Source: Sphingobium cloacae (GTDB lineage: Bacteria > Pseudomonadota > Alphaproteobacteria > Sphingomonadales > Sphingomonadaceae). Taken from it: 64,000 nucleotides of DNA. The position numbers and the translations under genes are program-made. The notes below the pieces were generated by a model. It ran no database searches. It saw only the letters and a list, made by a program, of their open reading frames with translations, and was not told where the DNA came from. Location: assembly GCF_002355855.1 (NCBI RefSeq), contig NZ_AP017655.1, forward strand, positions 2,476,001-2,540,000, written 5' to 3'. The stretch's first letter is position 1. The number at the start of each line of letters is the position of its first letter. Positions 1 to 64,000 of this stretch are shown here, in pieces.

Positions 1-537
1 GGATTGCTGGTTCTTGTCGCTCAGCAATTCCGTCAGCCGCTCGGTCAGGGTGGAGAGACGTTCCAGAAGCTGCGGCGCGTTGTTGAGCAGTTCGCCCAGC
101 GCACCCGGCTTGGTGGGGATGACCGGCACGCCGTCGGGGCAGGCGGATTGCGGATTATTCTCCGGGCACTGGATCGGCGGCGCGCCCTTGACCGCGCCGT
201 CCAGCACGATTTCCGACACGCCGGTGAAGCCCACGCCCTGAATGGTGGCGGTGGTGCCCAGCAGCACGGGGGTCCCTTCCTTCACGGAGATGCGGACCTT
301 CACGAAGCTGGGGTCGCGCTTCCACAGTTCGATCTTCTCGACCTGCCCGGAAGGAACGCCGGAATAATTGACGCTCGATCCCTTGGCGAGGCCGTTCACG
401 GACTGTTTGAAGAAGATGTCATATTCCTTGTTCTCCCCGTCCGACAGGCGGGAGAACCAGAAGGCGGCGAGCATGATCGCGGCCAGCAACAGCAGCGTGA
501 CCGTGCCCACCAGCACATGATTGGAGCGGGTTTCCAT
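1..537 (-). CDS. mlaD: MlaD family (MCE domain) phospholipid transport protein, partial
   Basis: Periplasmic lipid-binding subunit of the Mla ABC system. The reading frame starts at the ATG at 537-535 and runs off the window start, so at least 179 residues are seen and the C-terminus is missing. A single N-terminal membrane segment (about residues 8-27, rich in Leu/Ala) is followed by an MCE domain (about 37-115) with the typical 'VNYSGVPSGQVEKI' and 'PVLLGTTATIQGVGFTG' stretches. It lies 3 bp downstream of mlaF in the order mlaE-mlaF-mlaD, which supports the assignment. The trailing 'LTERLTELL' looks like the start of the helical part usual in the family. Confidence 0.9.
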   Translation of the reverse strand, partial: METRSNHVLVGTVTLLLLAAIMLAAFWFSRLSDGENKEYDIFFKQSVNGLAKGSSVNYSGVPSGQVEKIELWKRDPSFVKVRISVKEGTPVLLGTTATIQGVGFTGVSEIVLDGAVKGAPPIQCPENNPQSACPDGVPVIPTKPGALGELLNNAPQLLERLSTLTERLTELLSDKNQQS

Positions 538-540
538 ATC

Positions 541-1416
541 CTATCGCCTTCCGTCCGCTGGGTTTCCGGCAGCGGTCCTGCCGCGCTCGCGCTCCACCGC
601 CGCCGTGGCGGCGCGCCCGCGCGGGCCGTTGAAATATTCCTGTATCCACGGATGATCCGTCGCCAGCAACTCGTCGATCGTCCCCACCGCAATCACCTTC
701 TTGTCCGCCAGCACCGCCACCCGGTCGCAGATCGAATAGAGCGTGTCGAGATCATGAGTGATGAGAAAGACGGTGAGGCCCAGCGTCTGCTGCAAACTCC
801 GCGTCTGATCGTCGAACGCCGCCGCGCCGATGGGGTCGAGACCCGCCGTGGGCTCGTCGAGGAAGAGGAGGTCCGGGTCCAGCGCCAGCGCGCGGGCCAG
901 ACCGGCGCGCTTCTTCATGCCGCCCGACAGTTCGGCGGGATATTTGGGCCCGGCGTCGGCGGGCAGCCCGGTCATGCGGATCTTGTAGGCGGCGATCTCG
1001 TCCCGAAGCTGCGCGCCGATATTGGAATAATATTCCCGGATCGGCACTTCGACATTTTCCGCCACCGTCAGCGTGGAAAAGAGCGCGCCACCCTGAAACA
1101 GCACACCCCAGCGCTTGCGGATGGCCAGCGCCTCGTCATCCAGCCGCCCGATCATGGGTTCGCCGAACACCTCGATCTCGCCCTGGTCGGGTATCTGGAG
1201 GCCGATGATGGAGCGCATCAGCACCGACTTGCCCGTGCCGGACCCGCCGACCACGCCCAATATCTCCCCCTTGCGCACGTCGAGGTCCAGCCCTTCATGC
1301 ACGACCTGATCGCCGAAGCTGTTGCGCAGGCCACGGACGCAAATGGCGATGCCGTCTTTCTCCACGGCCTTTTCGACGCGGGATTCTTCCGCCACCAATT
1401 CTTCCTCGGGCGCCAT
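541..1416 (-). CDS. mlaF: ABC transporter ATP-binding protein MlaF
   Basis: ATPase of the Mla-type lipid transporter, 291 residues, acting on the cytoplasmic face with the MlaE permease. Walker A GGSGTGKS is at about 57-64, the ABC signature LSGGMKKR at about 163-170 and Walker B LLFLDE at about 183-188, followed by the D-loop AGLDP and the switch His in 'ITHD'. The start ATG shares its A with the last base of the mlaE stop (TGATG), so translation is likely coupled. The C-terminal 25 residues after 'WIQEYFNGPRG' are basic and low in complexity, longer than in E. coli MlaF. Confidence 0.93.
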   Translation of the reverse strand: MAPEEELVAEESRVEKAVEKDGIAICVRGLRNSFGDQVVHEGLDLDVRKGEILGVVGGSGTGKSVLMRSIIGLQIPDQGEIEVFGEPMIGRLDDEALAIRKRWGVLFQGGALFSTLTVAENVEVPIREYYSNIGAQLRDEIAAYKIRMTGLPADAGPKYPAELSGGMKKRAGLARALALDPDLLFLDEPTAGLDPIGAAAFDDQTRSLQQTLGLTVFLITHDLDTLYSICDRVAVLADKKVIAVGTIDELLATDHPWIQEYFNGPRGRAATAAVERERGRTAAGNPADGRR

Positions 1417-2525
1417 CAGTTCCAGCCCACCCAGGTGAAGAAGACCGCGAAGAAGGCGTCGAGCACGATGACGAGGAAGATCGCCTGCACCACGGCGGCG
1501 GTGGTGCGCAGGCCGACTTCCTCGGCATTGGCCTTGACCTGCATCCCCTGAAAACACCCCGCGATGGCGATGATGAGGCCGAAGACCGGCGCCTTGATAA
1601 GACCGACCCACAGGTCCGTGATCGGCACGACTTCCCGCAGCCGCTGGACGAAGGTGATGGGCGGGATATCGAGCGACACCGCGCAGAGGAACCCGCCGCC
1701 GATCACCGCGATGATGGAGGAATAGAAGCCCAGCAGGGGCATCATCACGACCACCGCCAGCGTCCGGGGCAGGACCAGCGCCTCCATGGGCGACACGCCG
1801 ATGGTGCGCATCGCGTCCACTTCCTCGGTCAGCTTCATCGTGCCCAGCTGCGCGGCGAAGGCGGAACCGGAACGGCCCGCCACCATGATCGCGGTCATCA
1901 GCACGCCCAACTCGCGGAAGGTAAGGCGCCCGACCAGGTTGATCGTCAACATCTCCATGCCGAACTGGCGCAGCTGCACCGATCCCTGCTGGGCGATGAC
2001 GATGCCTATCAGGAAGCTCATCAGGCCGATGATGCCGAGCGCCGACACGCCGACGACCTCGAACCGCTGCACCACGGCATTGACGCGGAAGCGGCGGGGA
2101 TGGCGGATGACATTCCATGTCGCGACCAGCGTCGCGCCGAAAAATCCGAGCAGGCCGAGCAGCGTGGAACCCGCCATGCTGACCGCCGCGCCGATCTCGC
2201 CCAGCACGCGCTGGATCGGGGGCACATAATCGGGGCGGATGGCGACCGGCTCGTCCAGCTTGCCGACGGCCGAAACCATGCGTTCCGCGTCGTCGCTGCC
2301 GCCCGTGACCTCGCAATCCAGCCTCTTGGCGGTGCGGTGCACGGTCCATGCGCCGATCGTGTCCATATGATCGACATCGGACAGGTCGATCGCGCTGACC
2401 GGCCCGTCCAGCGCATCGAGCCGCGCGGGCAGGTCGCGCAGGCAGGCTATGGTCAGCGCGCCGGAAAGCCGCACGACCGTGCTGCCATCGCGCGTTTCCT
2501 CAGCAAGATCAGCGGCTTTGTTCAT
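1416..2525 (-). CDS. mlaE: MlaE family permease with N-terminal STAS-like domain
   Basis: Inner-membrane permease of the Mla system, 369 residues. Residues 1 to about 100 form a STAS-like (anti-sigma antagonist type) domain ('VVRLSGALTIACL', 'AIDLSDVDHMDTIGAW'), followed by the MlaE permease domain with five to six hydrophobic segments from about 115 on. In E. coli the STAS partner MlaB is a separate protein; here it is fused to the permease, as known in other MlaE/TGD1-type proteins. First gene of the mlaEFD operon; the 98-bp gap to the divergent HAD gene presumably holds its promoter. Confidence 0.9.
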   Translation of the reverse strand: MNKAADLAEETRDGSTVVRLSGALTIACLRDLPARLDALDGPVSAIDLSDVDHMDTIGAWTVHRTAKRLDCEVTGGSDDAERMVSAVGKLDEPVAIRPDYVPPIQRVLGEIGAAVSMAGSTLLGLLGFFGATLVATWNVIRHPRRFRVNAVVQRFEVVGVSALGIIGLMSFLIGIVIAQQGSVQLRQFGMEMLTINLVGRLTFRELGVLMTAIMVAGRSGSAFAAQLGTMKLTEEVDAMRTIGVSPMEALVLPRTLAVVVMMPLLGFYSSIIAVIGGGFLCAVSLDIPPITFVQRLREVVPITDLWVGLIKAPVFGLIIAIAGCFQGMQVKANAEEVGLRTTAAVVQAIFLVIVLDAFFAVFFTWVGWN

Positions 2526-2623
2526 GCGTCCGGATTAGTGGTCCATTATCGGTTGCACGGCAAGCCGAAACGGCCCATCCGCACGATAGAACCAAGGGCA
2601 GGGACAAAAGTTCAGATCAAGGC

Positions 2624-3298
2624 ATGACCCACAGGCTGGCGTTTTACGACATGGACCGCACGGTGACCTATTCGGGCACCTATACCGGATTCCTGCTGCA
2701 TGTGGCGCGGCGGATGGCGCCGTGGCGGCTGTTGCTGTTTCCCGGCGTGGTGCTGATGATGCTGGCCTATGTGCTGAAGCTGGTGACGCGCCAGCGGTTG
2801 AAGGAAGTCAATCAGGGGCTGATGATCGGCTGGAACGTCGAGCGGGCGAAGCTGATGCCGCATGTCGAAAGCTATGCGGCGAGGGTGGTGGCGGGCAATG
2901 TCCGCCCCGGCGCGCTGGCGCAGATCGCGCGGGACAAGGCGGACGGGTGCACCCTGGTTCTGGCGACGGCCTCCTACCGCCTTTATGTCGAGCCGATCGC
3001 GCGGCGGCTGGGCTTCGACGCGGTGATCGCGACCGATCATCTGTCGCAGGACCTGCGCTATGTGCGCGCGAAGATCGCGGGCGAGAATTGCTACGACACG
3101 GGCAAGCTGCGGATGATAAAGGCATGGATGGCGGCAGAGGCCATCGACCGCTCGACGGCGCATATCCGGTCCTATTCCGATCATGTGTCGGACGCGCCGA
3201 TGCTGGAATTTTCCGATGTTCCCCATGCGGCCAACCCGCACAAGCCGCTGGCGAAGCTGGCGGCGGAGAAGGGTTGGGCGCGGGTCGACTGGCCCTAG
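2624..3298 (+). CDS. HAD-IB family phosphatase (SerB-like)
   Basis: A 224-residue HAD-superfamily hydrolase. Motif I is DMDRT (nucleophile Asp9, acid Asp11), the cap region has a hydrophobic stretch at about 28-52 that could be membrane-associated, and motif III/IV is seen in 'SYSDHVSDAPML' near residue 187. The pattern matches the PSPase-like IB subfamily that includes phosphoserine phosphatase and lysophospholipid/PGP-type phosphatases, so the substrate cannot be fixed. It is divergent from mlaE and convergent with the trans-sulfuration gene. Position 11 followed by Arg-Thr-Val fits the family consensus DxDxT/V. Confidence 0.82.
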   Translation: MTHRLAFYDMDRTVTYSGTYTGFLLHVARRMAPWRLLLFPGVVLMMLAYVLKLVTRQRLKEVNQGLMIGWNVERAKLMPHVESYAARVVAGNVRPGALAQIARDKADGCTLVLATASYRLYVEPIARRLGFDAVIATDHLSQDLRYVRAKIAGENCYDTGKLRMIKAWMAAEAIDRSTAHIRSYSDHVSDAPMLEFSDVPHAANPHKPLAKLAAEKGWARVDWP

Positions 3299-3304
3299 CG
3301 TTTC

Positions 3305-3328
3305 GTGCTCCTGCCTGCGCAGGAGCAC
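3305..3328. terminator. Perfect hairpin between convergent genes, also a dispersed repeat
   Basis: The arms GTGCTCCTGC and GCAGGAGCAC (10 bp, perfect) flank a CTGC loop, between the stops of the HAD gene (3298) and the PLP-enzyme gene (3338). There is no clean T-run, so it is a weak intrinsic terminator at best. A related 24-bp element in inverted orientation lies at 40738-40761. Confidence 0.5.
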
Positions 3329-3337
3329 TTTATCCTC

Positions 3338-4666
3338 TCAAGCTCCCATTGCCCGCAAAGCCTGCGCGAAGTCGGCGATCAGGTCGTCGGCATCCTCGCA
3401 GCCGATGGAGATGCGCACCATATTGTCGCCGATGTTGAGCGCCTTCTTGCGCTCCGCGGGCACGGACAGGTGAGTCATCGCGGCGGGGTGGCTCGCCAGC
3501 GTCTCCGTGCCGCCGAGGCTGACGGCGAGCTTCGCGATCCTGAGCGCGTCGAGGAAGGCGAAGGCTTCGGCCTCGCCGCCCTTGAGGTAAAGCGAGAAGG
3601 TGGAACCCGCGCCGCTGCAATGGCGGCGGTAGATGTCCGCCTGCCGCTCGGTTTCGGGGAAGCCGAGATAGACGACCTTCTCCACCTGCGGCTGGTCCCT
3701 GAGCCAGGCGCAGACCTTCGCCGCATTCTCGCCCGCCCGGCTCATCCGCAGTTCCAGCGTTTCGAGGCTCCGCAGCAGCATCCAGGCGGAATGGGGGTCG
3801 AGGATCGTGCCGATGGTGTTGCGCATCAGCCGGATGGTGTTGATGAGCGCGTTGCTGCCCAGCACGCCGCCCGCGACCAGATCGCTATGCCCGCCCGCAT
3901 ATTTGGTGAGGGAGTAGATGACGAGATCCGCGCCATGGGCCAGCGGATGATGCCACAGCGGACCCAGGAAGGTGTTGTCGATGGCGATGGGCGGCACATG
4001 GTCCGCGCCCGCGAACAATGCATCACGCCGCGCCGCGACCGCTTCCAGATCGACCAGCACATTGGTCGGATTGGCCGGGCTTTCGAGATAGAGGAGCGCC
4101 ACGCGGCCCAATCCCTTCGCCTTTTCGAGGACCGCGCCAATCTCCTCCTCCGTCGCGCCCGCCGGGAAATCGAGCCACTGGACGCCGAAACGCCCGAGGA
4201 TGCGCCCGATCAGCGATTCGGTCGCGGCATAGAGCGGCGCTGAATGGACGATCACGTCGCCCGGCTGCACCAGCGCGAGCAGGGTGGTGGCGATGGCCGA
4301 CATGCCGCTGGAAAAGAGCAGCGCATCCTCCGCCTCTTCCCAGACGGACAGGCGGTCCTCGGCGATTTCCTGATTCGGGCCGTTGAAGCGGGAATAGACG
4401 AGGCCCTCCGCGCCGCCGGGCCGGATGCCGGTCACGCCCTCGAAATGCCGCTTGCCCGCCGCCGCGCTTTCGAAGGCGAAGGTGGAGGTGAGGAAGATGG
4501 GGGGTTTCAGCGAGCCTTCGGACAAGGTGGGGTCATAGCCATGGCCCATCATCAGCGTCGCGGGCTTCAGCTTGCGCCCTTCGATCTCCATGATCGGGGC
4601 CTTGGGACGGCGGCGGTTGCGGGTGGGTTCGGCGCCGGTCAGCTCGGCTTCGGTTTCGCCGGTCAT
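3338..4666 (-). CDS. Cystathionine gamma-synthase family PLP-dependent enzyme
   Basis: Cys/Met-metabolism PLP enzyme of 442 residues. The PLP lysine is Lys255 in 'YSLTKYAGGHSDLVAGG'; the cofactor-binding 'SSGMSAIATTLLAL' (about 119) and 'IDNTF' (about 229) are in place. The family covers cystathionine gamma-synthase, beta- and gamma-lyases and methionine gamma-lyase, and sequence alone does not decide. Start chosen at 4666 because AGGAG lies 10 nt upstream; an upstream ATG at 4732 has no ribosome site. The N-terminal 50 residues are longer than in MetB/MetC. Single gene, divergent from the helicase. Confidence 0.85.
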   Translation of the reverse strand: MTGETEAELTGAEPTRNRRRPKAPIMEIEGRKLKPATLMMGHGYDPTLSEGSLKPPIFLTSTFAFESAAAGKRHFEGVTGIRPGGAEGLVYSRFNGPNQEIAEDRLSVWEEAEDALLFSSGMSAIATTLLALVQPGDVIVHSAPLYAATESLIGRILGRFGVQWLDFPAGATEEEIGAVLEKAKGLGRVALLYLESPANPTNVLVDLEAVAARRDALFAGADHVPPIAIDNTFLGPLWHHPLAHGADLVIYSLTKYAGGHSDLVAGGVLGSNALINTIRLMRNTIGTILDPHSAWMLLRSLETLELRMSRAGENAAKVCAWLRDQPQVEKVVYLGFPETERQADIYRRHCSGAGSTFSLYLKGGEAEAFAFLDALRIAKLAVSLGGTETLASHPAAMTHLSVPAERKKALNIGDNMVRISIGCEDADDLIADFAQALRAMGA

Positions 4667-4843
4667 CAGTCGGATACTCCTGCAAGGGGCGGCGTCCGGG
4701 GGCGCCGCTGTCATGGCGCGAGTGTAACGCATGAGGGCGGGAAAGAGCCAGCATCATCGGGAAACATTGTTTCTTCCGACAGCATTATTATTCTTCTCGC
4801 TGGCGGAAGTGACAGAGGGGCCACGCCTTCCTACATCCCTCCC

Positions 4844-7255
4844 ATGGACATAGCCCTTCCCGATCCGCTGGAGCGATGGTTCGCGGATCGCGGCTGGACG
4901 CCCCGCCGCCATCAGCGCGACATGCTGGCCGCCGCGCGCCGGGGCGAACATGCGCTGCTGGTCGCGCCTACGGGGGCGGGCAAGACGCTGGCGGGGTTCC
5001 TGCCGACGCTCGCCGACCTGATCGAACGACCGGGGGAGGGGCTTCACACCCTCTATATCTCGCCGCTGAAGGCGCTGGCGGTGGACGTCCGCCGCAACCT
5101 CCTCACCCCCATTGAGGAGATGGACCTTCCCATCCGCGTCGAGACGCGCACCGGCGATACGCCCTCGGATCGCAAGGCCCGACAGCGCGCCCGGCCCCCG
5201 CAGATATTGCTGACCACGCCCGAATCGCTTTCGCTGCTGCTGAGCTATCCCGACAGCTTCCTGATGTTTTCCGGGCTGAAGACGGTCATCGTCGATGAAG
5301 TCCACGCCTTCGCGACGCAGAAGCGCGGCGATCTGCTCAACCTGTCGCTGGCGCGCTTGCAGGCGATCCATCCGGGCCTGCGCCGCGTGGCGCTGTCCGC
5401 CACGGTGGCGGATGTGGACGCCTATCGCGCCTGGCTCGCGCCCGATGGCGACATCGACACGGTGACACCGGTGCTGGGCGAGCAGGGCGCGGAGCCGAAT
5501 GTCGCGATCCTCATCCCCGAAGGGCGCATCCCCTGGTCCGGCCACTCCGGCAAATATGCCGCCCGGCAGGTAATGGAGGAGATCGAGCGGCGGCAGACCA
5601 CACTCGTTTTCTGCAACACGCGGGGGCTGGCGGAGCTGATCTTCCAGTCGCTCTGGGCGGTGAACGACGCCAACCTGCCCATCGCGATCCACCATGGCAG
5701 CCTGTCCATCGAGGCGCGGCGCAAGGTGGAAAGCGCCATGGCGGCGGGGAAGCTGCGCGGCCTTGTCGCGACCGCCAGCCTCGACCTGGGCGTCGATTGG
5801 GGCAATGTCGATTGCGTGATCCAGATGGGGGCGCCCAAGGGTTCGTCCCGCCTGCTCCAGCGCATCGGCCGCGCCAATCACCGGCTCGACATGCCCAGCG
5901 AGGCGATCCTGATCCCCGGCAACCGCTTCGAATATCTGGAGGCCCGCGCCGCGCTCGACGCCGTGGAATCGGGCGAGCGCGATACGGACGATTTCCGGCC
6001 CGGCAGCCTCGACGTGCTGGCCCAGCATGTGATGGCGATGGCCTGCGCCGCGCCCTTCCGCGAGGAGGCGTTGCTGGCCGAAGTCCGCTCCGCCATGCCC
6101 TACAGCGCGCTGACGGACGAAGCCTTCGCCAACGTCCTGCATTTCATCGAGGGTGGCGGCTATGCCCTGCGCGCCTATGACCGCTTCAAGCGCCTGACCC
6201 GCGATCCGGACGGCACATGGCGCGTATCCCATCCCCGGTTCATCCAGCAGCACAGGATGAACGCGGGCATCATCGTCGACCAGCCGGTGCTGGACGTGCG
6301 CTTCGCCAATGGGCGCAAGCTTGGCACGGTGGAGGAGGGCTTCGCCGCCACGCTGCGACCGGGCGACAGCTTCTTCTTTTCCGGCATGGCGCTGGAAGTG
6401 GTGCGGATGGACCTGACCGACCTCATCGTGCGCGCGACGGCCAAGCAGGCGCGGCTGCCAAGCTGGGGCGGCACGCGCATGGCCATGTCCACGCGGCTTG
6501 CCGACCGGGTGCGCCACTTCCTCGCCGCGCCGGAGGAATGGCACCGCTTCCCCGAGGATGTGCGCGAATGGCTGGCGATGCAGAAATACCGGTCCGCGCT
6601 GCCGCAGCCGGGGCAGCTCCTGGTCGAAACCTTCCCGCATGAGGGGCGGCATTATCTGGTCTGCTACAGTTTCGAAGGGTGGAACGCGCATCAGTCGCTG
6701 GGGATGCTGCTCACCCGGCGCATGGACGCGCAGGGGTTAATGCCGCTGGGCTTCGTGTCGAACGACTATGCGCTGGCGGTCTATGGGTTGAAACCCGTCA
6801 CCGATCCGCAGAGCCTCTTTTCCGCCGACATCCTTGACCATGAGTTCGTGGAATGGGTGGAAGAATCGAGCCTGCTCAAGCGCGCCTTTCGCGACGTGGC
6901 GGTGATTTCCGGCCTGATCGAGCGGCAGCATCCCGGCAAGCGCAAGACCGGGCGGCAGGTGACCTTCTCCACCGACCTCATCTATGACGTGCTGCGCAAA
7001 TATCAGCCCGACCATCTGCTGCTGAAAGCCGCATGGGCCGACGCCCGCGCGCGGATGACGGATGTGGGGCGTCTGGGCGACCTCATAGACCGGGCGGCTT
7101 CCACCATGCTGCATGTCGATCTGGATCGCGTCAGCCCGCTGGCGGTTCCGGTGCTGATCCTCATCGGGCGCGAGCAGGTGGCGCAGGCCGCGGCGGAGGA
7201 CGCCCTTCTGATCGAGGCGGAGGCGCTGGTGGCCGAGGCGATGCGGGCGGATTAG
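4844..7255 (+). CDS. Lhr-like DEXH-box helicase (ligase-associated DNA damage response type)
   Basis: Superfamily 2 helicase, 803 residues. Motif I APTGAGKT is at about 41-48, motif II DEVH at about 149-152 with the Lhr-type continuation 'AFATQKRGD', motif III LSATV near 186, and motif VI in 'QRIGRANHR' near 343. After the two RecA domains comes the long Lhr C-terminal region (winged helix and DUF4290-like parts). Length and order match the alphaproteobacterial 'ligase-associated DNA damage response DEXH box helicase'. The ATP-dependent ligase, exonuclease and PdeM-type phosphoesterase that usually accompany it are not in this window. Its stop overlaps the stop of the convergent small gene by 3 bp. 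Confidence 0.9.
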   Translation: MDIALPDPLERWFADRGWTPRRHQRDMLAAARRGEHALLVAPTGAGKTLAGFLPTLADLIERPGEGLHTLYISPLKALAVDVRRNLLTPIEEMDLPIRVETRTGDTPSDRKARQRARPPQILLTTPESLSLLLSYPDSFLMFSGLKTVIVDEVHAFATQKRGDLLNLSLARLQAIHPGLRRVALSATVADVDAYRAWLAPDGDIDTVTPVLGEQGAEPNVAILIPEGRIPWSGHSGKYAARQVMEEIERRQTTLVFCNTRGLAELIFQSLWAVNDANLPIAIHHGSLSIEARRKVESAMAAGKLRGLVATASLDLGVDWGNVDCVIQMGAPKGSSRLLQRIGRANHRLDMPSEAILIPGNRFEYLEARAALDAVESGERDTDDFRPGSLDVLAQHVMAMACAAPFREEALLAEVRSAMPYSALTDEAFANVLHFIEGGGYALRAYDRFKRLTRDPDGTWRVSHPRFIQQHRMNAGIIVDQPVLDVRFANGRKLGTVEEGFAATLRPGDSFFFSGMALEVVRMDLTDLIVRATAKQARLPSWGGTRMAMSTRLADRVRHFLAAPEEWHRFPEDVREWLAMQKYRSALPQPGQLLVETFPHEGRHYLVCYSFEGWNAHQSLGMLLTRRMDAQGLMPLGFVSNDYALAVYGLKPVTDPQSLFSADILDHEFVEWVEESSLLKRAFRDVAVISGLIERQHPGKRKTGRQVTFSTDLIYDVLRKYQPDHLLLKAAWADARARMTDVGRLGDLIDRAASTMLHVDLDRVSPLAVPVLILIGREQVAQAAAEDALLIEAEALVAEAMRAD

Positions 7256-7512
7256 GCGGGCGTTTCGACCAGCTCCGCGATCTCGAAGACATGGCTTTTC
7301 CAGCCGCGCATCCTTGCCGCTTCCTGCGTGGCGATGCGTTTCTTCTTCGTGTCGGCAAGGGAGCGGCCGTGGCCCCAGAAAACCTCCGTCTTGCCGTTCT
7401 CCAGTTCGGCGACGATGCGCCAATAATGGGTGAAGCTGTCGGTCGTCGGGCCGATGGTCTTCACATAGCCATCGGGCATGGTGGCCGTCAGATAGCGCCG
7501 TTTCTTCCCCAT
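7252..7512 (-). CDS. Conserved small protein of unknown function (86 aa)
   Basis: No family recognised with certainty. The 86-residue product starts 'MGKKRRYLTATMPDGYVKTIGP' in pieces and carries several Trp/His residues ('TDSFTHYWRIVAELENGKTEVFWGHG'), then a basic helix ('SLADTKKKRIATQEAARMRGW'). No signal peptide or membrane span. It is the last gene of the minus-strand set SCO-YcgN-YgjP, 4 bp after the protease stop, and meets the helicase tail to tail. Aromatic content and length are compatible with a small nucleic-acid- or protein-binding fold, which is only a guess. Confidence 0.7.
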   Translation of the reverse strand: MGKKRRYLTATMPDGYVKTIGPTTDSFTHYWRIVAELENGKTEVFWGHGRSLADTKKKRIATQEAARMRGWKSHVFEIAELVETPA

Positions 7513-7516
7513 GCGC

Positions 7517-8254
7517 CTATCCCTTGAAGCGATGCAGCCCCGCGCCATGCGCCCGGAGCCATGCCCGCGCCGGTCGCGGATCGCGGCCCAATAGCTCCGC
7601 ATGGGCGGCGTGGAAGGCGGGGCTGTGGTCCATGTGGAGCAGATGCGCCAGTTCATGCGCGACGGTGGCCTGCCGCACCTCCGGCGGGCAGAGGATCAGC
7701 CGCCAGCTATAGCGGATCGCGCCGCTCGACGCGCAACTGCCCCAGCGGCTGCGCGGATCGCCCACGCCGACGGAGGCGACCGCCAGCCCATGCCGGGACG
7801 CCAGGTCGCGCGTTTCGCTTTCCAGCATCGCTTTCGCCCGGCCCCTGAGCCAGCGCGCTATGCGCGGGGCGACCGATTCAGCGGCTCCGCCCAGCAGAAG
7901 CCTGTCCTCCTCCAGCCGGATCGTGCGGGACGCGCCCTCCACCCAGCGGATTTGCACCTCGCGCCCCTCCAGCGGGAAGACCGCGCCGTCGCCCAGCACC
8001 ACCAGCGCGGGACGGGCGCTCATCTGCGCCTTTACCCAGCCTTCATGTCCCTGCGCCCAGCCGAGCGCGCGTTTCAGGCTGGCGCGGGCGGGCAGGGACA
8101 GGCGCAATTCGCCTCGCACGCCGTCGAGCGACAGTTTGTAGGCCCGCGCGCGGGCCGAGCGGCGGACGCGCACGGGCACCGCGACGCCATCCACGAGGAT
8201 CGCGGCTTCGTCAGAGTTCCCGGTCGACAAGATGATGTTCCCAATCACCCGCAT
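7517..8254 (-). CDS. YgjP/WLM-type zinc metalloprotease (M48-like, DUF45)
   Basis: About 245 residues. The zinc motif HELAH followed by 'LLHMDHSPAFH' is at about 199-214, and the family signature 'RSRWGSCASSGAIRYSWRLIL' (split: RSRWGSCASSG, then IRYSWRLIL) precedes it, as in YgjP/SprT-like proteins. Start is uncertain: the ATG at 8254 overlaps the upstream YcgN-family gene by 44 bp, while a GTG a few codons past the YcgN stop would also give a full domain. No signal peptide, so presumably cytoplasmic. Member of a four-gene minus-strand operon. Confidence 0.82.
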   Translation of the reverse strand: MRVIGNIILSTGNSDEAAILVDGVAVPVRVRRSARARAYKLSLDGVRGELRLSLPARASLKRALGWAQGHEGWVKAQMSARPALVVLGDGAVFPLEGREVQIRWVEGASRTIRLEEDRLLLGGAAESVAPRIARWLRGRAKAMLESETRDLASRHGLAVASVGVGDPRSRWGSCASSGAIRYSWRLILCPPEVRQATVAHELAHLLHMDHSPAFHAAHAELLGRDPRPARAWLRAHGAGLHRFKG

Positions 8255-8654
8255 CGGCCTCCGCCACGGTCCAGCCGCGCACGGATTCGCCGGCGCGGTG
8301 GACGGCTTCGCGGTCGCCGCAGATGAGGTAGTGCCATTCCGGCAGCGGCCTGCCTTCTTCGCGCAGGCGATAGGCACAGGTGCGGGGCAGCCAGCCGATC
8401 TGCTTCACCTTCTGCGGCGTCAGGCGCACGCAATCGGGCACGAAGCGGCGGCGGTCCTTGTAATTGGTGCATTGGCCGCTGTGCCGGTCGAGCAGGCGGC
8501 AGGCGACATTGGTGGGATAGATGCGCCCCGTATCCTCATCCTCCGCCTTGTGCAGGCAGCATTTGCCGCAGCCGTCGCACAGCGCCTCCCACTGCGCGCG
8601 GTCCAGCTGGTCGAGGGGTTTTTCCCAGAATTCCAATGGCCTCACTTCACCCAT
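8211..8654 (-). CDS. YcgN family cysteine-cluster protein (UPF0260)
   Basis: A 147-residue protein with the cysteine cluster CDGCGKCC (about 26-33) and further Cys residues in 'NVACRLLDRHSGQCTNY', 'PDCVRL', 'RTCAYRL' and 'LICGD', typical of the YcgN/UPF0260 (YkgJ-like) family, thought to bind zinc or an Fe-S centre. Function in the cell is unknown. The start ATG lies inside the last codons of the upstream SCO gene (13-bp overlap) and its own end overlaps the protease start, so the three are probably co-translated. Confidence 0.88.
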   Translation of the reverse strand: MGEVRPLEFWEKPLDQLDRAQWEALCDGCGKCCLHKAEDEDTGRIYPTNVACRLLDRHSGQCTNYKDRRRFVPDCVRLTPQKVKQIGWLPRTCAYRLREEGRPLPEWHYLICGDREAVHRAGESVRGWTVAEADAGDWEHHLVDREL

Positions 8655-9271
8655 TTTTCGAGGGACGCGAGCACATGGTCGGGCGACCCTTCGTCCACGT
8701 CCGGCGTCCCCGGATCGTCCACCGGCACCAGCGCGATCGGCGCGCCGTCCGGACCGAAGAGATAGGGCGTGCGGCTGTGCCCGACCAGATAGTCGCTCGC
8801 GCCCTGCGACTCCTCGCGATGATAGATGACGGCGAAATCCCTGGCGACCTTCGCGATCTCGTCCGGCGTGCCGGTGAGGCCGATCAGGCGCGGGTGGAAG
8901 GCGCTCACATAGGTCTTGACCGTGGCGGGCGTGTCGCGCTGCGGGTCGACACTGATGAAGATCGGCTGGACTCTCGCGGCAAGGGCGGGCTTTTCCTTCT
9001 CGAACTTCGCGAACGCCTGCGTGATGCGTTGCAGGTCGACCGGGCACACGTCCGGGCAATAGGTGTAGCCGAAATAGACGAGGCGGTACTGGCCCTGGAA
9101 ATCGTCCCAGCTCACCTTTTTCCCGTCCTGATCGGTAAGCGTGAAGGGCGCCCCGATCCTGGCGCCGGCCAATTCGCCCTGCGGGCTTGATGCATTGTCC
9201 GCGCCGCCCATATTACAGGCAGCCAGAAGGGCGAGGACGGGCAGGGCGGCGATGGTCAGCGCTTTGTTCAT
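8642..9271 (-). CDS. SCO1/SenC family copper-binding lipoprotein
   Basis: Copper chaperone/thiol protein for cytochrome c oxidase assembly, 209 residues from the ATG at 9271 (an in-frame ATG at 9286 is a poorer start). N-terminal lipoprotein signal with lipobox LLAAC (Cys19), thioredoxin fold, copper ligands CPDVC (Cys72, Cys76) and the distal His in 'LVGHSRTPYLF' near 165. Anchored in the periplasm. First gene of the operon SCO-YcgN-YgjP-unknown and divergent from the ankyrin gene. No oxidase genes are nearby. Confidence 0.92.
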   Translation of the reverse strand: MNKALTIAALPVLALLAACNMGGADNASSPQGELAGARIGAPFTLTDQDGKKVSWDDFQGQYRLVYFGYTYCPDVCPVDLQRITQAFAKFEKEKPALAARVQPIFISVDPQRDTPATVKTYVSAFHPRLIGLTGTPDEIAKVARDFAVIYHREESQGASDYLVGHSRTPYLFGPDGAPIALVPVDDPGTPDVDEGSPDHVLASLEKWVK

Positions 9272-9330
9272 GGCATGGCCAGCCATGCCCTGCTAAGCCC
9301 GCATTTGCAAATCCAACGGGGCATGAAAGC

Positions 9331-9948
9331 ATGACGAGTCGTTTTTGGGGTGTTCGCGGCGCCGCGCTGGCCTTGGCCCTGCTGACCCCGGCCGCCGCAC
9401 AGGCGCAATTTTCGGATGCCTATAATTTCCTGAAAGCGGTCAAGGATGTGGACGGGCAAAAGGCGACCGACCTGCTGCAAAAGCCGGGATCGACCGTCAT
9501 CAACAGCCGCGACGTCACCACCGGCGAAACCGCGCTGCATTATGTGGTGGCGCGGCGGGACAATAGCTGGCTCGCCTTCCTTCTGTCCAAGGGCGCCAAT
9601 GCCAACCTGGCCGACAACCAGGGCAACACCCCGCTGATGGATGCGGTGCAGGGACGGTTCGAGGAAGGGGTCCGCACGCTCCTGACCTTCGGCGCGCAGG
9701 TGGACAAGACGAACAGCAGCGGCGAAACGCCCCTGATCCGCGCGGTGCAGCTGCGGGACGTGGGGCTGGTCCGCCTGCTGGTGGCGCAGGGGGCCAATCC
9801 CGACAGGCGCGACACGCTGGCGGGCATGTCCGCGCGCGACTATGCGGAACGGGACGGCCGCACGCCGGGCCTCATCGAAGCGCTCGACAGCGCCAAGCCC
9901 AAAAGCACGACGCCCAGCGGGCCGGTGCAGGGTCCGGTGTTACGCTAA
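9331..9948 (+). CDS. Secreted ankyrin repeat protein
   Basis: A 205-residue protein with a Sec signal peptide (cleavage after 'AAAQAQ', about residue 27) and three to four ankyrin repeats at about 60-175 ('TGETALHYVVARRDN', 'QGNTPLMDAVQGRFEEG', 'SGETPLIRAVQLRDVG'). The tail is Pro/Ser rich. Periplasmic ankyrin proteins of this kind occur widely in sphingomonads; role unknown, perhaps protein binding. Start chosen at 9331 because the nearby ATG at 9323 runs straight into a stop. Confidence 0.87.
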   Translation: MTSRFWGVRGAALALALLTPAAAQAQFSDAYNFLKAVKDVDGQKATDLLQKPGSTVINSRDVTTGETALHYVVARRDNSWLAFLLSKGANANLADNQGNTPLMDAVQGRFEEGVRTLLTFGAQVDKTNSSGETPLIRAVQLRDVGLVRLLVAQGANPDRRDTLAGMSARDYAERDGRTPGLIEALDSAKPKSTTPSGPVQGPVLR

Positions 9949-9953
9949 TCCCC

Positions 9954-10451
9954 TTACCAGCCGATTTCCGCCGCATGGTCGGGATCGGTCAGCGCGGTCA
10001 GCCGCCGCGCCGCGCGCCGGGCGAAACGCAATGTCTCCGCCTTGCGCCGCGCCGCCGCCAGCGCCTCGGTCGGGGCGGGACGGAGCAGTTCGGCGTCATA
10101 TTGATCGGCGACGATCAGGCCCGTCCGATCCGGCCATAGCAGTTCGCCGTCGAACAGCGACAGGTCGAAACCCGACGGCACCGCCCAATAGAAGCGGTCG
10201 CAATAATCGAAATAGTCCGGCCATTTCATGTCGCCCATCAGGTCGGCGCGGCTGCACTTGATCTCCACGATGGTGATCCGCCCCGCGCCGTCCAGCGCCA
10301 TGATGTCCGCCCGACGGCCGTTGGGGAGCGGCACTTCCAATAGGCCGCTCATGTCGTGACGGAAGAAAAGGCGCAGCGTCCCGCGAGCCACGGCCAGCGC
10401 CGTGCCATCGGTCAGGGGGGAGCAGCCTTGGGCGGCGGCCATATCGTTCAT
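9954..10451 (-). CDS. mmcB: MmcB family DNA repair protein
   Basis: A 165-residue protein with a PD-(D/E)xK nuclease-like core: Asp49 in 'GRRADIMAL', Glu63 and Lys65 in 'VEIKCSRADL'. It matches MmcB, an alphaproteobacterial DNA repair protein first studied in Caulobacter as part of the SOS response to mitomycin C. A LexA-type box sits 13 bp upstream of its start (10464-10478), consistent with SOS control. It lies downstream of the cell wall hydrolase gene, separated by 92 bp. Confidence 0.88.
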   Translation of the reverse strand: MNDMAAAQGCSPLTDGTALAVARGTLRLFFRHDMSGLLEVPLPNGRRADIMALDGAGRITIVEIKCSRADLMGDMKWPDYFDYCDRFYWAVPSGFDLSLFDGELLWPDRTGLIVADQYDAELLRPAPTEALAAARRKAETLRFARRAARRLTALTDPDHAAEIGW

Positions 10452-10463
10452 GATCCACCTTTA

Positions 10464-10478
10464 GAACAAGTCATGAAC
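10464..10478 (-). promoter_or_regulatory. LexA (SOS) box upstream of mmcB
   Basis: GAACAAGTCATGAAC is an exact match to the alphaproteobacterial LexA operator GAAC-N7-GAAC (equivalently GTTC-N7-GTTC). It lies 13 bp before the mmcB start, where a repressor would block transcription. mmcB is an SOS gene in Caulobacter, which agrees. Confidence 0.8.
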
Positions 10479-10543
10479 ATATGAAAAGGCCGATGCGGAA
10501 CGCTTCGTCCCGAATCGGCCCTGCACATCCTCCGCTGAAAGGA

Positions 10544-11206
10544 TCAGCGATAGAAGATATGATTGTCGATCGCCGCCAGCTTCGTCTTGCCCCAATTGGG
10601 CGAAACGCGGCGGGCGTGGAAGAACAGCGCCCCTTCCGCCTTGCTGTCCCAGCTGTCCGCCATGGCGATCTGGGCGATGGCGACAGCCTGACGCCAGCTG
10701 TTGCCATTCATGCGGATCGACGGCATGGACTGGCCGCGCACGAAGCTGAACTGGCTGGGCTGATAGACGACGCCGCACAGGCTGTCGGCGAAGCGGCCGG
10801 ATTTGGCGCGGTTGATGATGACCCGCGCGACCGCGAGCTGGCCTTCCAGGCTTTCGCCCTTGGATTCGAAATAGACGGCGCCCGCGAGGCACTTCATGTC
10901 GCCGTCCAGCTCTTCGGGAGCGCCATGCGCATCGACCAGAGCGGCCAGGCTGTCGGCCTGCACGGAACCATCGGAGGAAGAGAGAGTTTCATCAGAAGCC
11001 AGCGGCTGCGCGACTTCGCGCGGCGCGGCAAAGATGACGGCGGGCTTTTGACCGGCCGCGGGCGCTCCATGGGGCGCGATATCGGTGGGAAGAGTCCCGT
11101 TGGAGGATATCGCCTCACTGGCGGAGGACATATCCGACGCCGTGACCGCCGCGGCGGTGGACAGCGCAAATGCCGCAACGATCGCGGCCTTCAGACGAAA
11201 ACTCAT
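10544..11206 (-). CDS. SleB-like cell wall hydrolase, exported
   Basis: Peptidoglycan hydrolase of the SleB/CwlJ type, 220 residues. A signal peptide covers about 1-23 and a low-complexity linker runs to about 95. The hydrolase domain follows, with 'LAGAVYFESKGESLEGQLAVARVIINRA' (in pieces: AVYFESKGE, then AVARVIINR) and 'ALFFHARRVSPNWG', including the conserved catalytic-type Glu in 'FESKGE'. Acts in the periplasm on murein. The upstream 176 bp up to the DUF1491 gene presumably contain its promoter. Confidence 0.88.
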   Translation of the reverse strand: MSFRLKAAIVAAFALSTAAAVTASDMSSASEAISSNGTLPTDIAPHGAPAAGQKPAVIFAAPREVAQPLASDETLSSSDGSVQADSLAALVDAHGAPEELDGDMKCLAGAVYFESKGESLEGQLAVARVIINRAKSGRFADSLCGVVYQPSQFSFVRGQSMPSIRMNGNSWRQAVAIAQIAMADSWDSKAEGALFFHARRVSPNWGKTKLAAIDNHIFYR

Positions 11207-11382
11207 TATATCTCAAAAACATGCGGTTCTTGGCCTGAAACGTCTATTCAACCCGATATTCTGCGACGTTCGGCCGCCTCCCGTCTGCGTGTTTACCCTG
11301 TCCGTCCCCCTTGACGGGTCATGGCAACCTGCGCGTTCAACAAGCGTCGGGGGCCTGTGCCCGCGCGCGGAAGGTTAGTCAA

Positions 11383-11724
11383 TCATGAACAGATCGTTTC
11401 AGCGGCGAATCGTTCCGCTTCCGCGATATCAAGTTCGATTATCCACAGGTCGGGGTCCGCCCGGCGTCGGCGCTCAATATATTGTGCGAGCGCCAGCGGC
11501 CCCGCGTCGAGGGCGGGACCACAGGGGGCGAGCCGATAGCCGCCTTCATAGTCGGGAATCCGCTCGAACAGGCCGGTTTCCTGTCCCCTTTCCAGCGTCT
11601 GGACCAGTATGACGCCGCTGTTTTCGTCGCCCTTCACCAGCACCGTGGCGAAGCCGCCCGCCGCGGCGGCCCGCCGCACCAGCACGCCGATCAGCAGCGC
11701 GCTGGTCAGCCGGTCAGCCGCCAT
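11383..11724 (-). CDS. DUF1491 family protein
   Basis: A 113-residue cytoplasmic protein matching DUF1491, found mainly in alphaproteobacteria. Seen are 'LIGVLVRRAAAAGGFATVLVKGDENSG' in part (VRRAAAAGGFA, VLVKGD) and 'DPDLWIIELD', which are the family hallmarks. Function unknown. The start at 11724 lies inside the last codons of the thioesterase gene (11-bp overlap), so the two are probably coupled in the ptsN-thioesterase-DUF1491 set. Confidence 0.83.
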   Translation of the reverse strand: MAADRLTSALLIGVLVRRAAAAGGFATVLVKGDENSGVILVQTLERGQETGLFERIPDYEGGYRLAPCGPALDAGPLALAQYIERRRRADPDLWIIELDIAEAERFAAETICS

Positions 11725-12184
11725 AGCCCGGCAGGGAGGACAGCGAATATTGCGACCGCATGAAGGTGCCCGTGCCCCGGCCCACTTCCTCCCCTTCCGA
11801 ATCGACGAGACTGGCTTCGGCGACATAGACGCGGCGCTTGCCGCTGATCCAGCGGCCCTCGGCCCGGATGCGGCCGGGGCGGATCGGGCGGGTGAACAGC
11901 AGATTGAAGGCGGTTGTCAGCAGGAAACGGTCGCTCACCAGACTGTTCGCGGCATAAAAGGCCGCGTCGTCCAGCATCTTGAAATAGAGCGTGCCATGGA
12001 CCGCGCCCGCCGCGTGAAAATGCCCTTCCTCCGCGTCAAAGTCGATGATGGAGCGCCCCGCTTCCGGAATGCGCAGGACCGACCGGAACATCCGGTTGAT
12101 CGGCGCGGAACGATAAAGACTCTCCAGCGCCCGGAAATGCGCGGCTTCGCCGCTGGCGCCGGGAATCGGATCAGGCTGCGTCAC
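11714..12184 (-). CDS. PaaI-family (hotdog fold) thioesterase
   Basis: A 156-residue acyl-CoA thioesterase-like protein. The hotdog signature 'AAGAVHGTLYFKMLDDAAFYAA' (short form: VHGTLYFKMLDDA) carries the usual helix residues, and 'GRWISGKRRVYVAEASLVDSEGEEV' fits the last strands. Substrate unknown. The most likely start is a GTG at 12184, 14 bp inside the ptsN end; longer in-frame ATG starts would translate across ptsN. Overlaps DUF1491 downstream. Confidence 0.75.
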   Translation of the reverse strand: MTQPDPIPGASGEAAHFRALESLYRSAPINRMFRSVLRIPEAGRSIIDFDAEEGHFHAAGAVHGTLYFKMLDDAAFYAANSLVSDRFLLTTAFNLLFTRPIRPGRIRAEGRWISGKRRVYVAEASLVDSEGEEVGRGTGTFMRSQYSLSSLPGYGG

Positions 12185-12638
12185 GCGCCTCGCCACCGGC
12201 CAGCAGGGCATGGAGCGCCTCGGCCGATTTGGCGCCGCGCAGACGGGCCACCTGGTCATCGTCCCGCAGATAGCGCGACACCCGCGCCAGCGTCTTCAGA
12301 TGCTCCGCGCCGCTGTCGACCGGCGACAGCAGGGCGAAGACGATATCCACCGGCGCGTCGTCCACCGCCTCGAACGGCACCGCCGGATCGACCAGCACGA
12401 CCACGCCGCACATCTTCTGCAATTCGGCGATCTTCGCATGGGGGATGGCGACGCCGCCGCCAAAACCGGTGGACCCCAGCTTCTCCCGCTCGAACAGGGC
12501 TTCGGCCACATGCTCCGCATTCAGCCCATAGGCGTCCGCCGCCAGGGCCGCGATCTTCTGGAATAACTGTTTCTTGCCGTTCGCCGTCAGACCCGTTGCG
12601 AGCGCCTTGGGCGAAAGGATGTCGTTGAAATGAACCAT
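12171..12638 (-). CDS. ptsN: PTS IIA-like nitrogen regulatory protein PtsN
   Basis: EIIA-Ntr, 155 residues, the phosphate acceptor of the regulatory nitrogen phosphotransferase chain. The phosphorylated histidine is His67 in 'GGVAIPHAKI'; 'FALLSPVDSGAEHLKTLARVSRYL' in short form (LLSPVDSGAEHLK) fits the C-terminal half. It follows hpf with a 136-bp gap, the usual hpf-ptsN order downstream of rpoN in proteobacteria, although rpoN is not in this window. Confidence 0.92.
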   Translation of the reverse strand: MVHFNDILSPKALATGLTANGKKQLFQKIAALAADAYGLNAEHVAEALFEREKLGSTGFGGGVAIPHAKIAELQKMCGVVVLVDPAVPFEAVDDAPVDIVFALLSPVDSGAEHLKTLARVSRYLRDDDQVARLRGAKSAEALHALLAGGEARDAA

Positions 12639-12774
12639 GTTCAATCCGGAACCGCCGGACCGCGCTTCCACCATGGGGACATAGGCGCGGACCGGATCTA
12701 TAAAGTCCGGCCCCATAGGACGCATGGAGCACAAGGTCAACATGCACGCCCGGCGGGGCCGGATCGTCAGGGGG

Positions 12775-13365
12775 TCAGGCGCGCGGCTCGACCCATCCGA
12801 TCGTGCCGTCCTGACGGCGATAGACCATGTTATAGGCCGATGTCCCCGCATTGAGAAACAGCAGCGCGTTGGTGTTGCGAAGGTCCAGCATCATCACCGC
12901 ATCCGATACGCTGGCTTCGGGGATGTCGACGCGCGTCTCCGCCACGATCAGCGGCGCTTCGGCCGGTTCCTCTTCATCGTCCTGGGACGAAGCGAAGATG
13001 GTGTAGCCCGCGCCGTCCAGAGCGTCGAAACCGTTGCTCCGTTCCGCTTCGGCGGCGGCGAACTGGGCGGACCGGTCCTTCAGGCGGCGCAGATAGCGGC
13101 GCAATTGCTTTTCAATCCGTTCCGCCGCCTGATCGAAGGCGGGATGCGCTTCCTGCGCCTCGCCCGCGCCCTTCAGGATCAGGCCGGTCATGACATGGCA
13201 GACGATATCGCAGTGGAAGGCGCCGTGCGGCGCGGGACGAAACGTCACGTGCGCCGAAAGAGTGCGGGAGAAATATTTCTCGGCCATCGCCTCCAGCCGG
13301 GTCGCGACATGCTGCTTGAGCGCGTCGCCCGTGTCGACCTGATGCCCGGAAACCCGAATGTCCAT
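12775..13365 (-). CDS. hpf: Ribosome hibernation promoting factor, long form
   Basis: Long-type HPF/RaiA, 196 residues, which dimerises 70S ribosomes into 100S particles in slow growth. The N-terminal S30AE domain (about 1-105, starting MDIRVSGHQVDTGDAL) is followed by a charged linker ('SSQDDEEEPAE') and the C-terminal dimerisation domain (about 135-196, 'DIPEASVSDAVMMLDL', 'LLFLNAGTSAYNMVYRR'). Upstream of ptsN in the same direction. Confidence 0.93.
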   Translation of the reverse strand: MDIRVSGHQVDTGDALKQHVATRLEAMAEKYFSRTLSAHVTFRPAPHGAFHCDIVCHVMTGLILKGAGEAQEAHPAFDQAAERIEKQLRRYLRRLKDRSAQFAAAEAERSNGFDALDGAGYTIFASSQDDEEEPAEAPLIVAETRVDIPEASVSDAVMMLDLRNTNALLFLNAGTSAYNMVYRRQDGTIGWVEPRA

Positions 13366-13436
13366 ATGCCTTCTCCTTTTTCTTGCCGGGCCGCGGACGA
13401 GCGGCCCGGTTGGCGCGAGACGAAGGGATCGGCCGG

Positions 13437-14138
13437 TCAGGCCGCCTCCGCCTCATCGAGCCAGAGCGGCTTGTCCAGCGTCGCGATGAACGCGGCATGC
13501 CGTTCCAGCTCCTCCGCGCTCGCCTGAAAGACGCGCGCGGGTCTTACGGGTCGAACGGCGGCGTTTTCCGCCAGTTCCACCCGAATGATGTCTTTCGCTT
13601 CCTCCTGTGCAAGACCAAGGCCAATCTGACGGCCGCCGGTCAGTTCGATGTAAAGCTGGGCCAGAAGCTCGGCGTCGAGCAGCGCGCCATGCTTGACGCG
13701 ATGGCTGCGATCGATGCCGTAGCGGGTGCAGAGCGCGTCCAGGCTGTGCTTCGCGCCGGGGTGAAGCTGGCGGGCGATGGCCACGGTGTCGATCATCCGG
13801 TCCATCGACACTTCCGCGCGCCCGCACAGGCGCAGTTCGTGATTGAGGAAACCGAAGTCGAACCGCGCATTGTGCGCGACCAGATGGCTGTCCTCCAGAA
13901 AGGCGAGCAGTTCCTCGACCCCGCTCGCGAAAAGCGGCTTGTCCGACAGGAACATGTCGGAAAGGCCGTGCACCGCTTCGGCGGCGGCGGGCATGGCGCG
14001 CTGCGGATTGTAATAAGCGTGGAAGGTGCGCCCGGTGGGCACCCGGTTCAGGAGTTCGATGCACCCGATTTCGACCAGCCGATCGCCGGAGGCCGGGTCG
14101 AACCCTGTCGTTTCGGTATCGAAAATGATCTCGCGCAT
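13437..14138 (-). CDS. dnaQ: DNA polymerase III epsilon subunit
   Basis: Proofreading 3'-5' exonuclease of the replicase, 233 residues. DEDDh motifs are seen: Exo I 'FDTETTG' (Asp7, Glu9), Exo II 'HNARFDFGFLNHEL', Exo III 'HGALLDAELLAQLY'. The C-terminal part after about 180 contacts the alpha subunit in homologues. Start at 14138 gives the standard N-terminus MREIIFDTET. Its place between coaE and hpf, near the presumed origin, matches the order known from Caulobacter. Confidence 0.95.
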   Translation of the reverse strand: MREIIFDTETTGFDPASGDRLVEIGCIELLNRVPTGRTFHAYYNPQRAMPAAAEAVHGLSDMFLSDKPLFASGVEELLAFLEDSHLVAHNARFDFGFLNHELRLCGRAEVSMDRMIDTVAIARQLHPGAKHSLDALCTRYGIDRSHRVKHGALLDAELLAQLYIELTGGRQIGLGLAQEEAKDIIRVELAENAAVRPVRPARVFQASAEELERHAAFIATLDKPLWLDEAEAA

Positions 14139-14167
14139 CGCCCTCTTAACCGAATCTGGCGGCCCCA

Positions 14168-14761
14168 CTATCGGCCTGTCTTCGCGCCAAGGCAAGCGAC
14201 CAGAAGTCTGACCTGCGCACGCGTATCGGCGAAAGTGGTGCCCGTATGGATGATATAGTCCGCCCGCCGCCGTTTTTCAGCATCGGGAGTTTGCAGATGG
14301 ACAATCCGCCGGTATTTCGCCATCGTCATGCCGGGCCGCGCCAACACCCTTTTGCGCTGTTTCCAGGCCGGGGCGGTGACCACGATCACGCCGTGCAGTT
14401 TGCGGTCCCAATGCTTCTCGAACAGCAATGGAATATCCAGCACGACGAAGGCGCGGGCCCGGTTTTCGCGCAGGAAGCGCACTCGTTCCGACTGCACCGC
14501 CGGATGGACGATGGCTTCCAGCGCCTTCAACTCATGCGGGTGGCCGAAGACCGCCGCGCCCAGCTTCGCCCGATCCACGCCGCCCGGGCCGGTGGTTCCG
14601 GGAAAGCGCGCCTCGATCGCGGGCAGCAGCTTGCCGCCCGGGCCCTGCAACAGGTGGACCTCCGCATCGGCGTCGAAAACCGGCACGCCCTGCCGCCTCA
14701 GCATCGCGGCGACGGCGGACTTGCCCATGCCGATGGAGCCGGTGAGGCCGTAGACCTTCAT
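14168..14761 (-). CDS. coaE: Dephospho-CoA kinase
   Basis: Last step of coenzyme A synthesis, 197 residues. P-loop GSIGMGKS at about 8-15, then 'VFDADAEVHLLQGPGG', and 'VVLDIPLLFE' as in CoaE. Follows aroE by 10 bp on the minus strand and precedes dnaQ by 29 bp, so aroE-coaE-dnaQ are probably one transcript. Confidence 0.95.
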   Translation of the reverse strand: MKVYGLTGSIGMGKSAVAAMLRRQGVPVFDADAEVHLLQGPGGKLLPAIEARFPGTTGPGGVDRAKLGAAVFGHPHELKALEAIVHPAVQSERVRFLRENRARAFVVLDIPLLFEKHWDRKLHGVIVVTAPAWKQRKRVLARPGMTMAKYRRIVHLQTPDAEKRRRADYIIHTGTTFADTRAQVRLLVACLGAKTGR

Positions 14762-14771
14762 GAATCGCCTA

Positions 14772-15596
14772 TCAATCCGCCGCAAGCAGCAGGGCGCGCA
14801 GTTCCCCGTCCCTCTCGCGCGGCGCTTCCGCATCGAAGAAGATGTCGAAAGCCAGCGCCGCCTGCCCGATCAGCATCTCCAGCCCGTCCAGAGTGCCGAG
14901 ACCCCGCGCCCGCGCCGCCTTCAGCAAACCCGTCTCAAGCGGCGCATAGACGATGTCGTAGACCGTCGCGCCATCCGGCAGGGGCGCCAGGTCCAGTTCC
15001 AGCGGCGGTTGCCCCACCATGCCGAGCGGACTGGTATTCACCAGCAGATCAGCGGCGGGAAGCGGATCGTCCATGCCGATCACCCGGCCCTCGATCCCGG
15101 CGCGGTCGAGCAATCCCTGCCCCTTGGCCGGATCGCGGACCATGATGCTGATCTCCTCCACGCCCAGACTGGCGAGCGCGAACAGGATCGCCCGCGCCGC
15201 ACCGCCCGCGCCAATCAGAGTCGCGCTCCTGCCCTTCCACCTGTCGCGCAGCAACGGCTGGAGGAAACCGCCCGCATCGGTGTTCGTACCGACCAGCGGC
15301 CCGCCCGTCTCGCAGGCGATGGTGTTCATCGCCCCGATCCTTTCGCGCACGCCGCCCGGATCGTCGGTATAATCCATCACCGCGATCTTGTGCGGGATGG
15401 TGACGTTGCAGCCCAGCCAGTCGGGATCGGCGCGCCGTTCGAGGAAATAGGCGGCCAGCCCCTCCGGCTTCACATGCGTCTTGCGATATTCCGCCTCGAT
15501 CCCCAGCGATTGCAGCCAGAAATTATGGATGAGCGGCGATTTGCTGTGCGCGATCGGATCGCCGATCACTTCTGCATAGGGGAGCTTGTCGGTCAT
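14772..15596 (-). CDS. aroE: Shikimate dehydrogenase
   Basis: NADPH-dependent reduction of 3-dehydroshikimate, 274 residues. Seen: 'IAHSKSPLIHN' (about 16-25) for substrate binding, catalytic Lys70 in 'NVTIPHK', 'TNTDAGGF' (about 103-110) and the nucleotide-binding 'GAGGAARA' (about 128-135). The start overlaps the maf stop by 4 bp (ATGA). Confidence 0.95.
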   Translation of the reverse strand: MTDKLPYAEVIGDPIAHSKSPLIHNFWLQSLGIEAEYRKTHVKPEGLAAYFLERRADPDWLGCNVTIPHKIAVMDYTDDPGGVRERIGAMNTIACETGGPLVGTNTDAGGFLQPLLRDRWKGRSATLIGAGGAARAILFALASLGVEEISIMVRDPAKGQGLLDRAGIEGRVIGMDDPLPAADLLVNTSPLGMVGQPPLELDLAPLPDGATVYDIVYAPLETGLLKAARARGLGTLDGLEMLIGQAALAFDIFFDAEAPRERDGELRALLLAAD

Positions 15597-16186
15597 GCCG
15601 CCAGAACGCCGCGCACGCGCAGAAAGTCAAGCAAAGGCAACAGGGGAAGCCCCTGAATCGCGAACTGGCTGCCTTCCACCTTCGCAAAGAGCTGCGCGCC
15701 CGGTCCCTCAATCCGATAGCAGCCGACGCACCAGCGGCATTCTTCCCAATCCGCGTCGAGATAGGACTGGATAAAGGCGTCGGACAAGGACCGCACCGTC
15801 ATCCGCACCCGTTCGACATGCCGCCAGATCGGTTCGCCGTTCAGCACGATCACCGCCGCGCTGTGGAGATGATGAACCCGGCCCGACAGCAGGCGCAGGA
15901 TGCGCTCCGCATCGGCCCGGTCGACCGCCTTGTCGATCATGCTTCCATCGTCGAGGCTCAAGGTCTGGTCGCATCCCAGCACCAGCGCGCCCGGCACCCG
16001 CCGCGACACGCGCAACGCCTTCAGTTCCGCCAGCGCATCGGCCAGCCCCCGTGCATCCAGGCCGTCGGCGCGCAGGGCTTCCTTCGCCGCCTCTTCGTCC
16101 ACGCCCGGCGAAAGGGCTTCGAACGGAACCTGCGCGGCGGCCAGCAGCGCCCTTCGGCTGGCGCTCTGGGAGGCGAGCACGATCAT
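15593..16186 (-). CDS. maf: Maf family nucleotide pyrophosphatase
   Basis: House-cleaning nucleoside triphosphate pyrophosphatase, 197 residues. The Maf signature SQSASRR is at about 6-12, with 'VLGCDQTLSLDD' and the basic/acidic residues of the active site further on. In the YceF branch rather than YhdE by look, not tested. ATGA overlaps with both ppsR upstream and aroE downstream indicate a tightly coupled operon. Confidence 0.92.
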   Translation of the reverse strand: MIVLASQSASRRALLAAAQVPFEALSPGVDEEAAKEALRADGLDARGLADALAELKALRVSRRVPGALVLGCDQTLSLDDGSMIDKAVDRADAERILRLLSGRVHHLHSAAVIVLNGEPIWRHVERVRMTVRSLSDAFIQSYLDADWEECRWCVGCYRIEGPGAQLFAKVEGSQFAIQGLPLLPLLDFLRVRGVLAA

Positions 16187-17013
16187 GCCTCGCTGCCTCC
16201 TTCGGCCAGAAGGCGGTCGTTGAACAGGTTGATGATGGCGGCGGCGGCTTCCTCGATGGAGCGGCGGCTCATGTCGATCACCGGCCAGCCATGGTCGGCG
16301 AACATGCGGCGCGCGAACGACAGTTCGTCCTGCACCTTCTCCAGATCGACATAGGCGGTCTCGGGCGCCTGATTGAGCGAGAGCAGCCGGTTGCGCCGGA
16401 TCTGGATCAGCCGTTCCGGGCTGACGGTCAGCCCCACGACCATCGGATGCCGCAGCGAAAAGAGGCTGCGCGGCGGCGGCGATTCCGGGACCAGCGGGAT
16501 ATTCGCGGTCTTGTAGCCGCGATTGGCGAGGTAGATGGAGGTCGGCGTCTTGGACGCGCGCGACACGCCCGCCAGCACGATATCGGCTTCCTCCCAATTT
16601 TCATGCCCGACGCCATCGTCATGGGCGATGGTGAACTGGATCGCCTCGATCCGCGCGAAATAGGCTTCGTCGAGGATATGCTTGCGCCCCGGCCGGTTGC
16701 GCGTTTCCTGCCCCAATATGTTGGAAAGCGCGTCCGTCACCGTATCGAGCGCCGCGACATGGGGCAGGCCCAGCGCCCGGCAGCGCGTTTCCAGCCTGCG
16801 CCGCAACTGGTGATTGTTGAGGGTGAAGAGCACCAGTCCGGGATTGGCGGAAATATCCTCCATGATCCGGTCGAGATGGACATCGGACCGCACCATGGGC
16901 CAGAAATGGCGGACCGCCTCCACATTCTCGAACAGGCCGATCGCCGCCTTGGCGATGTTTTCCAGCGTTTCCCCGGTGGAATCCGACAAAAGGTGCAGAT
17001 GGATGCGCGTCAT
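16183..17013 (-). CDS. ppsR: Pyruvate, water dikinase regulatory protein (PSRP)
   Basis: Bifunctional kinase/pyrophosphorylase of the DUF299 family, 276 residues, which switches PEP synthase or pyruvate phosphate dikinase. The N-terminal 'HLLSDSTGETLENIAKAA' (short: SDSTGETLE) and the ADP-binding loop 'GVSRASKTPTS' at about 145-155 are diagnostic. First gene of the minus-strand run from the putative origin; its start is 22 bp from the first perfect DnaA box. Confidence 0.93.
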   Translation of the reverse strand: MTRIHLHLLSDSTGETLENIAKAAIGLFENVEAVRHFWPMVRSDVHLDRIMEDISANPGLVLFTLNNHQLRRRLETRCRALGLPHVAALDTVTDALSNILGQETRNRPGRKHILDEAYFARIEAIQFTIAHDDGVGHENWEEADIVLAGVSRASKTPTSIYLANRGYKTANIPLVPESPPPRSLFSLRHPMVVGLTVSPERLIQIRRNRLLSLNQAPETAYVDLEKVQDELSFARRMFADHGWPVIDMSRRSIEEAAAAIINLFNDRLLAEGGSEA

Positions 17014-17034
17014 GGCGTATCTCTGTGGATGTCC

Positions 17035-17043
17035 TGTGGATAA
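17035..17043 (-). other. DnaA box, perfect
   Basis: TGTGGATAA, the reverse complement of the consensus TTATCCACA. Nearest box to ppsR. Confidence 0.85.
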
Positions 17044-17103
17044 AGCAAGGGAGAGAGTGGGGATGAAAGCATCCTCCTTGCTTCCTCCCTGTTGCCTCGA
17101 CTC

Positions 17104-17112
17104 TTATCCACA
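17104..17112 (+). other. DnaA box, perfect
   Basis: TTATCCACA, exact match to the consensus, directly preceded by a GANTC site (GACTC at 17099-17103). Confidence 0.85.
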
Positions 17113-17134
17113 GCCCTTCAACAGACCGTCCATT

Positions 17135-17155
17135 TCATCCACAGCCTGTGGATAG
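17135..17155. other. Pair of inverted near-consensus DnaA boxes
   Basis: TCATCCACA (17135-17143) and TGTGGATAG (17147-17155), each one base off consensus, face each other across a 3-bp spacer and form an imperfect palindrome. Confidence 0.7.
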
Positions 17156-17281
17156 CGGGGACAAGACCGATGACTCGGACGGGAAAGCATGGCCCGGCGG
17201 AGTCAAGCTGTTGGCAAAAGCGGGCATAGCGCATAAACCCCGCTGCCAACCGCCCATCTATCTCCATCATCCTTCAGACTC

Positions 17282-17299
17282 TTATTATAAGAAGAATAT
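17282..17299. other. AT-rich tract, possible unwinding element
   Basis: An 18-bp stretch with only three G/C bases right before the hemE start, in a genome segment near 65 percent GC. It could serve duplex unwinding at the origin or be part of the hemE promoter. Confidence 0.4.
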
Positions 17300-18361
17300 A
17301 TGTCCGGTTCCGATGTCGTGCCCAAGCCCTTGCTGGCTGTCCTCCAAGGCGAGCGGCGGGCAGTGCCGCCCATGTGGCTCATGCGCCAGGCAGGCCGTTA
17401 CCTGCCCGAATATCGCGAACTGCGCGCGCGAAAGGGCGGATTCCTCGAACTGGTCTATGACAGCGCGGCGGCGGCGGAAGTCACCCTTCAGCCGCTGCGC
17501 CGTTTCGGTTTCGACGGGGCGATCCTGTTTTCCGACATATTGATCGTGCCCTATGCCATGGGGCAGGACCTCTGGTTCGAGGCGGGCGAGGGACCACGCC
17601 TTGCCCCGATCCTCGGCGAGACGGCGCTGTCGGCGCTGAAACCCGACTGGAGCCGGTTCGACGCGGTCTATGAAACGGTGCGGCAGGTGAAGGCCGCGCT
17701 CGACCCCGATGTCACCTTCCTGGGCTTCGCGGGCAGTCCCTGGACCATCGCGACCTATATGGTGGCGGGGCAGGGCAGCAGGGATCAGGGCGCGGCCCGC
17801 CGCCTCGCCTATGGCGATCCCGCGCGGTTCGGCGCGATCATCGACGCCATCGTGGAGGCGACGGTCGTCTATCTGGACGGGCAGGTCCGCGCCGGGGTGG
17901 AAGCGGTGCAGCTTTTCGACAGCTGGGCGGGCAGCCTCGCCCCGCTTCAGTTCGAACGGTGGGTGATCGAGCCCAATGCGCGGATCGTGGAGAAGTTGAA
18001 GGCGCTGCACCCGACCATTCCGGTGATCGGATTCCCCAAGGGCGCGGGCGCGAAGCTGGCCGATTATGCGCGCGGCACGGGCGTCGATGCGGTCGGCGTC
18101 GATGAAACCGTCGATCCGCACTGGGCCGACCGCGCCCTGCCGGAAGGGTTGCCCGTGCAGGGCAATCTCGACCCGCTCGCCCTCATCGCCGGCGGCGAGG
18201 CGGTGGAGCGGGCCGTGGACAATATCCGCGCCGCCTTCGCGAACCGTCCCCATATCATGAATCTGGGCCATGGCATTTTGCCCGATACCCCCATTGATCA
18301 TGTCGAAGCATTGCTTAGCTATGTGCGAGCGAATGGTTCGCAGCGGAGGGAGACTGCCTGA
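17300..18361 (+). CDS. hemE: Uroporphyrinogen decarboxylase
   Basis: Converts uroporphyrinogen III to coproporphyrinogen III in heme synthesis; 353 residues, the usual length. The signature MRQAGRYLPEY is at about 28-38, with 'GFAGSPWTIATYM' near 140 and 'INLGHGILPDTP'-like 'MNLGHGILPDTP' near the end. The stop shares one base with the hemJ start (TGATG). Position beside the putative origin matches Caulobacter. Confidence 0.96.
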   Translation: MSGSDVVPKPLLAVLQGERRAVPPMWLMRQAGRYLPEYRELRARKGGFLELVYDSAAAAEVTLQPLRRFGFDGAILFSDILIVPYAMGQDLWFEAGEGPRLAPILGETALSALKPDWSRFDAVYETVRQVKAALDPDVTFLGFAGSPWTIATYMVAGQGSRDQGAARRLAYGDPARFGAIIDAIVEATVVYLDGQVRAGVEAVQLFDSWAGSLAPLQFERWVIEPNARIVEKLKALHPTIPVIGFPKGAGAKLADYARGTGVDAVGVDETVDPHWADRALPEGLPVQGNLDPLALIAGGEAVERAVDNIRAAFANRPHIMNLGHGILPDTPIDHVEALLSYVRANGSQRRETA

Positions 18362-18801
18362 TGGCCTATCTTGGCGCCGCCTATCTATGGGTGAAGGCCG
18401 CCCATCTCATCTTCGTCATCTTCCTGATGGCGGGGCTGTTCATGATGCCGCGCTTCTTCATCTATCACCAGCAATGCGCGCCGGGGTCGGAGGAAGACGC
18501 CCAATGGATCGAACGGGAACGGCGGCTGCTCAGGATCATCCTCAATCCCTCGCTGATCCTCGTCTGGATCTTCGGCCTGATGCTGATGGTGGAGATCGGC
18601 GCCTGGCATTTCGGCTGGTTCCACCTGAAGCTGCTCTTCGTGCTGGGCCTGTCGGGCTATCATGGCTGGCTTGCCAATTACTGGAAGAAGCTGGCGCGGG
18701 GGTTGCGGCCGATGACCGACAAACAGCTTCGCCTGCTCAACGAAATCCCCGGCATAGCCGCCGCGGTGATCGTGATCGCGGTGATCGTGAAGCCCTTTTA
18801 G
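18361..18801 (+). CDS. hemJ: Protoporphyrinogen oxidase HemJ
   Basis: Membrane protoporphyrinogen IX oxidase of the HemJ (UPF0093) type, 146 residues with four hydrophobic segments. The conserved histidine in 'VKAAHLIFVIFLMAGLFMMPR' (short: KAAHLIFVIFLM) and Lys/Arg in 'LKLLFVLGLSGYHG' and 'RLLNEIP' are present. Coupled to hemE by a one-base overlap, which makes a two-step heme operon. Confidence 0.93.
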   Translation: MAYLGAAYLWVKAAHLIFVIFLMAGLFMMPRFFIYHQQCAPGSEEDAQWIERERRLLRIILNPSLILVWIFGLMLMVEIGAWHFGWFHLKLLFVLGLSGYHGWLANYWKKLARGLRPMTDKQLRLLNEIPGIAAAVIVIAVIVKPF

Positions 18802-18815
18802 AGGTTCACGATCAC
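18781..18815. terminator. Inverted repeat spanning the hemJ stop
   Basis: GTGATCGTGAA (18781-18791) and TTCACGATCAC (18805-18815) are perfect 11-bp arms with the stop codon in the loop. No T-run follows on either side, so it may protect the 3' end or end transcription with Rho rather than act alone. Confidence 0.4.
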
Positions 18816-18834
18816 CACAAGATTCCGTCGCGAT

Positions 18835-18912
18835 TCAGTGGAAGAAAAGCCAGAGCAGCAGGATGATGGGAATCGGCACCCCGATAAGCCAAAGAAGAAT
18901 GCCTTTACCCAT
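18835..18912 (-). CDS. Tiny membrane protein, 25 aa
   Basis: A 25-residue peptide starting MGKGILLWLIGVP and continuing with an almost purely hydrophobic Ile/Leu/Trp/Phe stretch to the end, so a single membrane span. An ideal ribosome site AAAGGAG lies 8 nt before the ATG. Too short for routine gene calling. Similar very short hydrophobic peptides are known from sphingomonads as hypothetical membrane proteins; no function is known to me. It is convergent with hemJ and follows panC at a distance. Confidence 0.7.
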   Translation of the reverse strand: MGKGILLWLIGVPIPIILLLWLFFH

Positions 18913-19004
18913 GTCGCGCTCCTTTATCGTTACGGCCTGAATAACGGCCGTCGAGCGCCATCAGTTCCCGTTCGACAGGCGGGATTTGGGGGATATGATC
19001 CAGA

Positions 19005-19865
19005 TCAAGCGCGCGGATCCTGCTCCGGATCGACCGCGATATTGTCGATCAGGCGCGTCCGGCCCATTTTCGCCGCCCCCAGCAGCCGGGCGGGCCGGTC
19101 CAGCACCGTCATCGGCTCCAGCGTCACCGCATCGCATAGCGTCACATAGTCGATCGGATCGAATCCATGGCTCGCCAACATGGCGATCGCCTTGGCCAGC
19201 GCCGATTCCACGGTCGCGCCCTTCTCCATCTGCCGTTTCGCCTCTCCCAATGCGCGGGGAAGGGCCAGCGCCTGCTTGCGCTCTTCCTCGGTCAGATAGG
19301 CGTTGCGGGAGGAAAGGGCGAGCCCGTCCTCCGCCCGTTGGGTCGGCAGGCCGACAATCTCGATCGGCATGTCCAGATCGGCCACCATCTGCCGGATGAC
19401 GGCAAGCTGCTGATAGTCCTTTTCCCCGAACAGCGCGACATCGGGGCGGACCTGGTTGAAGAGCTTGGCGACGACCGTCGCCACGCCGTCGAAATGGCCG
19501 GGGCGGGCCGCGCCGTCCAGCCCCCCGGTCACGCCGGTGAGCGCGACATTGGTCGAAAAGCCCGCCGGATACATGACATCGACGCCGGGCGCCCAGAGAA
19601 TGTCCACGTCCGCTTCCTGCAACAGATGGGCGTCGCTCGCTTCCCGGCGGGGATAGGCGTCCAGATCCTCGTTGGGGCCGAACTGCCTGGGATTGACGAA
19701 GATCGACACGACGACATGCTTCGCCAGCCGCCGGGCTTCCTCCACCAGCGCCATGTGCCCGTCATGCAGCGCGCCCATGGTCGGCACCAGCGCCAGGGGT
19801 TTTCCATCGCTCCGCAGCGCGTTTATCGCAGCGCGAAGGGCGGGGAGGTCACGCAGGGTTTGCAC
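19005..19865 (-). CDS. panC: Pantoate--beta-alanine ligase
   Basis: Makes pantothenate from pantoate and beta-alanine, 286 residues. ATP-binding 'PTMGALHDGH' at about 28-37, 'VFVNPRQFGPNEDLDAYPR'-like 'IFVNPRQFGPNEDL', 'FGEKDYQQLAVI' and the 'LSSRNAYL' loop that corresponds to KMSKS. Single gene, divergent from mipZ; coaE at 14 kb is in the same pathway but not linked. Confidence 0.95.
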   Translation of the reverse strand: MQTLRDLPALRAAINALRSDGKPLALVPTMGALHDGHMALVEEARRLAKHVVVSIFVNPRQFGPNEDLDAYPRREASDAHLLQEADVDILWAPGVDVMYPAGFSTNVALTGVTGGLDGAARPGHFDGVATVVAKLFNQVRPDVALFGEKDYQQLAVIRQMVADLDMPIEIVGLPTQRAEDGLALSSRNAYLTEEERKQALALPRALGEAKRQMEKGATVESALAKAIAMLASHGFDPIDYVTLCDAVTLEPMTVLDRPARLLGAAKMGRTRLIDNIAVDPEQDPRA

Positions 19866-19974
19866 GGGAAGGAAGGCTCCGATAAGGGCAGGGTTCAGGG
19901 CAGATCATGCTAAGGCATGGCCGCGCACGACGGTCAAGAATCAAAGCGACAATCAACGGGGTTATCAAGGTCCG

Positions 19975-20781
19975 ATGGCGAACGCCCAAACGCATCTCAT
20001 CGTCTTCGCCAATGAAAAGGGCGGGACCGGCAAGTCGACCACGGCGGTCCACACCGCCATCGCGCTGGCCGCGCTGGGCCACAGGGTCGGCATCATCGAC
20101 CTCGACCCGCGCCAGCGCACCGTCACGCGCTATATGGAGAATCGCGGCGAAACCGCCCGGAGGCGCGGGATCGACCTGCCGACGCCCGACTATGCGGTGC
20201 TGAAGGGCGACAGCATCGAGGCGCTGGAGGAGGAATCCGCCGCCGTCGCGCAGGGCAAGGATTTCCTGATCGTCGACACGCCCGGCCGCGACGATGCTTT
20301 TGCCCGGCACATGGCGGCGCGGGCCAACACGCTGGTCACGCCGATGAACGACAGCTTCGTCGATTTCGACCTGATCGGACAGGTGGACGCGGAAACCTTC
20401 AAGGTCCGCCGCCTGTCCTTCTATTCCGAACTGATCTTCGAGGCGCGCAAGTCCCGCGCCAAGGCGGACGGCGTGTCGATCGACTGGGTGGTGCTGCGCA
20501 ACCGCGTCCAGCATCATGACGCCCGCAACAAGAAGCGGGTGGGCGACGCGCTGATGGAATTGTCCCGCCGCGTCGGATTCCGCGTGATACCGGGATTGTC
20601 GGAACGCGTGATTTTCCGCGAACTCTTCCCTTCCGGGCTTACGCTGCTCGACAAGGGACATCTGGGTGAACTGGGCGTCAGCCATATCGCGGCGCGTCAG
20701 GAATTGCGGGAGATGGTGTCGGGCCTTGCCCTTCCAGAACGGGCGGACGCCTTGTCGGTGGATCTGATCGGCGCGGCCTGA
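19975..20781 (+). CDS. mipZ: Division plane positioning ATPase MipZ
   Basis: ParA/MinD-superfamily ATPase of 268 residues that forms a polar gradient from ParB/parS and blocks FtsZ assembly in alphaproteobacteria. Deviant Walker A KGGTGKST at about 15-22, switch I 'DLDPRQRTVTRYMENR' and switch II 'DTPGRDD' are typical of MipZ rather than ParA or MinD. Its long internal region ('GLALPERADALSVD' end) is normal for the family. Stop and next start share a base (TGATG). Located 2.7 kb from the putative origin; parAB are not in the window. Confidence 0.9.
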   Translation: MANAQTHLIVFANEKGGTGKSTTAVHTAIALAALGHRVGIIDLDPRQRTVTRYMENRGETARRRGIDLPTPDYAVLKGDSIEALEEESAAVAQGKDFLIVDTPGRDDAFARHMAARANTLVTPMNDSFVDFDLIGQVDAETFKVRRLSFYSELIFEARKSRAKADGVSIDWVVLRNRVQHHDARNKKRVGDALMELSRRVGFRVIPGLSERVIFRELFPSGLTLLDKGHLGELGVSHIAARQELREMVSGLALPERADALSVDLIGAA

Positions 20782-21224
20782 TGGGCTGGCTGGCGATGGC
20801 GTTGATCGCCCTTGCGGGCTGGCTCATCTGGACCGGACGGTTGCAGCGGATGACGGTGAAGGACGGCATGGCCCTGGGTGCGGCGCTGGTCGGCGCGGTG
20901 ATGGCCGCCAAGGGCAAGCCGGTCGCGGCCCTGCCCATGCTGGTGGGATCGGCGCTGTATTTCCTGGCCCGCAGCAGGAAGGGAAAAGCATGGAGAAAAG
21001 CGGCTACCCTTCCCGCCACCGATGAACAACTGGCCCGCGCCAGGGCCTTGCTGGGACTGCCGCCCGAAGCGGACGCGCGGGCGGTCAAGGCGGCGCACCG
21101 GCGCTTGATCGCATCGGTCCATCCGGATCGCGGGGGCACGGAAGCTCTGGCGGCGGAGATCAACGCGGCCCGCGACCTGTTGCTGCGGCATCTGAAGGGC
21201 GGGGACGATCCGGATCGGGCTTGA
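20781..21224 (+). CDS. Membrane-anchored J-domain protein
   Basis: A 147-residue protein with one or two N-terminal membrane segments (about 3-20 and 30-62) and a C-terminal J domain (about 85-140). The HPD motif is at 114-116 in 'RRLIASVHPDRGG'. The layout is like Tim14/Pam18-type and DjlA-like co-chaperones, which stimulate a DnaK-type partner at the inner membrane. One-base overlap with mipZ and 31 bp before pgm. Role in this operon is unknown. Confidence 0.88.
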   Translation: MGWLAMALIALAGWLIWTGRLQRMTVKDGMALGAALVGAVMAAKGKPVAALPMLVGSALYFLARSRKGKAWRKAATLPATDEQLARARALLGLPPEADARAVKAAHRRLIASVHPDRGGTEALAAEINAARDLLLRHLKGGDDPDRA

Positions 21225-21255
21225 CCGGAGCGGGTCGGGTAGGGAGGACATCGCC

Positions 21256-22635
21256 ATGGCCCATCGCTTTCATCCCAGCCTGTTGCGCGAATATGACATG
21301 CGTGGGGTCGTCGGCGAGACTCTGGGCGGGGCGGATGCCTATGCGGTGGGCCGGACCTTCGGCACGCTGGCGGCGCGCGCGGGCGGATCAGCGGTGGCGG
21401 TCGGGCGCGACGGGCGGCTGAGTTCCCCGATGCTCGAACGGGCGCTGGTGCGGGGTCTCACGGACAGCGGCGTCGATGTGCTCCGCATCGGCCTTGGTGC
21501 CACCCCGATGCTCTATTTCGCCGAAGCGGAGCGGGATGTGATAGGCGGCATCCAGATAACCGGCAGCCATAATCCCCGCGATCACAATGGCTTCAAGCTG
21601 GTATTTCAGCACCGCCCCTTTTTCGGCGAGGCTATTCAGCAACTGGGCGCGATGGCGGCGGCGGGGGACTGGAGCGAAGGCGCTGGAGAAGCCGAGACGA
21701 TCGATCTCCTGGACGCCTATGTGGCGCGGCTGATGCAGGGGTTCGACGGCGCGGCCTTCCGCATCGGCTGGGATGCCGGCAACGGTGCGGCCGGTCCGGC
21801 GGTGGAGAAGCTCACGCAGCTCCTGCCCGGTGAGCATCATCTGCTCTTCACCGATGTAGACGGTCATTTTCCCCATCATCATCCCGATCCCAGCGAGGAA
21901 CGGAATCTCGCCGATCTCAAGGCGCTTGTCCTTGGCAACAAGCTCGATTTCGGAATGGCTTTCGACGGCGATGGCGATCGGATCGGCGTGGTCGACGGAA
22001 AAGGGCGGACGATCGCGGGCGACCAGCTGCTGTCCATCTTTGCCGAGGATGTGCTGAAGGACCGGCCCGGCGCCACCGTCATCGCCGATGTGAAGGCCAG
22101 CCAGGCGCTGTTCGACCGGATAGAGGCGCTGGGCGGCCGGCCGCTGATGTGGAAGACGGGACACAGCCTCATCAAGTCCAAAATGAAGCAGACGGGCGCC
22201 CCCTTGGCCGGGGAAATGACGGGTCATGTCTTCTTCGCGGACGATTATCACGGGTTCGACGATGGCCTTTATGCCGCTATCCGCTTGATTCGCGCCGTCA
22301 CCCGGCTGGGCGGGAGCGTGACGGCGCTGCGCGACGCCATGCCGGCGATGGAGAACACACCGGAACTGCGGTTCCCGGTGGCGGAGAGCCGGAAATTCGC
22401 GGTGGTCGACGAAGTGCTTGGCCGCCTGCGCGCGGCGGGAGCGGATCTGGACGACACGGACGGCGCGCGGGTCCGGACGCAGGACGGCTGGTGGCTGCTG
22501 CGCGCGTCGAACACGCAGGAGGCGCTGGTGGCGCGCGTCGAGGCGAAGGATGCCGCGGCGCTGGCGCGGCTGATCGCCGAACTGGATTCGCAACTGGCCG
22601 AATCCGGGGTGATTCGCGCCGCGTGGGAGGAATGA
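21256..22635 (+). CDS. Phosphomannomutase/phosphoglucomutase
   Basis: Alpha-D-phosphohexomutase of 459 residues. Phosphoserine loop 'TGSHNPRDHNGFK' (Ser104), metal loop 'DGDGDRIG' at about 237-244, sugar-binding 'GEMTGHVFF' near 318 and phosphate-binding 'RASNTQEA' near the C-terminus. In Sphingomonas the equivalent enzyme (PgmG) supplies sugar nucleotides for exopolysaccharide; PMM/PGM specificity cannot be told apart here. Followed by a 454-bp intergenic region with a probable small RNA. Confidence 0.92.
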   Translation: MAHRFHPSLLREYDMRGVVGETLGGADAYAVGRTFGTLAARAGGSAVAVGRDGRLSSPMLERALVRGLTDSGVDVLRIGLGATPMLYFAEAERDVIGGIQITGSHNPRDHNGFKLVFQHRPFFGEAIQQLGAMAAAGDWSEGAGEAETIDLLDAYVARLMQGFDGAAFRIGWDAGNGAAGPAVEKLTQLLPGEHHLLFTDVDGHFPHHHPDPSEERNLADLKALVLGNKLDFGMAFDGDGDRIGVVDGKGRTIAGDQLLSIFAEDVLKDRPGATVIADVKASQALFDRIEALGGRPLMWKTGHSLIKSKMKQTGAPLAGEMTGHVFFADDYHGFDDGLYAAIRLIRAVTRLGGSVTALRDAMPAMENTPELRFPVAESRKFAVVDEVLGRLRAAGADLDDTDGARVRTQDGWWLLRASNTQEALVARVEAKDAAALARLIAELDSQLAESGVIRAAWEE

Positions 22636-22721
22636 AGAGGCTTTCTGACAGGAATCCACTGGAAATTGGCCGTTTGGGAACAATGGATTTCCGTTACGGA
22701 AATCAGAGGATTTTCTTACAG

Positions 22722-22851
22722 TTGCATGAAACGCAATCGAGTCCCCTTTGTTCGCAATTGCGAAGAGGCCTGCTGCGCCGCAAAAGGAACGGGCCTTTCA
22801 GGCATCCTCTCCTAAAAACTTCAAAGCCGTCCTTCGGGGCGGCTTTTTTTT
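22722..22851 (+). ncRNA. Candidate small RNA, copy A of a two-copy family
   Basis: About 130 bp, homologous over its length to 29174-29305. In order: TTGC-N7-GCAA arms (22722-22736), a perfect palindrome TTCGCAATTGCGAA (22751-22764), a small hairpin GCCTTTCAGGC (22793-22803), the single-stranded-looking CU-rich segment ATCCTCTCCTAAAA (22804-22817) and an intrinsic terminator with GCCGTCC-TTCG-GGGCGGC and eight T (22826-22851). The CCUCUCCU segment is complementary to Shine-Dalgarno sequences, as in several alphaproteobacterial trans-acting sRNAs. The 5' end is not established and no clear promoter is seen. Confidence 0.65.
22826..22851 (+). terminator. Intrinsic terminator of candidate sRNA A
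   Basis: Seven-pair stem GCCGTCC/GGGCGGC with a stable TTCG tetraloop and eight T. It would also end pgm read-through. Confidence 0.85.
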
Positions 22852-22993
22852 GCTTTCAGCGCCATGGCGGGAAAAGGCGCCTCGCCGTAACGTCCTCTCC
22901 TTGCTACCCCTTTCGCGGCCGCCCCCATCGGGGGCAGAATGCGCCGTTCGGCACTGGAAATTAACCATAATACTGCTATTCGCGCGCTTCGGA

Positions 22994-23061
22994 GGCTCCC
23001 TCCTTCAAGGCTTTTTCGGGCCTGAGAAGGGAGCCGGCCTGTTTCACGGAGCGTTTCCGTG
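22994..23061 (+). promoter_or_regulatory. Structured leader upstream of fadL-type gene
   Basis: Two hairpins lie just before the porin gene: arms GGCTCCCT (22994-23001) and AGGGAGCC (23028-23035), with an inner AGGC/GCCT stem around a TTTTTCGG loop, and CACGGA-GCGTT-TCCGTG (23045-23061). The second ends 28 bp before the ATG at 23090. They could be a terminator-like attenuator or a stabilising 5' UTR; no known riboswitch class is recognised. Confidence 0.4.
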
Positions 23062-23089
23062 ACGAGAGGATGCCCTGGAAGGATCGATC

Positions 23090-24391
23090 ATGTCCCGTAC
23101 CTATTCCGTCCTGACCGCCATGCTGTTGTCCGGCGCGCTGGCCCTGCCGGTTCCGGCGCTGGCGGGCGGCTTCTATCTTCAGGAGCAGTCGCCCAAGGAA
23201 ACCGGGCGCGCGCTGTCCGGCGGCGCGGCGGCGGCGGACGATCCGTCGACCCTTTATTTCAACCCCGCCGCGATGACGAACCTGCCCGGCATCCAGACGT
23301 CGGTGGGCGGCATCGCGCTGATGGCGTCGGCCAGGCAGGCCAATCGCGGGTCGTCCCGCTCCGTCCCGGGCCTGCCGGTTTCCGTGCCGGTGACGGGAAC
23401 AGCGGGCGGCAATCCGTTCGACAGCGTCATCCCCATCCCCAGCTTCTACGCCACGGGGCAGGTGAACGATCGGCTATGGCTGGGCATCGGCGTCAATGCG
23501 CCCTTTGGCCTGAAGCTGGAATATGAGGACGGTTTCTTCGGCCGCTACGACTCTCTCTATACCGACCTCAAAACCTATAATATCCAGCCGTCCTTCGCCT
23601 ATAAGCTGAACGACAATTTCTCGATCGGCGGCGGCGTCGACGTGCAATATGTGAAGGTCACGCTGACCAACGCCCTGCCGCAGCTTTCGCCGTTGCTCGC
23701 CGATGGCGAGGCGCGAGTGAAGGGCGACGACTGGTCGGTCGGCTGGAATGCGGGCCTCTTCTACACCAATGGCGACACCAATGTCGGCATCCACTACCGG
23801 TCGGGCATGCAGCATCATCTGAAGGGTACCCAGACCATCAGTGGATTGCAGGGCCTGCTCGCCGGGTCCAATTCCGAACTGTCCGCCAGCGCGCCGCTCG
23901 ACCTGCCCGATATCGTCACGGTCAGCATGATGCACAGGCTGACGCCCCGGCTGCGCGCCATGGTGACGGCGCGCTGGTATAACTGGTCGGTGTTCAAGGG
24001 CATCGCGATCACCTCGGCCGCGGGGACCAATGTCAAGGAACTGCACTACAAGGACAGCTACAGCGTCGGCGTGGGCGGGGAATATGATGTCAATCCGGCG
24101 TTGACGCTGCGCGCGGGCACGATGTTCGACCGCACCCCCACCAATCCGCAATATCTGACCACCCGCGTGCCGGACGGCGACCGCGTGTGGCTGACCGGGG
24201 GGGCGACATGGAACATCTCGCCCGCCTTCGCGCTGAACCTCAGCTACGCGCACACCTTCGTCGAAAAGGCGAACATCATCCGCCCCGATCATTTCTACGA
24301 AGGAACCCCCGCCGCCATCACCGCGACCACCCTGTCGCAGACCAGCGGCAATGCGGATCAGGTCGCCGCATCCTTCACCGCGCGATTCTGA
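23090..24391 (+). CDS. OmpP1/FadL/TodX family outer membrane transporter
   Basis: Outer-membrane beta-barrel for hydrophobic compounds such as long-chain fatty acids or aromatics, 433 residues. Signal peptide about 1-25 (cleavage after 'ALAG' or just before), then the plug region with 'QEQSPKETGRALSGGAAAADDPSTLYFNPAAMT' in family form (short: STLYFNPAAMT), and a C-terminal strand ending in Phe ('AASFTARF'), the Bam signal. Alternating barrel strands fill the rest. Substrate unknown. Strong-looking structured leader upstream. Confidence 0.92.
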   Translation: MSRTYSVLTAMLLSGALALPVPALAGGFYLQEQSPKETGRALSGGAAAADDPSTLYFNPAAMTNLPGIQTSVGGIALMASARQANRGSSRSVPGLPVSVPVTGTAGGNPFDSVIPIPSFYATGQVNDRLWLGIGVNAPFGLKLEYEDGFFGRYDSLYTDLKTYNIQPSFAYKLNDNFSIGGGVDVQYVKVTLTNALPQLSPLLADGEARVKGDDWSVGWNAGLFYTNGDTNVGIHYRSGMQHHLKGTQTISGLQGLLAGSNSELSASAPLDLPDIVTVSMMHRLTPRLRAMVTARWYNWSVFKGIAITSAAGTNVKELHYKDSYSVGVGGEYDVNPALTLRAGTMFDRTPTNPQYLTTRVPDGDRVWLTGGATWNISPAFALNLSYAHTFVEKANIIRPDHFYEGTPAAITATTLSQTSGNADQVAASFTARF

Positions 24392-24426
24392 CGCGGCGCT
24401 TCTAACCGAAGCGATAAAGCATTATA

Positions 24427-24452
24427 GGAGGCTCCCATAATACGGAGCCTCC
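24427..24452 (+). promoter_or_regulatory. Perfect inverted repeat masking the ispG ribosome site
   Basis: GGAGGCTCC and GGAGCCTCC (9-bp arms) around the loop CATAATAC. The only Shine-Dalgarno-like GGAG for ispG is in the 3' arm, 11 nt before the ATG at 24459, so the hairpin could hide it in the mRNA. Alternatively it is a DNA operator or the end of the fadL-type transcript. Confidence 0.45.
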
Positions 24453-24458
24453 CTTTCC

Positions 24459-25604
24459 ATGTCCGATCATAATCCCGGCCTGCGCCCCTGGCGCGACATC
24501 GCGCGGCGGCAGTCGCGGCAGATCATGGTCGGCAACGTGCCCGTCGGCGGCGGCGCGCCCGTCACGGTGCAGACCATGACCAACACGCCGACATCCGACG
24601 CGAAGGCGACCATCGACCAGATCCGCCGCTGCGAGGAAGTGGGCGTCGACATCATCCGCGTGTCCTGCCCGGACGAGGAATCGACCGCCGCGCTGAAACA
24701 GATCGTGCGCGCCGCCCGCGTCCCCATCGTGGCGGACATCCATTTCCATTACAAGCGCGCGCTGGAGGCGGCTGACGCGGGCGCGGCCTGCCTGCGGATC
24801 AACCCCGGCAACATCGGCAGCGAAGCCCGCGTCCGGGAGGTGGTCGACGCGGCCAAGGCCAATGGCTGCTCGATCCGCATCGGCGTCAACGCCGGCAGCC
24901 TCGAAAAGGACCTGCTCGACAAATATGGCGAGCCCTGCCCGGAGGCGCTGGTCGAAAGCGCGCTCGACCATATCAAGCTGCTCCAGGACCAGGATTTCCA
25001 CGAATATAAGGTCGCGGTGAAGGCGAGCGACGTGTTCCTTGCCGTCGCCGCCTACATGCAGCTTGCCGAAGCGGTGGATTGCCCGCTGCATCTGGGCATC
25101 ACCGAGGCGGGCGGGTTGATCGGCGGGACGGTCAAAAGCGCCATCGGCATCGGCAACCTGCTCTGGGCGGGGATCGGCGACACCATCCGCGTCTCCCTCT
25201 CCGCCGAGCCGGAGGAGGAAGTGCGGGTCGGCTATGAAATCCTGAAGTCGCTCGGCATCCGCACGCGCGGGGTGAAGGTCATTTCCTGTCCTAGCTGCGC
25301 GCGGCAGGGTTTCGACGTGATCCGCACGGTGCAGGCGCTGGAGGAACGGCTTCAGCACATCCAGACGCCGCTCTCGCTTTCCGTGCTGGGATGCGTGGTG
25401 AACGGGCCGGGCGAAGCGCGGGAAACCGACATCGGCCTCACCGGCGGCGGGGCGGGCAAGCATATGGTCTATCTGTCCGGCGTCACCGATCATGTGGTGC
25501 AGGACGAAGGCATGATCGATCATATCGTGAAGCTGGTCGAGGCCAGGGCGGCGGAGATCGAGGCCGAAACCACCGATGCGGGCAAGGCGCAGGCCGCCGA
25601 ATAG
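24459..25604 (+). CDS. ispG: 4-hydroxy-3-methylbut-2-enyl-diphosphate synthase (flavodoxin)
   Basis: [4Fe-4S] enzyme of the MEP isoprenoid pathway, 381 residues. TIM-barrel start '[20 protein letters not shown]' in family form, cluster cysteines in '[10 protein letters not shown]' (about 277 and 280) and '[17 protein letters not shown]' (about 312), followed by the conserved 'GEA.ETD' part. The C-terminal 20 residues are an Ala/Glu-rich extension. EamA transporter follows after 12 bp. Confidence 0.95.
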
Positions 25605-25616
25605 AATTGCCCGGAC

Positions 25617-26516
25617 ATGCCGCCATCCCGCCCCTTTGCGATTCCCTTCCTGGTCTGCTGCGCGGGAGTCGGGCTGTTCGCGATGATGGATGGGGTGATG
25701 AAGAAGCTGAGCCTCTCCATCGGCCTGTATAACGCGCTGTTCTGGCGCGCGCTCGCGGGCAGCCTGCTGGGGCTGGCGCTGATGATCGTCACGCGGCAGG
25801 CATGGCCTGCCCGTCCGGTGCTCCGCCTGCACCTGATCCGTGGGCTTGCCGTTTCGCTGATGGCGCCGCTCTTCTTCTTCGGCCTCATGCATCTTCCGCT
25901 GGCGGAGGGGATCGCGCTGTCCTTCATCGCGCCTCTGGTCGCCCTCTATCTGGCCGCGCTGCTGCTGGGAGAGCCGGTGGGGCGGCAGGCCATCGGCGCG
26001 TCGCTGCTGGGGCTGGTCGGCGTCGGGGTGATCCTCAGCGGACGGATCAGCGGCCAATATGACCGGGCCGCGTTGCTGGGCGTGGCGGCGGTGCTGTTAT
26101 CCGCCCTGCTCTTCGCGTGGAACCTGATCCTCCAGCGGCAGCAAGCCCAGCTCGCCTCCCCGGTCGAGATCGCCTTCTTCCAGCATATCGTCATGCTGGG
26201 CGTGTTCGCGCCGGGCGCGTTCTTCTGGGCCAAGATGCCGCCTGCCGGGGCTGCGCCGCTGGTGCTGCTGGCCGCTGGTCTGGCCTTCACCTCGCTGGCG
26301 CTGCTCGCATGGGCCTATGCCCGGTCGGAGGCGCAGCGGCTCATCCCCATCGAATATAGCGCATTCCTCTGGGCCGCGCTGGTCGGCTGGCTGCTGTTCG
26401 ACGAACAGGTGACGCCGGGCACGCTGGCGGGCGCGGTGCTGATCGTCGCGGGATGCCTGATCGCCTCGCGCATCCGGCGCAACGCCGCGCTGCATGTCGA
26501 AGCGGGTGTCGCCTGA
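25617..26516 (+). CDS. EamA family (DMT) transporter
   Basis: Inner-membrane protein of 299 residues with ten hydrophobic segments in two EamA halves (about 5-140 and 150-288). 'FWRALAGSLLGLAL' and 'PLVALYLAALLLGEPVG' are characteristic of the first half, 'SAFLWAALVGWLLFDEQVTPGTL' (short: WLLFDEQVTPGTL) of the second. Substrate unknown, probably a metabolite exporter. Probably cotranscribed with ispG. Confidence 0.88.
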   Translation: MPPSRPFAIPFLVCCAGVGLFAMMDGVMKKLSLSIGLYNALFWRALAGSLLGLALMIVTRQAWPARPVLRLHLIRGLAVSLMAPLFFFGLMHLPLAEGIALSFIAPLVALYLAALLLGEPVGRQAIGASLLGLVGVGVILSGRISGQYDRAALLGVAAVLLSALLFAWNLILQRQQAQLASPVEIAFFQHIVMLGVFAPGAFFWAKMPPAGAAPLVLLAAGLAFTSLALLAWAYARSEAQRLIPIEYSAFLWAALVGWLLFDEQVTPGTLAGAVLIVAGCLIASRIRRNAALHVEAGVA

Positions 26517-26523
26517 ACGAAGA

Positions 26524-26622
26524 TCAGTCGCGCTTCAGGGCATCGTTGACGCTGAGGCCTGCCAGAACAGCCATGAAACTGCCGAAAACTACCAGGACGA
26601 GCGTGAGATAAAGGTGAGTCAT
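26524..26622 (-). CDS. Tiny membrane protein, 32 aa
   Basis: A 32-residue peptide beginning MTHLYLTLVLVVFGSFMAV, with one membrane span at about 5-24 and the polar tail VNDALKRD. Ribosome site AAAGGAG is 7 nt before the ATG. It is convergent with the EamA gene and divergent from ftsK. No family recognised. The SD plus hydrophobic layout is the same as in the 25-aa gene at 18.8 kb, though the sequences are not alike. Confidence 0.65.
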   Translation of the reverse strand: MTHLYLTLVLVVFGSFMAVLAGLSVNDALKRD

Positions 26623-26781
26623 CAGGTCGCTCCTTTCGCCCGATCCTTGCGCCCGCGGGGAGCGGCCAGCCATAAGGGATGTTACGGACCATCCGGGACG
26701 AGCCGAAGCGCGGACTCTTGACGCGGACTCCCTGCTCGGCGCATTGTGCCGAAACGGAACATTTGGGGGACAGAACAAGCC

Positions 26782-29100
26782 ATGGCCGTGAGCCACGGAG
26801 CCAAGCGCACGCCGGAATGGCGCGAAATGCTGAAGCGCAGCCTGATCCGCAGCGGCGCGCTGATCGGCGCGATCGCGCTGATGCTGGCGACCCTGTTCCT
26901 GGCGCTGGCCCTGCTCAGCTACGCGCCCAGCGATCCATCCATGAACACGGTGGCGGGCGATCATGTCCGCAACATCATGCAATGGCCCGGCGCATGGGTC
27001 GCCGATTTCCTGCTCTGGCTGCTCGGCGTTCCGGCCGCGCTCGTCCTGCCGCTGATGGCGATCACGGCGCGCCGTCTGTGGGGCGATCAGGACATGAGCG
27101 GGTGGAAGGCGCAGTTCGGCAAATGCCTGATCGGCATCGTCCTCGTCGGTCTGGCGCTGGCCCTGTTCCAGCCCGATCCGCTGGTGGGGCTGCCCGCCGG
27201 CTGGGGGGGCGTCATCGCGCTGGTCTTCGCGCGGGGGATCATGAGCCTGACGGCGCAGGCCGCCGCCTTGCAGGGCTGGATCGTCGGCGTCCTCGTCGCG
27301 TTGACGCTGATCGCGGGCCTGTTCGTCTGGTATCGCAGCCTGGCGCTCGAAAAGCCGATCTTCACCTTGCGCCGCCCCACCCTTCCGCGTCTCGGCCTGC
27401 CGCGTCCGGCCCTTGCGCTGGCCGGTGGAGGACGGATGGCCGAAGAGGATGCGGAGGAAGGCGCCGAGCGCGTGATCGCGCCGCGCAAGACCGTCTCCAA
27501 CGAACCCAAGCCGCCGATCACCATCCAGTCGCCCAAGCCCGCGCCTGCGCAGCGCGCGATGGCGCCGGTCTCGCAGGACGACCTGTTCGGCAATGGCTCG
27601 CTGCCTTCGCCCGACCTGCTCAATCCCATCCCCTCCAGCCAGGGGCAGAAGATCGACAAGGCCGCGCTGGAACGCAATGCCCGGCTGCTGGAGTCGGTGC
27701 TCGACGACTTCCATGTGAAGGGCAACATCGTCGAAGTGCGGCCCGGCCCGGTCGTCACGATGTACGAACTGGAGCCCGCGCCCGGCATCAAGGCAAGCCG
27801 CGTGATCGCGCTGGCCGACGACATCGCGCGCAACATGTCGGCGCTCTCGGCGCGCGTGGCGACGATTCCGGGGCGCACCGTCATCGGCATCGAACTGCCC
27901 AACGCCAACCGGGAAGGCGTGTCCTTCCGTGAGCTCATCACCTCCGAACAATTCGGGCAGGAAGCGACGCTGCCGATCATCCTGGGCAAGAATATCTCCG
28001 GCGAGCCGATCATCGCCGACCTGGCGCCCATGCCCCACCTGCTGATCGCGGGCACCACCGGGTCGGGCAAGTCGGTGGGCCTCAACGCCATGATCCTGTC
28101 GCTGCTCTACCGCATGACGCCCGATCAGTTGCGGCTCATCATGATCGACCCCAAGATGCTGGAACTGTCGACCTATGACGACATTCCGCACCTCCTCTCG
28201 CCGGTCGTCACCGAACCGGCCAAGGCGATCCGGGCGCTCAAATGGGCGGTGGAGCAGATGGAGGACCGCTATCGGATGATGGCGTCCATCTCCGTCCGCA
28301 ACCTCGCCAATTACAATGAGAAGGTGCGCGCCGCCAAGGCGAAGGGCAAGCCGCTCGGCCGCCGCGTCCAGACGGGCTACGATCCGGAAACCGGCAAGCC
28401 GATCTATGAGGAGGAGCAGCTCGATTTCCAGCCGCTGCCGCAGATCGTGGTGGTGGTGGACGAGCTGGCCGACCTCATGATGACGGCGGGCAAGGAAGTC
28501 GAATTCCTGATCCAGCGCCTCGCGCAAAAGGCGCGCGCGGCCGGCATCCACCTGATCCTCGCGACGCAGCGCCCCTCGGTCGACGTCATCACCGGCGTCA
28601 TCAAGGCGAACCTGCCGACCCGCATCAGCTTCTTCGTGACCAGCAAGATCGACAGCCGCACCATCCTGGGCGAGCAAGGCGCGGAGCAGCTTCTGGGCAA
28701 GGGCGACATGCTCTACATGCACGGCGGCAAGGGCTTGATGCGCGTCCATGGCCCCTTCGTGTCGGATGACGAGGTGCGCGTGGTCGCCGACCATTGGCGC
28801 GCGCAGGGCCAGCCCGATTATATCTCCGCCGTCACCGAGGAGCCGGAGGAAGGCAGCTTCGCGCTCGATGGCGTCGATCTGGGCGACGACAGCCCGGATG
28901 CGCAGCTTTTCCGCAAGGCGTGCCAACTGGTGTTCGAGAATCAGAAGGCCTCGACAAGCTGGCTGCAACGCCAGTTGCGCGTCGGCTACAACAGCGCCGC
29001 GCGCCTCATCGAACGCATGGAGGAGGAAGGGCTGGTCGGTCCGCCCAACCATGTGGGCCGTCGCGAAGTGTTGCGGGACGAAAATGGCAATCCGCTTTGA
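26782..29100 (+). CDS. ftsK: DNA translocase FtsK
   Basis: Septal DNA pump for chromosome segregation, 772 residues from the ATG at 26782 (an in-frame GTG at 26746 is a less likely start). Four N-terminal membrane segments lie within about 25-190, a short linker rich in Pro/Ala at about 225-290, and the motor domain has Walker A 'GTTGSGKSVG' at about 425 and Walker B in 'VVVDELADLMM' near 560. The C-terminal winged-helix gamma domain ('RKACQLVFENQKASTSWLQR' in part) reads KOPS. The linker is much shorter than in E. coli FtsK, as usual outside enterics. Confidence 0.95.
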   Translation: MAVSHGAKRTPEWREMLKRSLIRSGALIGAIALMLATLFLALALLSYAPSDPSMNTVAGDHVRNIMQWPGAWVADFLLWLLGVPAALVLPLMAITARRLWGDQDMSGWKAQFGKCLIGIVLVGLALALFQPDPLVGLPAGWGGVIALVFARGIMSLTAQAAALQGWIVGVLVALTLIAGLFVWYRSLALEKPIFTLRRPTLPRLGLPRPALALAGGGRMAEEDAEEGAERVIAPRKTVSNEPKPPITIQSPKPAPAQRAMAPVSQDDLFGNGSLPSPDLLNPIPSSQGQKIDKAALERNARLLESVLDDFHVKGNIVEVRPGPVVTMYELEPAPGIKASRVIALADDIARNMSALSARVATIPGRTVIGIELPNANREGVSFRELITSEQFGQEATLPIILGKNISGEPIIADLAPMPHLLIAGTTGSGKSVGLNAMILSLLYRMTPDQLRLIMIDPKMLELSTYDDIPHLLSPVVTEPAKAIRALKWAVEQMEDRYRMMASISVRNLANYNEKVRAAKAKGKPLGRRVQTGYDPETGKPIYEEEQLDFQPLPQIVVVVDELADLMMTAGKEVEFLIQRLAQKARAAGIHLILATQRPSVDVITGVIKANLPTRISFFVTSKIDSRTILGEQGAEQLLGKGDMLYMHGGKGLMRVHGPFVSDDEVRVVADHWRAQGQPDYISAVTEEPEEGSFALDGVDLGDDSPDAQLFRKACQLVFENQKASTSWLQRQLRVGYNSAARLIERMEEEGLVGPPNHVGRREVLRDENGNPL

Positions 29101-29173
29101 CCAAGCCGGCGCATGCCGCCGGACCATTTGCCAACATATTATTCCTTGGAAATCAATCGCCTGGTTCCCATCA

Positions 29174-29305
29174 TTGCAAAATCTGCAATCGTATCTTCTC
29201 CTTTCGCAGTTGCGAGATTTTCGTGGATCGGCCAACAAGGACCTGCCTTTCAGGCATCCTCTCCTAAAACTTTTCCAGGCTGATCTTCGGATCAGCCTTT
29301 TTTTT
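29174..29305 (+). ncRNA. Candidate small RNA, copy B of a two-copy family
   Basis: Homologous to 22722-22851 and equally long (132 bp). TTGC-N7-GCAA arms (29174-29188), TCGCA-GT-TGCGA inverted repeat (29204-29215), hairpin GCCTTTCAGGC (29245-29255), identical CU-rich ATCCTCTCCTAAAA (29256-29269), and a terminator with a different stem, GGCTGATC-TTCG-GATCAGCC plus eight T. Retained parts against changed stem bases (GCCGTCC versus GGCTGATC, both paired) are a covariation sign that the RNA structure matters. Lies between ftsK and lolA. Confidence 0.68.
29278..29305 (+). terminator. Intrinsic terminator of candidate sRNA B
   Basis: Perfect 8-bp stem GGCTGATC/GATCAGCC, TTCG tetraloop and eight T. 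It also serves as terminator after ftsK. Confidence 0.88.
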
Positions 29306-29403
29306 GTCCGCGATAGCCTCTAGACACGGGTTCGCTGCTGCCGCGCCGATAAGATAATTGGAGCGGAGCCGCCGGACAGACCGGCATGGCGAGGCGGGAG
29401 CAT

Positions 29404-29440
29404 GGGGGATCGAGCTTCGTGCAACGAACGGCTCTCCCCC
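29404..29440 (+). promoter_or_regulatory. Long imperfect hairpin in the lolA upstream region
   Basis: Outer arms GGGGGA and TCCCCC, then GAGC/GCTC and TTCGT/ACGAA around a GCA loop. It lies about 100 bp before the lolA start, followed at 29472-29491 by the 9-bp direct repeat GCGGGTTCA twice in 20 bp. The rest of 29306-29538 shows no gene. Either leader structure or regulator sites. Confidence 0.35.
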
Positions 29441-29538
29441 ATTCGGCTTTCCTGCACGATGGTCGGAACGCGCGGGTTCACGGCGGGTTCAAGCCGCACT
29501 TCCTATTCTTGAAATGCTGAACAACTGGAGAAGACTGC

Positions 29539-30180
29539 ATGAAGCGGGTGATCACGCCCCTGGCCCTGGCTCTTTCCGCCGCTCCGCTGGCCCTGCCGGC
29601 GGGGCCGGTCGCGGCGCAGCAACAGAGCCCGTCCGACCTTTCGCAGGTCAATGCCTATATTCGCGGGGTCACGACCATGACCGCGGATTTTTCCCAGACC
29701 GATCGCAACGGCCAGACGCTGACCGGACAATTGACGATCAAGCAGCCGGGCAAGATCCGTTTCCAGTATCAGAAGGGCGTGCCGCTGCTCATCGTGGGCG
29801 ACGGCAAGGCGCTCACCATGATCGATTATGAGGTGCGGCAGGTGCAGCGCTGGCCCATCGGCAATTCGCCCTTGGGCGCGCTGATCGATCCGTCCAAGGA
29901 TCTGTCGAAATATGGCAAGGTGATCCAGACCGGCGATCCCAATGTCCTGTCCGTGCAGGCGCGCGATCCCAAGCGGCCGGAATATGGCACCATCACCATG
30001 ATCTTCAATCGCGATCCTTCCGGTCCGGCGGGCTTGCAGCTTTACGGCTGGGTCGCGCTCGATTCGCAGAACAACCGCACGGCGGTGCGGCTCACCAACG
30101 TCCGTTACGGCGTGCCGGTGGCCGATTCCGCGTTCAAATGGACGGACCCGAGGCCCAAAGGTCGCGCGCCCGGCGGGTGA
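29539..30180 (+). CDS. lolA: LolA-like outer membrane lipoprotein carrier protein
   Basis: Periplasmic carrier of lipoproteins to the outer membrane, 213 residues. Signal peptide about 1-27 (cleavage near 'PVAAQ'), then the LolA beta-sheet fold with 'VTTMTADFSQTDRNGQTLTGQ' (short: TADFSQTDRNGQ), 'GKIRFQYQKGVPLLIVGDGK' (short: GKIRFQYQ) and 'LYGWVALDSQNN'. Members of the wider LolA/DUF6 group look alike, so the assignment is by family. Arg-rich tail 'DPRPKGRAPGG'. Confidence 0.87.
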   Translation: MKRVITPLALALSAAPLALPAGPVAAQQQSPSDLSQVNAYIRGVTTMTADFSQTDRNGQTLTGQLTIKQPGKIRFQYQKGVPLLIVGDGKALTMIDYEVRQVQRWPIGNSPLGALIDPSKDLSKYGKVIQTGDPNVLSVQARDPKRPEYGTITMIFNRDPSGPAGLQLYGWVALDSQNNRTAVRLTNVRYGVPVADSAFKWTDPRPKGRAPGG

Positions 30181-30264
30181 ACCGGGCGGAGCCTGCGATG
30201 GGCGGAAAACTTTTCCGAACCGTTCATCTGCGGCTCATATGAAGGGCGCTAACAAGGACTCCAC

Positions 30265-30376
30265 GGCGGGAGACGAAGTCCGGGATTTCCCCCCTGTTAC
30301 CCGGAACAGCCTCCCGTCGCAAAGCGCTTCAAGGGCGCGATCGAGACCCCCGTTCCATGCCCCCGGAGCGGGGGTC
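30265..30376 (+). ncRNA. Structured GC-rich element, possible ncRNA or lolA 3' UTR
   Basis: Within the 367-bp gap between lolA and xthA. GGCGGGAG (30265-30272) pairs with CTCCCGTC (30311-30318) and encloses CTGTT-ACCCGG-AACAG; then GCGC-TTCAAGG-GCGC; then GACCCCCG (30345-30352) with CGGGGGTC (30369-30376). No known RNA family is recognised; a 6S-like RNA was considered but its hallmark motifs are not evident. The flanks (30181-30264 and 30377-30547) show no gene. Confidence 0.35.
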
Positions 30377-30547
30377 TTCCTTTGGGGATAGTCCGCTATT
30401 CCATCCATGCGGGACTGCGAGACGCGATTTTCTGCGCTCCGGTGCTCAAAAATCACGTTTCTCGGCGCCACCTGAGCGAAATATCGTGCCGCCCCAGCCT
30501 TGGACCATGCCCTTGCACGGGGCGCTGGAGAGTCTTAGGGGATCGGC

Positions 30548-31345
30548 ATGCCGCAAACTCTCAGCATCGCTTCCTGGAACATCAACAGCGTCCGCGCCCG
30601 GCTCGACATCGTCGAGCGTTTCCTGACCGAAGAGGCGCCCGACATATTGTGCCTTCAGGAAACCAAGGTGGTGAACGACATCTTTCCGACGGGCCTGTTC
30701 CGGAAACTGGGCTATGATCATCAGGTGCTGAACGGCCAGCGCATGCATCATGGGGTGGCGATCCTGTCGAAGGTGCCGATCCGCGAGGACGACCGCCTAG
30801 ACTGGCAGGCCAATGGCGAGGCGCGCCATGTCGGCGTGCGGCTGGACAACGGGGTACGGATCGAAAATGTCTATGTGCCCGCCGGAGGCGACGTGCCGGA
30901 CCGGACGGTCAATCCCAAATTCGGGCAGAAGCTGGACTTCCTGGAGCGGATGATCGACTGGTCGAGCGCGCTCGACGACAAGCCCACCATCCTGACCGGC
31001 GATTTCAACATCGCGCCGATGGAATGCGACGTGTGGAGCCACAGGCAGCTTCTGAACGTCGTCAGCCACACGCCTGTCGAGTGCGAGATCCTAGCCCGGT
31101 TGCAGGCGTCGAACGATTGGGTGGACATCGGGCGGAAATTCTTCCCCGCGCCCCAGCGGCTCTACACTTGGTGGAGCTATCGCGCGCGGGACTGGGCGGC
31201 ATCGGATCGCGGGCGGCGGCTCGACCATATGTGGATGACGGCCGATGTCGCGGAAAAAGCGGTCGCCCATCGCGTCATGGAGCCGATCCGGGGATGGCTG
31301 CGGCCTTCGGACCATATTCCCATCATCACCGAATTCGCCTTCTGA
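30548..31345 (+). CDS. xthA: Exodeoxyribonuclease III
   Basis: AP endonuclease/3'-exonuclease of base excision repair, 265 residues. EEP-family motifs: 'SWNINSVRARL' (Asn metal site), 'LCLQETK' (Glu), 'TGDFNIAP' (Asp/Asn) and 'LRPSDHIPI' (Asp/His). Stop shares a base with the ribA start (TGATG). 'RRLDHMWMT' gives the usual Asp-His region. Confidence 0.94.
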   Translation: MPQTLSIASWNINSVRARLDIVERFLTEEAPDILCLQETKVVNDIFPTGLFRKLGYDHQVLNGQRMHHGVAILSKVPIREDDRLDWQANGEARHVGVRLDNGVRIENVYVPAGGDVPDRTVNPKFGQKLDFLERMIDWSSALDDKPTILTGDFNIAPMECDVWSHRQLLNVVSHTPVECEILARLQASNDWVDIGRKFFPAPQRLYTWWSYRARDWAASDRGRRLDHMWMTADVAEKAVAHRVMEPIRGWLRPSDHIPIITEFAF

Positions 31346-32409
31346 TGGGCGCGCGCGACGCGGCACGGGCGATCGATGCCCTGCGGCGCGGCTGGGCCGT
31401 GACGATCCGGGCGGACGATGGCGCGCTGCGCCTGATGGCGGTCGAGGGTGCGGATGCGGTGACGCTCAAGGATTTCGATCCGGCGGGAAAGGCCGACATG
31501 CTGATTTCGGCGGCCCGGGCGCAGACGCTGAAACTCGCCAACCAGATCGCGGCCGCCGATCCCGACATGCCGGTGCGGATCGGGCGCGCGCCGTGGATCG
31601 ATGGCGATGTCGCCATGGCGATCGCCGATCCGGTGCGCGATCTCGCCTCGCCGCTCAAGGGACCGTTCGTGGCGGCCGCGCTGGGCGCGCCGGAGGCGGC
31701 GAAAGCGGCGCTGCGCCTCGCGCGGCTGGCGGGTATCCTGCCCGCCTATTTCGTGACCGCCGAAGGGCAGGGCGGCGTCGAAGCGGAGGTGACGGGCGAG
31801 GACATCGCCGCCTATGACGATGCCGCGCACCTCGCTGTCGCCACGCGCGCGCGGCTGCCGGTGGCGGCGGCGGAAAGCGCCGAGATCGTCGCTTTCCGCA
31901 GTCCCGACGAGCCGCGCGAGCATGTCGCGCTGATCGTGGGGGAGCGCAACGAGAAGCCCCCGGTCATCCGCCTGCATAGCGAATGCCTGACAGGGGACGT
32001 TCTGGGCAGCCTCAAATGCGATTGCGGGCCGCAGCTGCATCAGGCGCTGCACCAGATCGCCGACGCGCAATGGGGCGTGCTGCTCTATCTGCGGCAGGAA
32101 GGGCGGGGCATCGGTCTCGTCAACAAGCTGCGCGCCTATGCTTTGCAGGATCAGGGTTTCGACACGGTGGACGCCAATGTCCGGCTGGGCTTCGCCATCG
32201 ACGCGCGCGATTTTTCGGTCGCGGCGCGGATGCTGGACCTGCTCGGCATCGGATCGGTGCGGCTGCTCACCAATAATCCCGCCAAGGTCGCGGGACTGGA
32301 AGCGGCGGGCATAAAGGTCGTGGAGCGCCTGCCCATCATCCTGCCCGCCAATCCGCACAATGAACGCTATCTGGCGACCAAGCGGGACCGTACGGGCCAT
32401 CAGCTATGA
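31345..32409 (+). CDS. ribA: GTP cyclohydrolase II with degenerate RibB-like N-terminal domain
   Basis: First step of riboflavin synthesis, 354 residues. The C-terminal half is RibA: zinc cysteines in 'CLTGDVLGSLKCDCGPQ' (first Cys near 214), 'RQEGRGIGL' near 252 and 'NPAKVAGLEAAGI' near the end. The N-terminal 150 residues align in outline with RibB ('AIDALRRGWAVTIRADDG') but lack the acidic 'DEDRENEGD' catalytic segment, so DHBP synthase activity is not expected. The stop overlaps the transpeptidase start by 4 bp. Confidence 0.9.
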   Translation: MGARDAARAIDALRRGWAVTIRADDGALRLMAVEGADAVTLKDFDPAGKADMLISAARAQTLKLANQIAAADPDMPVRIGRAPWIDGDVAMAIADPVRDLASPLKGPFVAAALGAPEAAKAALRLARLAGILPAYFVTAEGQGGVEAEVTGEDIAAYDDAAHLAVATRARLPVAAAESAEIVAFRSPDEPREHVALIVGERNEKPPVIRLHSECLTGDVLGSLKCDCGPQLHQALHQIADAQWGVLLYLRQEGRGIGLVNKLRAYALQDQGFDTVDANVRLGFAIDARDFSVAARMLDLLGIGSVRLLTNNPAKVAGLEAAGIKVVERLPIILPANPHNERYLATKRDRTGHQL

Positions 32410-32906
32410 CCCTGATCCGCGTCGACAGCGCGGCGCGCCGCCTGCGGTTCGACGGGATGGAGATGGATTGCGAGATCGGGCGCGGCGGCGTCTGCCCGGC
32501 TGTGGACAAGAGGGAAGGCGATGGCTGCACGCCGCTCGGCCGCTGGCCGCTCCGGGCGGTGCTGTTGCGGCCCGGGCGAGCCGATCCGTCCGGCGTGAAG
32601 CTGCCATGGCGCTGGGTGCGCGAGGGGGACGGCTGGTCCGACGACGCCGCCGATCCGGCCTATAACCGCCCCGTCCGCCTGCCCCGTCCCCATTCGGCGG
32701 AAAGCCTGTGGCGAAGCGACGACGCCTATGACGTGGTCGTCGTCCTTGGCCATAATGACGCGCCGCCCGTGCCAGGCGCGGGCAGCGCGATCTTCTTCCA
32801 CCTGTATGAAGGCCGGCCCACGGCGGGGTGCATCGCGGTGGCGCGCGCGGACATGCTGCGCCTGTTGCCGCTGCTCCATCCCGGCGACGCCATGGAGATC
32901 GCCTGA
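32406..32906 (+). CDS. L,D-transpeptidase (YkuD domain) family protein
   Basis: A 166-residue protein whose catalytic motif 'FFHLYEGRPTAGCIAV' has His132 and the nucleophile Cys142, in the HX14-17SxGC pattern with Thr-Ala in place of Ser-x. It lacks a visible signal peptide, unlike most YkuD enzymes that cross-link murein or attach lipoproteins in the periplasm; the start at the ATGA overlap with ribA leaves no room for one unless the frame starts earlier. It is separated from convergent glnD by 4 bp. Confidence 0.83.
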   Translation: MTLIRVDSAARRLRFDGMEMDCEIGRGGVCPAVDKREGDGCTPLGRWPLRAVLLRPGRADPSGVKLPWRWVREGDGWSDDAADPAYNRPVRLPRPHSAESLWRSDDAYDVVVVLGHNDAPPVPGAGSAIFFHLYEGRPTAGCIAVARADMLRLLPLLHPGDAMEIA

Positions 32907-32910
32907 CGGT

Positions 32911-35673
32911 TCAGGCGCGTTCCAGCGTCTTGCCGATCTCGCCCGCCGCCGCTTCCGCCAGACGGCGCTCCAGCGTTTGCAGGCGCGACTTGCTCTCGAT
33001 CTTTCCGCCCAGCAGGTCCGTGACGTAGAAGGTGTCCACCGCCCGCTCGCCATAGGTGGCGACATGGGCGCTGTGCACCGTCACCTTCGACTGGAACAGC
33101 GCGTTGGCGAGACTGAACAGCAGCGCCGGACGGTCCCGCGCGTTGATCTCGATCACGGTGAAGCGGTTCGACGCCTTGTTGTCGATCAGCACATTGGGCA
33201 CGATCTCGAAGGCGTCGGCCCGCATCCGGGGCAAAGGCCGCGCGGCCAGCTTGGTGATGAGGCGGTGGCGGTTGGCGAGCGAATCCTCGATCGCGCGCCT
33301 GATCCGTTCCAGCTGGTCGGGGCTGTGGAATGCGCCGCCCAGCGGATCCTGCACCAGGAAATTGTCGATGGCCACGCCGTCGCGCATGGTGTGGATGCGC
33401 GCGTCGATGATGTTGCCGCCCGCCAGATGGATCGCGCCCGCGACGCGGTAGAACAAGCCCGGATGATCCGTCGCATAGACCGTCACCAGCGTCGCGCCGC
33501 GCTGCGGATAATATTGCGCCGCGATGGAAAGCGGCGCGTCGCCCGCCTGCAGGATATGCTCGGCATTGTGGATCAATATGTCGAGTGGTTCGGCGATCCA
33601 GTAGGATTCGGGCAGCCGCTTCTTCAGCGCCTCGAAATCCCCGTCCGGCAGGTCGAGCGCGCTCTGCAAGGCTTCCTGCTTCGCCAGCACGCGCTCGCTG
33701 CGCCCCTTCCGCTTGTGGCCCAGGCGCAGCACTTCCTCCGCCGATTCATAAAGATCGCCCAGCAACTGCCGTTTCCAGCTGTTCCAGACCCCCGGCCCCA
33801 CCGCGCGGATGTCCACCACCGTCAGGCAGAGGAGCAGCTTCAGCCGTTCCGGGCTCTGCACGATCTCAACGAAATCGAGGATGGTCTTGTAATCGGCCAG
33901 GTCGCGCTTGAAGGCGGTGGCCGACATCAGCAGATGATAGCGCACCAGCCAGGACACGGTTTCCGTCTCCGCCGCCGTGAGGCCGAGGCGCGGGCAAAGT
34001 TCCAGCGCGATCTCCGCGCCCAGCACGCTATGATCGCCGCCGCGCCCCTTGGCGATGTCATGCAGCAGCACCGCGACATAAAGCGTCCGGCGCGAAATCA
34101 GCTTCGCCATCAGGTCGGTGGAACGCGGATGGTCGTCTTTCAACTCGCCCTTTTCGATGCGGGACAAAAGGCCGATGGCGCGGATGGTATGCTCGTCGAC
34201 CGTGTAGTGATGATACATGTCGAACTGCATCTGCGCGACGACGCGGCCGAAATCGGGAATGAAGCGGCCGAAAACCGAGGATTCGTTCATCCAGCGCAGC
34301 ACCGTTTCCGGGTCGCGCGGCGATGTCAGCACGTCGAGGAAGGCGGCATTGGCGCGCGGATCGTTGCGCACCGCCGCGTTGATCAGCACTGCGTCGCGGC
34401 TGGCGGCGCGGATCGCGCTGGGATGGATGGAAAGCCCGTTGCGGTCGGCCAGCGCGAAGATTTCGAGCAGGCGTACAGGGTCCTGCTGAAAGAAATCGTC
34501 ACTGGGAAGGGCGATCCTGCCGCGCTCCAGCACGAACCCGTCCAGCTTCTTGGGACGGCGGAAGAAAGACGGGATATAGCGCCGCCCCCTGGGCGCCATC
34601 TGGTCGTCCAGATGCGCGAGGAACACCGCCGTCAGATCGCCCACCGTCTTGGCGTTCAGGAAATAATAGCGCATGAAGCGCTCGACGCCGGAAAGGCCGG
34701 GCCGTCCGGTGAAGTGCATCCGCGTCGCGGTTTCCAGTTGCAGGTCGAAGGTCAGCCGATCCTCCGCCCGCCCCGTGATCATGTGCAGATGGCAGCGCAC
34801 GGCCCAGAGGAAATCCTCTGCCTTCTGGAACTGGCGCAATTCGCTTTGCGTCAGCAGGCCGGCATCGACCAGATCGGCGACGGACCGCACCCGGTTCACA
34901 TATTTGCCGATCCAGAACAGCGTGTGCAGGTCGCGCAGCCCGCCCTTGCCTTCCTTCACATTGGGCTCGACGACATAGCGGCTGTCGCCCATGCGCTTGT
35001 GCCGCTCCTCGCGTTCGGCGAGTTTTTCGGTGACGAAGGCGCGGGCATTGCCCTGCATCACCTCCGCGTCGAACCGCTTGGCGGTTTCCTCGTACAGCGC
35101 GCGGTCGCCCCAGATATAGCGCGATTCCAGCAGCGCGGTACGGACAGTCAGGTCGGACTTCGCCATGCGCATGGTTTCGTCGATGGAGCGGCTGCTATGC
35201 CCGACCTTCAGCCCCAGATCCCAAAGCGAATAGAGCATGGATTCGATGACCTGCTCGGTCCAGCCGGTCGGCTTCCATGGGGTGACGAAGGCGATGTCGA
35301 CATCGCTATGCGGCGCCATCTCGCCCCGGCCATAGCCGCCCACCGCGACCAGCGCGATGCGCTCGCCTGTGCTGCGATTGCTGGCCGGATAGAGATAATG
35401 GGTGGTGGAATCGTAGAGCAGCCGCAGGATCTGGTCGATCAGGAAGGCGAAGGCGGTGACAGCCTCGCGCCCGCGCGTCGGCCTGGCCTCCAGCCTGCGC
35501 GCCACTTCCTCCCGTCCCTTTTCCAGCGCGTCCTTGAGTTCGCGGACGATTTCCCCGCGCGATCGCATCGTATCGCCCCGGTGCGCCTGCGCCAGAAGCG
35601 TGATGCGGTCGGAAATGGCCCGCCGGTCGATAATGGCCCGGCGCGATCCGAGGGCAGGAAATTGCATCACCAT
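32911..35673 (-). CDS. glnD: [Protein-PII] uridylyltransferase / uridylyl-removing enzyme
   Basis: Nitrogen sensor that modifies PII, 920 residues. Nucleotidyltransferase motif 'GGYGRGEMAPHSDVD' at about 112-126, then an HD domain near 500-570 ('LLHDIAKGRGGDHS'), and two C-terminal ACT domains ('LVTVYATDHPGLFYRVAG' and 'EINARDRPALLFSLANA'). Length matches alphaproteobacterial GlnD. Transcribed from the same direction as mutS, whose stop is 10 bp upstream of the glnD start, so mutS-glnD may form an operon. Confidence 0.95.
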   Translation of the reverse strand: MVMQFPALGSRRAIIDRRAISDRITLLAQAHRGDTMRSRGEIVRELKDALEKGREEVARRLEARPTRGREAVTAFAFLIDQILRLLYDSTTHYLYPASNRSTGERIALVAVGGYGRGEMAPHSDVDIAFVTPWKPTGWTEQVIESMLYSLWDLGLKVGHSSRSIDETMRMAKSDLTVRTALLESRYIWGDRALYEETAKRFDAEVMQGNARAFVTEKLAEREERHKRMGDSRYVVEPNVKEGKGGLRDLHTLFWIGKYVNRVRSVADLVDAGLLTQSELRQFQKAEDFLWAVRCHLHMITGRAEDRLTFDLQLETATRMHFTGRPGLSGVERFMRYYFLNAKTVGDLTAVFLAHLDDQMAPRGRRYIPSFFRRPKKLDGFVLERGRIALPSDDFFQQDPVRLLEIFALADRNGLSIHPSAIRAASRDAVLINAAVRNDPRANAAFLDVLTSPRDPETVLRWMNESSVFGRFIPDFGRVVAQMQFDMYHHYTVDEHTIRAIGLLSRIEKGELKDDHPRSTDLMAKLISRRTLYVAVLLHDIAKGRGGDHSVLGAEIALELCPRLGLTAAETETVSWLVRYHLLMSATAFKRDLADYKTILDFVEIVQSPERLKLLLCLTVVDIRAVGPGVWNSWKRQLLGDLYESAEEVLRLGHKRKGRSERVLAKQEALQSALDLPDGDFEALKKRLPESYWIAEPLDILIHNAEHILQAGDAPLSIAAQYYPQRGATLVTVYATDHPGLFYRVAGAIHLAGGNIIDARIHTMRDGVAIDNFLVQDPLGGAFHSPDQLERIRRAIEDSLANRHRLITKLAARPLPRMRADAFEIVPNVLIDNKASNRFTVIEINARDRPALLFSLANALFQSKVTVHSAHVATYGERAVDTFYVTDLLGGKIESKSRLQTLERRLAEAAAGEIGKTLERA

Positions 35674-35683
35674 CGGTTATTAT

Positions 35684-38335
35684 CTAGTCCCCGTCCCGTA
35701 CCGCCGCCAGTTGTTTCAGCCGATATATGTGGTCAAGCGCCTCGCGCGGTGAAAGCGCGTCCGCGTCGATGGCGTCGATGGCTTCGCGCAGAGGGTCGGC
35801 GGCGGCTTCCTCCTGCGCGGCTGCAGCGGCGAAAAGGGGAAGGTCGTCGAGCCCCGCGGCGATGCCGCCGGTCTTGGCCTTGCCGGCTTCAAGACGGGCC
35901 AGCACGTCCTTCGCCCGCTTGAGCACGGCCGGGGGCAGGCCCGCAAGACGCGCGACCGCAAGGCCATAGCTGCGATCCGCCGGGCCCTCGGCAACTTCGT
36001 GGAGCAGGACGAGGTCGCCTTTCCACTCCCGCGCGCGGACATTGTGGAGCGAAAGCGACGGCAGCGTCTCGGCCAGTCGCGTCAACTCATGATAATGGGT
36101 GGCGAACAGGCATCGGCATCGGTTGACCTCATGCACGGCCTCCACCACCGCCCAGGCAAGCGCAAGGCCGTCATAGGTGGAGGTGCCGCGCCCCACTTCA
36201 TCGAGGATGACGAAGCTGTGCTGCGTCGCCTGCGCAAGGATGGCGGCGGTCTCCACCATCTCCACCATGAAGGTGGATCGGCCGCGCGCCAGATTGTCCG
36301 ACGCGCCGACGCGGCTGAACAGGCGGTCGACCAGGCTGAGCGTGGCCGATTGCGCGGGCACGAAGGCGCCCGCCTGCGCCAATATGACGATCAGCGCATT
36401 CTGCCGCAGGAAGGTCGATTTACCGCCCATGTTCGGGCCGGTGACGAGCCACAGCCGGTCGCCTTCATGGAGGCGGCAGTCGTTGGCGACGAAGGGCTGT
36501 CCTTCGCGGCGCAGCGCGTCCTCCACCACAGGATGCCGCCCGCCGATGATGTCGAGGCACGGCCCCGCGCCGTCCCCGGCCACGAAATGCGGGCGCTGCC
36601 AGCCGCCTTCCGCCGCGCGCTCGGCCAGCGCCGCCGCCACGTCCAGCCGGGCGAGCGCGTCGGCGGCGCGGGCGATGTCGGCCTTGCGCGCCAGCACGGC
36701 GGCCATCAGTTCCTCCAGATGTGCGGCTTCGGCGACCAGCGCATGGGCGCCCGCCTGCGCGACGCGGCCCGCTTCCTCATGCAGGTCGATGGAATTGAAT
36801 CGCACTGCCCCGGCCAGCGTCTGCCGGTGGGTGAAGCCGCTGTCCGGCTGCATCAGCGCGTCGGCGGCGCGGGCCGGCACTTCGACATGATAGCCCAGCA
36901 CGCCATTATGCCGGATCATGAGTGAGGCGATGCCGGTCTGTTCCCGATATTTCGCTTCCAGCGCGGCGATGGCGCGCCGCCCGTCGCCCGCCATGCGGCG
37001 CAGATCGTCCAGCGCGGGATCGTAGCCATCGACGATATAGCCGCCATTGGCCGTCTCGGTCGGCGGGCTGGGGACCAGCGCGCGGGACAGGGCATCGACC
37101 AGTGCGCCATGGCCGTCGAGCGCGGGGAGCAATTGCGCCAGCAGCATCGGCTGATCGGCCAGCCGCCCCAGCCGTTCCCGCAGCAGCCTCGCTTCGCCAA
37201 GGCCGTCGCGAAGCTGTCCCAGATCGCGCGGGCTTCCCCGCCCCACCGCGATGCGGCCCAAGGCGCGCCCGATGTCCGGCAAGGCCCGTAGCGCCGCCCG
37301 CAACTGGTCGCGCAAGGTGCCATCATCGTGGAAAAGCTGGACGAGACCCAGGCGCGCCTCGATCACGCCCTGATCCATCAGCGGCGCGGCGAGGTCCTGC
37401 GCGAGCAGGCGCGCGCCCGCGCCCGTCACCGTCCGGTCCACCGCGCCCAGCAGGCTGCCGGCCCGCGCGCCCGCCATGGTGGCGATGATCTCCAGGCTCT
37501 CCCGCGTGGCGGCGTCGATGGCGACATGCGCCCCGCGCGCCTTGCGCAGCGGCGGCGCGAGGAAGGGCAGCCTGCCCTTGCCCGCATGGTCGAGATAGCC
37601 GATCAGGCCGCCCATCGCCGCCAGTTCGGTCCGGTCGAACTGGCCGAAGCCGTCGAGCGTGGCGACCCCGAACAGGCGTTTCAGCGCCGCTTCCGCCCGG
37701 CTGCTGGAAAAGGCGGAGCGGTCGAAGACATGGGCGTCGGGCAGGTCGATCGCCATGCCTTCTGGCACGACCGTCTCGCTGGGCCGCAGGCGGGCGAGTT
37801 CGGCGGGCAGGTCGGCGGCGCGCAGCGTCATCGTCTCGAACCGGCCGGTGGAAATGTCGGCGGCGGCAAGGCCGATCTCGTCCGATCCTTCTCCCCCCAC
37901 GCTGGCCAGCGCCGCCAGCATATTGTCGCGCCGCGCGTCGAGCAGCGTCTCCTCGGTCAGCGTGCCCGCCGTGACGTAGCGTACGATGGCCCGCGCCACG
38001 AGCGCCTTGCCGCCGCGCGCCTTCGCCTCCGCCGGGGTTTCCGTCTGCTCGGCGATGGCGACGCGATGCCCCGCCTTGATGAGCCGCGCCAGATAGCTTT
38101 CCGCGCTGTGCACCGGCACGCCGCACATCGGGATCGGCGCGCCGTCATGCTCGCCCCGGCTGGTGAGCGCGATATCCAGCGTCGCCGCCGCCGCCTTCGC
38201 ATCGTCGAAGAACAGTTCGAAGAAATCGCCCATGCGGTAAAAGAGCAGGCAATCCTGCGCCTCCGCCTTGAGCGCAAGATATTGCGCCATCATCGGCGTG
38301 GGCTGGGACGTGTTGTTATCCTTCGATGCGCGCAT
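35684..38335 (-). CDS. mutS: DNA mismatch repair protein MutS
   Basis: Mismatch recognition ATPase, 883 residues. The N-terminal mismatch reader 'DCLLFYRMGDFFELFFDDA' carries the Phe-x-Glu-type wedge (FFELF), and the ATPase has Walker A 'GPNMGGKST' at about 630 and 'DEVGRGTSTYDG' near 705, with the C-terminal helix-turn-helix region after 780. Start 38335 (MRASKDNN) is preferred to a longer ATG at 38404; ATGs at 38293/38290 are alternatives. The Ala/Glu-rich segment near 835-860 is variable in the family. Confidence 0.95.
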   Translation of the reverse strand: MRASKDNNTSQPTPMMAQYLALKAEAQDCLLFYRMGDFFELFFDDAKAAAATLDIALTSRGEHDGAPIPMCGVPVHSAESYLARLIKAGHRVAIAEQTETPAEAKARGGKALVARAIVRYVTAGTLTEETLLDARRDNMLAALASVGGEGSDEIGLAAADISTGRFETMTLRAADLPAELARLRPSETVVPEGMAIDLPDAHVFDRSAFSSSRAEAALKRLFGVATLDGFGQFDRTELAAMGGLIGYLDHAGKGRLPFLAPPLRKARGAHVAIDAATRESLEIIATMAGARAGSLLGAVDRTVTGAGARLLAQDLAAPLMDQGVIEARLGLVQLFHDDGTLRDQLRAALRALPDIGRALGRIAVGRGSPRDLGQLRDGLGEARLLRERLGRLADQPMLLAQLLPALDGHGALVDALSRALVPSPPTETANGGYIVDGYDPALDDLRRMAGDGRRAIAALEAKYREQTGIASLMIRHNGVLGYHVEVPARAADALMQPDSGFTHRQTLAGAVRFNSIDLHEEAGRVAQAGAHALVAEAAHLEELMAAVLARKADIARAADALARLDVAAALAERAAEGGWQRPHFVAGDGAGPCLDIIGGRHPVVEDALRREGQPFVANDCRLHEGDRLWLVTGPNMGGKSTFLRQNALIVILAQAGAFVPAQSATLSLVDRLFSRVGASDNLARGRSTFMVEMVETAAILAQATQHSFVILDEVGRGTSTYDGLALAWAVVEAVHEVNRCRCLFATHYHELTRLAETLPSLSLHNVRAREWKGDLVLLHEVAEGPADRSYGLAVARLAGLPPAVLKRAKDVLARLEAGKAKTGGIAAGLDDLPLFAAAAAQEEAAADPLREAIDAIDADALSPREALDHIYRLKQLAAVRDGD

Positions 38336-38457
38336 GATTTGCGGATAGCGGCAACGGGCCGCACAGGAAAGAGCGTGAAAAAGACGTTTCTCGCGCTTGC
38401 CCACAAGAGGGGCTTGCCGCTAGGGCAGGGGAAAGCCAAGCCGGAGACAACCGAACG

Positions 38458-40719
38458 ATGACAGACAAGTCGAATGTGGAATTTTCGGAGCGCGAGGCGC
38501 TGTTCTTCCATTCGACCGGTCGTCCCGGCAAGATCGAGATCATCGCGTCGAAACCCATGGCGACGCAGCGCGACCTTTCCCTCGCCTATTCGCCCGGCGT
38601 CGCGGTGCCGGTGCTGGCGATCGCGCAGGAACCGGGCACCGCCTACGACTATACCGCCAAGGGCAATCTGGTCGCGGTGATTTCGAACGGCACGGCGATC
38701 CTGGGTCTGGGCAATCTCGGCGCGCTGGCGTCCAAGCCGGTGATGGAAGGCAAGTCGGTCCTCTTCAAGCGCTTCGCCGACGTCGATTCCATCGACATCG
38801 AACTCAAGACCGAGGATGTGGACCGCTTCATCGACGCGGTGGAACTGATGGAGCCGACCTTCGGCGGCATCAACCTTGAAGACATCAAGGCGCCCGAATG
38901 CTTCATCATCGAACAGACGCTGAAGGAACGGATGAACATCCCGGTCTTTCACGACGACCAGCACGGCACGGCGATCATCGCGGCGGCGGGCGTCATCAAC
39001 GCCGCGCTGCTGACGGGCCGCGAGATGAAGGACATGAAGGTCGTGGTGAACGGCGCGGGCGCCGCTTCCATCGCCTGCACCGAACTCATCAAGGCGCTGG
39101 GCGTCCCGCACGATCAGGTCATCATGTGCGACAGCAAGGGCGTGATCTGGCAGGGCCGCGCCGAAGGCATGAACCAGTGGAAATCCGCTCATGCGGTGAA
39201 GACCGACGCCCGCACGCTCACCGAAGCGATGAAGGGCGCGGACGTGTTCCTGGGCCTGTCGGTCAAGGGCGCGGTGACGCCGGAGATGGTGAAGCATATG
39301 GCCGACAAGCCGGTCATCTTCGCCATGGCCAATCCCGATCCCGAAATCACCCCGCCCGAAGCGAAGGCGGCGCGGCCCGACGCCATCGTCGCGACCGGCC
39401 GGTCGGACTATCCCAACCAGGTCAATAATGTCCTGGGCTTCCCCTTCATCTTCCGCGGCGCGCTGGACGTGCGGGCGACGACGATCAACGAAGCGATGAA
39501 GGTCGCCGCGGCGCAGGCCATCGCCGAACTGGCCCGCGCGCAGGTGCCCGAGGAAGTCGCCAAGGCCTATGGCAAATCGCACAGCTTCGGCCCCGACTAT
39601 ATCATCCCCGCGCCGTTCGACCCGCGCCTGATGGAAGTGGTGCCCTCCGCCGTGGCGCAGGCCGCGATGGACAGCGGCGTGGCGCAAAAGCCGATCGCGG
39701 ACATGGCGGCCTATCGCCAGTCCCTGAAGGCCCGGCTCAATCCCACGACATCGGTGCTCAACAGCGTCTATGAGGTCGCCAAGGCCAATCCCAAGCGCGT
39801 CGTGTTCGCCGAGGCGGAAGAGGAAGTCGTGCTGCGCGCCGCCATCCAGTGCCGCGAAATGGGCTATGGCATCCCCGTGCTGGTCGGGCGCGCGGAGGTC
39901 TATGACAAGCTCAAGGCGCTGGGCGTGGGCGATCCCGAAAGTTTCGAACTGCACAACAGCGTCAATTCGCCGCTGGTGCCCGAAATGGTCGACATCCTCT
40001 ATGGGCGGCTCCAGCGCCGGGGCTATCTGCGCCGCGATTGCGAGCGGATGGTCAACCGCGACCGCAACATCTTCGGCTCGCTGCTGCTCAAGATGGGCCA
40101 TGCCGACACGATGATCACCGGCATCACCCGCCCCTATGCCCAGACGCTGCGGGAAGTGAAGCGGGTGATCGACCCGGCGGCGGGACACATCCCCTTCGGC
40201 ATTCATGTCATGGTGTCGAAAAGCCAGACCGTCTTCCTTGCCGACACGACCGTCCATGAACGGCCGAGCGCGGAGGAACTGGCCGACATCGCGGAAGGCA
40301 CGGTGGCGGTCGCCCGCCGCATGGGGCATGATCCGCGCGTCGCCTTCCTGTCCTATTCCAGCTTCGGCAATCCGCCGGGCAGCTTCCTGGAAAATGTCCG
40401 CGACGCGATCCAGTTGCTGGACGAGCGCAAGGTCGATTTTGAATATGAGGGCGAGATGGCGCCCGACGTGGCGCTCAACCCCACGGTGATGAAAAGCTAT
40501 CCCTTCAGCCGCCTGTCGGGGCCGGCCAACATCCTCGTCATGCCCGGTTTGCAGTCGGCCAACATCTCCGCGAAGCTGCTGCGCGAACTGGGCGGCGCGA
40601 CCATGATCGGGCCGATGCTGGTCGGCATGGAAAAGTCGGTGCAGATCGCGACCATGGCGTCCAACGCCTCGGAACTGCTGACGCTGGCCGTGCTGGGAGC
40701 AGGCGGCATCGCGCTTTGA
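38458..40719 (+). CDS. maeB: NADP-dependent malic enzyme (fused to phosphotransacetylase-like domain)
   Basis: Malate to pyruvate plus CO2, 753 residues. The N-terminal malic enzyme domain (about 1-420) shows 'LAYSPGVAVPV', catalytic Lys in 'TAKGNLVAVISNGTA' and 'DDQHGTAIIAAAG', and 'GAGAASIACTE' for NADP. From about 435 on comes a Pta-like domain ('RVVFAEAEEEVVLRAA', 'QTVFLADTTV'), which regulates the enzyme in homologues and usually has no transacetylase activity. Confidence 0.95.
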   Translation: MTDKSNVEFSEREALFFHSTGRPGKIEIIASKPMATQRDLSLAYSPGVAVPVLAIAQEPGTAYDYTAKGNLVAVISNGTAILGLGNLGALASKPVMEGKSVLFKRFADVDSIDIELKTEDVDRFIDAVELMEPTFGGINLEDIKAPECFIIEQTLKERMNIPVFHDDQHGTAIIAAAGVINAALLTGREMKDMKVVVNGAGAASIACTELIKALGVPHDQVIMCDSKGVIWQGRAEGMNQWKSAHAVKTDARTLTEAMKGADVFLGLSVKGAVTPEMVKHMADKPVIFAMANPDPEITPPEAKAARPDAIVATGRSDYPNQVNNVLGFPFIFRGALDVRATTINEAMKVAAAQAIAELARAQVPEEVAKAYGKSHSFGPDYIIPAPFDPRLMEVVPSAVAQAAMDSGVAQKPIADMAAYRQSLKARLNPTTSVLNSVYEVAKANPKRVVFAEAEEEVVLRAAIQCREMGYGIPVLVGRAEVYDKLKALGVGDPESFELHNSVNSPLVPEMVDILYGRLQRRGYLRRDCERMVNRDRNIFGSLLLKMGHADTMITGITRPYAQTLREVKRVIDPAAGHIPFGIHVMVSKSQTVFLADTTVHERPSAEELADIAEGTVAVARRMGHDPRVAFLSYSSFGNPPGSFLENVRDAIQLLDERKVDFEYEGEMAPDVALNPTVMKSYPFSRLSGPANILVMPGLQSANISAKLLRELGGATMIGPMLVGMEKSVQIATMASNASELLTLAVLGAGGIAL

Positions 40720-40737
40720 AGTGAGGGAGAGGGGCCG

Positions 40738-40761
40738 GTGCTCCCGCGCAGGCAGGGGCTC
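40738..40761. repeat. Dispersed hairpin repeat
   Basis: Its reverse complement matches 20 of 24 bases of the element at 3305-3328. Imperfect hairpin (GTGCTCCCGC against GCAGGGGCTC) right after the malic enzyme gene. Likely a member of a short palindromic repeat family found between genes; the next about 80 bp lead to the GNAT gene. Confidence 0.5.
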
Positions 40762-40843
40762 GCTTCGCCCTTTCGCTCGGGCCGATGGCGGCCTCTTCCA
40801 GATGGCGCTTGGCTTGGCTCCTCCGCCTTGCTAGCGCGGCCTC

Positions 40844-41290
40844 ATGTGGAAGATCAGGAAGTCCAATCCGGGCGACGGGGCGCAGGTCATGAGGATATGG
40901 CGCGATGCGGTCGACGCGACGCATGATTTCCTGAAACCGGAGGACCGCGACGCCATCGAGGCGGAACTGTCCGGATTCCTGCCGATAGCACCGCTATGGC
41001 TGGCCACGGACATCGAAGATCGGCCGCTTGGCTTCATGCTGCTCGACGGCGCGCATATGGAGGCGCTGTTCATCGATCCGGCGCGCAGGGGTCAGGGGAT
41101 CGGCCGGGCACTGGTGCGGCATGCGCTGGCGCTGCATCCCATCCTTTCGACCGATGTGAACGAACAGAACGCTCAGGCCGTCGGTTTCTACGATCGCCTT
41201 GGTTTCACGCGGACGGGCCGGTCCGAAAGGGACGGGCAAGGCCGCCTCTATCCGCTCATCCACCTGCGCTTCAGCCGCAACGGAGCGTAG
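40844..41290 (+). CDS. GNAT family N-acetyltransferase
   Basis: A 148-residue GCN5-like acetyltransferase. Motif A with the acetyl-CoA pyrophosphate loop is 'LFIDPARRGQGIGRALVRHAL' in short form RRGQGIGRAL near 83-92, and motif B 'VNEQNAQAVGFYDRLGF' near 104-120. It resembles YjaB-type proteins. Substrate unknown. Free-standing gene between the malic enzyme and the convergent BamE-like gene. Confidence 0.87.
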   Translation: MWKIRKSNPGDGAQVMRIWRDAVDATHDFLKPEDRDAIEAELSGFLPIAPLWLATDIEDRPLGFMLLDGAHMEALFIDPARRGQGIGRALVRHALALHPILSTDVNEQNAQAVGFYDRLGFTRTGRSERDGQGRLYPLIHLRFSRNGA

Positions 41291-41359
41291 AGGCAAGCAG
41301 TCCTCTCCTATCGGCGATGGCCTGTGGTTCCGAACCGTGCTGCCGGACGGCGAAAGGGC

Positions 41360-41875
41360 CTAGCTGCCGTTGGGACCGCCGCCGGGGCTGGTTGCGCCGC
41401 CGCGACCGCCCATGCCGCCCGCGCCCACCGCGCCGATATTGCCGAATATCTCCTGGAAGAGGCTGCGATGGCGGCCCAGCGTCGGGGTCTTTTCGCCCCA
41501 GGGGCTGACCTTGGCCACCTGCTCCAGCCCCATGCGGTCGACCGCCACGACATTGCCCGCCGGATCGAACCGCACATGCAGGACGGTCTGCGCCACCGGC
41601 TTGGGATTGGAGAAGGCGAGGGCGCGCATGTCGCGCGACACATAATACCAGTCCTGATCGCCGAACTGCGCGGCGAAGCTGGGGCGGCCCAGCGTCCCTT
41701 CCACAGATGCGCGGTTGTCGATGCCCGGCTGGATCGAATCGACCAGCAGCTTGTCGACCTGATAGCCCTGATGCGTGCGGATGCGGGCGCAGCCCGACGT
41801 CCCCAGAAGCAGCGCGCTGAGGCCGACCGCGAGCATGATCCGCCCGCTGCGGGACTGGCGGCTGAACTGGCGCAT
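41360..41875 (-). CDS. bamE: BamE/SmpA-OmlA family outer membrane lipoprotein
   Basis: Accessory lipoprotein of the beta-barrel assembly machine, 171 residues. Start at 41875 has AGGAG 7 nt upstream and gives a lipoprotein signal with lipobox LLGTSGC (Cys near 30). The BamE fold follows ('HQGYQVDKLLVDSIQPGIDN', short QPGIDNRASVEGTLGRPS, and 'WYYVSRDM'). The C-terminus ends in a Gly/Pro-rich tail ('GGMGGRGGATSPGGGPNGS'), longer than in E. coli. Divergent from the Cbp3-type gene. Confidence 0.9.
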   Translation of the reverse strand: MRQFSRQSRSGRIMLAVGLSALLLGTSGCARIRTHQGYQVDKLLVDSIQPGIDNRASVEGTLGRPSFAAQFGDQDWYYVSRDMRALAFSNPKPVAQTVLHVRFDPAGNVVAVDRMGLEQVAKVSPWGEKTPTLGRHRSLFQEIFGNIGAVGAGGMGGRGGATSPGGGPNGS

Positions 41876-42039
41876 GAACTTCTCCTGCGGGGATCGGCCC
41901 CCAAAGCCAAGAAACATAAAGCCGCCATTGCATCGGGCGGCGCGCCGATCAATATGGAAATGCGCGGGCCTCGGCAAGGGGCCGTGGCATCAGCGGGGCG
42001 AAACGCCCTTCAACCGACCGTGAAAAGCAGGCAGATCGC

Positions 42040-42567
42040 ATGTCCACACCCGCTCCGTCCTTCCTTCAGCGCCTGTTCGGGCGGCGCGATCCCAAGGAAG
42101 GGCTGATGCCGCTTTACCGCGCCGTCGTGGCGGAGGGCCGCCAGCCGCACTGGTATCGGGACGGCGCGGTGCCCGATACGCTGGACGGGCGCTTCGACAT
42201 GATCGTCGCCATATTGGCGCAGGTGCTGATCCGGCTGGAGCAGCAGGGCGGGGCGCAGGAAAGCGTGTGGCTCACTGAATTGTTCGTGGACGACATGGAC
42301 GGCCAGCTCCGGCAGGAGGGGATCGGCGATGTCGTCGTCGGCAAGCATATTGGCCGCATGGTGAGCGCGCTGGGCGGGCGTTTGGCCGCCTATCGCGCCG
42401 CGCTGGCCGGGGAAGCCGATCTGGGCGAGGCGTTGCGCCGCAACCTCTATCGCGGAACCGAACCGGCCCCGGAGGCGCTCGCGCATGTCGAAGGGGCCTT
42501 GCGCCAACGCTGGATGCGCCTGGGCAGCCTGTCCCGCGACGCGCTGCTGACGGGAGATATGGGATGA
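42040..42567 (+). CDS. Ubiquinol-cytochrome c chaperone family protein (Cbp3-like)
   Basis: A 175-residue protein of the UQCC/Cbp3 family, implicated in assembly of the cytochrome bc1 complex. The typical core is seen in 'LYRAVVAEGRQPHWYRDGAVPDTLDGRFDMI' (short: PHWYRDGAVPDTLDGRFDM) and 'FVDDMDGQLRQEGIGD'. Overlaps the next gene by 4 bp. The pairing with a DUF177 protein is standard for alphaproteobacteria. Confidence 0.9.
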   Translation: MSTPAPSFLQRLFGRRDPKEGLMPLYRAVVAEGRQPHWYRDGAVPDTLDGRFDMIVAILAQVLIRLEQQGGAQESVWLTELFVDDMDGQLRQEGIGDVVVGKHIGRMVSALGGRLAAYRAALAGEADLGEALRRNLYRGTEPAPEALAHVEGALRQRWMRLGSLSRDALLTGDMG

Positions 42568-43097
42568 GCGACCGCGCCGCGCCCGAATTTTCCCGCCCCG
42601 TGCGCATCGACCAGCTTGGCCGTCACGCCGCACCCATGACGATCAGCGCGAATGAGGCGGAGCGTGCGGCGCTGGCCCGCCGTTTCAACCTGCTCGCGCT
42701 CGACCGGCTGGAGGCGGATTATGCCCTGGCGGAAGAGGACGGCGCGATCCTCGCGCGCGGCCATGTGCGGGCCGACCTGGCCCAGCCCTGCGTCGCGACC
42801 GGCGTCCCGGTGCCCGAAACGGTCGATACCGAATTGCTGCTGCGCTTCGTCGCGGAAGAGAGTGCGTTGCCCGAAGGCGAGGAACTGGAACTCGATGCCG
42901 AGGATTGCGACACCATCGGCTATAGCGGCAACATCATCGACATGGGCGAGGCGGTCGCCGAAACCGTGGCGCTGGCGATGACGCCCTATCCCCGCTCGCC
43001 GGAAGCCGACGCGGTTCTGCGCGAGGCGGGCGTCCTGACGGAGGAGCAGGCCAGCCCCTTCGCCGCGCTGCTGTCGCTCAAGGGAGGGAAGAAATGA
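42564..43097 (+). CDS. DUF177 (YceD) family protein
   Basis: A 177-residue YceD-like protein, in other bacteria linked to 23S rRNA maturation and usually upstream of rpmF. Seen: 'ADLAQPCVATGVPVPETVD' (part of the nucleic-acid-related core) and acidic 'EEDGAILARGHV', 'DTIGYSGNIIDMGEAVAE'. One cysteine of the usual CxxC pairs remains. Here it is not followed by rpmF but by a secreted protein overlapping by 4 bp. Confidence 0.85.
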   Translation: MSDRAAPEFSRPVRIDQLGRHAAPMTISANEAERAALARRFNLLALDRLEADYALAEEDGAILARGHVRADLAQPCVATGVPVPETVDTELLLRFVAEESALPEGEELELDAEDCDTIGYSGNIIDMGEAVAETVALAMTPYPRSPEADAVLREAGVLTEEQASPFAALLSLKGGKK

Positions 43098-43654
43098 AAT
43101 CCGTTCTGGGCTTGCTGTTGTTCGCTGGCCTGACGCTGCCCGCCTTTGCCGCCGAACCTTCTACCCTGATCGGCGAACGGCGCGCCCGCGCCGAATGGGC
43201 CAAGGCGGAGAACCGCAAGCATTGCGCGCCGCTGGCCCTGGCCGCGCCGGGGCAGCCGGAAGGCACGCCGCGCGCCGCCACTTTCGGCGGAGGATGGGCC
43301 GTCGCCTTCGACCTGCCGGGCCAGCGCAGCGCCTATGGCTTCGCGGGCACGGGCCTGCTGCCGGACGACTATGCGGAGGCTGCGGTGCAGCGCGACCGGC
43401 TCTATCGCCAATGGCCCTATTTCCGCGACCTGCGGCAATTTGCCGCGCCTTCCTTCGCCGGTTACGGGCAGGAAGGCGCGGAGCCCTATCCGGCCGGCAA
43501 CCCGGACGGCACGGGTCTCAAATCCCTCGCCTATGTGCGGATCGCCGGACAGCGTTGCACCTATAATGTGTGGAGCGGGATCAGCCGCGATCATCTGCTA
43601 TGGATGCTCGACAATCTGCGGATCGATCCCTTGCGGCCTGGCGGGCGATGGTGA
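43094..43654 (+). CDS. Secreted protein of unknown function
   Basis: A 186-residue protein with a signal peptide (cleavage after 'AFAAEP', about residue 20). No family recognised. It contains several aromatic residues and two cysteines ('NRKHCAPL', 'GQRCTYNV') that could pair in the periplasm, and ends 'SGISRDHLLWMLDNLRIDPL'. The start overlaps the DUF177 gene by 4 bp, so it probably belongs to the same operon. Its last 74 bp overlap the holA 3' end on the other strand. Confidence 0.75.
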   Translation: MKSVLGLLLFAGLTLPAFAAEPSTLIGERRARAEWAKAENRKHCAPLALAAPGQPEGTPRAATFGGGWAVAFDLPGQRSAYGFAGTGLLPDDYAEAAVQRDRLYRQWPYFRDLRQFAAPSFAGYGQEGAEPYPAGNPDGTGLKSLAYVRIAGQRCTYNVWSGISRDHLLWMLDNLRIDPLRPGGRW

Positions 43655-44645
43655 GCAGTTCGTGCCGGACCATCAGGTCGCCCAATCCCCTCCCGCTGCG
43701 GCTGGCCCTTTCCGCTTGCGCAAGGCGCTGGATGACGCGGGCGATGCCCTGCGCGTCCCATGATCGCACCTGCCGCGTGACGATGCCTTTTTCCTTCCAG
43801 AAGACCGCCTTGCCCGCTGCTTCCATCGCGGCTTCCAACCGCCCGCTCCGATCGAAGTCGGTGCGGATGTTGGCCAGCAGCATTGCCCGCGTCAGCAGCG
43901 GACGCAGCACCGACGCCATGGCCGCGCCGACTTCCACGAGCCGCCCCAGTTCCCGGTGCATCGCCTTGAGGTCGCCACTCAGCACCGCATTCACCAGCGG
44001 CGTGGCGTCGGCCTCGGGATTGTCGGCGGAGAGCGCATCGAGCGCTTCTTCCGTCGCTTCCTTCGGCTGGTCGGGCGCGGCGTCGAGGTAGAGGATCAGC
44101 TTCTCGATCTCCCCCGCCATCAGCGCGCGGTCGCCATGGGCAAGGTCGACGATGCGCCGCGCGAGGTCGGGCGTCAGACGCAGCCCCCCTTCCCGCGCGA
44201 TGGCATGGGCGATCTGCTCCGCCTCCCGCGCGTCGGGCTGGTAGGAGATGAAGGCCAGCACCCGCTTATGATCCAACGCCAGCTTGACGAGTTTCGACGC
44301 GGGTTTGAGCGTGCCCGCCACCGCGATCACAGGATTGCCCGCCGCCTCCGCCTCCAGCAGCGCGGTGAGCGCAGGCACGGATTCCTCGCCCATGCCGTTG
44401 ATGCGCACCCAGCGTTTGTCCCCGAACATGGAGAAGGACGCGGCCTCATCCGCCAGCCGCGCCGGATCGTCGCGCAGGGTCGATCCGTCGAGGTCGATCC
44501 GCTCCGCCTCCGGCCCCATCGCCCGCTCCAGCCGCTTGGCGAGTGCCAGGCTGCCCGCTTCGTCGGGGCCGTAGAGCAGGAAGAAGCGGACGTCCGCCGG
44601 CGGGGCGTCGAGCGCCTTTTCGATCTGCCCTCTATTGGCCTTCAT
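43581..44645 (-). CDS. holA: DNA polymerase III delta subunit
   Basis: Clamp-loader delta subunit, 354 residues. N-terminal 'VRFFLLYGPDEAGSLALAKRL' (short: FLLYGPDEAGS) and 'FSMFGDKRWVRI' are typical, with the collar domain at the C-terminus ('ANIRTDFDRSGRLEAA'). Start at 44645 lies inside the lptE end (14-bp overlap). Order lptE-holA is conserved in proteobacteria. The last residues ('SADCRASIADDRG') lie over the convergent gene's end and look poorly conserved. Confidence 0.9.
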   Translation of the reverse strand: MKANRGQIEKALDAPPADVRFFLLYGPDEAGSLALAKRLERAMGPEAERIDLDGSTLRDDPARLADEAASFSMFGDKRWVRINGMGEESVPALTALLEAEAAGNPVIAVAGTLKPASKLVKLALDHKRVLAFISYQPDAREAEQIAHAIAREGGLRLTPDLARRIVDLAHGDRALMAGEIEKLILYLDAAPDQPKEATEEALDALSADNPEADATPLVNAVLSGDLKAMHRELGRLVEVGAAMASVLRPLLTRAMLLANIRTDFDRSGRLEAAMEAAGKAVFWKEKGIVTRQVRSWDAQGIARVIQRLAQAERASRSGRGLGDLMVRHELLTIARQAARDRSADCRASIADDRG

Positions 44646-45138
44646 GCCGTTGGTCCCGCGTCGCGAAGGTGGCGAGCCGCGCGATGATCTGGTCCGCGAT
44701 GGTTTGCGAGAGGCGTTCGAGCGCCGTGTCTTCCGCCGCGATGGTCGCATATTCGCTGGAGGTGACGTCGATGCCCGCGTCGGACCCCGCAGTGTCGTCC
44801 AGCACCTGCGCGCCCGTCGCCCCGTCGATCAACTGATAGCGCGCGCGCAGGGTCCGCCGCTCCCGCGTGATCGCCGCGTCGCCGCGCAGGCCAAAGCCGC
44901 TGATCTGGTCGTCCAGCTTCACCACCAGCTTGTAGGCGGGACCGGTCCCGTTCATCGCGGAGAGCCGGTCGTTGAGCGCATTGCGGACCAGCCAGCCCGC
45001 CTTGCCCTGGATCGGCTGCACCTCGACATTGCCGAGCGCCTGCGCCACCGCCCCATGTCCGCCGCCGCCATAGACGGGACGGAGCCCGCAGCCGGAAAGA
45101 AGGACCGTGACGGCGAGCAGGGGGATCAAGCGCTTCAT
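44632..45138 (-). CDS. lptE: LPS assembly lipoprotein LptE
   Basis: Outer-membrane lipoprotein that plugs LptD in LPS export, 168 residues. Lipobox LLSGC (Cys near 17) in 'LLAVTVLLSGCGLRPVYGG'. 'GPAYKLVVKLDDQISGFG' and 'LRARYQLIDGATGAQVL' fit the LptE fold. Between leuS (upstream, 54 bp gap) and holA (14-bp overlap), the order known from other proteobacteria. Confidence 0.9.
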   Translation of the reverse strand: MKRLIPLLAVTVLLSGCGLRPVYGGGGHGAVAQALGNVEVQPIQGKAGWLVRNALNDRLSAMNGTGPAYKLVVKLDDQISGFGLRGDAAITRERRTLRARYQLIDGATGAQVLDDTAGSDAGIDVTSSEYATIAAEDTALERLSQTIADQIIARLATFATRDQRHEGQ

Positions 45139-45192
45139 GTGACGACCCTTAGACGCTGTTCCATTCAAGTTGAAGCACAACGTGCCCGGACA

Positions 45193-47706
45193 TCACACCA
45201 CCAGATTGACCAGCCGGTCGGGCACCACGATCACCTTCTTCGGCGTCGCGCCGTCCAGCGTCCGCGCGACATTGGGCGCGGCGAGGGCGAGCTTTTCCAG
45301 TTCTTCCCTCGGCGTCCCCTTGGGCACGGTGATGGTGTCGCGCAGCTTGCCCATCACCTGACAGGCGATGGTGACTTCATCGTCAACCAGCAGCGCGGGG
45401 TCGACCACGGGCCACGCGGCGTCCGCGATCAGCCCGCCCTCGCCCATGGCCGCCCAGGCTTCCTCGGCCAGATGCGGCGTCATCGGCGCGACCAGCAGCG
45501 CCAGCGTGCGGATCGCGGCGCTGCGCGAGGCGGAGGGCTGGGCCTTCTCCACTGTGTTGGCGAGTTCGTATATCTTCGCCACCGCCTTGTTGAAGGACAG
45601 CGCCTCGATATCCTTCGCCACGCCGTCGATCATCTGGTGCAGCTTGCGGTCGAGGGCCTTGTCCTGCCCTTCCGCGCTCCTGTCCGCTTCCCCGAACAGG
45701 CGCCACAAGCGATTGACGAAGCGCCACGATCCTTCGATGCCGCTTTCGGTCCAGGGCAGGTCGCGCTCCGGCGGGCTGTCGGACAGCATGAACCAGCGCA
45801 CCGCGTCCGCGCCATATTGGGCGATGATGTCATCGGGATCGACGACATTCTTCTTGGACTTGGACATCTTTTCGACGCGGCCGACCGCCACCGGCGCGCC
45901 GCTTTCGATGTGGACATAATCGTCGCCGGACTTCTTCACTTCGCCCGGAGAGAGCCAGCTTCCGTCGCCCGCCTTGTAGGTCTCATGCGTCACCATGCCC
46001 TGTGTGAAAAGCCCGGTGAACGGCTCGGCGAAACCCAACTGTCCCATATGCTGCAACGCCCGCGTCCAGAAGCGCGCATAGAGCAGGTGCAGGATCGCAT
46101 GTTCGACGCCGCCTATATATTGCCCCACCGGCAGCCATTTCTCGACCGTCTCACGGTCGAACGGCCTGTCCTGCGGCTGGCTGGCGAAGCGGATGAAATA
46201 CCAGCTCGAATCGGCGAAGGTGTCGAGCGTGTCCGTCTCGCGCCGCGCGGGCTTGCCGCATTGCGGGCAATCGACATGCTTCCATGTCGGATGCCGGTCC
46301 AGCGGATTGCCCGGAATGTCGAAGCTCACATCCTCCGGCAATGTCACCGGAAGCTGATCCTTGGGCACGCCCACCACGCCGCAATCGCCGCAATGGATGA
46401 CCGGGATCGGCGTCCCCCAGTAACGCTGGCGCGACACGCCCCAATCCCTCAACCGGAATACGGTCGTGCCGGTGCCCCAGCCGCTCTCTTCGGCGCGGCG
46501 GATGACTTCGGCCTTCGCGTCCTCCACGCTCATGCCGTCGAGGAAGCGGGAATTGACGAGCTTGCCTGGCCCGACATAGGCTTCGTTCTGGATCGGCTTG
46601 GCTTCGTCACCCTCGGCCGCGACGACGCGCTCCACCGCCAGCATATATTTGCGCGCGAAGTCGAGGTCGCGCTGGTCATGCCCCGGCACGCCCATCACCG
46701 CGCCGGTGCCATAATCCATCAGCACGAAATTGGCGATGAAGACCGGCAGCTTCCATTCGGGATCGAAGGGATGCGCCACCGAAAGTCCGGTGTCGAAGCC
46801 CAGCTTTTCCGCCGTCTCCAGCTCAGCGGCGGTGGTGCCGCCTTCCTTGCACTTTTCGATGAAGGCAGCAGCTTCCGCGCTCTCCGCCGCCACCGCCTGC
46901 GCCACCGGATGATCCGCCGCCACCGCGACGAAGCTTGCGCCGAAGATCGTGTCGGGCCGGGTCGAATAAACCTCGATCTCGCTGTCGAAGGGCGCGACCG
47001 GCTGAAAACGGAAAGCCAAGCCGACCGATTTGCCGATCCAGTTTTCCTGCATCGTCCGCACCTTGTCGGGCCACTGGTCCAGCGTCTTCAGTCCCTCCAG
47101 CAGATCGTCGGCGAACTGCGTGATCTTGAGGAACCACTGGGAAAGCTTGCGCTTCTCCACCAGAGCGCCCGACCGCCAGCCGCGCCCGTCGATCACCTGC
47201 TCATTGGCGAGCACGGTCATGTCGACCGGGTCCCAGTTGACCGCGCTTTCCTTGCGGTAGACGAGGCCCGCCTCCAGCATGTCGAGGAACAGCGCCTGTT
47301 CCTGCCCGTAATAGTCCGGCTCGCAGGTGGCGAGTTCACGGCTCCAGTCGATGGCGAAGCCCAGCTTCTTCAACTGCGCGCGCATGTTGGCGATGTTGGA
47401 GCGGGTCCATTCGCCCGGATGCACCTTCTTCTCCATCGCCGCATTTTCGGCGGGCATGCCGAAAGCGTCCCAGCCCATCGGGTGCAGCACCTCATGCCCC
47501 GTCATCCGGCGGAAGCGCGCCAGCACGTCGCCCATGGAATAGTTGCGGACATGGCCGATATGGATGCGCCCGGAGGGATAAGGGAACATCTCCAGCACGT
47601 AGGAGCGCGGCTTGTCGCTGCTGTCGGACGCCCTGAACGTCTGCTTCTCATCCCAGACGGCCTGCCAGCGGGCATCGGCCTCAAGCGGGTTGAAGCGCCT
47701 TTGCAT
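45193..47706 (-). CDS. leuS: Leucyl-tRNA synthetase
   Basis: Class I synthetase, 837 residues. HIGH motif as HIGH at about 49-52 in '[15 protein letters not shown]', KMSKS at about 612-616 in '[13 protein letters not shown]', and the editing domain ('[19 protein letters not shown]', short [12 protein letters not shown]) in between. N-terminus [11 protein letters not shown] fits. Upstream hairpin at 47728-47760 may be part of its leader. Confidence 0.97.
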
Positions 47707-47727
47707 GTCGAGTCCTCAAAATGCTTT

Positions 47728-47760
47728 GGGACCGGGGTTGCGCGAAGGCAGCCCGGTCCC
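47728..47760. terminator. Strong hairpin between DUF3576 gene and leuS
   Basis: GGGACCGGG (47728-47736) pairs perfectly with CCCGGTCCC (47752-47760). On the minus strand it stands 22 bp before the leuS start and is followed by AAAGCATTTTG, so it is a partial terminator or a leuS leader element. Confidence 0.45.
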
Positions 47761-47790
47761 GTCCTGAAAGAAAGAGAAAGGAAGGGTGGA

Positions 47791-48240
47791 TCAGCCCGCG
47801 ATCGCCATGCGGCGCAGGTCTCGCGCCTTGGTGAGGATGATCTCCTCTAGCTTCTGCACGGTCGCGGCTTCCACCGGGGCGTTGACCCACTGGCCGCCCT
47901 GATTGACCTGACGGCTGGCCGCCACCCGCAGCGCGTCGGCGCGCAGGTCCTGGTCCAGGATGGAGACGGTCAGCTTCATCCGCTCATTGGGGCTGTTGGG
48001 ATTGCTGTACCAGTCGGTGACGATGACGCCGCCGTTGGAGTCCGTCTGCACCATCGGCATGAAGGACAGCGTGTCGAGGCTCGCCCGCCACAAATAGCTG
48101 TTGACGCCGATGGTCGTGATCTTCGACGCGGCGAGGTCGGCCTTGGGCCGCTCCTTCGACCCGCCCCCGCACGCGGCGAGCGGCAGGAGCGCGGCCAGCA
48201 TCAAACCGGCGGAAACGGGAAGGGAAAAGCGGCGGACCAT
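47791..48240 (-). CDS. DUF3576 family lipoprotein
   Basis: A 149-residue protein of the alphaproteobacterial DUF3576 family. Lipoprotein signal with lipobox LAAC ('ALLPLAACGGG', Cys near 24), then 'TTIGVNSYLWRASLDTLSFMPM' (short: IGVNSYLWRASLDTLSF) and 'VIVTDWYSNPNSPNERMKLTV' (short: DWYSNPNSPNERMK), the family hallmarks. Role in the envelope unknown. Precedes leuS. Confidence 0.88.
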   Translation of the reverse strand: MVRRFSLPVSAGLMLAALLPLAACGGGSKERPKADLAASKITTIGVNSYLWRASLDTLSFMPMVQTDSNGGVIVTDWYSNPNSPNERMKLTVSILDQDLRADALRVAASRQVNQGGQWVNAPVEAATVQKLEEIILTKARDLRRMAIAG

Positions 48241-48461
48241 CAGCCATGTCCTATTATGAAAGGTCGAAAAACGCTCCGCTTCTATAGTCGACCCGCGCCA
48301 TTGGGCAAGGGGGCGCGGGGCACCTTGCCCTCCGCCTGCCGCCAAAACAATGTGTGTTCTATGCAACAGGCTGGATAAAATATGATCCCGCTCTAGCTTT
48401 TCGGCACCTTTCATGCGTAATGAATGCCGAATAATAGCTCGGGGGTTAGAGAGTCGCGATC

Positions 48462-49187
48462 ATGCGCGTGAAAAGGGGACATCTGGCACTGGCGGGTGCG
48501 GCGATTGCCGTGGCCGGTTTCGTGCTGTCTCCGGCCATCGGCGCGGCGACCGATCTTGTCCGGATGCGCGCGGAAATGCCGGTTTCGCTTGGTGCGCTGG
48601 GCAGCATATCCTCCTTTACGCCGACGACCAAGGACCCGCGCCTCGCGGCGGCCTATGCCCGGATCGCGGCGTCTGCGGGCCGTCAGAATTTCCGTTTCAC
48701 GCCCACCAGCGGCTCGCTCAGCGGCCAGCGTTCGGTGACGGTGCTGGTGCGCGCGGACAATGATCGCGTCGCCATCAGCCGCACTTTGGCTCCGGTGGAC
48801 ATCAAGCCTGTCGCCTTCAGCCTGAACAGCCCACATAACTGGCGCAAGTTCGCCCTGCCCGATTCGGTCGGTCGCAAGGCGCTGGACCCGGTTCCGGTGG
48901 AAACGATGGCGGAAGCGAAGAACTTCTCGCTCGATCAGGGCAAGAAGGATCGTTTCAGCACCAAGGTGCTGATCGAAAGCCGCCGCGACCCGGCGACTGC
49001 CGTCCGCAATCCGAATGCGGACAAGGATTATTCGCTGGATCTGGCGAGTTCCTATTCGCTGACGCGCAACCTGAACGTCACGGCAGGCATCCGCTACAAC
49101 AACAGCGTCGCGGGCCGTCTGACCCCGATGACCGACGACCGGCAGGATAGCCAGGCCGTCTATCTGGGCACCGTCTTCAAATTCTGA
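48462..49187 (+). CDS. Secreted protein with outer-membrane-like C-terminus
   Basis: No family recognised. The 241-residue product has a signal peptide (about 1-28, cleavage near 'AIGAATD'), a central region of mixed charge, and a C-terminal part ('YSLDLASSYSLTRNLNVTAGIRYNN', short SLTRNLNVTAGIRY) that alternates like beta-strands and ends in 'YLGTVFKF', the Phe-terminated signal for outer-membrane insertion. A small barrel or barrel-anchored protein is the likely reading. A short AT-rich stretch (48371-48384) is a possible promoter. Confidence 0.75.
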   Translation: MRVKRGHLALAGAAIAVAGFVLSPAIGAATDLVRMRAEMPVSLGALGSISSFTPTTKDPRLAAAYARIAASAGRQNFRFTPTSGSLSGQRSVTVLVRADNDRVAISRTLAPVDIKPVAFSLNSPHNWRKFALPDSVGRKALDPVPVETMAEAKNFSLDQGKKDRFSTKVLIESRRDPATAVRNPNADKDYSLDLASSYSLTRNLNVTAGIRYNNSVAGRLTPMTDDRQDSQAVYLGTVFKF

Positions 49188-49205
49188 TCCGTTGAAGGTT
49201 CGCAG

Positions 49206-49230
49206 CCGACGTCCTTGCGCGGGATGTCGG
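49206..49230 (+). terminator. Weak hairpin after the secreted protein gene
   Basis: CCGACGTCC against GGGATGTCGG, nine pairs with one G-T, around a short loop, no T-run. The rest of the 306-bp gap 49188-49493 shows nothing I can name. Confidence 0.4.
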
Positions 49231-49493
49231 TCTGGGACTCATGCCTCACAATGGATTGTGGCCAGGGTGGCGTCTGCCTTCGGCCAGTTTGTGCCGATAT
49301 TGCGGCATAGTCGATCTTATCGGATCGCGTTGTCGTTTGCGGATTTGATCGTGCGGCATCCAGCGGAAGTAAATGGGCGTTCCCGCACCCCCCAACATGC
49401 AGCTTCTTCGGCTCGCCACGCATATCCATGCGGGAACAGGTGACAGCCCGCTATCGTTTCGCCATCATGCAAGCGGAAAGGGGTAATGGAGCC

Positions 49494-50975
49494 GTGAAGA
49501 AAAGCTATTTCTGGACCTGTGCCGCAACGGGAACACTGGCGCTGGGGAGCGCCATGGTCGCCGCGCCGTCCGTGATCGGCCAACAGCGTGCGATCCGCAC
49601 CGTTTCGTCGATCAATCCGCAGGAAAAGGAAGCGGGGGCGAAACAGCATCCGCAATTGCTGGCGGAGTTCGGCGGCGCCTATGCCGGTCCGCAGGCGAAA
49701 TATGTGGAGGGCGTCGGCCGCCGCATCGCCGTCCAGTCCGGCCTTTCCAACGCCCAGAGCGACTTCACCGTCACCCTGCTCAATTCGCCGGTGAACAACG
49801 CCTTCGCGATCCCGGGCGGCTATGTCTATGTGACGCGGCAGCTCATGGCGCTGATGAATGACGAGGCGGAACTGGCGGGGGTGCTCGGCCATGAAATCGG
49901 CCATGTCGCCGCCCAGCACGGCCAACGGCGGCAGAAAACGGCCCAGCGCAACGCCGTGGGCGGCGCTTTGCTTCAGGTGTTGACGGGCGCGCTGCTGGGT
50001 GATTCGGCGGTTGGCGGCCTGCTGCAAAAGGGGATCGGGACCGGCAGCCAGCTGCTGACCCTCAAATTCTCCCGCTCGCAGGAATATGAAGCCGACGATC
50101 TGGGCATCCGCTATCTGGCGTCGGGCGGTTACGACCCGCGCGCCCTGTCCGACATGCTGGCTTCGCTCGCCGCGCAGAGCAGTCTCGATAGCCGCGTGGC
50201 CGGCAATGGCGGTTCCGTGCCCGAATGGGCCAGCACGCACCCCGATCCGGCATCCCGAGTCGGCCGCGCGGCGAAAGAAGCGTCGCGCAGCGGTTCCACC
50301 AGCACCGTCCGCAATCGCGACGCTTTCCTGACCGCCGTCGATGGCGTGCTCTATGGCGACGATCCCGCTCAGGGCGTGATCGAAGGGAATCGCTTTCGTC
50401 ACCCCGACATGCGCCTCGCCTTCACCGCGCCGTCCGGTTTCGGCATGGAAAATGGCGCGAGCGCGGTGACGGTGGCGGGATCGGGCGGGCAGGCGCAGTT
50501 CAGCGCGGCGCCCTATTCGGGCAATCTGGCCGCCTATGTCGACTCGGTCCTCGCCAAGCTGGGCGGCGGCAAGGCGCCGCAGGGCGAGGCCAGCCGCACC
50601 ACCGTCAACGGCTTGCCCGCCGCATGGCGCACGGTCCGGGCCAATACCCAGTCGGGTCAGGTCGACGCGACGGTGTTCGCTTATGATTTCGGCGGCGGCA
50701 AAGCCTATCATTTCCTGCTGCTGACGGGCGCGGGGAAGGGCGTGGGGCCGTTCACCTCCATGGTGCAATCCGTCCAGCGTCTTTCCGCGCAGGAAGCCGC
50801 CGCGATCAAGCCGCGCCGAGTGGAGGTCGTCACTGTCAAGGCAGGCGACACTGTTCAGTCGCTGGCGAAGCGGATGGCCTATACGGATTATCCGCTGGAA
50901 CGGTTCCTGACGATCAACGCGCTGACAGCGCAATCGGTGCTGCGGCCGGGGCAGCGGGTGAAGATCGTGATTTGA
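49494..50975 (+). CDS. M48 family metalloprotease with LysM domain
   Basis: Secreted zinc protease of 493 residues. The GTG start at 49494, with AAAGGGG 10 nt upstream, is preferred to ATGs at 49467 and 49428. Signal peptide about 1-30; zinc motif 'HEIGHVAAQH' at about 133-142 and the third ligand in 'EYEADDLGIRYL' near 200. A C-terminal LysM domain ('VKAGDTVQSLAKRMAY', about 440-490) should bind murein. Similar to BepA/LoiP-type proteases that look after outer-membrane proteins, but with an added central domain. Confidence 0.9.
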   Translation: MKKSYFWTCAATGTLALGSAMVAAPSVIGQQRAIRTVSSINPQEKEAGAKQHPQLLAEFGGAYAGPQAKYVEGVGRRIAVQSGLSNAQSDFTVTLLNSPVNNAFAIPGGYVYVTRQLMALMNDEAELAGVLGHEIGHVAAQHGQRRQKTAQRNAVGGALLQVLTGALLGDSAVGGLLQKGIGTGSQLLTLKFSRSQEYEADDLGIRYLASGGYDPRALSDMLASLAAQSSLDSRVAGNGGSVPEWASTHPDPASRVGRAAKEASRSGSTSTVRNRDAFLTAVDGVLYGDDPAQGVIEGNRFRHPDMRLAFTAPSGFGMENGASAVTVAGSGGQAQFSAAPYSGNLAAYVDSVLAKLGGGKAPQGEASRTTVNGLPAAWRTVRANTQSGQVDATVFAYDFGGGKAYHFLLLTGAGKGVGPFTSMVQSVQRLSAQEAAAIKPRRVEVVTVKAGDTVQSLAKRMAYTDYPLERFLTINALTAQSVLRPGQRVKIVI

Positions 50976-50994
50976 TGGCAGTGAGGCATAAGAA

Positions 50995-51022
50995 AAGGCA
51001 GGGGAATTGCTTCCCCTGCCTT
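50995..51022. terminator. Bidirectional intrinsic terminator
   Basis: Arms AAGGCAGGGGAA and TTCCCCTGCCTT (12 bp, perfect) around a TTGC loop, between the M48 gene and the convergent Flp pilin gene. On the minus strand TTTTCTT follows, a usable T-run; on the plus strand CCTTT. Confidence 0.85.
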
Positions 51023-51025
51023 CCT

Positions 51026-51280
51026 TTAGCTAGCTCTTTCGAACGGAACGTTATTATTCAGTGGCGGCGGGGGGGTGGTGCCACCGCCACCGCCGCCGGC
51101 CTGACCAGCCTGAACACCGGCCTGCAGCGCCGTGGAGGTCGTGGTGAAAGTCGTGCGAAGGTTGCTGCCCAGCGAGGTCATCGCGCCAATGGCGGCAACG
51201 GCGATCAGAGCGGCGATCAGGCCATATTCAATGGCGGTCGCGCCCTTTTCATTCTTCAGCATCTTGCGAATAAACTGCAT
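51026..51280 (-). CDS. Flp family type IVb pilin
   Basis: An 84-residue pilin precursor for Flp/Tad pili. The prepilin site 'KNEKGATAIEYGLIAALIAVAAIG' (short: GATAIEYGLIAALI) has the Gly-(x4)-Glu rule with Glu at mature position 5 and Tyr at 6. The C-terminal 20 residues are Gly/Thr/Pro-rich. Start 51280 (GGAG 6 nt before it) is preferred over 51292. No tad assembly genes are in the window. Confidence 0.92.
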   Translation of the reverse strand: MQFIRKMLKNEKGATAIEYGLIAALIAVAAIGAMTSLGSNLRTTFTTTSTALQAGVQAGQAGGGGGGTTPPPPLNNNVPFERAS

Positions 51281-51399
51281 GTTCGTCTCCATACCCAGAG
51301 AAATCGTTCAACTACCCGGCCTCTCTTCTAAGAATGGAAGATCAGCAGAACCGGATTTAAGGGGCTTCGGTTGAGAAAAACTTAATGGCCGATCCCTTT

Positions 51400-51420
51400 T
51401 GTCAATTATTGATGGTTAAT
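51400..51420 (-). promoter_or_regulatory. Possible promoter and CtrA-like half-site before the Flp pilin
   Basis: On the minus strand TTAACCAT (51419-51412) lies just before TTGACA (51405-51400), a -35-like hexamer; a weak TAAGTT follows 15 bp on. TTAACCAT is like the CtrA half-site of Caulobacter, where CtrA drives pilA. The half-site also overlaps the stop of the upstream pilin gene. Confidence 0.35.
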
Positions 51421-51601
51421 TGGAATTCACTTCTTCGGCGACATGAGTCCACATCGCCATGGTCTGGTTCGCGAACTGCCCGACGGCGGAAATGATAGCC
51501 AGAAAGATAAAGGCGAGGATCAGCGCATATTCGATCGCCGTCGCGCCGCGCTGGCATCGCGCGAGGCTGCATTGGGCAATAATGTCGACAAGCCCCCGCA
51601 T
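51416..51601 (-). CDS. Second Flp/Fap pilin-like protein
   Basis: A 61-residue pilin-like protein with the same processing signal 'QRGATAIEYALILAFIFLAIIS' (short: GATAIEYALILAF), but unlike the 84-aa pilin elsewhere. A Cys-containing leader peptide ('CSLARCQRG') precedes the cut site. It is 135 bp upstream of the other pilin in the same direction. Could be a minor or variant pilin. Confidence 0.88.
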   Translation of the reverse strand: MRGLVDIIAQCSLARCQRGATAIEYALILAFIFLAIISAVGQFANQTMAMWTHVAEEVNSN

Positions 51602-51681
51602 TCCGATTCCAGTCCAGTGCAGACAGTCCCGGCGGACTGTGTAAAGGAGGCGCGGTTAACAAAGCCCTTTCACCGGAACCC

Positions 51682-52089
51682 ATGATGCACATTTCTCCTC
51701 TTCTGGTCGTGGCCGCCGCTCTGGTCGATGCCGACGGGCGCGTCCTGTTGCAGCAGCGGCCGCCGCACACTTCCATGCCGGACCTCTGGGAATTCCCCGG
51801 CGGAAAGGTGGAGGCGCGGGAAACGCCCGAAGCGGCCTTGGTGCGCGAACTGGAGGAGGAGCTGGGCATCGGCACGCATGAAAGCTGCCTTGCCCCCGCG
51901 ACCTTCGCCAGCGCGGCGCTGGGCGATCGGCATCTGCTGCTGCTGCTTTATGTCTGCCGCAAATGGCGCGGCGTGCCCGAAGCCCGCCACGCCACGGCGC
52001 TCAAATGGGTGCGCCCGGCGCAGATGTACGCGCTGGACATGCCCCCCGCCGACCTGCCCCTGATCGGGCTGCTGGAGTCGCTGATCTAG
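51682..52089 (+). CDS. mutT: 8-oxo-dGTP pyrophosphohydrolase MutT-like
   Basis: Nudix hydrolase, 135 residues, sanitising the nucleotide pool. Nudix box 'GGKVEARETPEAALVRELEEELGI' spans about 36-58 (GX5EX7REUXEEXGU). 'PDLWEFPGG' just before it is typical for MutT of oxidised nucleotides. ATG at 51685 is an alternative start. Convergent with the SH3 lipoprotein gene. Confidence 0.9.
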   Translation: MMHISPLLVVAAALVDADGRVLLQQRPPHTSMPDLWEFPGGKVEARETPEAALVRELEEELGIGTHESCLAPATFASAALGDRHLLLLLYVCRKWRGVPEARHATALKWVRPAQMYALDMPPADLPLIGLLESLI

Positions 52090-52100
52090 GCGAGCGCCGC

Positions 52101-55183
<3,083 letters not shown>

Positions 55184-55187
55184 TCCC

Positions 55188-55751
55188 TTGAGCGGCGACG
55201 CCCTGCCTCGCTGCACCTGGGTGGGCGCGGATTCGCTCTATCGCGCCTATCATGACGACGAATGGGGCGTGCCGGAGCGGGATTCGCGGATGCTCTGGGA
55301 AACGCTGATGCTGGAGGGGTTTCAGGCGGGCCTCTCCTGGATCACGATCCTGCGCAAGCGGGAGGGGTTTCGCGCCGCCTTTGCGGGGTTCGACCCGGAC
55401 CGGGTGGCGGCCTTCGGCGCGGCGGATGTGGAGCGGCTGATGGCCGACCCGGGCATCGTGCGGGCGCGGGCGAAGATCGAGGCGACGATCCGGGGCGCGC
55501 GTATCTTTTGCGAGATGCGGGACCGGGGCGAGGATTTCGCGGACTATGTCTGGTCCTTTGTGGACGACCAGCCGATCCGGGGCGACGGGGTGACCGTCCA
55601 TGCCCAGACGCCCTTGTCGGCGGAGATTTCCAGGGAGCTCAAGAAGCGCGGATTCAAGTTCGTGGGGCCGACCATCGTCTATGCGTGGATGCAGGCGGTC
55701 GGGATGGTCAACGATCATGCGGCCCATTGCTTCCGGCGGGACGCGCTATGA
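55188..55751 (+). CDS. tag: DNA-3-methyladenine glycosylase I
   Basis: Base-excision glycosylase for 3-methyladenine, 187 residues. N-terminal zinc-type 'CTWVGADSLYRAYHDDEWGVP' (short: YRAYHDDEWG) and 'VNDHAAHCFR' near the C-terminus supply the zinc ligands; 'EGFQAGLSWITILRKRE' (short: FQAGLSWITIL) is the family hallmark. The start codon appears to be TTG, right after gyrB; no ATG would give a full N-terminus. Confidence 0.93.
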   Translation: MSGDALPRCTWVGADSLYRAYHDDEWGVPERDSRMLWETLMLEGFQAGLSWITILRKREGFRAAFAGFDPDRVAAFGAADVERLMADPGIVRARAKIEATIRGARIFCEMRDRGEDFADYVWSFVDDQPIRGDGVTVHAQTPLSAEISRELKKRGFKFVGPTIVYAWMQAVGMVNDHAAHCFRRDAL

Positions 55752-56284
55752 GGGTTGGGTTGCCCTTGCTGGCGGCGCTCGCTTTGGCGGGATGCGGCGG
55801 GGAGGATCGCGTTCCGGCGAACGAGGCGGGAGCGGGAGGCGCGGCGGTGAATGGGGCGTTGATCGCCGATCGTCGCGAAACCATGAACGAGATGGCGAAG
55901 GAAAAGGGATTTGAAAATCCCGCGCCGGCGGTTCCACGTGGAACGTCGGCCGTTTCCGATCCTGACCCCAGGCCGGAGCCGAGGGAGGTATCGGAATACC
56001 GGGCCATCGGGACGGAGCCTTTCTGGGCGGTGCGGGTGCGGGGGTCGGTGGCGACATTGGAGCGGCCGGACAAGCCCCCGGCCCGTTTTGCGGTGGCGCG
56101 GGCGGATGACCGGCGGACGGTGCGCTATCTGGGCGAGGAGTTCTCCATGACCGTCAGCGAGGGGCCTTGCAGCGACGGGATGAGCGATTCCATCTGGTCC
56201 GACCGGGTGCAGATCGCCTTCGGAGAAGGGACGCTGAAAGGATGCGGCGGCGAGCGGGACGACGGGGGCATGGGGCCGCCCTGA
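55748..56284 (+). CDS. Lipoprotein of the COG3650 type
   Basis: A 178-residue lipoprotein, lipobox LALAGC (Cys near 17). The C-terminal part 'YRAIGTEPFWAVRVRG', 'FSMTVSEGPCSDGMSDSIW' (short: EGPCSDGMSD) and 'GTLKGCGG' is the pattern of an uncharacterised envelope protein family (COG3650). Function unknown. ATGA overlap with tag, so gyrB-tag-lipoprotein look like one unit. The last residues are Gly/Asp-rich. Confidence 0.8.
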   Translation: MRVGLPLLAALALAGCGGEDRVPANEAGAGGAAVNGALIADRRETMNEMAKEKGFENPAPAVPRGTSAVSDPDPRPEPREVSEYRAIGTEPFWAVRVRGSVATLERPDKPPARFAVARADDRRTVRYLGEEFSMTVSEGPCSDGMSDSIWSDRVQIAFGEGTLKGCGGERDDGGMGPP

Positions 56285-56445
56285 GCGTTCCGGCCATGGT
56301 CCCTCGCCGAAGCGGAAACGACCCTGGCCTGAAACGCCTGTCCGCTCCTCCAAAAATGAACGCACCCGGTTTTGAGCGCAAGGAATGGGAGGCCCCGGCC
56401 CGCGCCATGCCCTAAATGGCTGGCTCCATCAGATGGAGTGGCAGG

Positions 56446-57198
56446 ATGAACAGGATAGACGGCAAGGTCGCCATCGTCACCGGCGCGAGTTCGGGCATCG
56501 GGAAAGCGGCCGCCATGCTCTTCGCCGCCAACGGGGCGTCGGTGGTGCTGGTCGCTCGCCGCCGGGAGGCGTTGGAACGGCTGGCGGGCGAGATCGAGGG
56601 GCGGGGCGGGCGAGCCGTCGCGATCGCCGGAGACGTGGCCGGGGAGAGCACGCATCGGGACGCGGTGGCCGCCGCGCAATCGGCCTTTGGCGGATTGGAC
56701 ATCGCCTTCAACAATGCGGGGCTGGTCGGCGCGATGAGACCGCTGGCCGAGATCGAGCCGCACGAGTGGGCGGAGGTGCTGGCGGTGAACCTGACCGCCG
56801 CCTTTCTGGGAGCGCGCGCGCAGATTCCCGCGATGCGGGAGCGGGGCGGCGGCGCGCTGCTGTTCACGGGCAGCTTTGTCGGGAACAGCGTGGGATTGCC
56901 GGGCATGAGCGCCTATGCGGCGGCGAAGGCGGGCCTGATGGGGTTGGTGCGCGGCATCGCCGCCGATTATGGCGCCGCCGGCATCCGCGCCAATGCCCTT
57001 TTGCCGGGAGGAACCGCGACCGGAATGGCCGGCGATGCGGCCCAGCGCGAATGGGCCGCCGGCCTGCACGCCATGAAGCGAATCGCCGAGCCGGAGGAAA
57101 TCGCGCAGGCCGCGCTGTTTCTGGTCAGCGGCATGGCGAGCTTCGTCACCGGGTCGGCGCTGTGGGCGGACGGAGGCAATGCCGCCGTGAAGCTGTGA
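56446..57198 (+). CDS. SDR family oxidoreductase
   Basis: Short-chain dehydrogenase of 250 residues. Cofactor loop 'TGASSGIGKAA' at about 12-22, 'NNAGL' near 87, catalytic Ser near 143 and YxxxK in 'YAAAKAGL' near 156-160. Arg/basic residues after the second strand ('VARRREALERL') suggest NADP preference. Start at 56446 has GGAG 7 nt before it; an in-frame ATG at 56416 is less likely. Substrate unknown. Confidence 0.9.
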   Translation: MNRIDGKVAIVTGASSGIGKAAAMLFAANGASVVLVARRREALERLAGEIEGRGGRAVAIAGDVAGESTHRDAVAAAQSAFGGLDIAFNNAGLVGAMRPLAEIEPHEWAEVLAVNLTAAFLGARAQIPAMRERGGGALLFTGSFVGNSVGLPGMSAYAAAKAGLMGLVRGIAADYGAAGIRANALLPGGTATGMAGDAAQREWAAGLHAMKRIAEPEEIAQAALFLVSGMASFVTGSALWADGGNAAVKL

Positions 57199-57210
57199 GG
57201 ATGGGGCGGG

Positions 57211-57891
57211 TCAGGCCGCCGGGCGCTCTCCGAACAGGGCCGTTCCCACGCGGATATCGGTCGCGCCCAGCATGATCGCGGTCTCGAAATCGCCGGACAT
57301 GCCCATGGAGAGCCGCTCCAGCCCTTCCTCCCGCGCCATCCTGGCGAGCAGGGCGAAATAGGGGGCGGGCTCTCCCTGCGCGGGGGGGACGCACATCAGG
57401 CCGAGAAGGGGAATGTCCGCCTGCCGCGCCGCCGCGATCAGCGCGGGGGTGTCGGCGATGGCGCAGCCGCCTTTCTGCTCTTCCGCCCCGATATTGACCT
57501 GGATGTAGCAGGGGACGCGGCGGCCTGCGGCGTCCATCGCCTTCGCCAGCGCGGCCAGTAGCGAGGGGCGGTCGAGCGAGTGGATCGCGTCGAACAGGGC
57601 CACCGCCTCCGCCGCCTTGTTGGATTGAAGCTGGCCGACCAGGTGCAGGGCGATGCCGGGATATTCCCCGCGCAGGGCGGGCCATTTGGCCTGCGCTTCC
57701 TGCACGCGGTTTTCGCCGAAGACGCGCTGGCCCGCTTCGATCAGGGGGCGGATGGCTTCGGCCTCCTGCATTTTCGAGACGGCGATCAGGCTGATGTCGC
57801 CGCCCTTGCGGCCCGTCAGGCGGGCGGCGCGGTCCATGGCGCTGGAAATGGCGGCGAGGCGGCCGGCGGCTTCTGTGATGGCGGTCGTCAT
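57211..57891 (-). CDS. YggS family PLP homeostasis protein
   Basis: PLP-binding protein of 226 residues in the YggS/PROSC family, which keeps free PLP in balance and affects amino acid pools. PLP lysine Lys40 in 'ISLIAVSKMQEA', then 'FGENRVQEAQAKWPAL', 'HLVGQLQSNKA' and 'LSMGMSGDFETAI' at the C-terminus are diagnostic. Convergent with the SDR gene, divergent from the ThiE-like gene. Confidence 0.94.
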   Translation of the reverse strand: MTTAITEAAGRLAAISSAMDRAARLTGRKGGDISLIAVSKMQEAEAIRPLIEAGQRVFGENRVQEAQAKWPALRGEYPGIALHLVGQLQSNKAAEAVALFDAIHSLDRPSLLAALAKAMDAAGRRVPCYIQVNIGAEEQKGGCAIADTPALIAAARQADIPLLGLMCVPPAQGEPAPYFALLARMAREEGLERLSMGMSGDFETAIMLGATDIRVGTALFGERPAA

Positions 57892-57914
57892 GGCGGCTGC
57901 TATAGGCGAGGGTC

Positions 57915-58469
57915 ATGGAGCATCGCCACCGCAAAAAGCTGCCGATTGTCTGGTTGATGACGGATGAGCGCGTGGACGAGGCAGTCCAGCTTGCCGCCGC
58001 CGCGCGATTGCCCAGGGGGCGGGGGGGCATCGTTTTCCGCCATTATCGCACGGGCGCGGAGGAGCGGCGGGCGTTGTTCATGCGGTTCCGGGCGATTGCG
58101 CGGCGGCGGCGGTTGCTGCTGATGCTGGGCGGGAGCGCGGGGCAGGCCGCGGACTGGGGCGCGGATGGCTGGCATGGCGGGGACCGTCGGCGCGGGCAGG
58201 GGAGGATGCTTCATAGCGTGGCCGCGCATGACGCGCGGGAGGTCGTGGCGGCGGGGAAAAGGAAGGCCGATTTCCTCTTCCTCTCACCCCTGTTTCCGAC
58301 GCGCTCCCATCCGGGCACGCGGGCGCTGGGCAAGGCGCGGTTCGCGATGCTGGCGCGGCAGGCCGGGATGCCGGTGATGGCGCTGGGCGGAGTGCGGGCG
58401 CGGGACCGGCGCTTGCTGCGCGGGCTGGGCGCGGCGGGGTGGGGGGCGATCGACGGGTTGCTGGGTTAG
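57915..58469 (+). CDS. Thiamine phosphate synthase/TenI-like protein
   Basis: A 184-residue TIM-barrel-like protein. 'PIVWLMTDERV', 'GIVFRHY' and 'LSPLFPTRSHPGTRALG' (the ThiE phosphate-loop analogue) with 'PVMALGGVRARD' place it in the ThiE/TenI superfamily. The central part is Arg- and Gly-rich and the ThiE pyrophosphate motifs are incomplete, so a catalytic thiamine phosphate synthase is not sure. Divergent from the YggS-type gene. Confidence 0.75.
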   Translation: MEHRHRKKLPIVWLMTDERVDEAVQLAAAARLPRGRGGIVFRHYRTGAEERRALFMRFRAIARRRRLLLMLGGSAGQAADWGADGWHGGDRRRGQGRMLHSVAAHDAREVVAAGKRKADFLFLSPLFPTRSHPGTRALGKARFAMLARQAGMPVMALGGVRARDRRLLRGLGAAGWGAIDGLLG

Positions 58470-58564
58470 GGTGAGGGAATTGGCTGGCGAAGACGGAGAG
58501 TGGAAATTCCGCGTTGGGGAAGCGGAGGATTGGTATTCCTCACCCCATTGTCCGTGGGCATCTC

Positions 58565-59794
58565 TCATTTTGCGATATCGAAAATATAGACTGTGGTCTC
58601 GCCGCTAATCCAAGCCTTTCGACCATCGCGGGAGAAGCCGACCGTGCATCCGCTTGTCGAAGGACGAGGTATCTGCTGAATGATCTTTCCTGAGGCCATC
58701 GATATGAGTGCGGTGGTCGATCGATGCTTTTCGCGAGGCATTGATATCAATGCATATCGACCATCAGGGCTGATCGCTGGAACGTCGCTACCGGAAAACT
58801 CCCTGGCGGTCCCCCTTAGCGACCAAATAATATTGCCGGTGGATAGCGATCGAAGCTCCGCTATTGGCCCGGTTTGTGGTGTCGGAGGTGGGCAATTCGG
58901 ATTTAGTTCACAGGTGGCTCCGGAGGCGCTCAAATTTTTCATCACGAGGACGTCGCGACCGTTGGGAGTCACCGTGAATTGGTGAACATATTTCGTTCCG
59001 AGTTGTAGGATCCGTGGCGCTTTGCCCTGCGTCCATACGACCCATCGATTAGATTGAAAGGCAATTAACGCAGTGATGATGCCCTTCGCATTCATGCTGT
59101 GCGATATCGCGCCTACTCTTGATTTCGTCGGAAGGTCGGGAATGGATGCGATAGCTGCAGCCTGCAAAACTTTACCGTTCAAAGCATCGACAAAGGCGAG
59201 AGTGGGATGAGGATCGTCATGTTCAGGCTTATACAGAAAGCCTTTCGTGCCAAAGGCCGCAATGGCGATGCCAGATTCGCCCATCCAATATAGCTCGTCG
59301 AGGGGACCAGCGGCATTTGCAAGCTTGGGTAACTGGCGAGCCGGTCCATTGACGGGGAAAAGATAGGGCTGAAGAGGGCCAAGAGCGAAACCGCTGGGCT
59401 TTGCTGTATTCTGCCTTACTCCCAGCACCGCCGATGAAGTCCTCAGCCAGTCAAAAGGCGGCTTGCCTAATGGGCCAGTTATGCGCCCCTGAAAGCGCGT
59501 CGTTGAAGGCTTGGGGCCAGTACGCACGATTGCAAGACCATTTATTGAGTCAAAAACAAAGAAATCACGCAAATCAGGGGATGGTTGCGGAGCGGTTCGC
59601 GGAAAATTGCTCGGCGGGATCGATAGACAGTAAACTTTCGAAAGGGAAAACGGACCCGCTCCTATCGGTTTCGCAGATGATAGCATCCGGCTATCATGTT
59701 TACCGCAGCCACTTGCCGTTGGAGCCGCCGAAGCCCCGGGCCAGCTGCACATGACTATAATCGCAAACAACAAGGAGAGCCGGACGCAAGGCAT
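58565..59794 (-). CDS. Secreted beta-propeller protein, AT-richer than neighbours
   Basis: No family recognised. About 409 residues from the ATG at 59794, with a signal peptide ('LLFAIIVMCSWPGASAAP', about 1-24). The rest shows recurring 'SPDGRYALISM', 'TPNGRDVLVMKNLSA', 'SRDGRKAWISGETTVYIFDI' blades typical of WD40/YVTN-like propellers. There is no Shine-Dalgarno before the chosen start. Base composition is clearly lower in GC (near 45-50 percent in parts) than the flanking genes at about 65, with codon use to match, a sign of acquisition. Confidence 0.75.
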   Translation of the reverse strand: MPCVRLSLLFAIIVMCSWPGASAAPTASGCGKHDSRMLSSAKPIGAGPFSLSKVYCLSIPPSNFPRTAPQPSPDLRDFFVFDSINGLAIVRTGPKPSTTRFQGRITGPLGKPPFDWLRTSSAVLGVRQNTAKPSGFALGPLQPYLFPVNGPARQLPKLANAAGPLDELYWMGESGIAIAAFGTKGFLYKPEHDDPHPTLAFVDALNGKVLQAAAIASIPDLPTKSRVGAISHSMNAKGIITALIAFQSNRWVVWTQGKAPRILQLGTKYVHQFTVTPNGRDVLVMKNLSASGATCELNPNCPPPTPQTGPIAELRSLSTGNIIWSLRGTAREFSGSDVPAISPDGRYALISMPREKHRSTTALISMASGKIIQQIPRPSTSGCTVGFSRDGRKAWISGETTVYIFDIAK

Positions 59795-60038
59795 ATGGAA
59801 TCCCGATACACTGCTGGAAGGTCTTCCTAGTCGGGTGTGATTATCCCTATGTGGTGAAGAATGGTTAATCACAAAATGCTGTGGCACTAGTGAGACCGGA
59901 TTCTTCCTGTGGGAAGCCGATATGATGTTATGAATGTCGAAATGGGCCGTACCGCCCATGGACGGCAACATCATCCATAACCTTTTTCAACAGGCCTTTT
60001 ACAAAAGAGCCATTTCCCGCTATTGGCATGGCATCCCT

Positions 60039-60050
60039 ATCCAACTGGAT
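60039..60050. promoter_or_regulatory. Inverted repeat just before the MocR gene
   Basis: ATCCAACTGGAT (ATCCA-AC-TGGAT), ending 9 bp before the start. Possible operator for MocR self-control. The 265-bp gap 59795-60059 also holds a TTAACCAT motif (59868-59861, minus strand). Confidence 0.3.
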
Positions 60051-60059
60051 CGCTTTGCC

Positions 60060-61523
60060 ATGTCCACATCCTTTCTGAGGCCGCCTTCCTTGCTCCGCTT
60101 GCTGGGGGCCTGGCGGGCGGAGGATAGTCCGGAGCCGGCCTATCGGCAGTTGGCGCAGGCCTTGCGGATGCTGGTGCTGGACGGACGGATCGGGCTGGAC
60201 GTGCGCTTGCCGGGGGAGCGGGAGCTGGCGGCGGCGCTGGGATTGAGCCGCACGACGGTGGCCGCCGCGTTCGACCGGCTGCGGGACGAGGGCTATCTGC
60301 AAAGCCGTCAGGGATCGGGCAGCGTGACGCGCCTGCCCGCCGGGCGGATCGAATCGGGCCAGCCGGAGATCGATCTGGGCAGCGGCGGCAATCTGCTCAA
60401 CTGGACCCATGCGGCGCTGCCCGCCGCGCCGGGGGTGGGGCGCGCGGTGCAGGCGGCGGCGGAGATGCTGCCCGCCTTTCTGGGCGATCTGGGTTACGAT
60501 CCTCTGGGGCTGCCGCCGCTGCGGCGCGCCATCGCGGCGGATTTCGAGCGGCGGGGATGCCCCACCAGCCCGGACCAGATCATCGTCACCAACGGCGCGC
60601 AGCAGGGCTTTGCATTGCTGGTGCAGTGGCTGGCGGGGCCGGGCGACCGGGCGGTGATCGATCATCCCACCTATCATAACGCGGTGCAGGCGTTGCAGCG
60701 CGCCCATGTCGTGCCGGTGCCGGTCGGCCTGCCCGCGCAGGGGTGGGACATCGACGCGATGGAGGCGGCTTTCCGCCAGACCGCGCCGCGCTTCGCCTAT
60801 GTGATCGCGGATTTCCACAACCCCACCGGGCGCAGCATGGACCCGGCGACGCGGCGGGCGCTGGTGCAGGCCGCCGCCGCCACGCACACGCCGCTCATCA
60901 TCGACGAGACGATGGTGGCGATGGGGCTGGACTTCGCGCCGCCGCCGCCGGTCGCGGTGCACGATCCTTCGGGGCGGCAGGTCATCACCATGGGATCGGC
61001 GAGCAAGATCTACTGGGGCGGGCTGCGGGTCGGCTGGATCCGCGCCGATCCGCAGACCATCGCGGCGCTGGGGCGGCTGCGCACGACCATGGACATGGCG
61101 AGCCCGGTGGTCGAGCAGCTCGCGGTCGCGCATCTGCTGGACGAAGGGGAGGGGCTGGGGGCGCGGGCCGACATGCTGCGGGAGCGGCGCGACCGGCTGC
61201 TGATGCTGCTGGAGGCGCATTTGCCGCACTGGCGGATCGAATCGCCGGCGGGCGGGCTTTCCTTATGGGCGGAGATGCCGCGCGCGGAGGCCACGGCGCT
61301 GGCGGCGCTGGCGGAAAGCCATGGCGTGCGGATCGCGGCGGGGCCGCGCTTTGGCGTGGGCGGCGCGTTCGAGCGGTTCCTGCGCCTGCCCTTCACCCTG
61401 TCGGAAGAGCAACTGGCGCTGGGCGTCGAGAGGCTGGCGCAGGCCGATGCGCGGCTCCATGCGCGGATGCCCGCGGGGCGCGATGCGGCGGCGCTGGCGC
61501 TGGAGGCGGATCGGTTGATTTGA
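60060..61523 (+). CDS. MocR-type transcriptional regulator (GntR HTH + aminotransferase domain)
   Basis: A 487-residue PLP-dependent regulator. The winged HTH of the GntR type is at about 15-80 ('YRQLAQALRMLVLDGRIGLDVRLPGERELAAALGLSRTTV', short LPGERELAAALGLSRTTV), and the fold-type I aminotransferase domain spans about 100-480 with the PLP lysine Lys316 in 'GSASKIYWGGLRVGW'. Start 60060 is chosen; upstream in-frame Met codons lack support. The membrane partner gene yczE that often stands next to MocR genes is absent; the divergent neighbour is the beta-propeller gene. Confidence 0.88.
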   Translation: MSTSFLRPPSLLRLLGAWRAEDSPEPAYRQLAQALRMLVLDGRIGLDVRLPGERELAAALGLSRTTVAAAFDRLRDEGYLQSRQGSGSVTRLPAGRIESGQPEIDLGSGGNLLNWTHAALPAAPGVGRAVQAAAEMLPAFLGDLGYDPLGLPPLRRAIAADFERRGCPTSPDQIIVTNGAQQGFALLVQWLAGPGDRAVIDHPTYHNAVQALQRAHVVPVPVGLPAQGWDIDAMEAAFRQTAPRFAYVIADFHNPTGRSMDPATRRALVQAAAATHTPLIIDETMVAMGLDFAPPPPVAVHDPSGRQVITMGSASKIYWGGLRVGWIRADPQTIAALGRLRTTMDMASPVVEQLAVAHLLDEGEGLGARADMLRERRDRLLMLLEAHLPHWRIESPAGGLSLWAEMPRAEATALAALAESHGVRIAAGPRFGVGGAFERFLRLPFTLSEEQLALGVERLAQADARLHARMPAGRDAAALALEADRLI

Positions 61524-61556
61524 AGGGGTGGATTGGCGACGGTTTGCTTTCCTAAC

Positions 61557-61678
61557 TTCGTTCGCCCTGAGGTGGGCTGAGCGAAGTCGAAGGCCCGTAT
61601 CGAAGGGTCTCCCTCGTGCACCCTGTCCTTCGATACGCCACTGCGACAAGCTCAGTGGCACCTCAGGACGAACGGTGA
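61557..61678. repeat. Long imperfect inverted repeat
   Basis: A 120-bp element whose two halves of about 50 bp are near reverse complements, sharing CGTTCG..CCTGAGGTG, CTGAGC..GTCG and GTATCGAAGG. Related REP-like palindromes with CCTGAG and TCGAAGG are common between sphingomonad genes. Rest of the gap between MocR and DUF4139 genes (61524-61803) is empty. Confidence 0.65.
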
Positions 61679-61803
61679 ATGAATTGCGAATGTACGCCTT
61701 ATGGCCGAAAGCACCCATCAACGCCGCATAATCGCTCTACGTGCTTTGCATCCGCGCCGGGATCAGGCAGAACGGCGGTAACGCCCGGAGGGAGCCGATC
61801 CTG

Positions 61804-63216
61804 ATGCATGCTATCCGACTGTTTTCGAGCCTGTTGTTCGCCTTGCCCGTCGCGGCCTTCGCGCAGGGGGCGGCTTCCGATCCGACGGGGGCTTCGGCGC
61901 AGGGGGATGTGTCGGTCACCATCTATAATGACGATCTCGCGCTGGTGCAGGATGTGCGGCAGATCGCCATTCCGGCGGGCATCCACCGGATCGAGTTTCC
62001 CGACGTGTCCGCGCAGATCAGGCCGGAAACGGTGTCCTTCGCGGCGGACGGCGCGTCCATCGTCGAGCAGAATTTCGATTTCGACCTGCTGTCCCCGGCC
62101 AAGCTGATGGAAAAGGCGGTAGGCAAGACCGTCACCATCGTCCGCACCAATCCCGCGACCGGCGCGGAAGTGCGCGAGCAGGCCAAGGTGCTGAGCGTCC
62201 ATGGCGGCACGGTGCTCCAGATCGGCAGCCGGATCGAGGTGCTGCGCGACGATGGCTTGCCGGTGCGGGTGATCTTCGACCGGGTGCCCGCCAATCTGCG
62301 GGCGCGGCCCACCTTGTCGGTGACAGTCGACAGCGCGCGGGGCGGGACGCGGCCCGCCGCCATCCGCTATCTGACGCCGGGCATCGGCTGGAGCGCGGAT
62401 TATGTCGCGCTGTTCGATGCGAAGGTGGGGCGGATCGACGTGCAGGGCTGGGTCACGCTGACCAACAATTCGGGCACGGCCTATGACAATGCGCGGACCT
62501 TGCTGGTCGCGGGGAGCGTCAACCAGAGCCGGTCCTCGCCGCGCTATCGCCCGGCGCGCCCGACCCCCATCCGCGCTGCGGGCACGGAGACGGCGGACCG
62601 CGAGCAGCTGGGCGACTTCTATCTCTATCCGCTGGCCGCCCGCACCACCATCGCGGAGCGGCAGACCAAGCAGGTGAGCTTCCTGGACGTGCAGGGCGTT
62701 CCGGCGAAGGCGGGCTATGCCTATGACAATGGGTGGCTGGGCAGTTCCAATGAGCCGCAGAGCGCGCGCAGCGTCGTCAGCTTCTCGACCTCGCGCAGCG
62801 GCGGGCTGGGCGATGCGCTGCCCGCCGGGACGGTGCGCTTCTATATGAAGGACGCGGCGGGCGCGCCGCAGTTCATCGGCGAGAATCAGGTCGGCCATAC
62901 GCCGATGGGGAGCGAACTGGCGCTGGCGACCGGCGACGCCTTCGACGTGAAGGTGAAGCCGGTGGTGGAACAGCGCGAGCGGCTGTCGTCGAACAAATGG
63001 CGGTCGCACATGCGCTATGACCTCAGCAATGCGAAGGCGGAGCCGGTGACGGTGGACCTCACCCAGTCGGGCCTCGACTTTTATCAGGACGACACGCGGA
63101 TCGTCAGCGAGAGCCAGCCGTCCCGCCGGGTGGACAGCAATGCGGCGCGCTGGACGGTGACGGTCCCGGCCAACGGCACCGCGACCGTCACGGCGATCTT
63201 CGAAACCCGCTATTGA
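61804..63216 (+). CDS. DUF4139 domain secreted protein
   Basis: A 470-residue secreted protein with signal peptide (about 1-21, 'LLFALPVAAFAQG'). DUF4139 with its N-terminal DUF4140-like part is recognised by 'SVTIYNDDLALVQDVRQI', 'LSVTVDSARGGTRPAAIRYLTPGIGWSADYVALF' (short: YLTPGIGWSADYVALF) and 'VTLTNNSGTAYDNARTLLVAG' (short: TNNSGTAYDNA). Function unknown. A GGAGGGAG stretch lies before the start. Its paralogue begins 8 bp after its stop. Confidence 0.85.
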   Translation: MHAIRLFSSLLFALPVAAFAQGAASDPTGASAQGDVSVTIYNDDLALVQDVRQIAIPAGIHRIEFPDVSAQIRPETVSFAADGASIVEQNFDFDLLSPAKLMEKAVGKTVTIVRTNPATGAEVREQAKVLSVHGGTVLQIGSRIEVLRDDGLPVRVIFDRVPANLRARPTLSVTVDSARGGTRPAAIRYLTPGIGWSADYVALFDAKVGRIDVQGWVTLTNNSGTAYDNARTLLVAGSVNQSRSSPRYRPARPTPIRAAGTETADREQLGDFYLYPLAARTTIAERQTKQVSFLDVQGVPAKAGYAYDNGWLGSSNEPQSARSVVSFSTSRSGGLGDALPAGTVRFYMKDAAGAPQFIGENQVGHTPMGSELALATGDAFDVKVKPVVEQRERLSSNKWRSHMRYDLSNAKAEPVTVDLTQSGLDFYQDDTRIVSESQPSRRVDSNAARWTVTVPANGTATVTAIFETRY

Positions 63217-63224
63217 GCGGCGTC

Positions 63225-64000
63225 ATGCGGCGCTGGCTCCTTTTGCTGCTTGCCGCCCTGCCCGCGCCGGTGGGCGCGCAGGCGGTCGTCACCTCGGCCG
63301 CACCCGAATCGGTGTCGGTGACGGTCTATCGCGATCCCGAACGGGGCGAGGGCGCCATCGACGCGCAGTTTCCCGAAGGGTTCGCGCTGGTCAGCGAGAA
63401 AAGGCGAATCACGCTTCCGGCAGGCGAATCGACCATCCGGTTCGAGGGCGTGGCGGACGGCATGATCGCGGTCAGCGCCGTGGTGACGGGCCTGCCGGGC
63501 GGGGTCGTGCAGAAGAATCGCGACGCGAAGCTGCTGTCGCCCGCCGCCCTGGTGGACGGGACGCTGGGCCGGGCGGTGCATCTGCGCCGCACCGATCCGG
63601 CGACGGGCAAGGTGACGGAACAGGACGCGATCATCCGATCCGCCTCCAGCCAGGCGCTGGTGCTGGAAACGGCGCAGGGGGTGGAGGGGCTGCGCTGTTC
63701 CGGCCTGCCGGAAACGCTGAGCTATGATTCGCTGCCGGCGGACCTGTCGATCCGTCCCACGCTGTCGGTGACGACGCAAAGCCCGGCGGCGGGCGAGGCG
63801 GAGGTGACGCTGACCTATCTTTCGACCGGATTCGACTGGGCGGCCCATTATGTGGCGCGAATCGGGGCGGACGGGCGGACGATGGACCTGTTCGCCTGGC
63901 TCACGGTCGCCAACGGCAACGGGACGGGCTTTGCGCAGGCCGGCCTGCTGGCGGTGGCGGGGCGGCTCAACCGGACCTCGGATCATGATTCGCTGGAGGA
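63225..64000 (+). CDS. Second DUF4139 domain secreted protein, partial
   Basis: Starts at the ATG at 63225 and runs off the window end, at least 258 residues. Signal peptide 'WLLLLLAALPAPVGAQA' (about 1-18). Same fold as the upstream gene: 'VSVTVYRDPERGEG', 'LSVTTQSPAAGEAEVTLTYLSTGFDWAAHYVARI' (short: YLSTGFDWAAHYVA) and 'LFAWLTVANGNGTGFAQAGLLAVAG' (short: WLTVANGNGTGFAQA). The two are diverged tandem paralogues in one operon. Confidence 0.85.
   Translation, partial: MRRWLLLLLAALPAPVGAQAVVTSAAPESVSVTVYRDPERGEGAIDAQFPEGFALVSEKRRITLPAGESTIRFEGVADGMIAVSAVVTGLPGGVVQKNRDAKLLSPAALVDGTLGRAVHLRRTDPATGKVTEQDAIIRSASSQALVLETAQGVEGLRCSGLPETLSYDSLPADLSIRPTLSVTTQSPAAGEAEVTLTYLSTGFDWAAHYVARIGADGRTMDLFAWLTVANGNGTGFAQAGLLAVAGRLNRTSDHDSLE

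Follow-up and report, generated by a model that had tools for sequence, protein, structure and literature searches.

Where on its chromosome does Sphingobium cloacae start replication? The question is raised by a 286-bp gap between a ppsR-type gene and hemE, at positions 17014-17299 of the window (the whole stretch of 64,000 nucleotides analysed, C1:2,476,001-2,540,000), which corresponds to C1:2,493,014-2,493,299. The chromosome C1 has 3,767,292 bases, in an assembly of 4.55 Mb. This gap is very probably the chromosome's replication start site. The best explanation of the data, and one that we regard as highly probable, is that the gap serves the 3.77-Mb chromosome as a hemE-linked origin of the alphaproteobacterial type, with DnaA driving it and two forks leaving. 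The features that bear on this reading are as follows.

16183 to 17013, minus strand: ppsR-type gene (Kinase-PPPase, PF03618), profile match
17014 to 17299, unstranded: candidate oriC, the whole ppsR-hemE intergenic gap, from its box cluster and the conserved divergent gene pair
17024 to 17032, minus strand: weak DnaA-box-like site TGTGGATGT, two mismatches, read by eye, poorly kept in the alignment rows inspected
17035 to 17043, minus strand: perfect DnaA box TTATCCACA, motif scan, nearly invariant in the 81-row alignment (S. cloacae plus the best 80 of 539 candidate hemE loci)
17104 to 17112, plus strand: perfect DnaA box TTATCCACA, core TCCACA kept and first bases variable in the same 81 rows
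17135 to 17143, plus strand: DnaA box, one mismatch, motif scan and alignment, faces the box at 17147-17155
17147 to 17155, minus strand: DnaA box, one mismatch, motif scan and alignment, 3 bp from the facing box at 17135-17143
17300 to 18361, plus strand: hemE, uroporphyrinogen decarboxylase, TIGR01464 above cut-off
55931 to 55944, unstranded: parS site, one of four perfect sites in the genome, motif scan

The original prediction had placed two perfect DnaA boxes, two near-perfect boxes facing each other and one weaker box in the gap, and all of them were found. With up to one mismatch allowed, 72 boxes occur in 1,240,000 sampled bases of the S. cloacae genome, and the gap is the sole spot in that 1.24-Mb sample with at least three of them in 500 bp. 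The whole 4.55-Mb assembly holds 14 perfect boxes, and the two in the gap are the only close pair. The same was seen in two relatives, G010 and G114 (Sphingobium sp. 15-1), where the homologous gap is again the sole cluster of at least three boxes in 400 bp within the 400 kb around it. A lone perfect box lies at 11439-11447, 5.6 kb left of the S. cloacae gap.

Profile searches bore out the identities that had been claimed for the neighbouring genes (hemE, maf, aroE, coaE, a dnaQ-type exonuclease and a ppsR-type kinase/pyrophosphorylase). The ppsR-type product scores 150.5 bits with the stricter NCBIfam PpsR model, which has a cut-off of 350, and lies above the cut-off of the broader subfamily model. 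We take this gene beside hemE to be of the type that goes by the name RP001. The genes on both sides had also been said to point away from the gap. This holds for the divergent ppsR and hemE, but the right-hand ORF at 19005-19865 faces back toward it.

Relatives were sampled as the best 80 of 539 candidate hemE loci, and these are near relatives, mostly Sphingobium. HemE is 92% identical in the top two of the 539, S. faniae and S. wenxiniae. The divergent ppsR-hemE pair is present in 80 of these best 80, with 275-420 nt to the hemE alignment start. When the S. cloacae gap is added to the best 80 of 539, at least one perfect box is found in 73 of the 81 gaps, and at least three boxes with up to one mismatch in 69. 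In a class-wide set, hemE was matched in 93 of 114 genomes, and loci were taken from the best 30, one of them the S. cloacae genome itself. Among the remaining 29 of these best loci, 25 have a divergent ppsR-hemE gap (327-680 nt) and four have no ppsR nearby. At least one box with up to one mismatch occurs in 21 of those 25 gaps from distant class members, and none in the other four.

The parABS system lies close by. The best ParB match (124 bits) is at C1:2,471,265, 21.5 kb from the gap, and the assembly contains only four perfect parS sites (C1 2,467,815; 2,469,761; 2,470,267; 2,531,931), all within 39 kb of it. Only the last of these falls in the window, the first three being located beyond its left end, 22.7-25.2 kb from the gap. 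The linkage recurs in the relatives, with four perfect parS sites 33-54 kb from the homologous gap in G114 and two at 6-9 kb in G010.

Strand polarity was read from KOPS, for which we used the E. coli motif GGGNAGGG. KOPS are polarised in S. cloacae, against 169 versus 159 for the control motif GGGANGGG. In the best fit (origin at 2.37 Mb, terminus at 0.86 Mb) 254 of 328 are co-oriented, compared with 244 of 328 when the origin is set at the gap and 208 of 328 when it is set at dnaA. Under a model of uniform polarity, the gap lies 11.5 lnL units below the best position of 2.37 Mb (preferred range 2.37-2.40 Mb). The KOPS minimum is at 2.368 Mb, 125 kb left of the gap. In the two relatives, the switch falls at the homologous gap. 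KOPS of G010 number 6 forward and 32 reverse on the left and 27 and 6 on the right, with the minimum 0.9 kb from the gap, and those of G114 number 14 and 39 on the left and 31 and 22 on the right, with the minimum at 10.7 kb.

The displacement in S. cloacae is probably an effect of rearrangement, because the blocks that are inverted relative to G114 hold the contrary KOPS. The flanks of the two genomes are reshuffled, and the S. cloacae segment 2,458,420-2,483,253, which includes parABS, lies inverted with respect to hemE, and the same holds for four more blocks on its left. Left of the gap, the inverted blocks carry 14 forward and 6 reverse KOPS, the collinear blocks 6 and 9, and the unaligned remainder 7 and 19. 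When the inverted blocks are re-read in G114 orientation, the left side becomes 19 forward and 42 reverse. Either of the two genomes may be the rearranged one. An inversion containing the origin was also considered and rejected by reasoning: inversion of left-arm blocks fits the shift, whereas one that spans the origin leaves polarity relative to the origin unaltered. Synteny breakpoints against Sphingobium sp. 15-1 lie at about 7253-7257 of the window, and blocks beyond 40.7 kb (40696 onward) are shuffled. The orientation of parB in G010 differs yet again.

GC skew did not behave as predicted. A cumulative minimum had been expected at about 17.1 kb of the window; in a contiguous 320 kb it was found 76 kb to the left, at 2.417 Mb. 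Of the three genomes, two have their local minimum to the left of the gap, by 76 kb and 49 kb, and one has it where the stretch ends. Over 60 stretches of sampled chromosome, mean leading-strand GC skew hardly departs from zero (0.0057 ± 0.0044), and the grid position that fits best is not that of the gap, so GC skew was discarded as a locator. Coding-strand bias was discarded too, being weak and ranking the gap 35th of 151 grid positions. The orientation of rRNA operons gave no reading, as RF00177 was unmatched in the S. cloacae genome and matched in just 9 of 14 control genomes. Within the window, GC skew stays positive over positions 53001-64000 (as much as 0.20 per kb window), and a kilobase of low G+C (52%) lies there at 59-60 kb. 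This analysis fixes the probable origin of a chromosome on which GC skew is no guide; it also shows that KOPS polarity in relatives can serve as a locator.

Could the gap be a mere conserved divergent promoter region, with DnaA-regulated ppsR and hemE promoters, and the true origin lie 70-125 kb to the left? The S. cloacae minima of KOPS (2.368 Mb) and local GC skew (2.417 Mb) would agree with this, as would the conserved promoter-like element ahead of hemE described below. We consider it very unlikely all the same: the contiguous 2.28-2.60 Mb of C1 contains no second box cluster, KOPS reverse within 11 kb of the homologous gap in two other genomes, and the displacement in S. cloacae follows the blocks inverted relative to G114. 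An origin at dnaA, as in many other bacteria, is scarcely credible here. The assembly does start at dnaA (C1:364), but such a start is an assembly convention. The dnaA gene lies 1.27 Mb from the gap, and an origin there fits KOPS 40 lnL units worse than the best and puts parABS 1.3 Mb away. Nowhere in the opening 20 kb of C1 do two boxes come within 500 bp of each other. A dnaA gene remote from the origin is common in Sphingomonadales, according to the available part of PMC8116508.

The reading of the gap as an origin is therefore well supported, by the box cluster, the parABS linkage, the conservation in 80 of the best 80 of 539 loci and the KOPS reversal in two genomes. Of the original prediction, it is the GC-skew test that fails and the inference about CtrA that is weaker. 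A hemE-linked origin for sphingomonads is already published, so that the result is strong but ordinary. According to the accessible text of PMC4741004, which gives no GANTC count, origins in sphingomonads sit near hemE and possess conserved boxes together with a candidate unwinding element; for the conserved cluster it cites Brassinga 2001. The Sphingomonadaceae origins described there (Sphingopyxis granuli TFA, which belongs to another genus than Sphingobium, and DoriC entries) share with ours the hemE-proximal place, the gene order, several conserved boxes and the AT-rich candidate unwinding element. The origin of Novosphingobium sp. PP1Y, in the part of PMC4059872 available, is likewise an Ori-Finder prediction close to hemE with three DnaA boxes. 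It is also near a dnaA gene, in contrast to S. cloacae.

If the gap is an origin, its DNA may serve both initiation and transcription. Two further features lie on the hemE side.

17202 to 17239, plus strand: conserved GTCAAGCTGTTGGCA, then N17 and TAA, putative hemE promoter with -35 TTGGCA at 17211-17216 and -10 TAAACC at 17234-17239
17279 to 17299, unstranded: AT-rich tract (81% A+T), candidate unwinding element and putative hemE ribosome-binding region

We propose that DnaA would bind the boxes at 17035 and 17104 and the facing pair at 17135/17147, and that the assembled DnaA would melt the AT-rich tract beside hemE. Helicase would be loaded and two forks would depart, to meet near a dif-like site at C1:858,044. 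The AT-rich tract had been predicted, and the final 21 bases before hemE are indeed 81% A+T; the last 40 nt before hemE average 67% A+T over the 81 loci (S. cloacae plus the best 80 of 539). A regex search found no DnaA-trio-like repeats. An exact-type dif pattern with up to three mismatches matched nothing in the whole S. cloacae genome. When the scan was relaxed and based on the arms, two matches turned up in the sampled 1.24 Mb, of which only C1:858,044 is dif-like (16 of 20 arm positions, 21 of 26 overall), and the second KOPS switch of S. cloacae, at 860 kb, coincides with it.

The gap would double as the hemE promoter region. TTGGCA-N17-TAA occurs in 73 of the 81 gaps and GTCAANNTGTTGGC in 75 of the 81 (again S. 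cloacae plus the best 80 of 539). The latter, as an exact match, and the exact 15-mer at 17202-17216 each occur once in the S. cloacae genome. The segment 17202-17216 may be a promoter element or the binding site of some other factor. It is better conserved than most of the DnaA boxes. We also considered an RNA element before hemE, a hairpin at 17210-17250 with a folding z of -2.09 (7 of 200 shuffles fold equally well). It was rejected in favour of the promoter because its second arm is not kept in several alignment rows (L102, for example) and an Rfam search before hemE returned just two matches, both far under gathering scores.

The absence of TTAA-N7-TTAA from the gap, reported in the original prediction, was confirmed even with one mismatch allowed, and the gap is therefore not assigned to the CtrA-gated Cori subtype. 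The hemE neighbourhood is a feature that the gap shares with Caulobacter Cori, as cited in PMC4741004. Cori also resembles the gap in its par-gene linkage and the GANTC motifs within the origin (available parts of PMC4468827 and PMC3973325), but it has five high-affinity CtrA sites (PMC4468827, same part).

The further step, that replication is not CtrA-gated here, agrees with the missing motif and less well with the relatives. One full motif each is present in six of the 81 gaps from S. cloacae and the best 80 of 539 (L053, L067, L083, L085, L086 and L091), all labelled Sphingobium. Five lie in the AT tract or immediately ahead of hemE; the sixth (L086), by context, is in that tract as well. 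Shuffling of whole gaps gave an expectation of 0.18, a procedure that makes chance look too small inside an AT-rich tract. Sites of the CtrA type are gained and lost in this tract near hemE, so their absence in S. cloacae says little about timing. The available text of PMC8116508 states that CtrA influences replication in Sphingomonas melonis and cites ctrA as dispensable there, and that of PMC2877005 has Sphingomonadales retaining the CckA-ChpT-CtrA relay. The six motifs and the Sphingomonas melonis statement would favour direct CtrA gating at this origin, with half-sites or degenerate sites of the AT tract as its means. We think this quite unlikely: the six loci are kin, a full site is missing from the other 75 of the 81 gaps, and S. 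cloacae has none even at one mismatch, against the five of Caulobacter.

The gap also holds four GANTC (CcrM-type) sites, absent from the original prediction. Conservation is given as alignment rows of the 81 (S. cloacae plus the best 80 of 539).

17099 to 17103, unstranded: GANTC site, column kept in 31 of 81 rows
17172 to 17176, unstranded: GANTC site, the most kept, 75 of 81 rows
17200 to 17204, unstranded: GANTC site, 54 of 81 rows
17277 to 17281, unstranded: GANTC site at the edge of the AT tract, 45 of 81 rows

Within the S. cloacae genome alone, four sites are a high count yet not a unique one: at least four occur in 0.27% of 286-bp windows and in 4 of 176 other intergenic gaps of 150-500 bp (genes called with a home-made codon model). 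Across the 81 gaps of S. cloacae and the best 80 of 539, whose rows are related and whose counts are thus not independent, the total is 400, with 113.7 expected from dinucleotide shuffles and 52.5 from the flank rate. In these 81 loci GANTC occurs at 15.7 per kb in the gaps, 4.1 in other intergenic DNA and 2.05 in the flanks overall. The enrichment of gap over flank, 7.65-fold, is the top of 16 motif classes, with AGNCT the runner-up at 3.48-fold. No window of equal size matches the gap's count in 57 of the 81 loci, and at least one does in 24. The sites are spread over 56 alignment columns, and the mean per gap in this set is 8.4 in Sphingomonas (n = 10), 4.9 in Sphingobium (n = 46) and 2.4 in Sphingorhabdus (n = 5). 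Among the distant class members (best 30 of 93 loci), GANTC is denser in the gap than in the rest of the locus in 22 of 25.

A methyltransferase to go with these enriched sites is present as well: the genome encodes a CcrM-type protein with a RAMA domain (614.9 bits with the NCBIfam CcrM model, under its cut-off of 830) and a GcrA family protein. The oriC of Escherichia coli carries a cluster of GATC methylation sites that are served by Dam and SeqA. It thus resembles the gap in having methylation sites clustered inside the origin, with Dam and GATC in the place of CcrM and GANTC. The GANTC sites may serve hemE and ppsR transcription through GcrA, since GANTC is over-represented between genes generally in this class (available part of PMC3973325), or they may act on initiation. 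A tentative proposal, which is probably not correct, is that in sphingomonads, mostly devoid of full CtrA sites at the origin, CcrM methylation of a conserved oriC GANTC cluster times or limits re-initiation, either directly or via GcrA-dependent hemE transcription across the origin. This would be a Dam/SeqA-like logic built from unrelated parts. If the cluster does act on initiation, origins timed by methylation would be known from a second case, independent of the first, in bacteria able to do without ctrA, as cited for Sphingomonas melonis.

Caulobacter data speak against methylation controlling initiation, and we therefore treat the cluster as a lead. Replication control stayed normal in a Caulobacter ccrM deletion, and initiation control there needs no CcrM (PMC3973325). 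In the literature searched we met no GANTC cluster in the origins of sphingomonads, a weak absence since subscription journals were scarcely covered, and the dense, conserved set in these origins is apparently new.

Elsewhere in the genome, two or more genes that we label IstB-like ATPases by inference occur in many copies on C1, C3, C4 and C6. Thirteen of the copies on C1 and C3 have identical scores and frames of 284 aa. Their copy number suggests a heavy load of insertion sequences.
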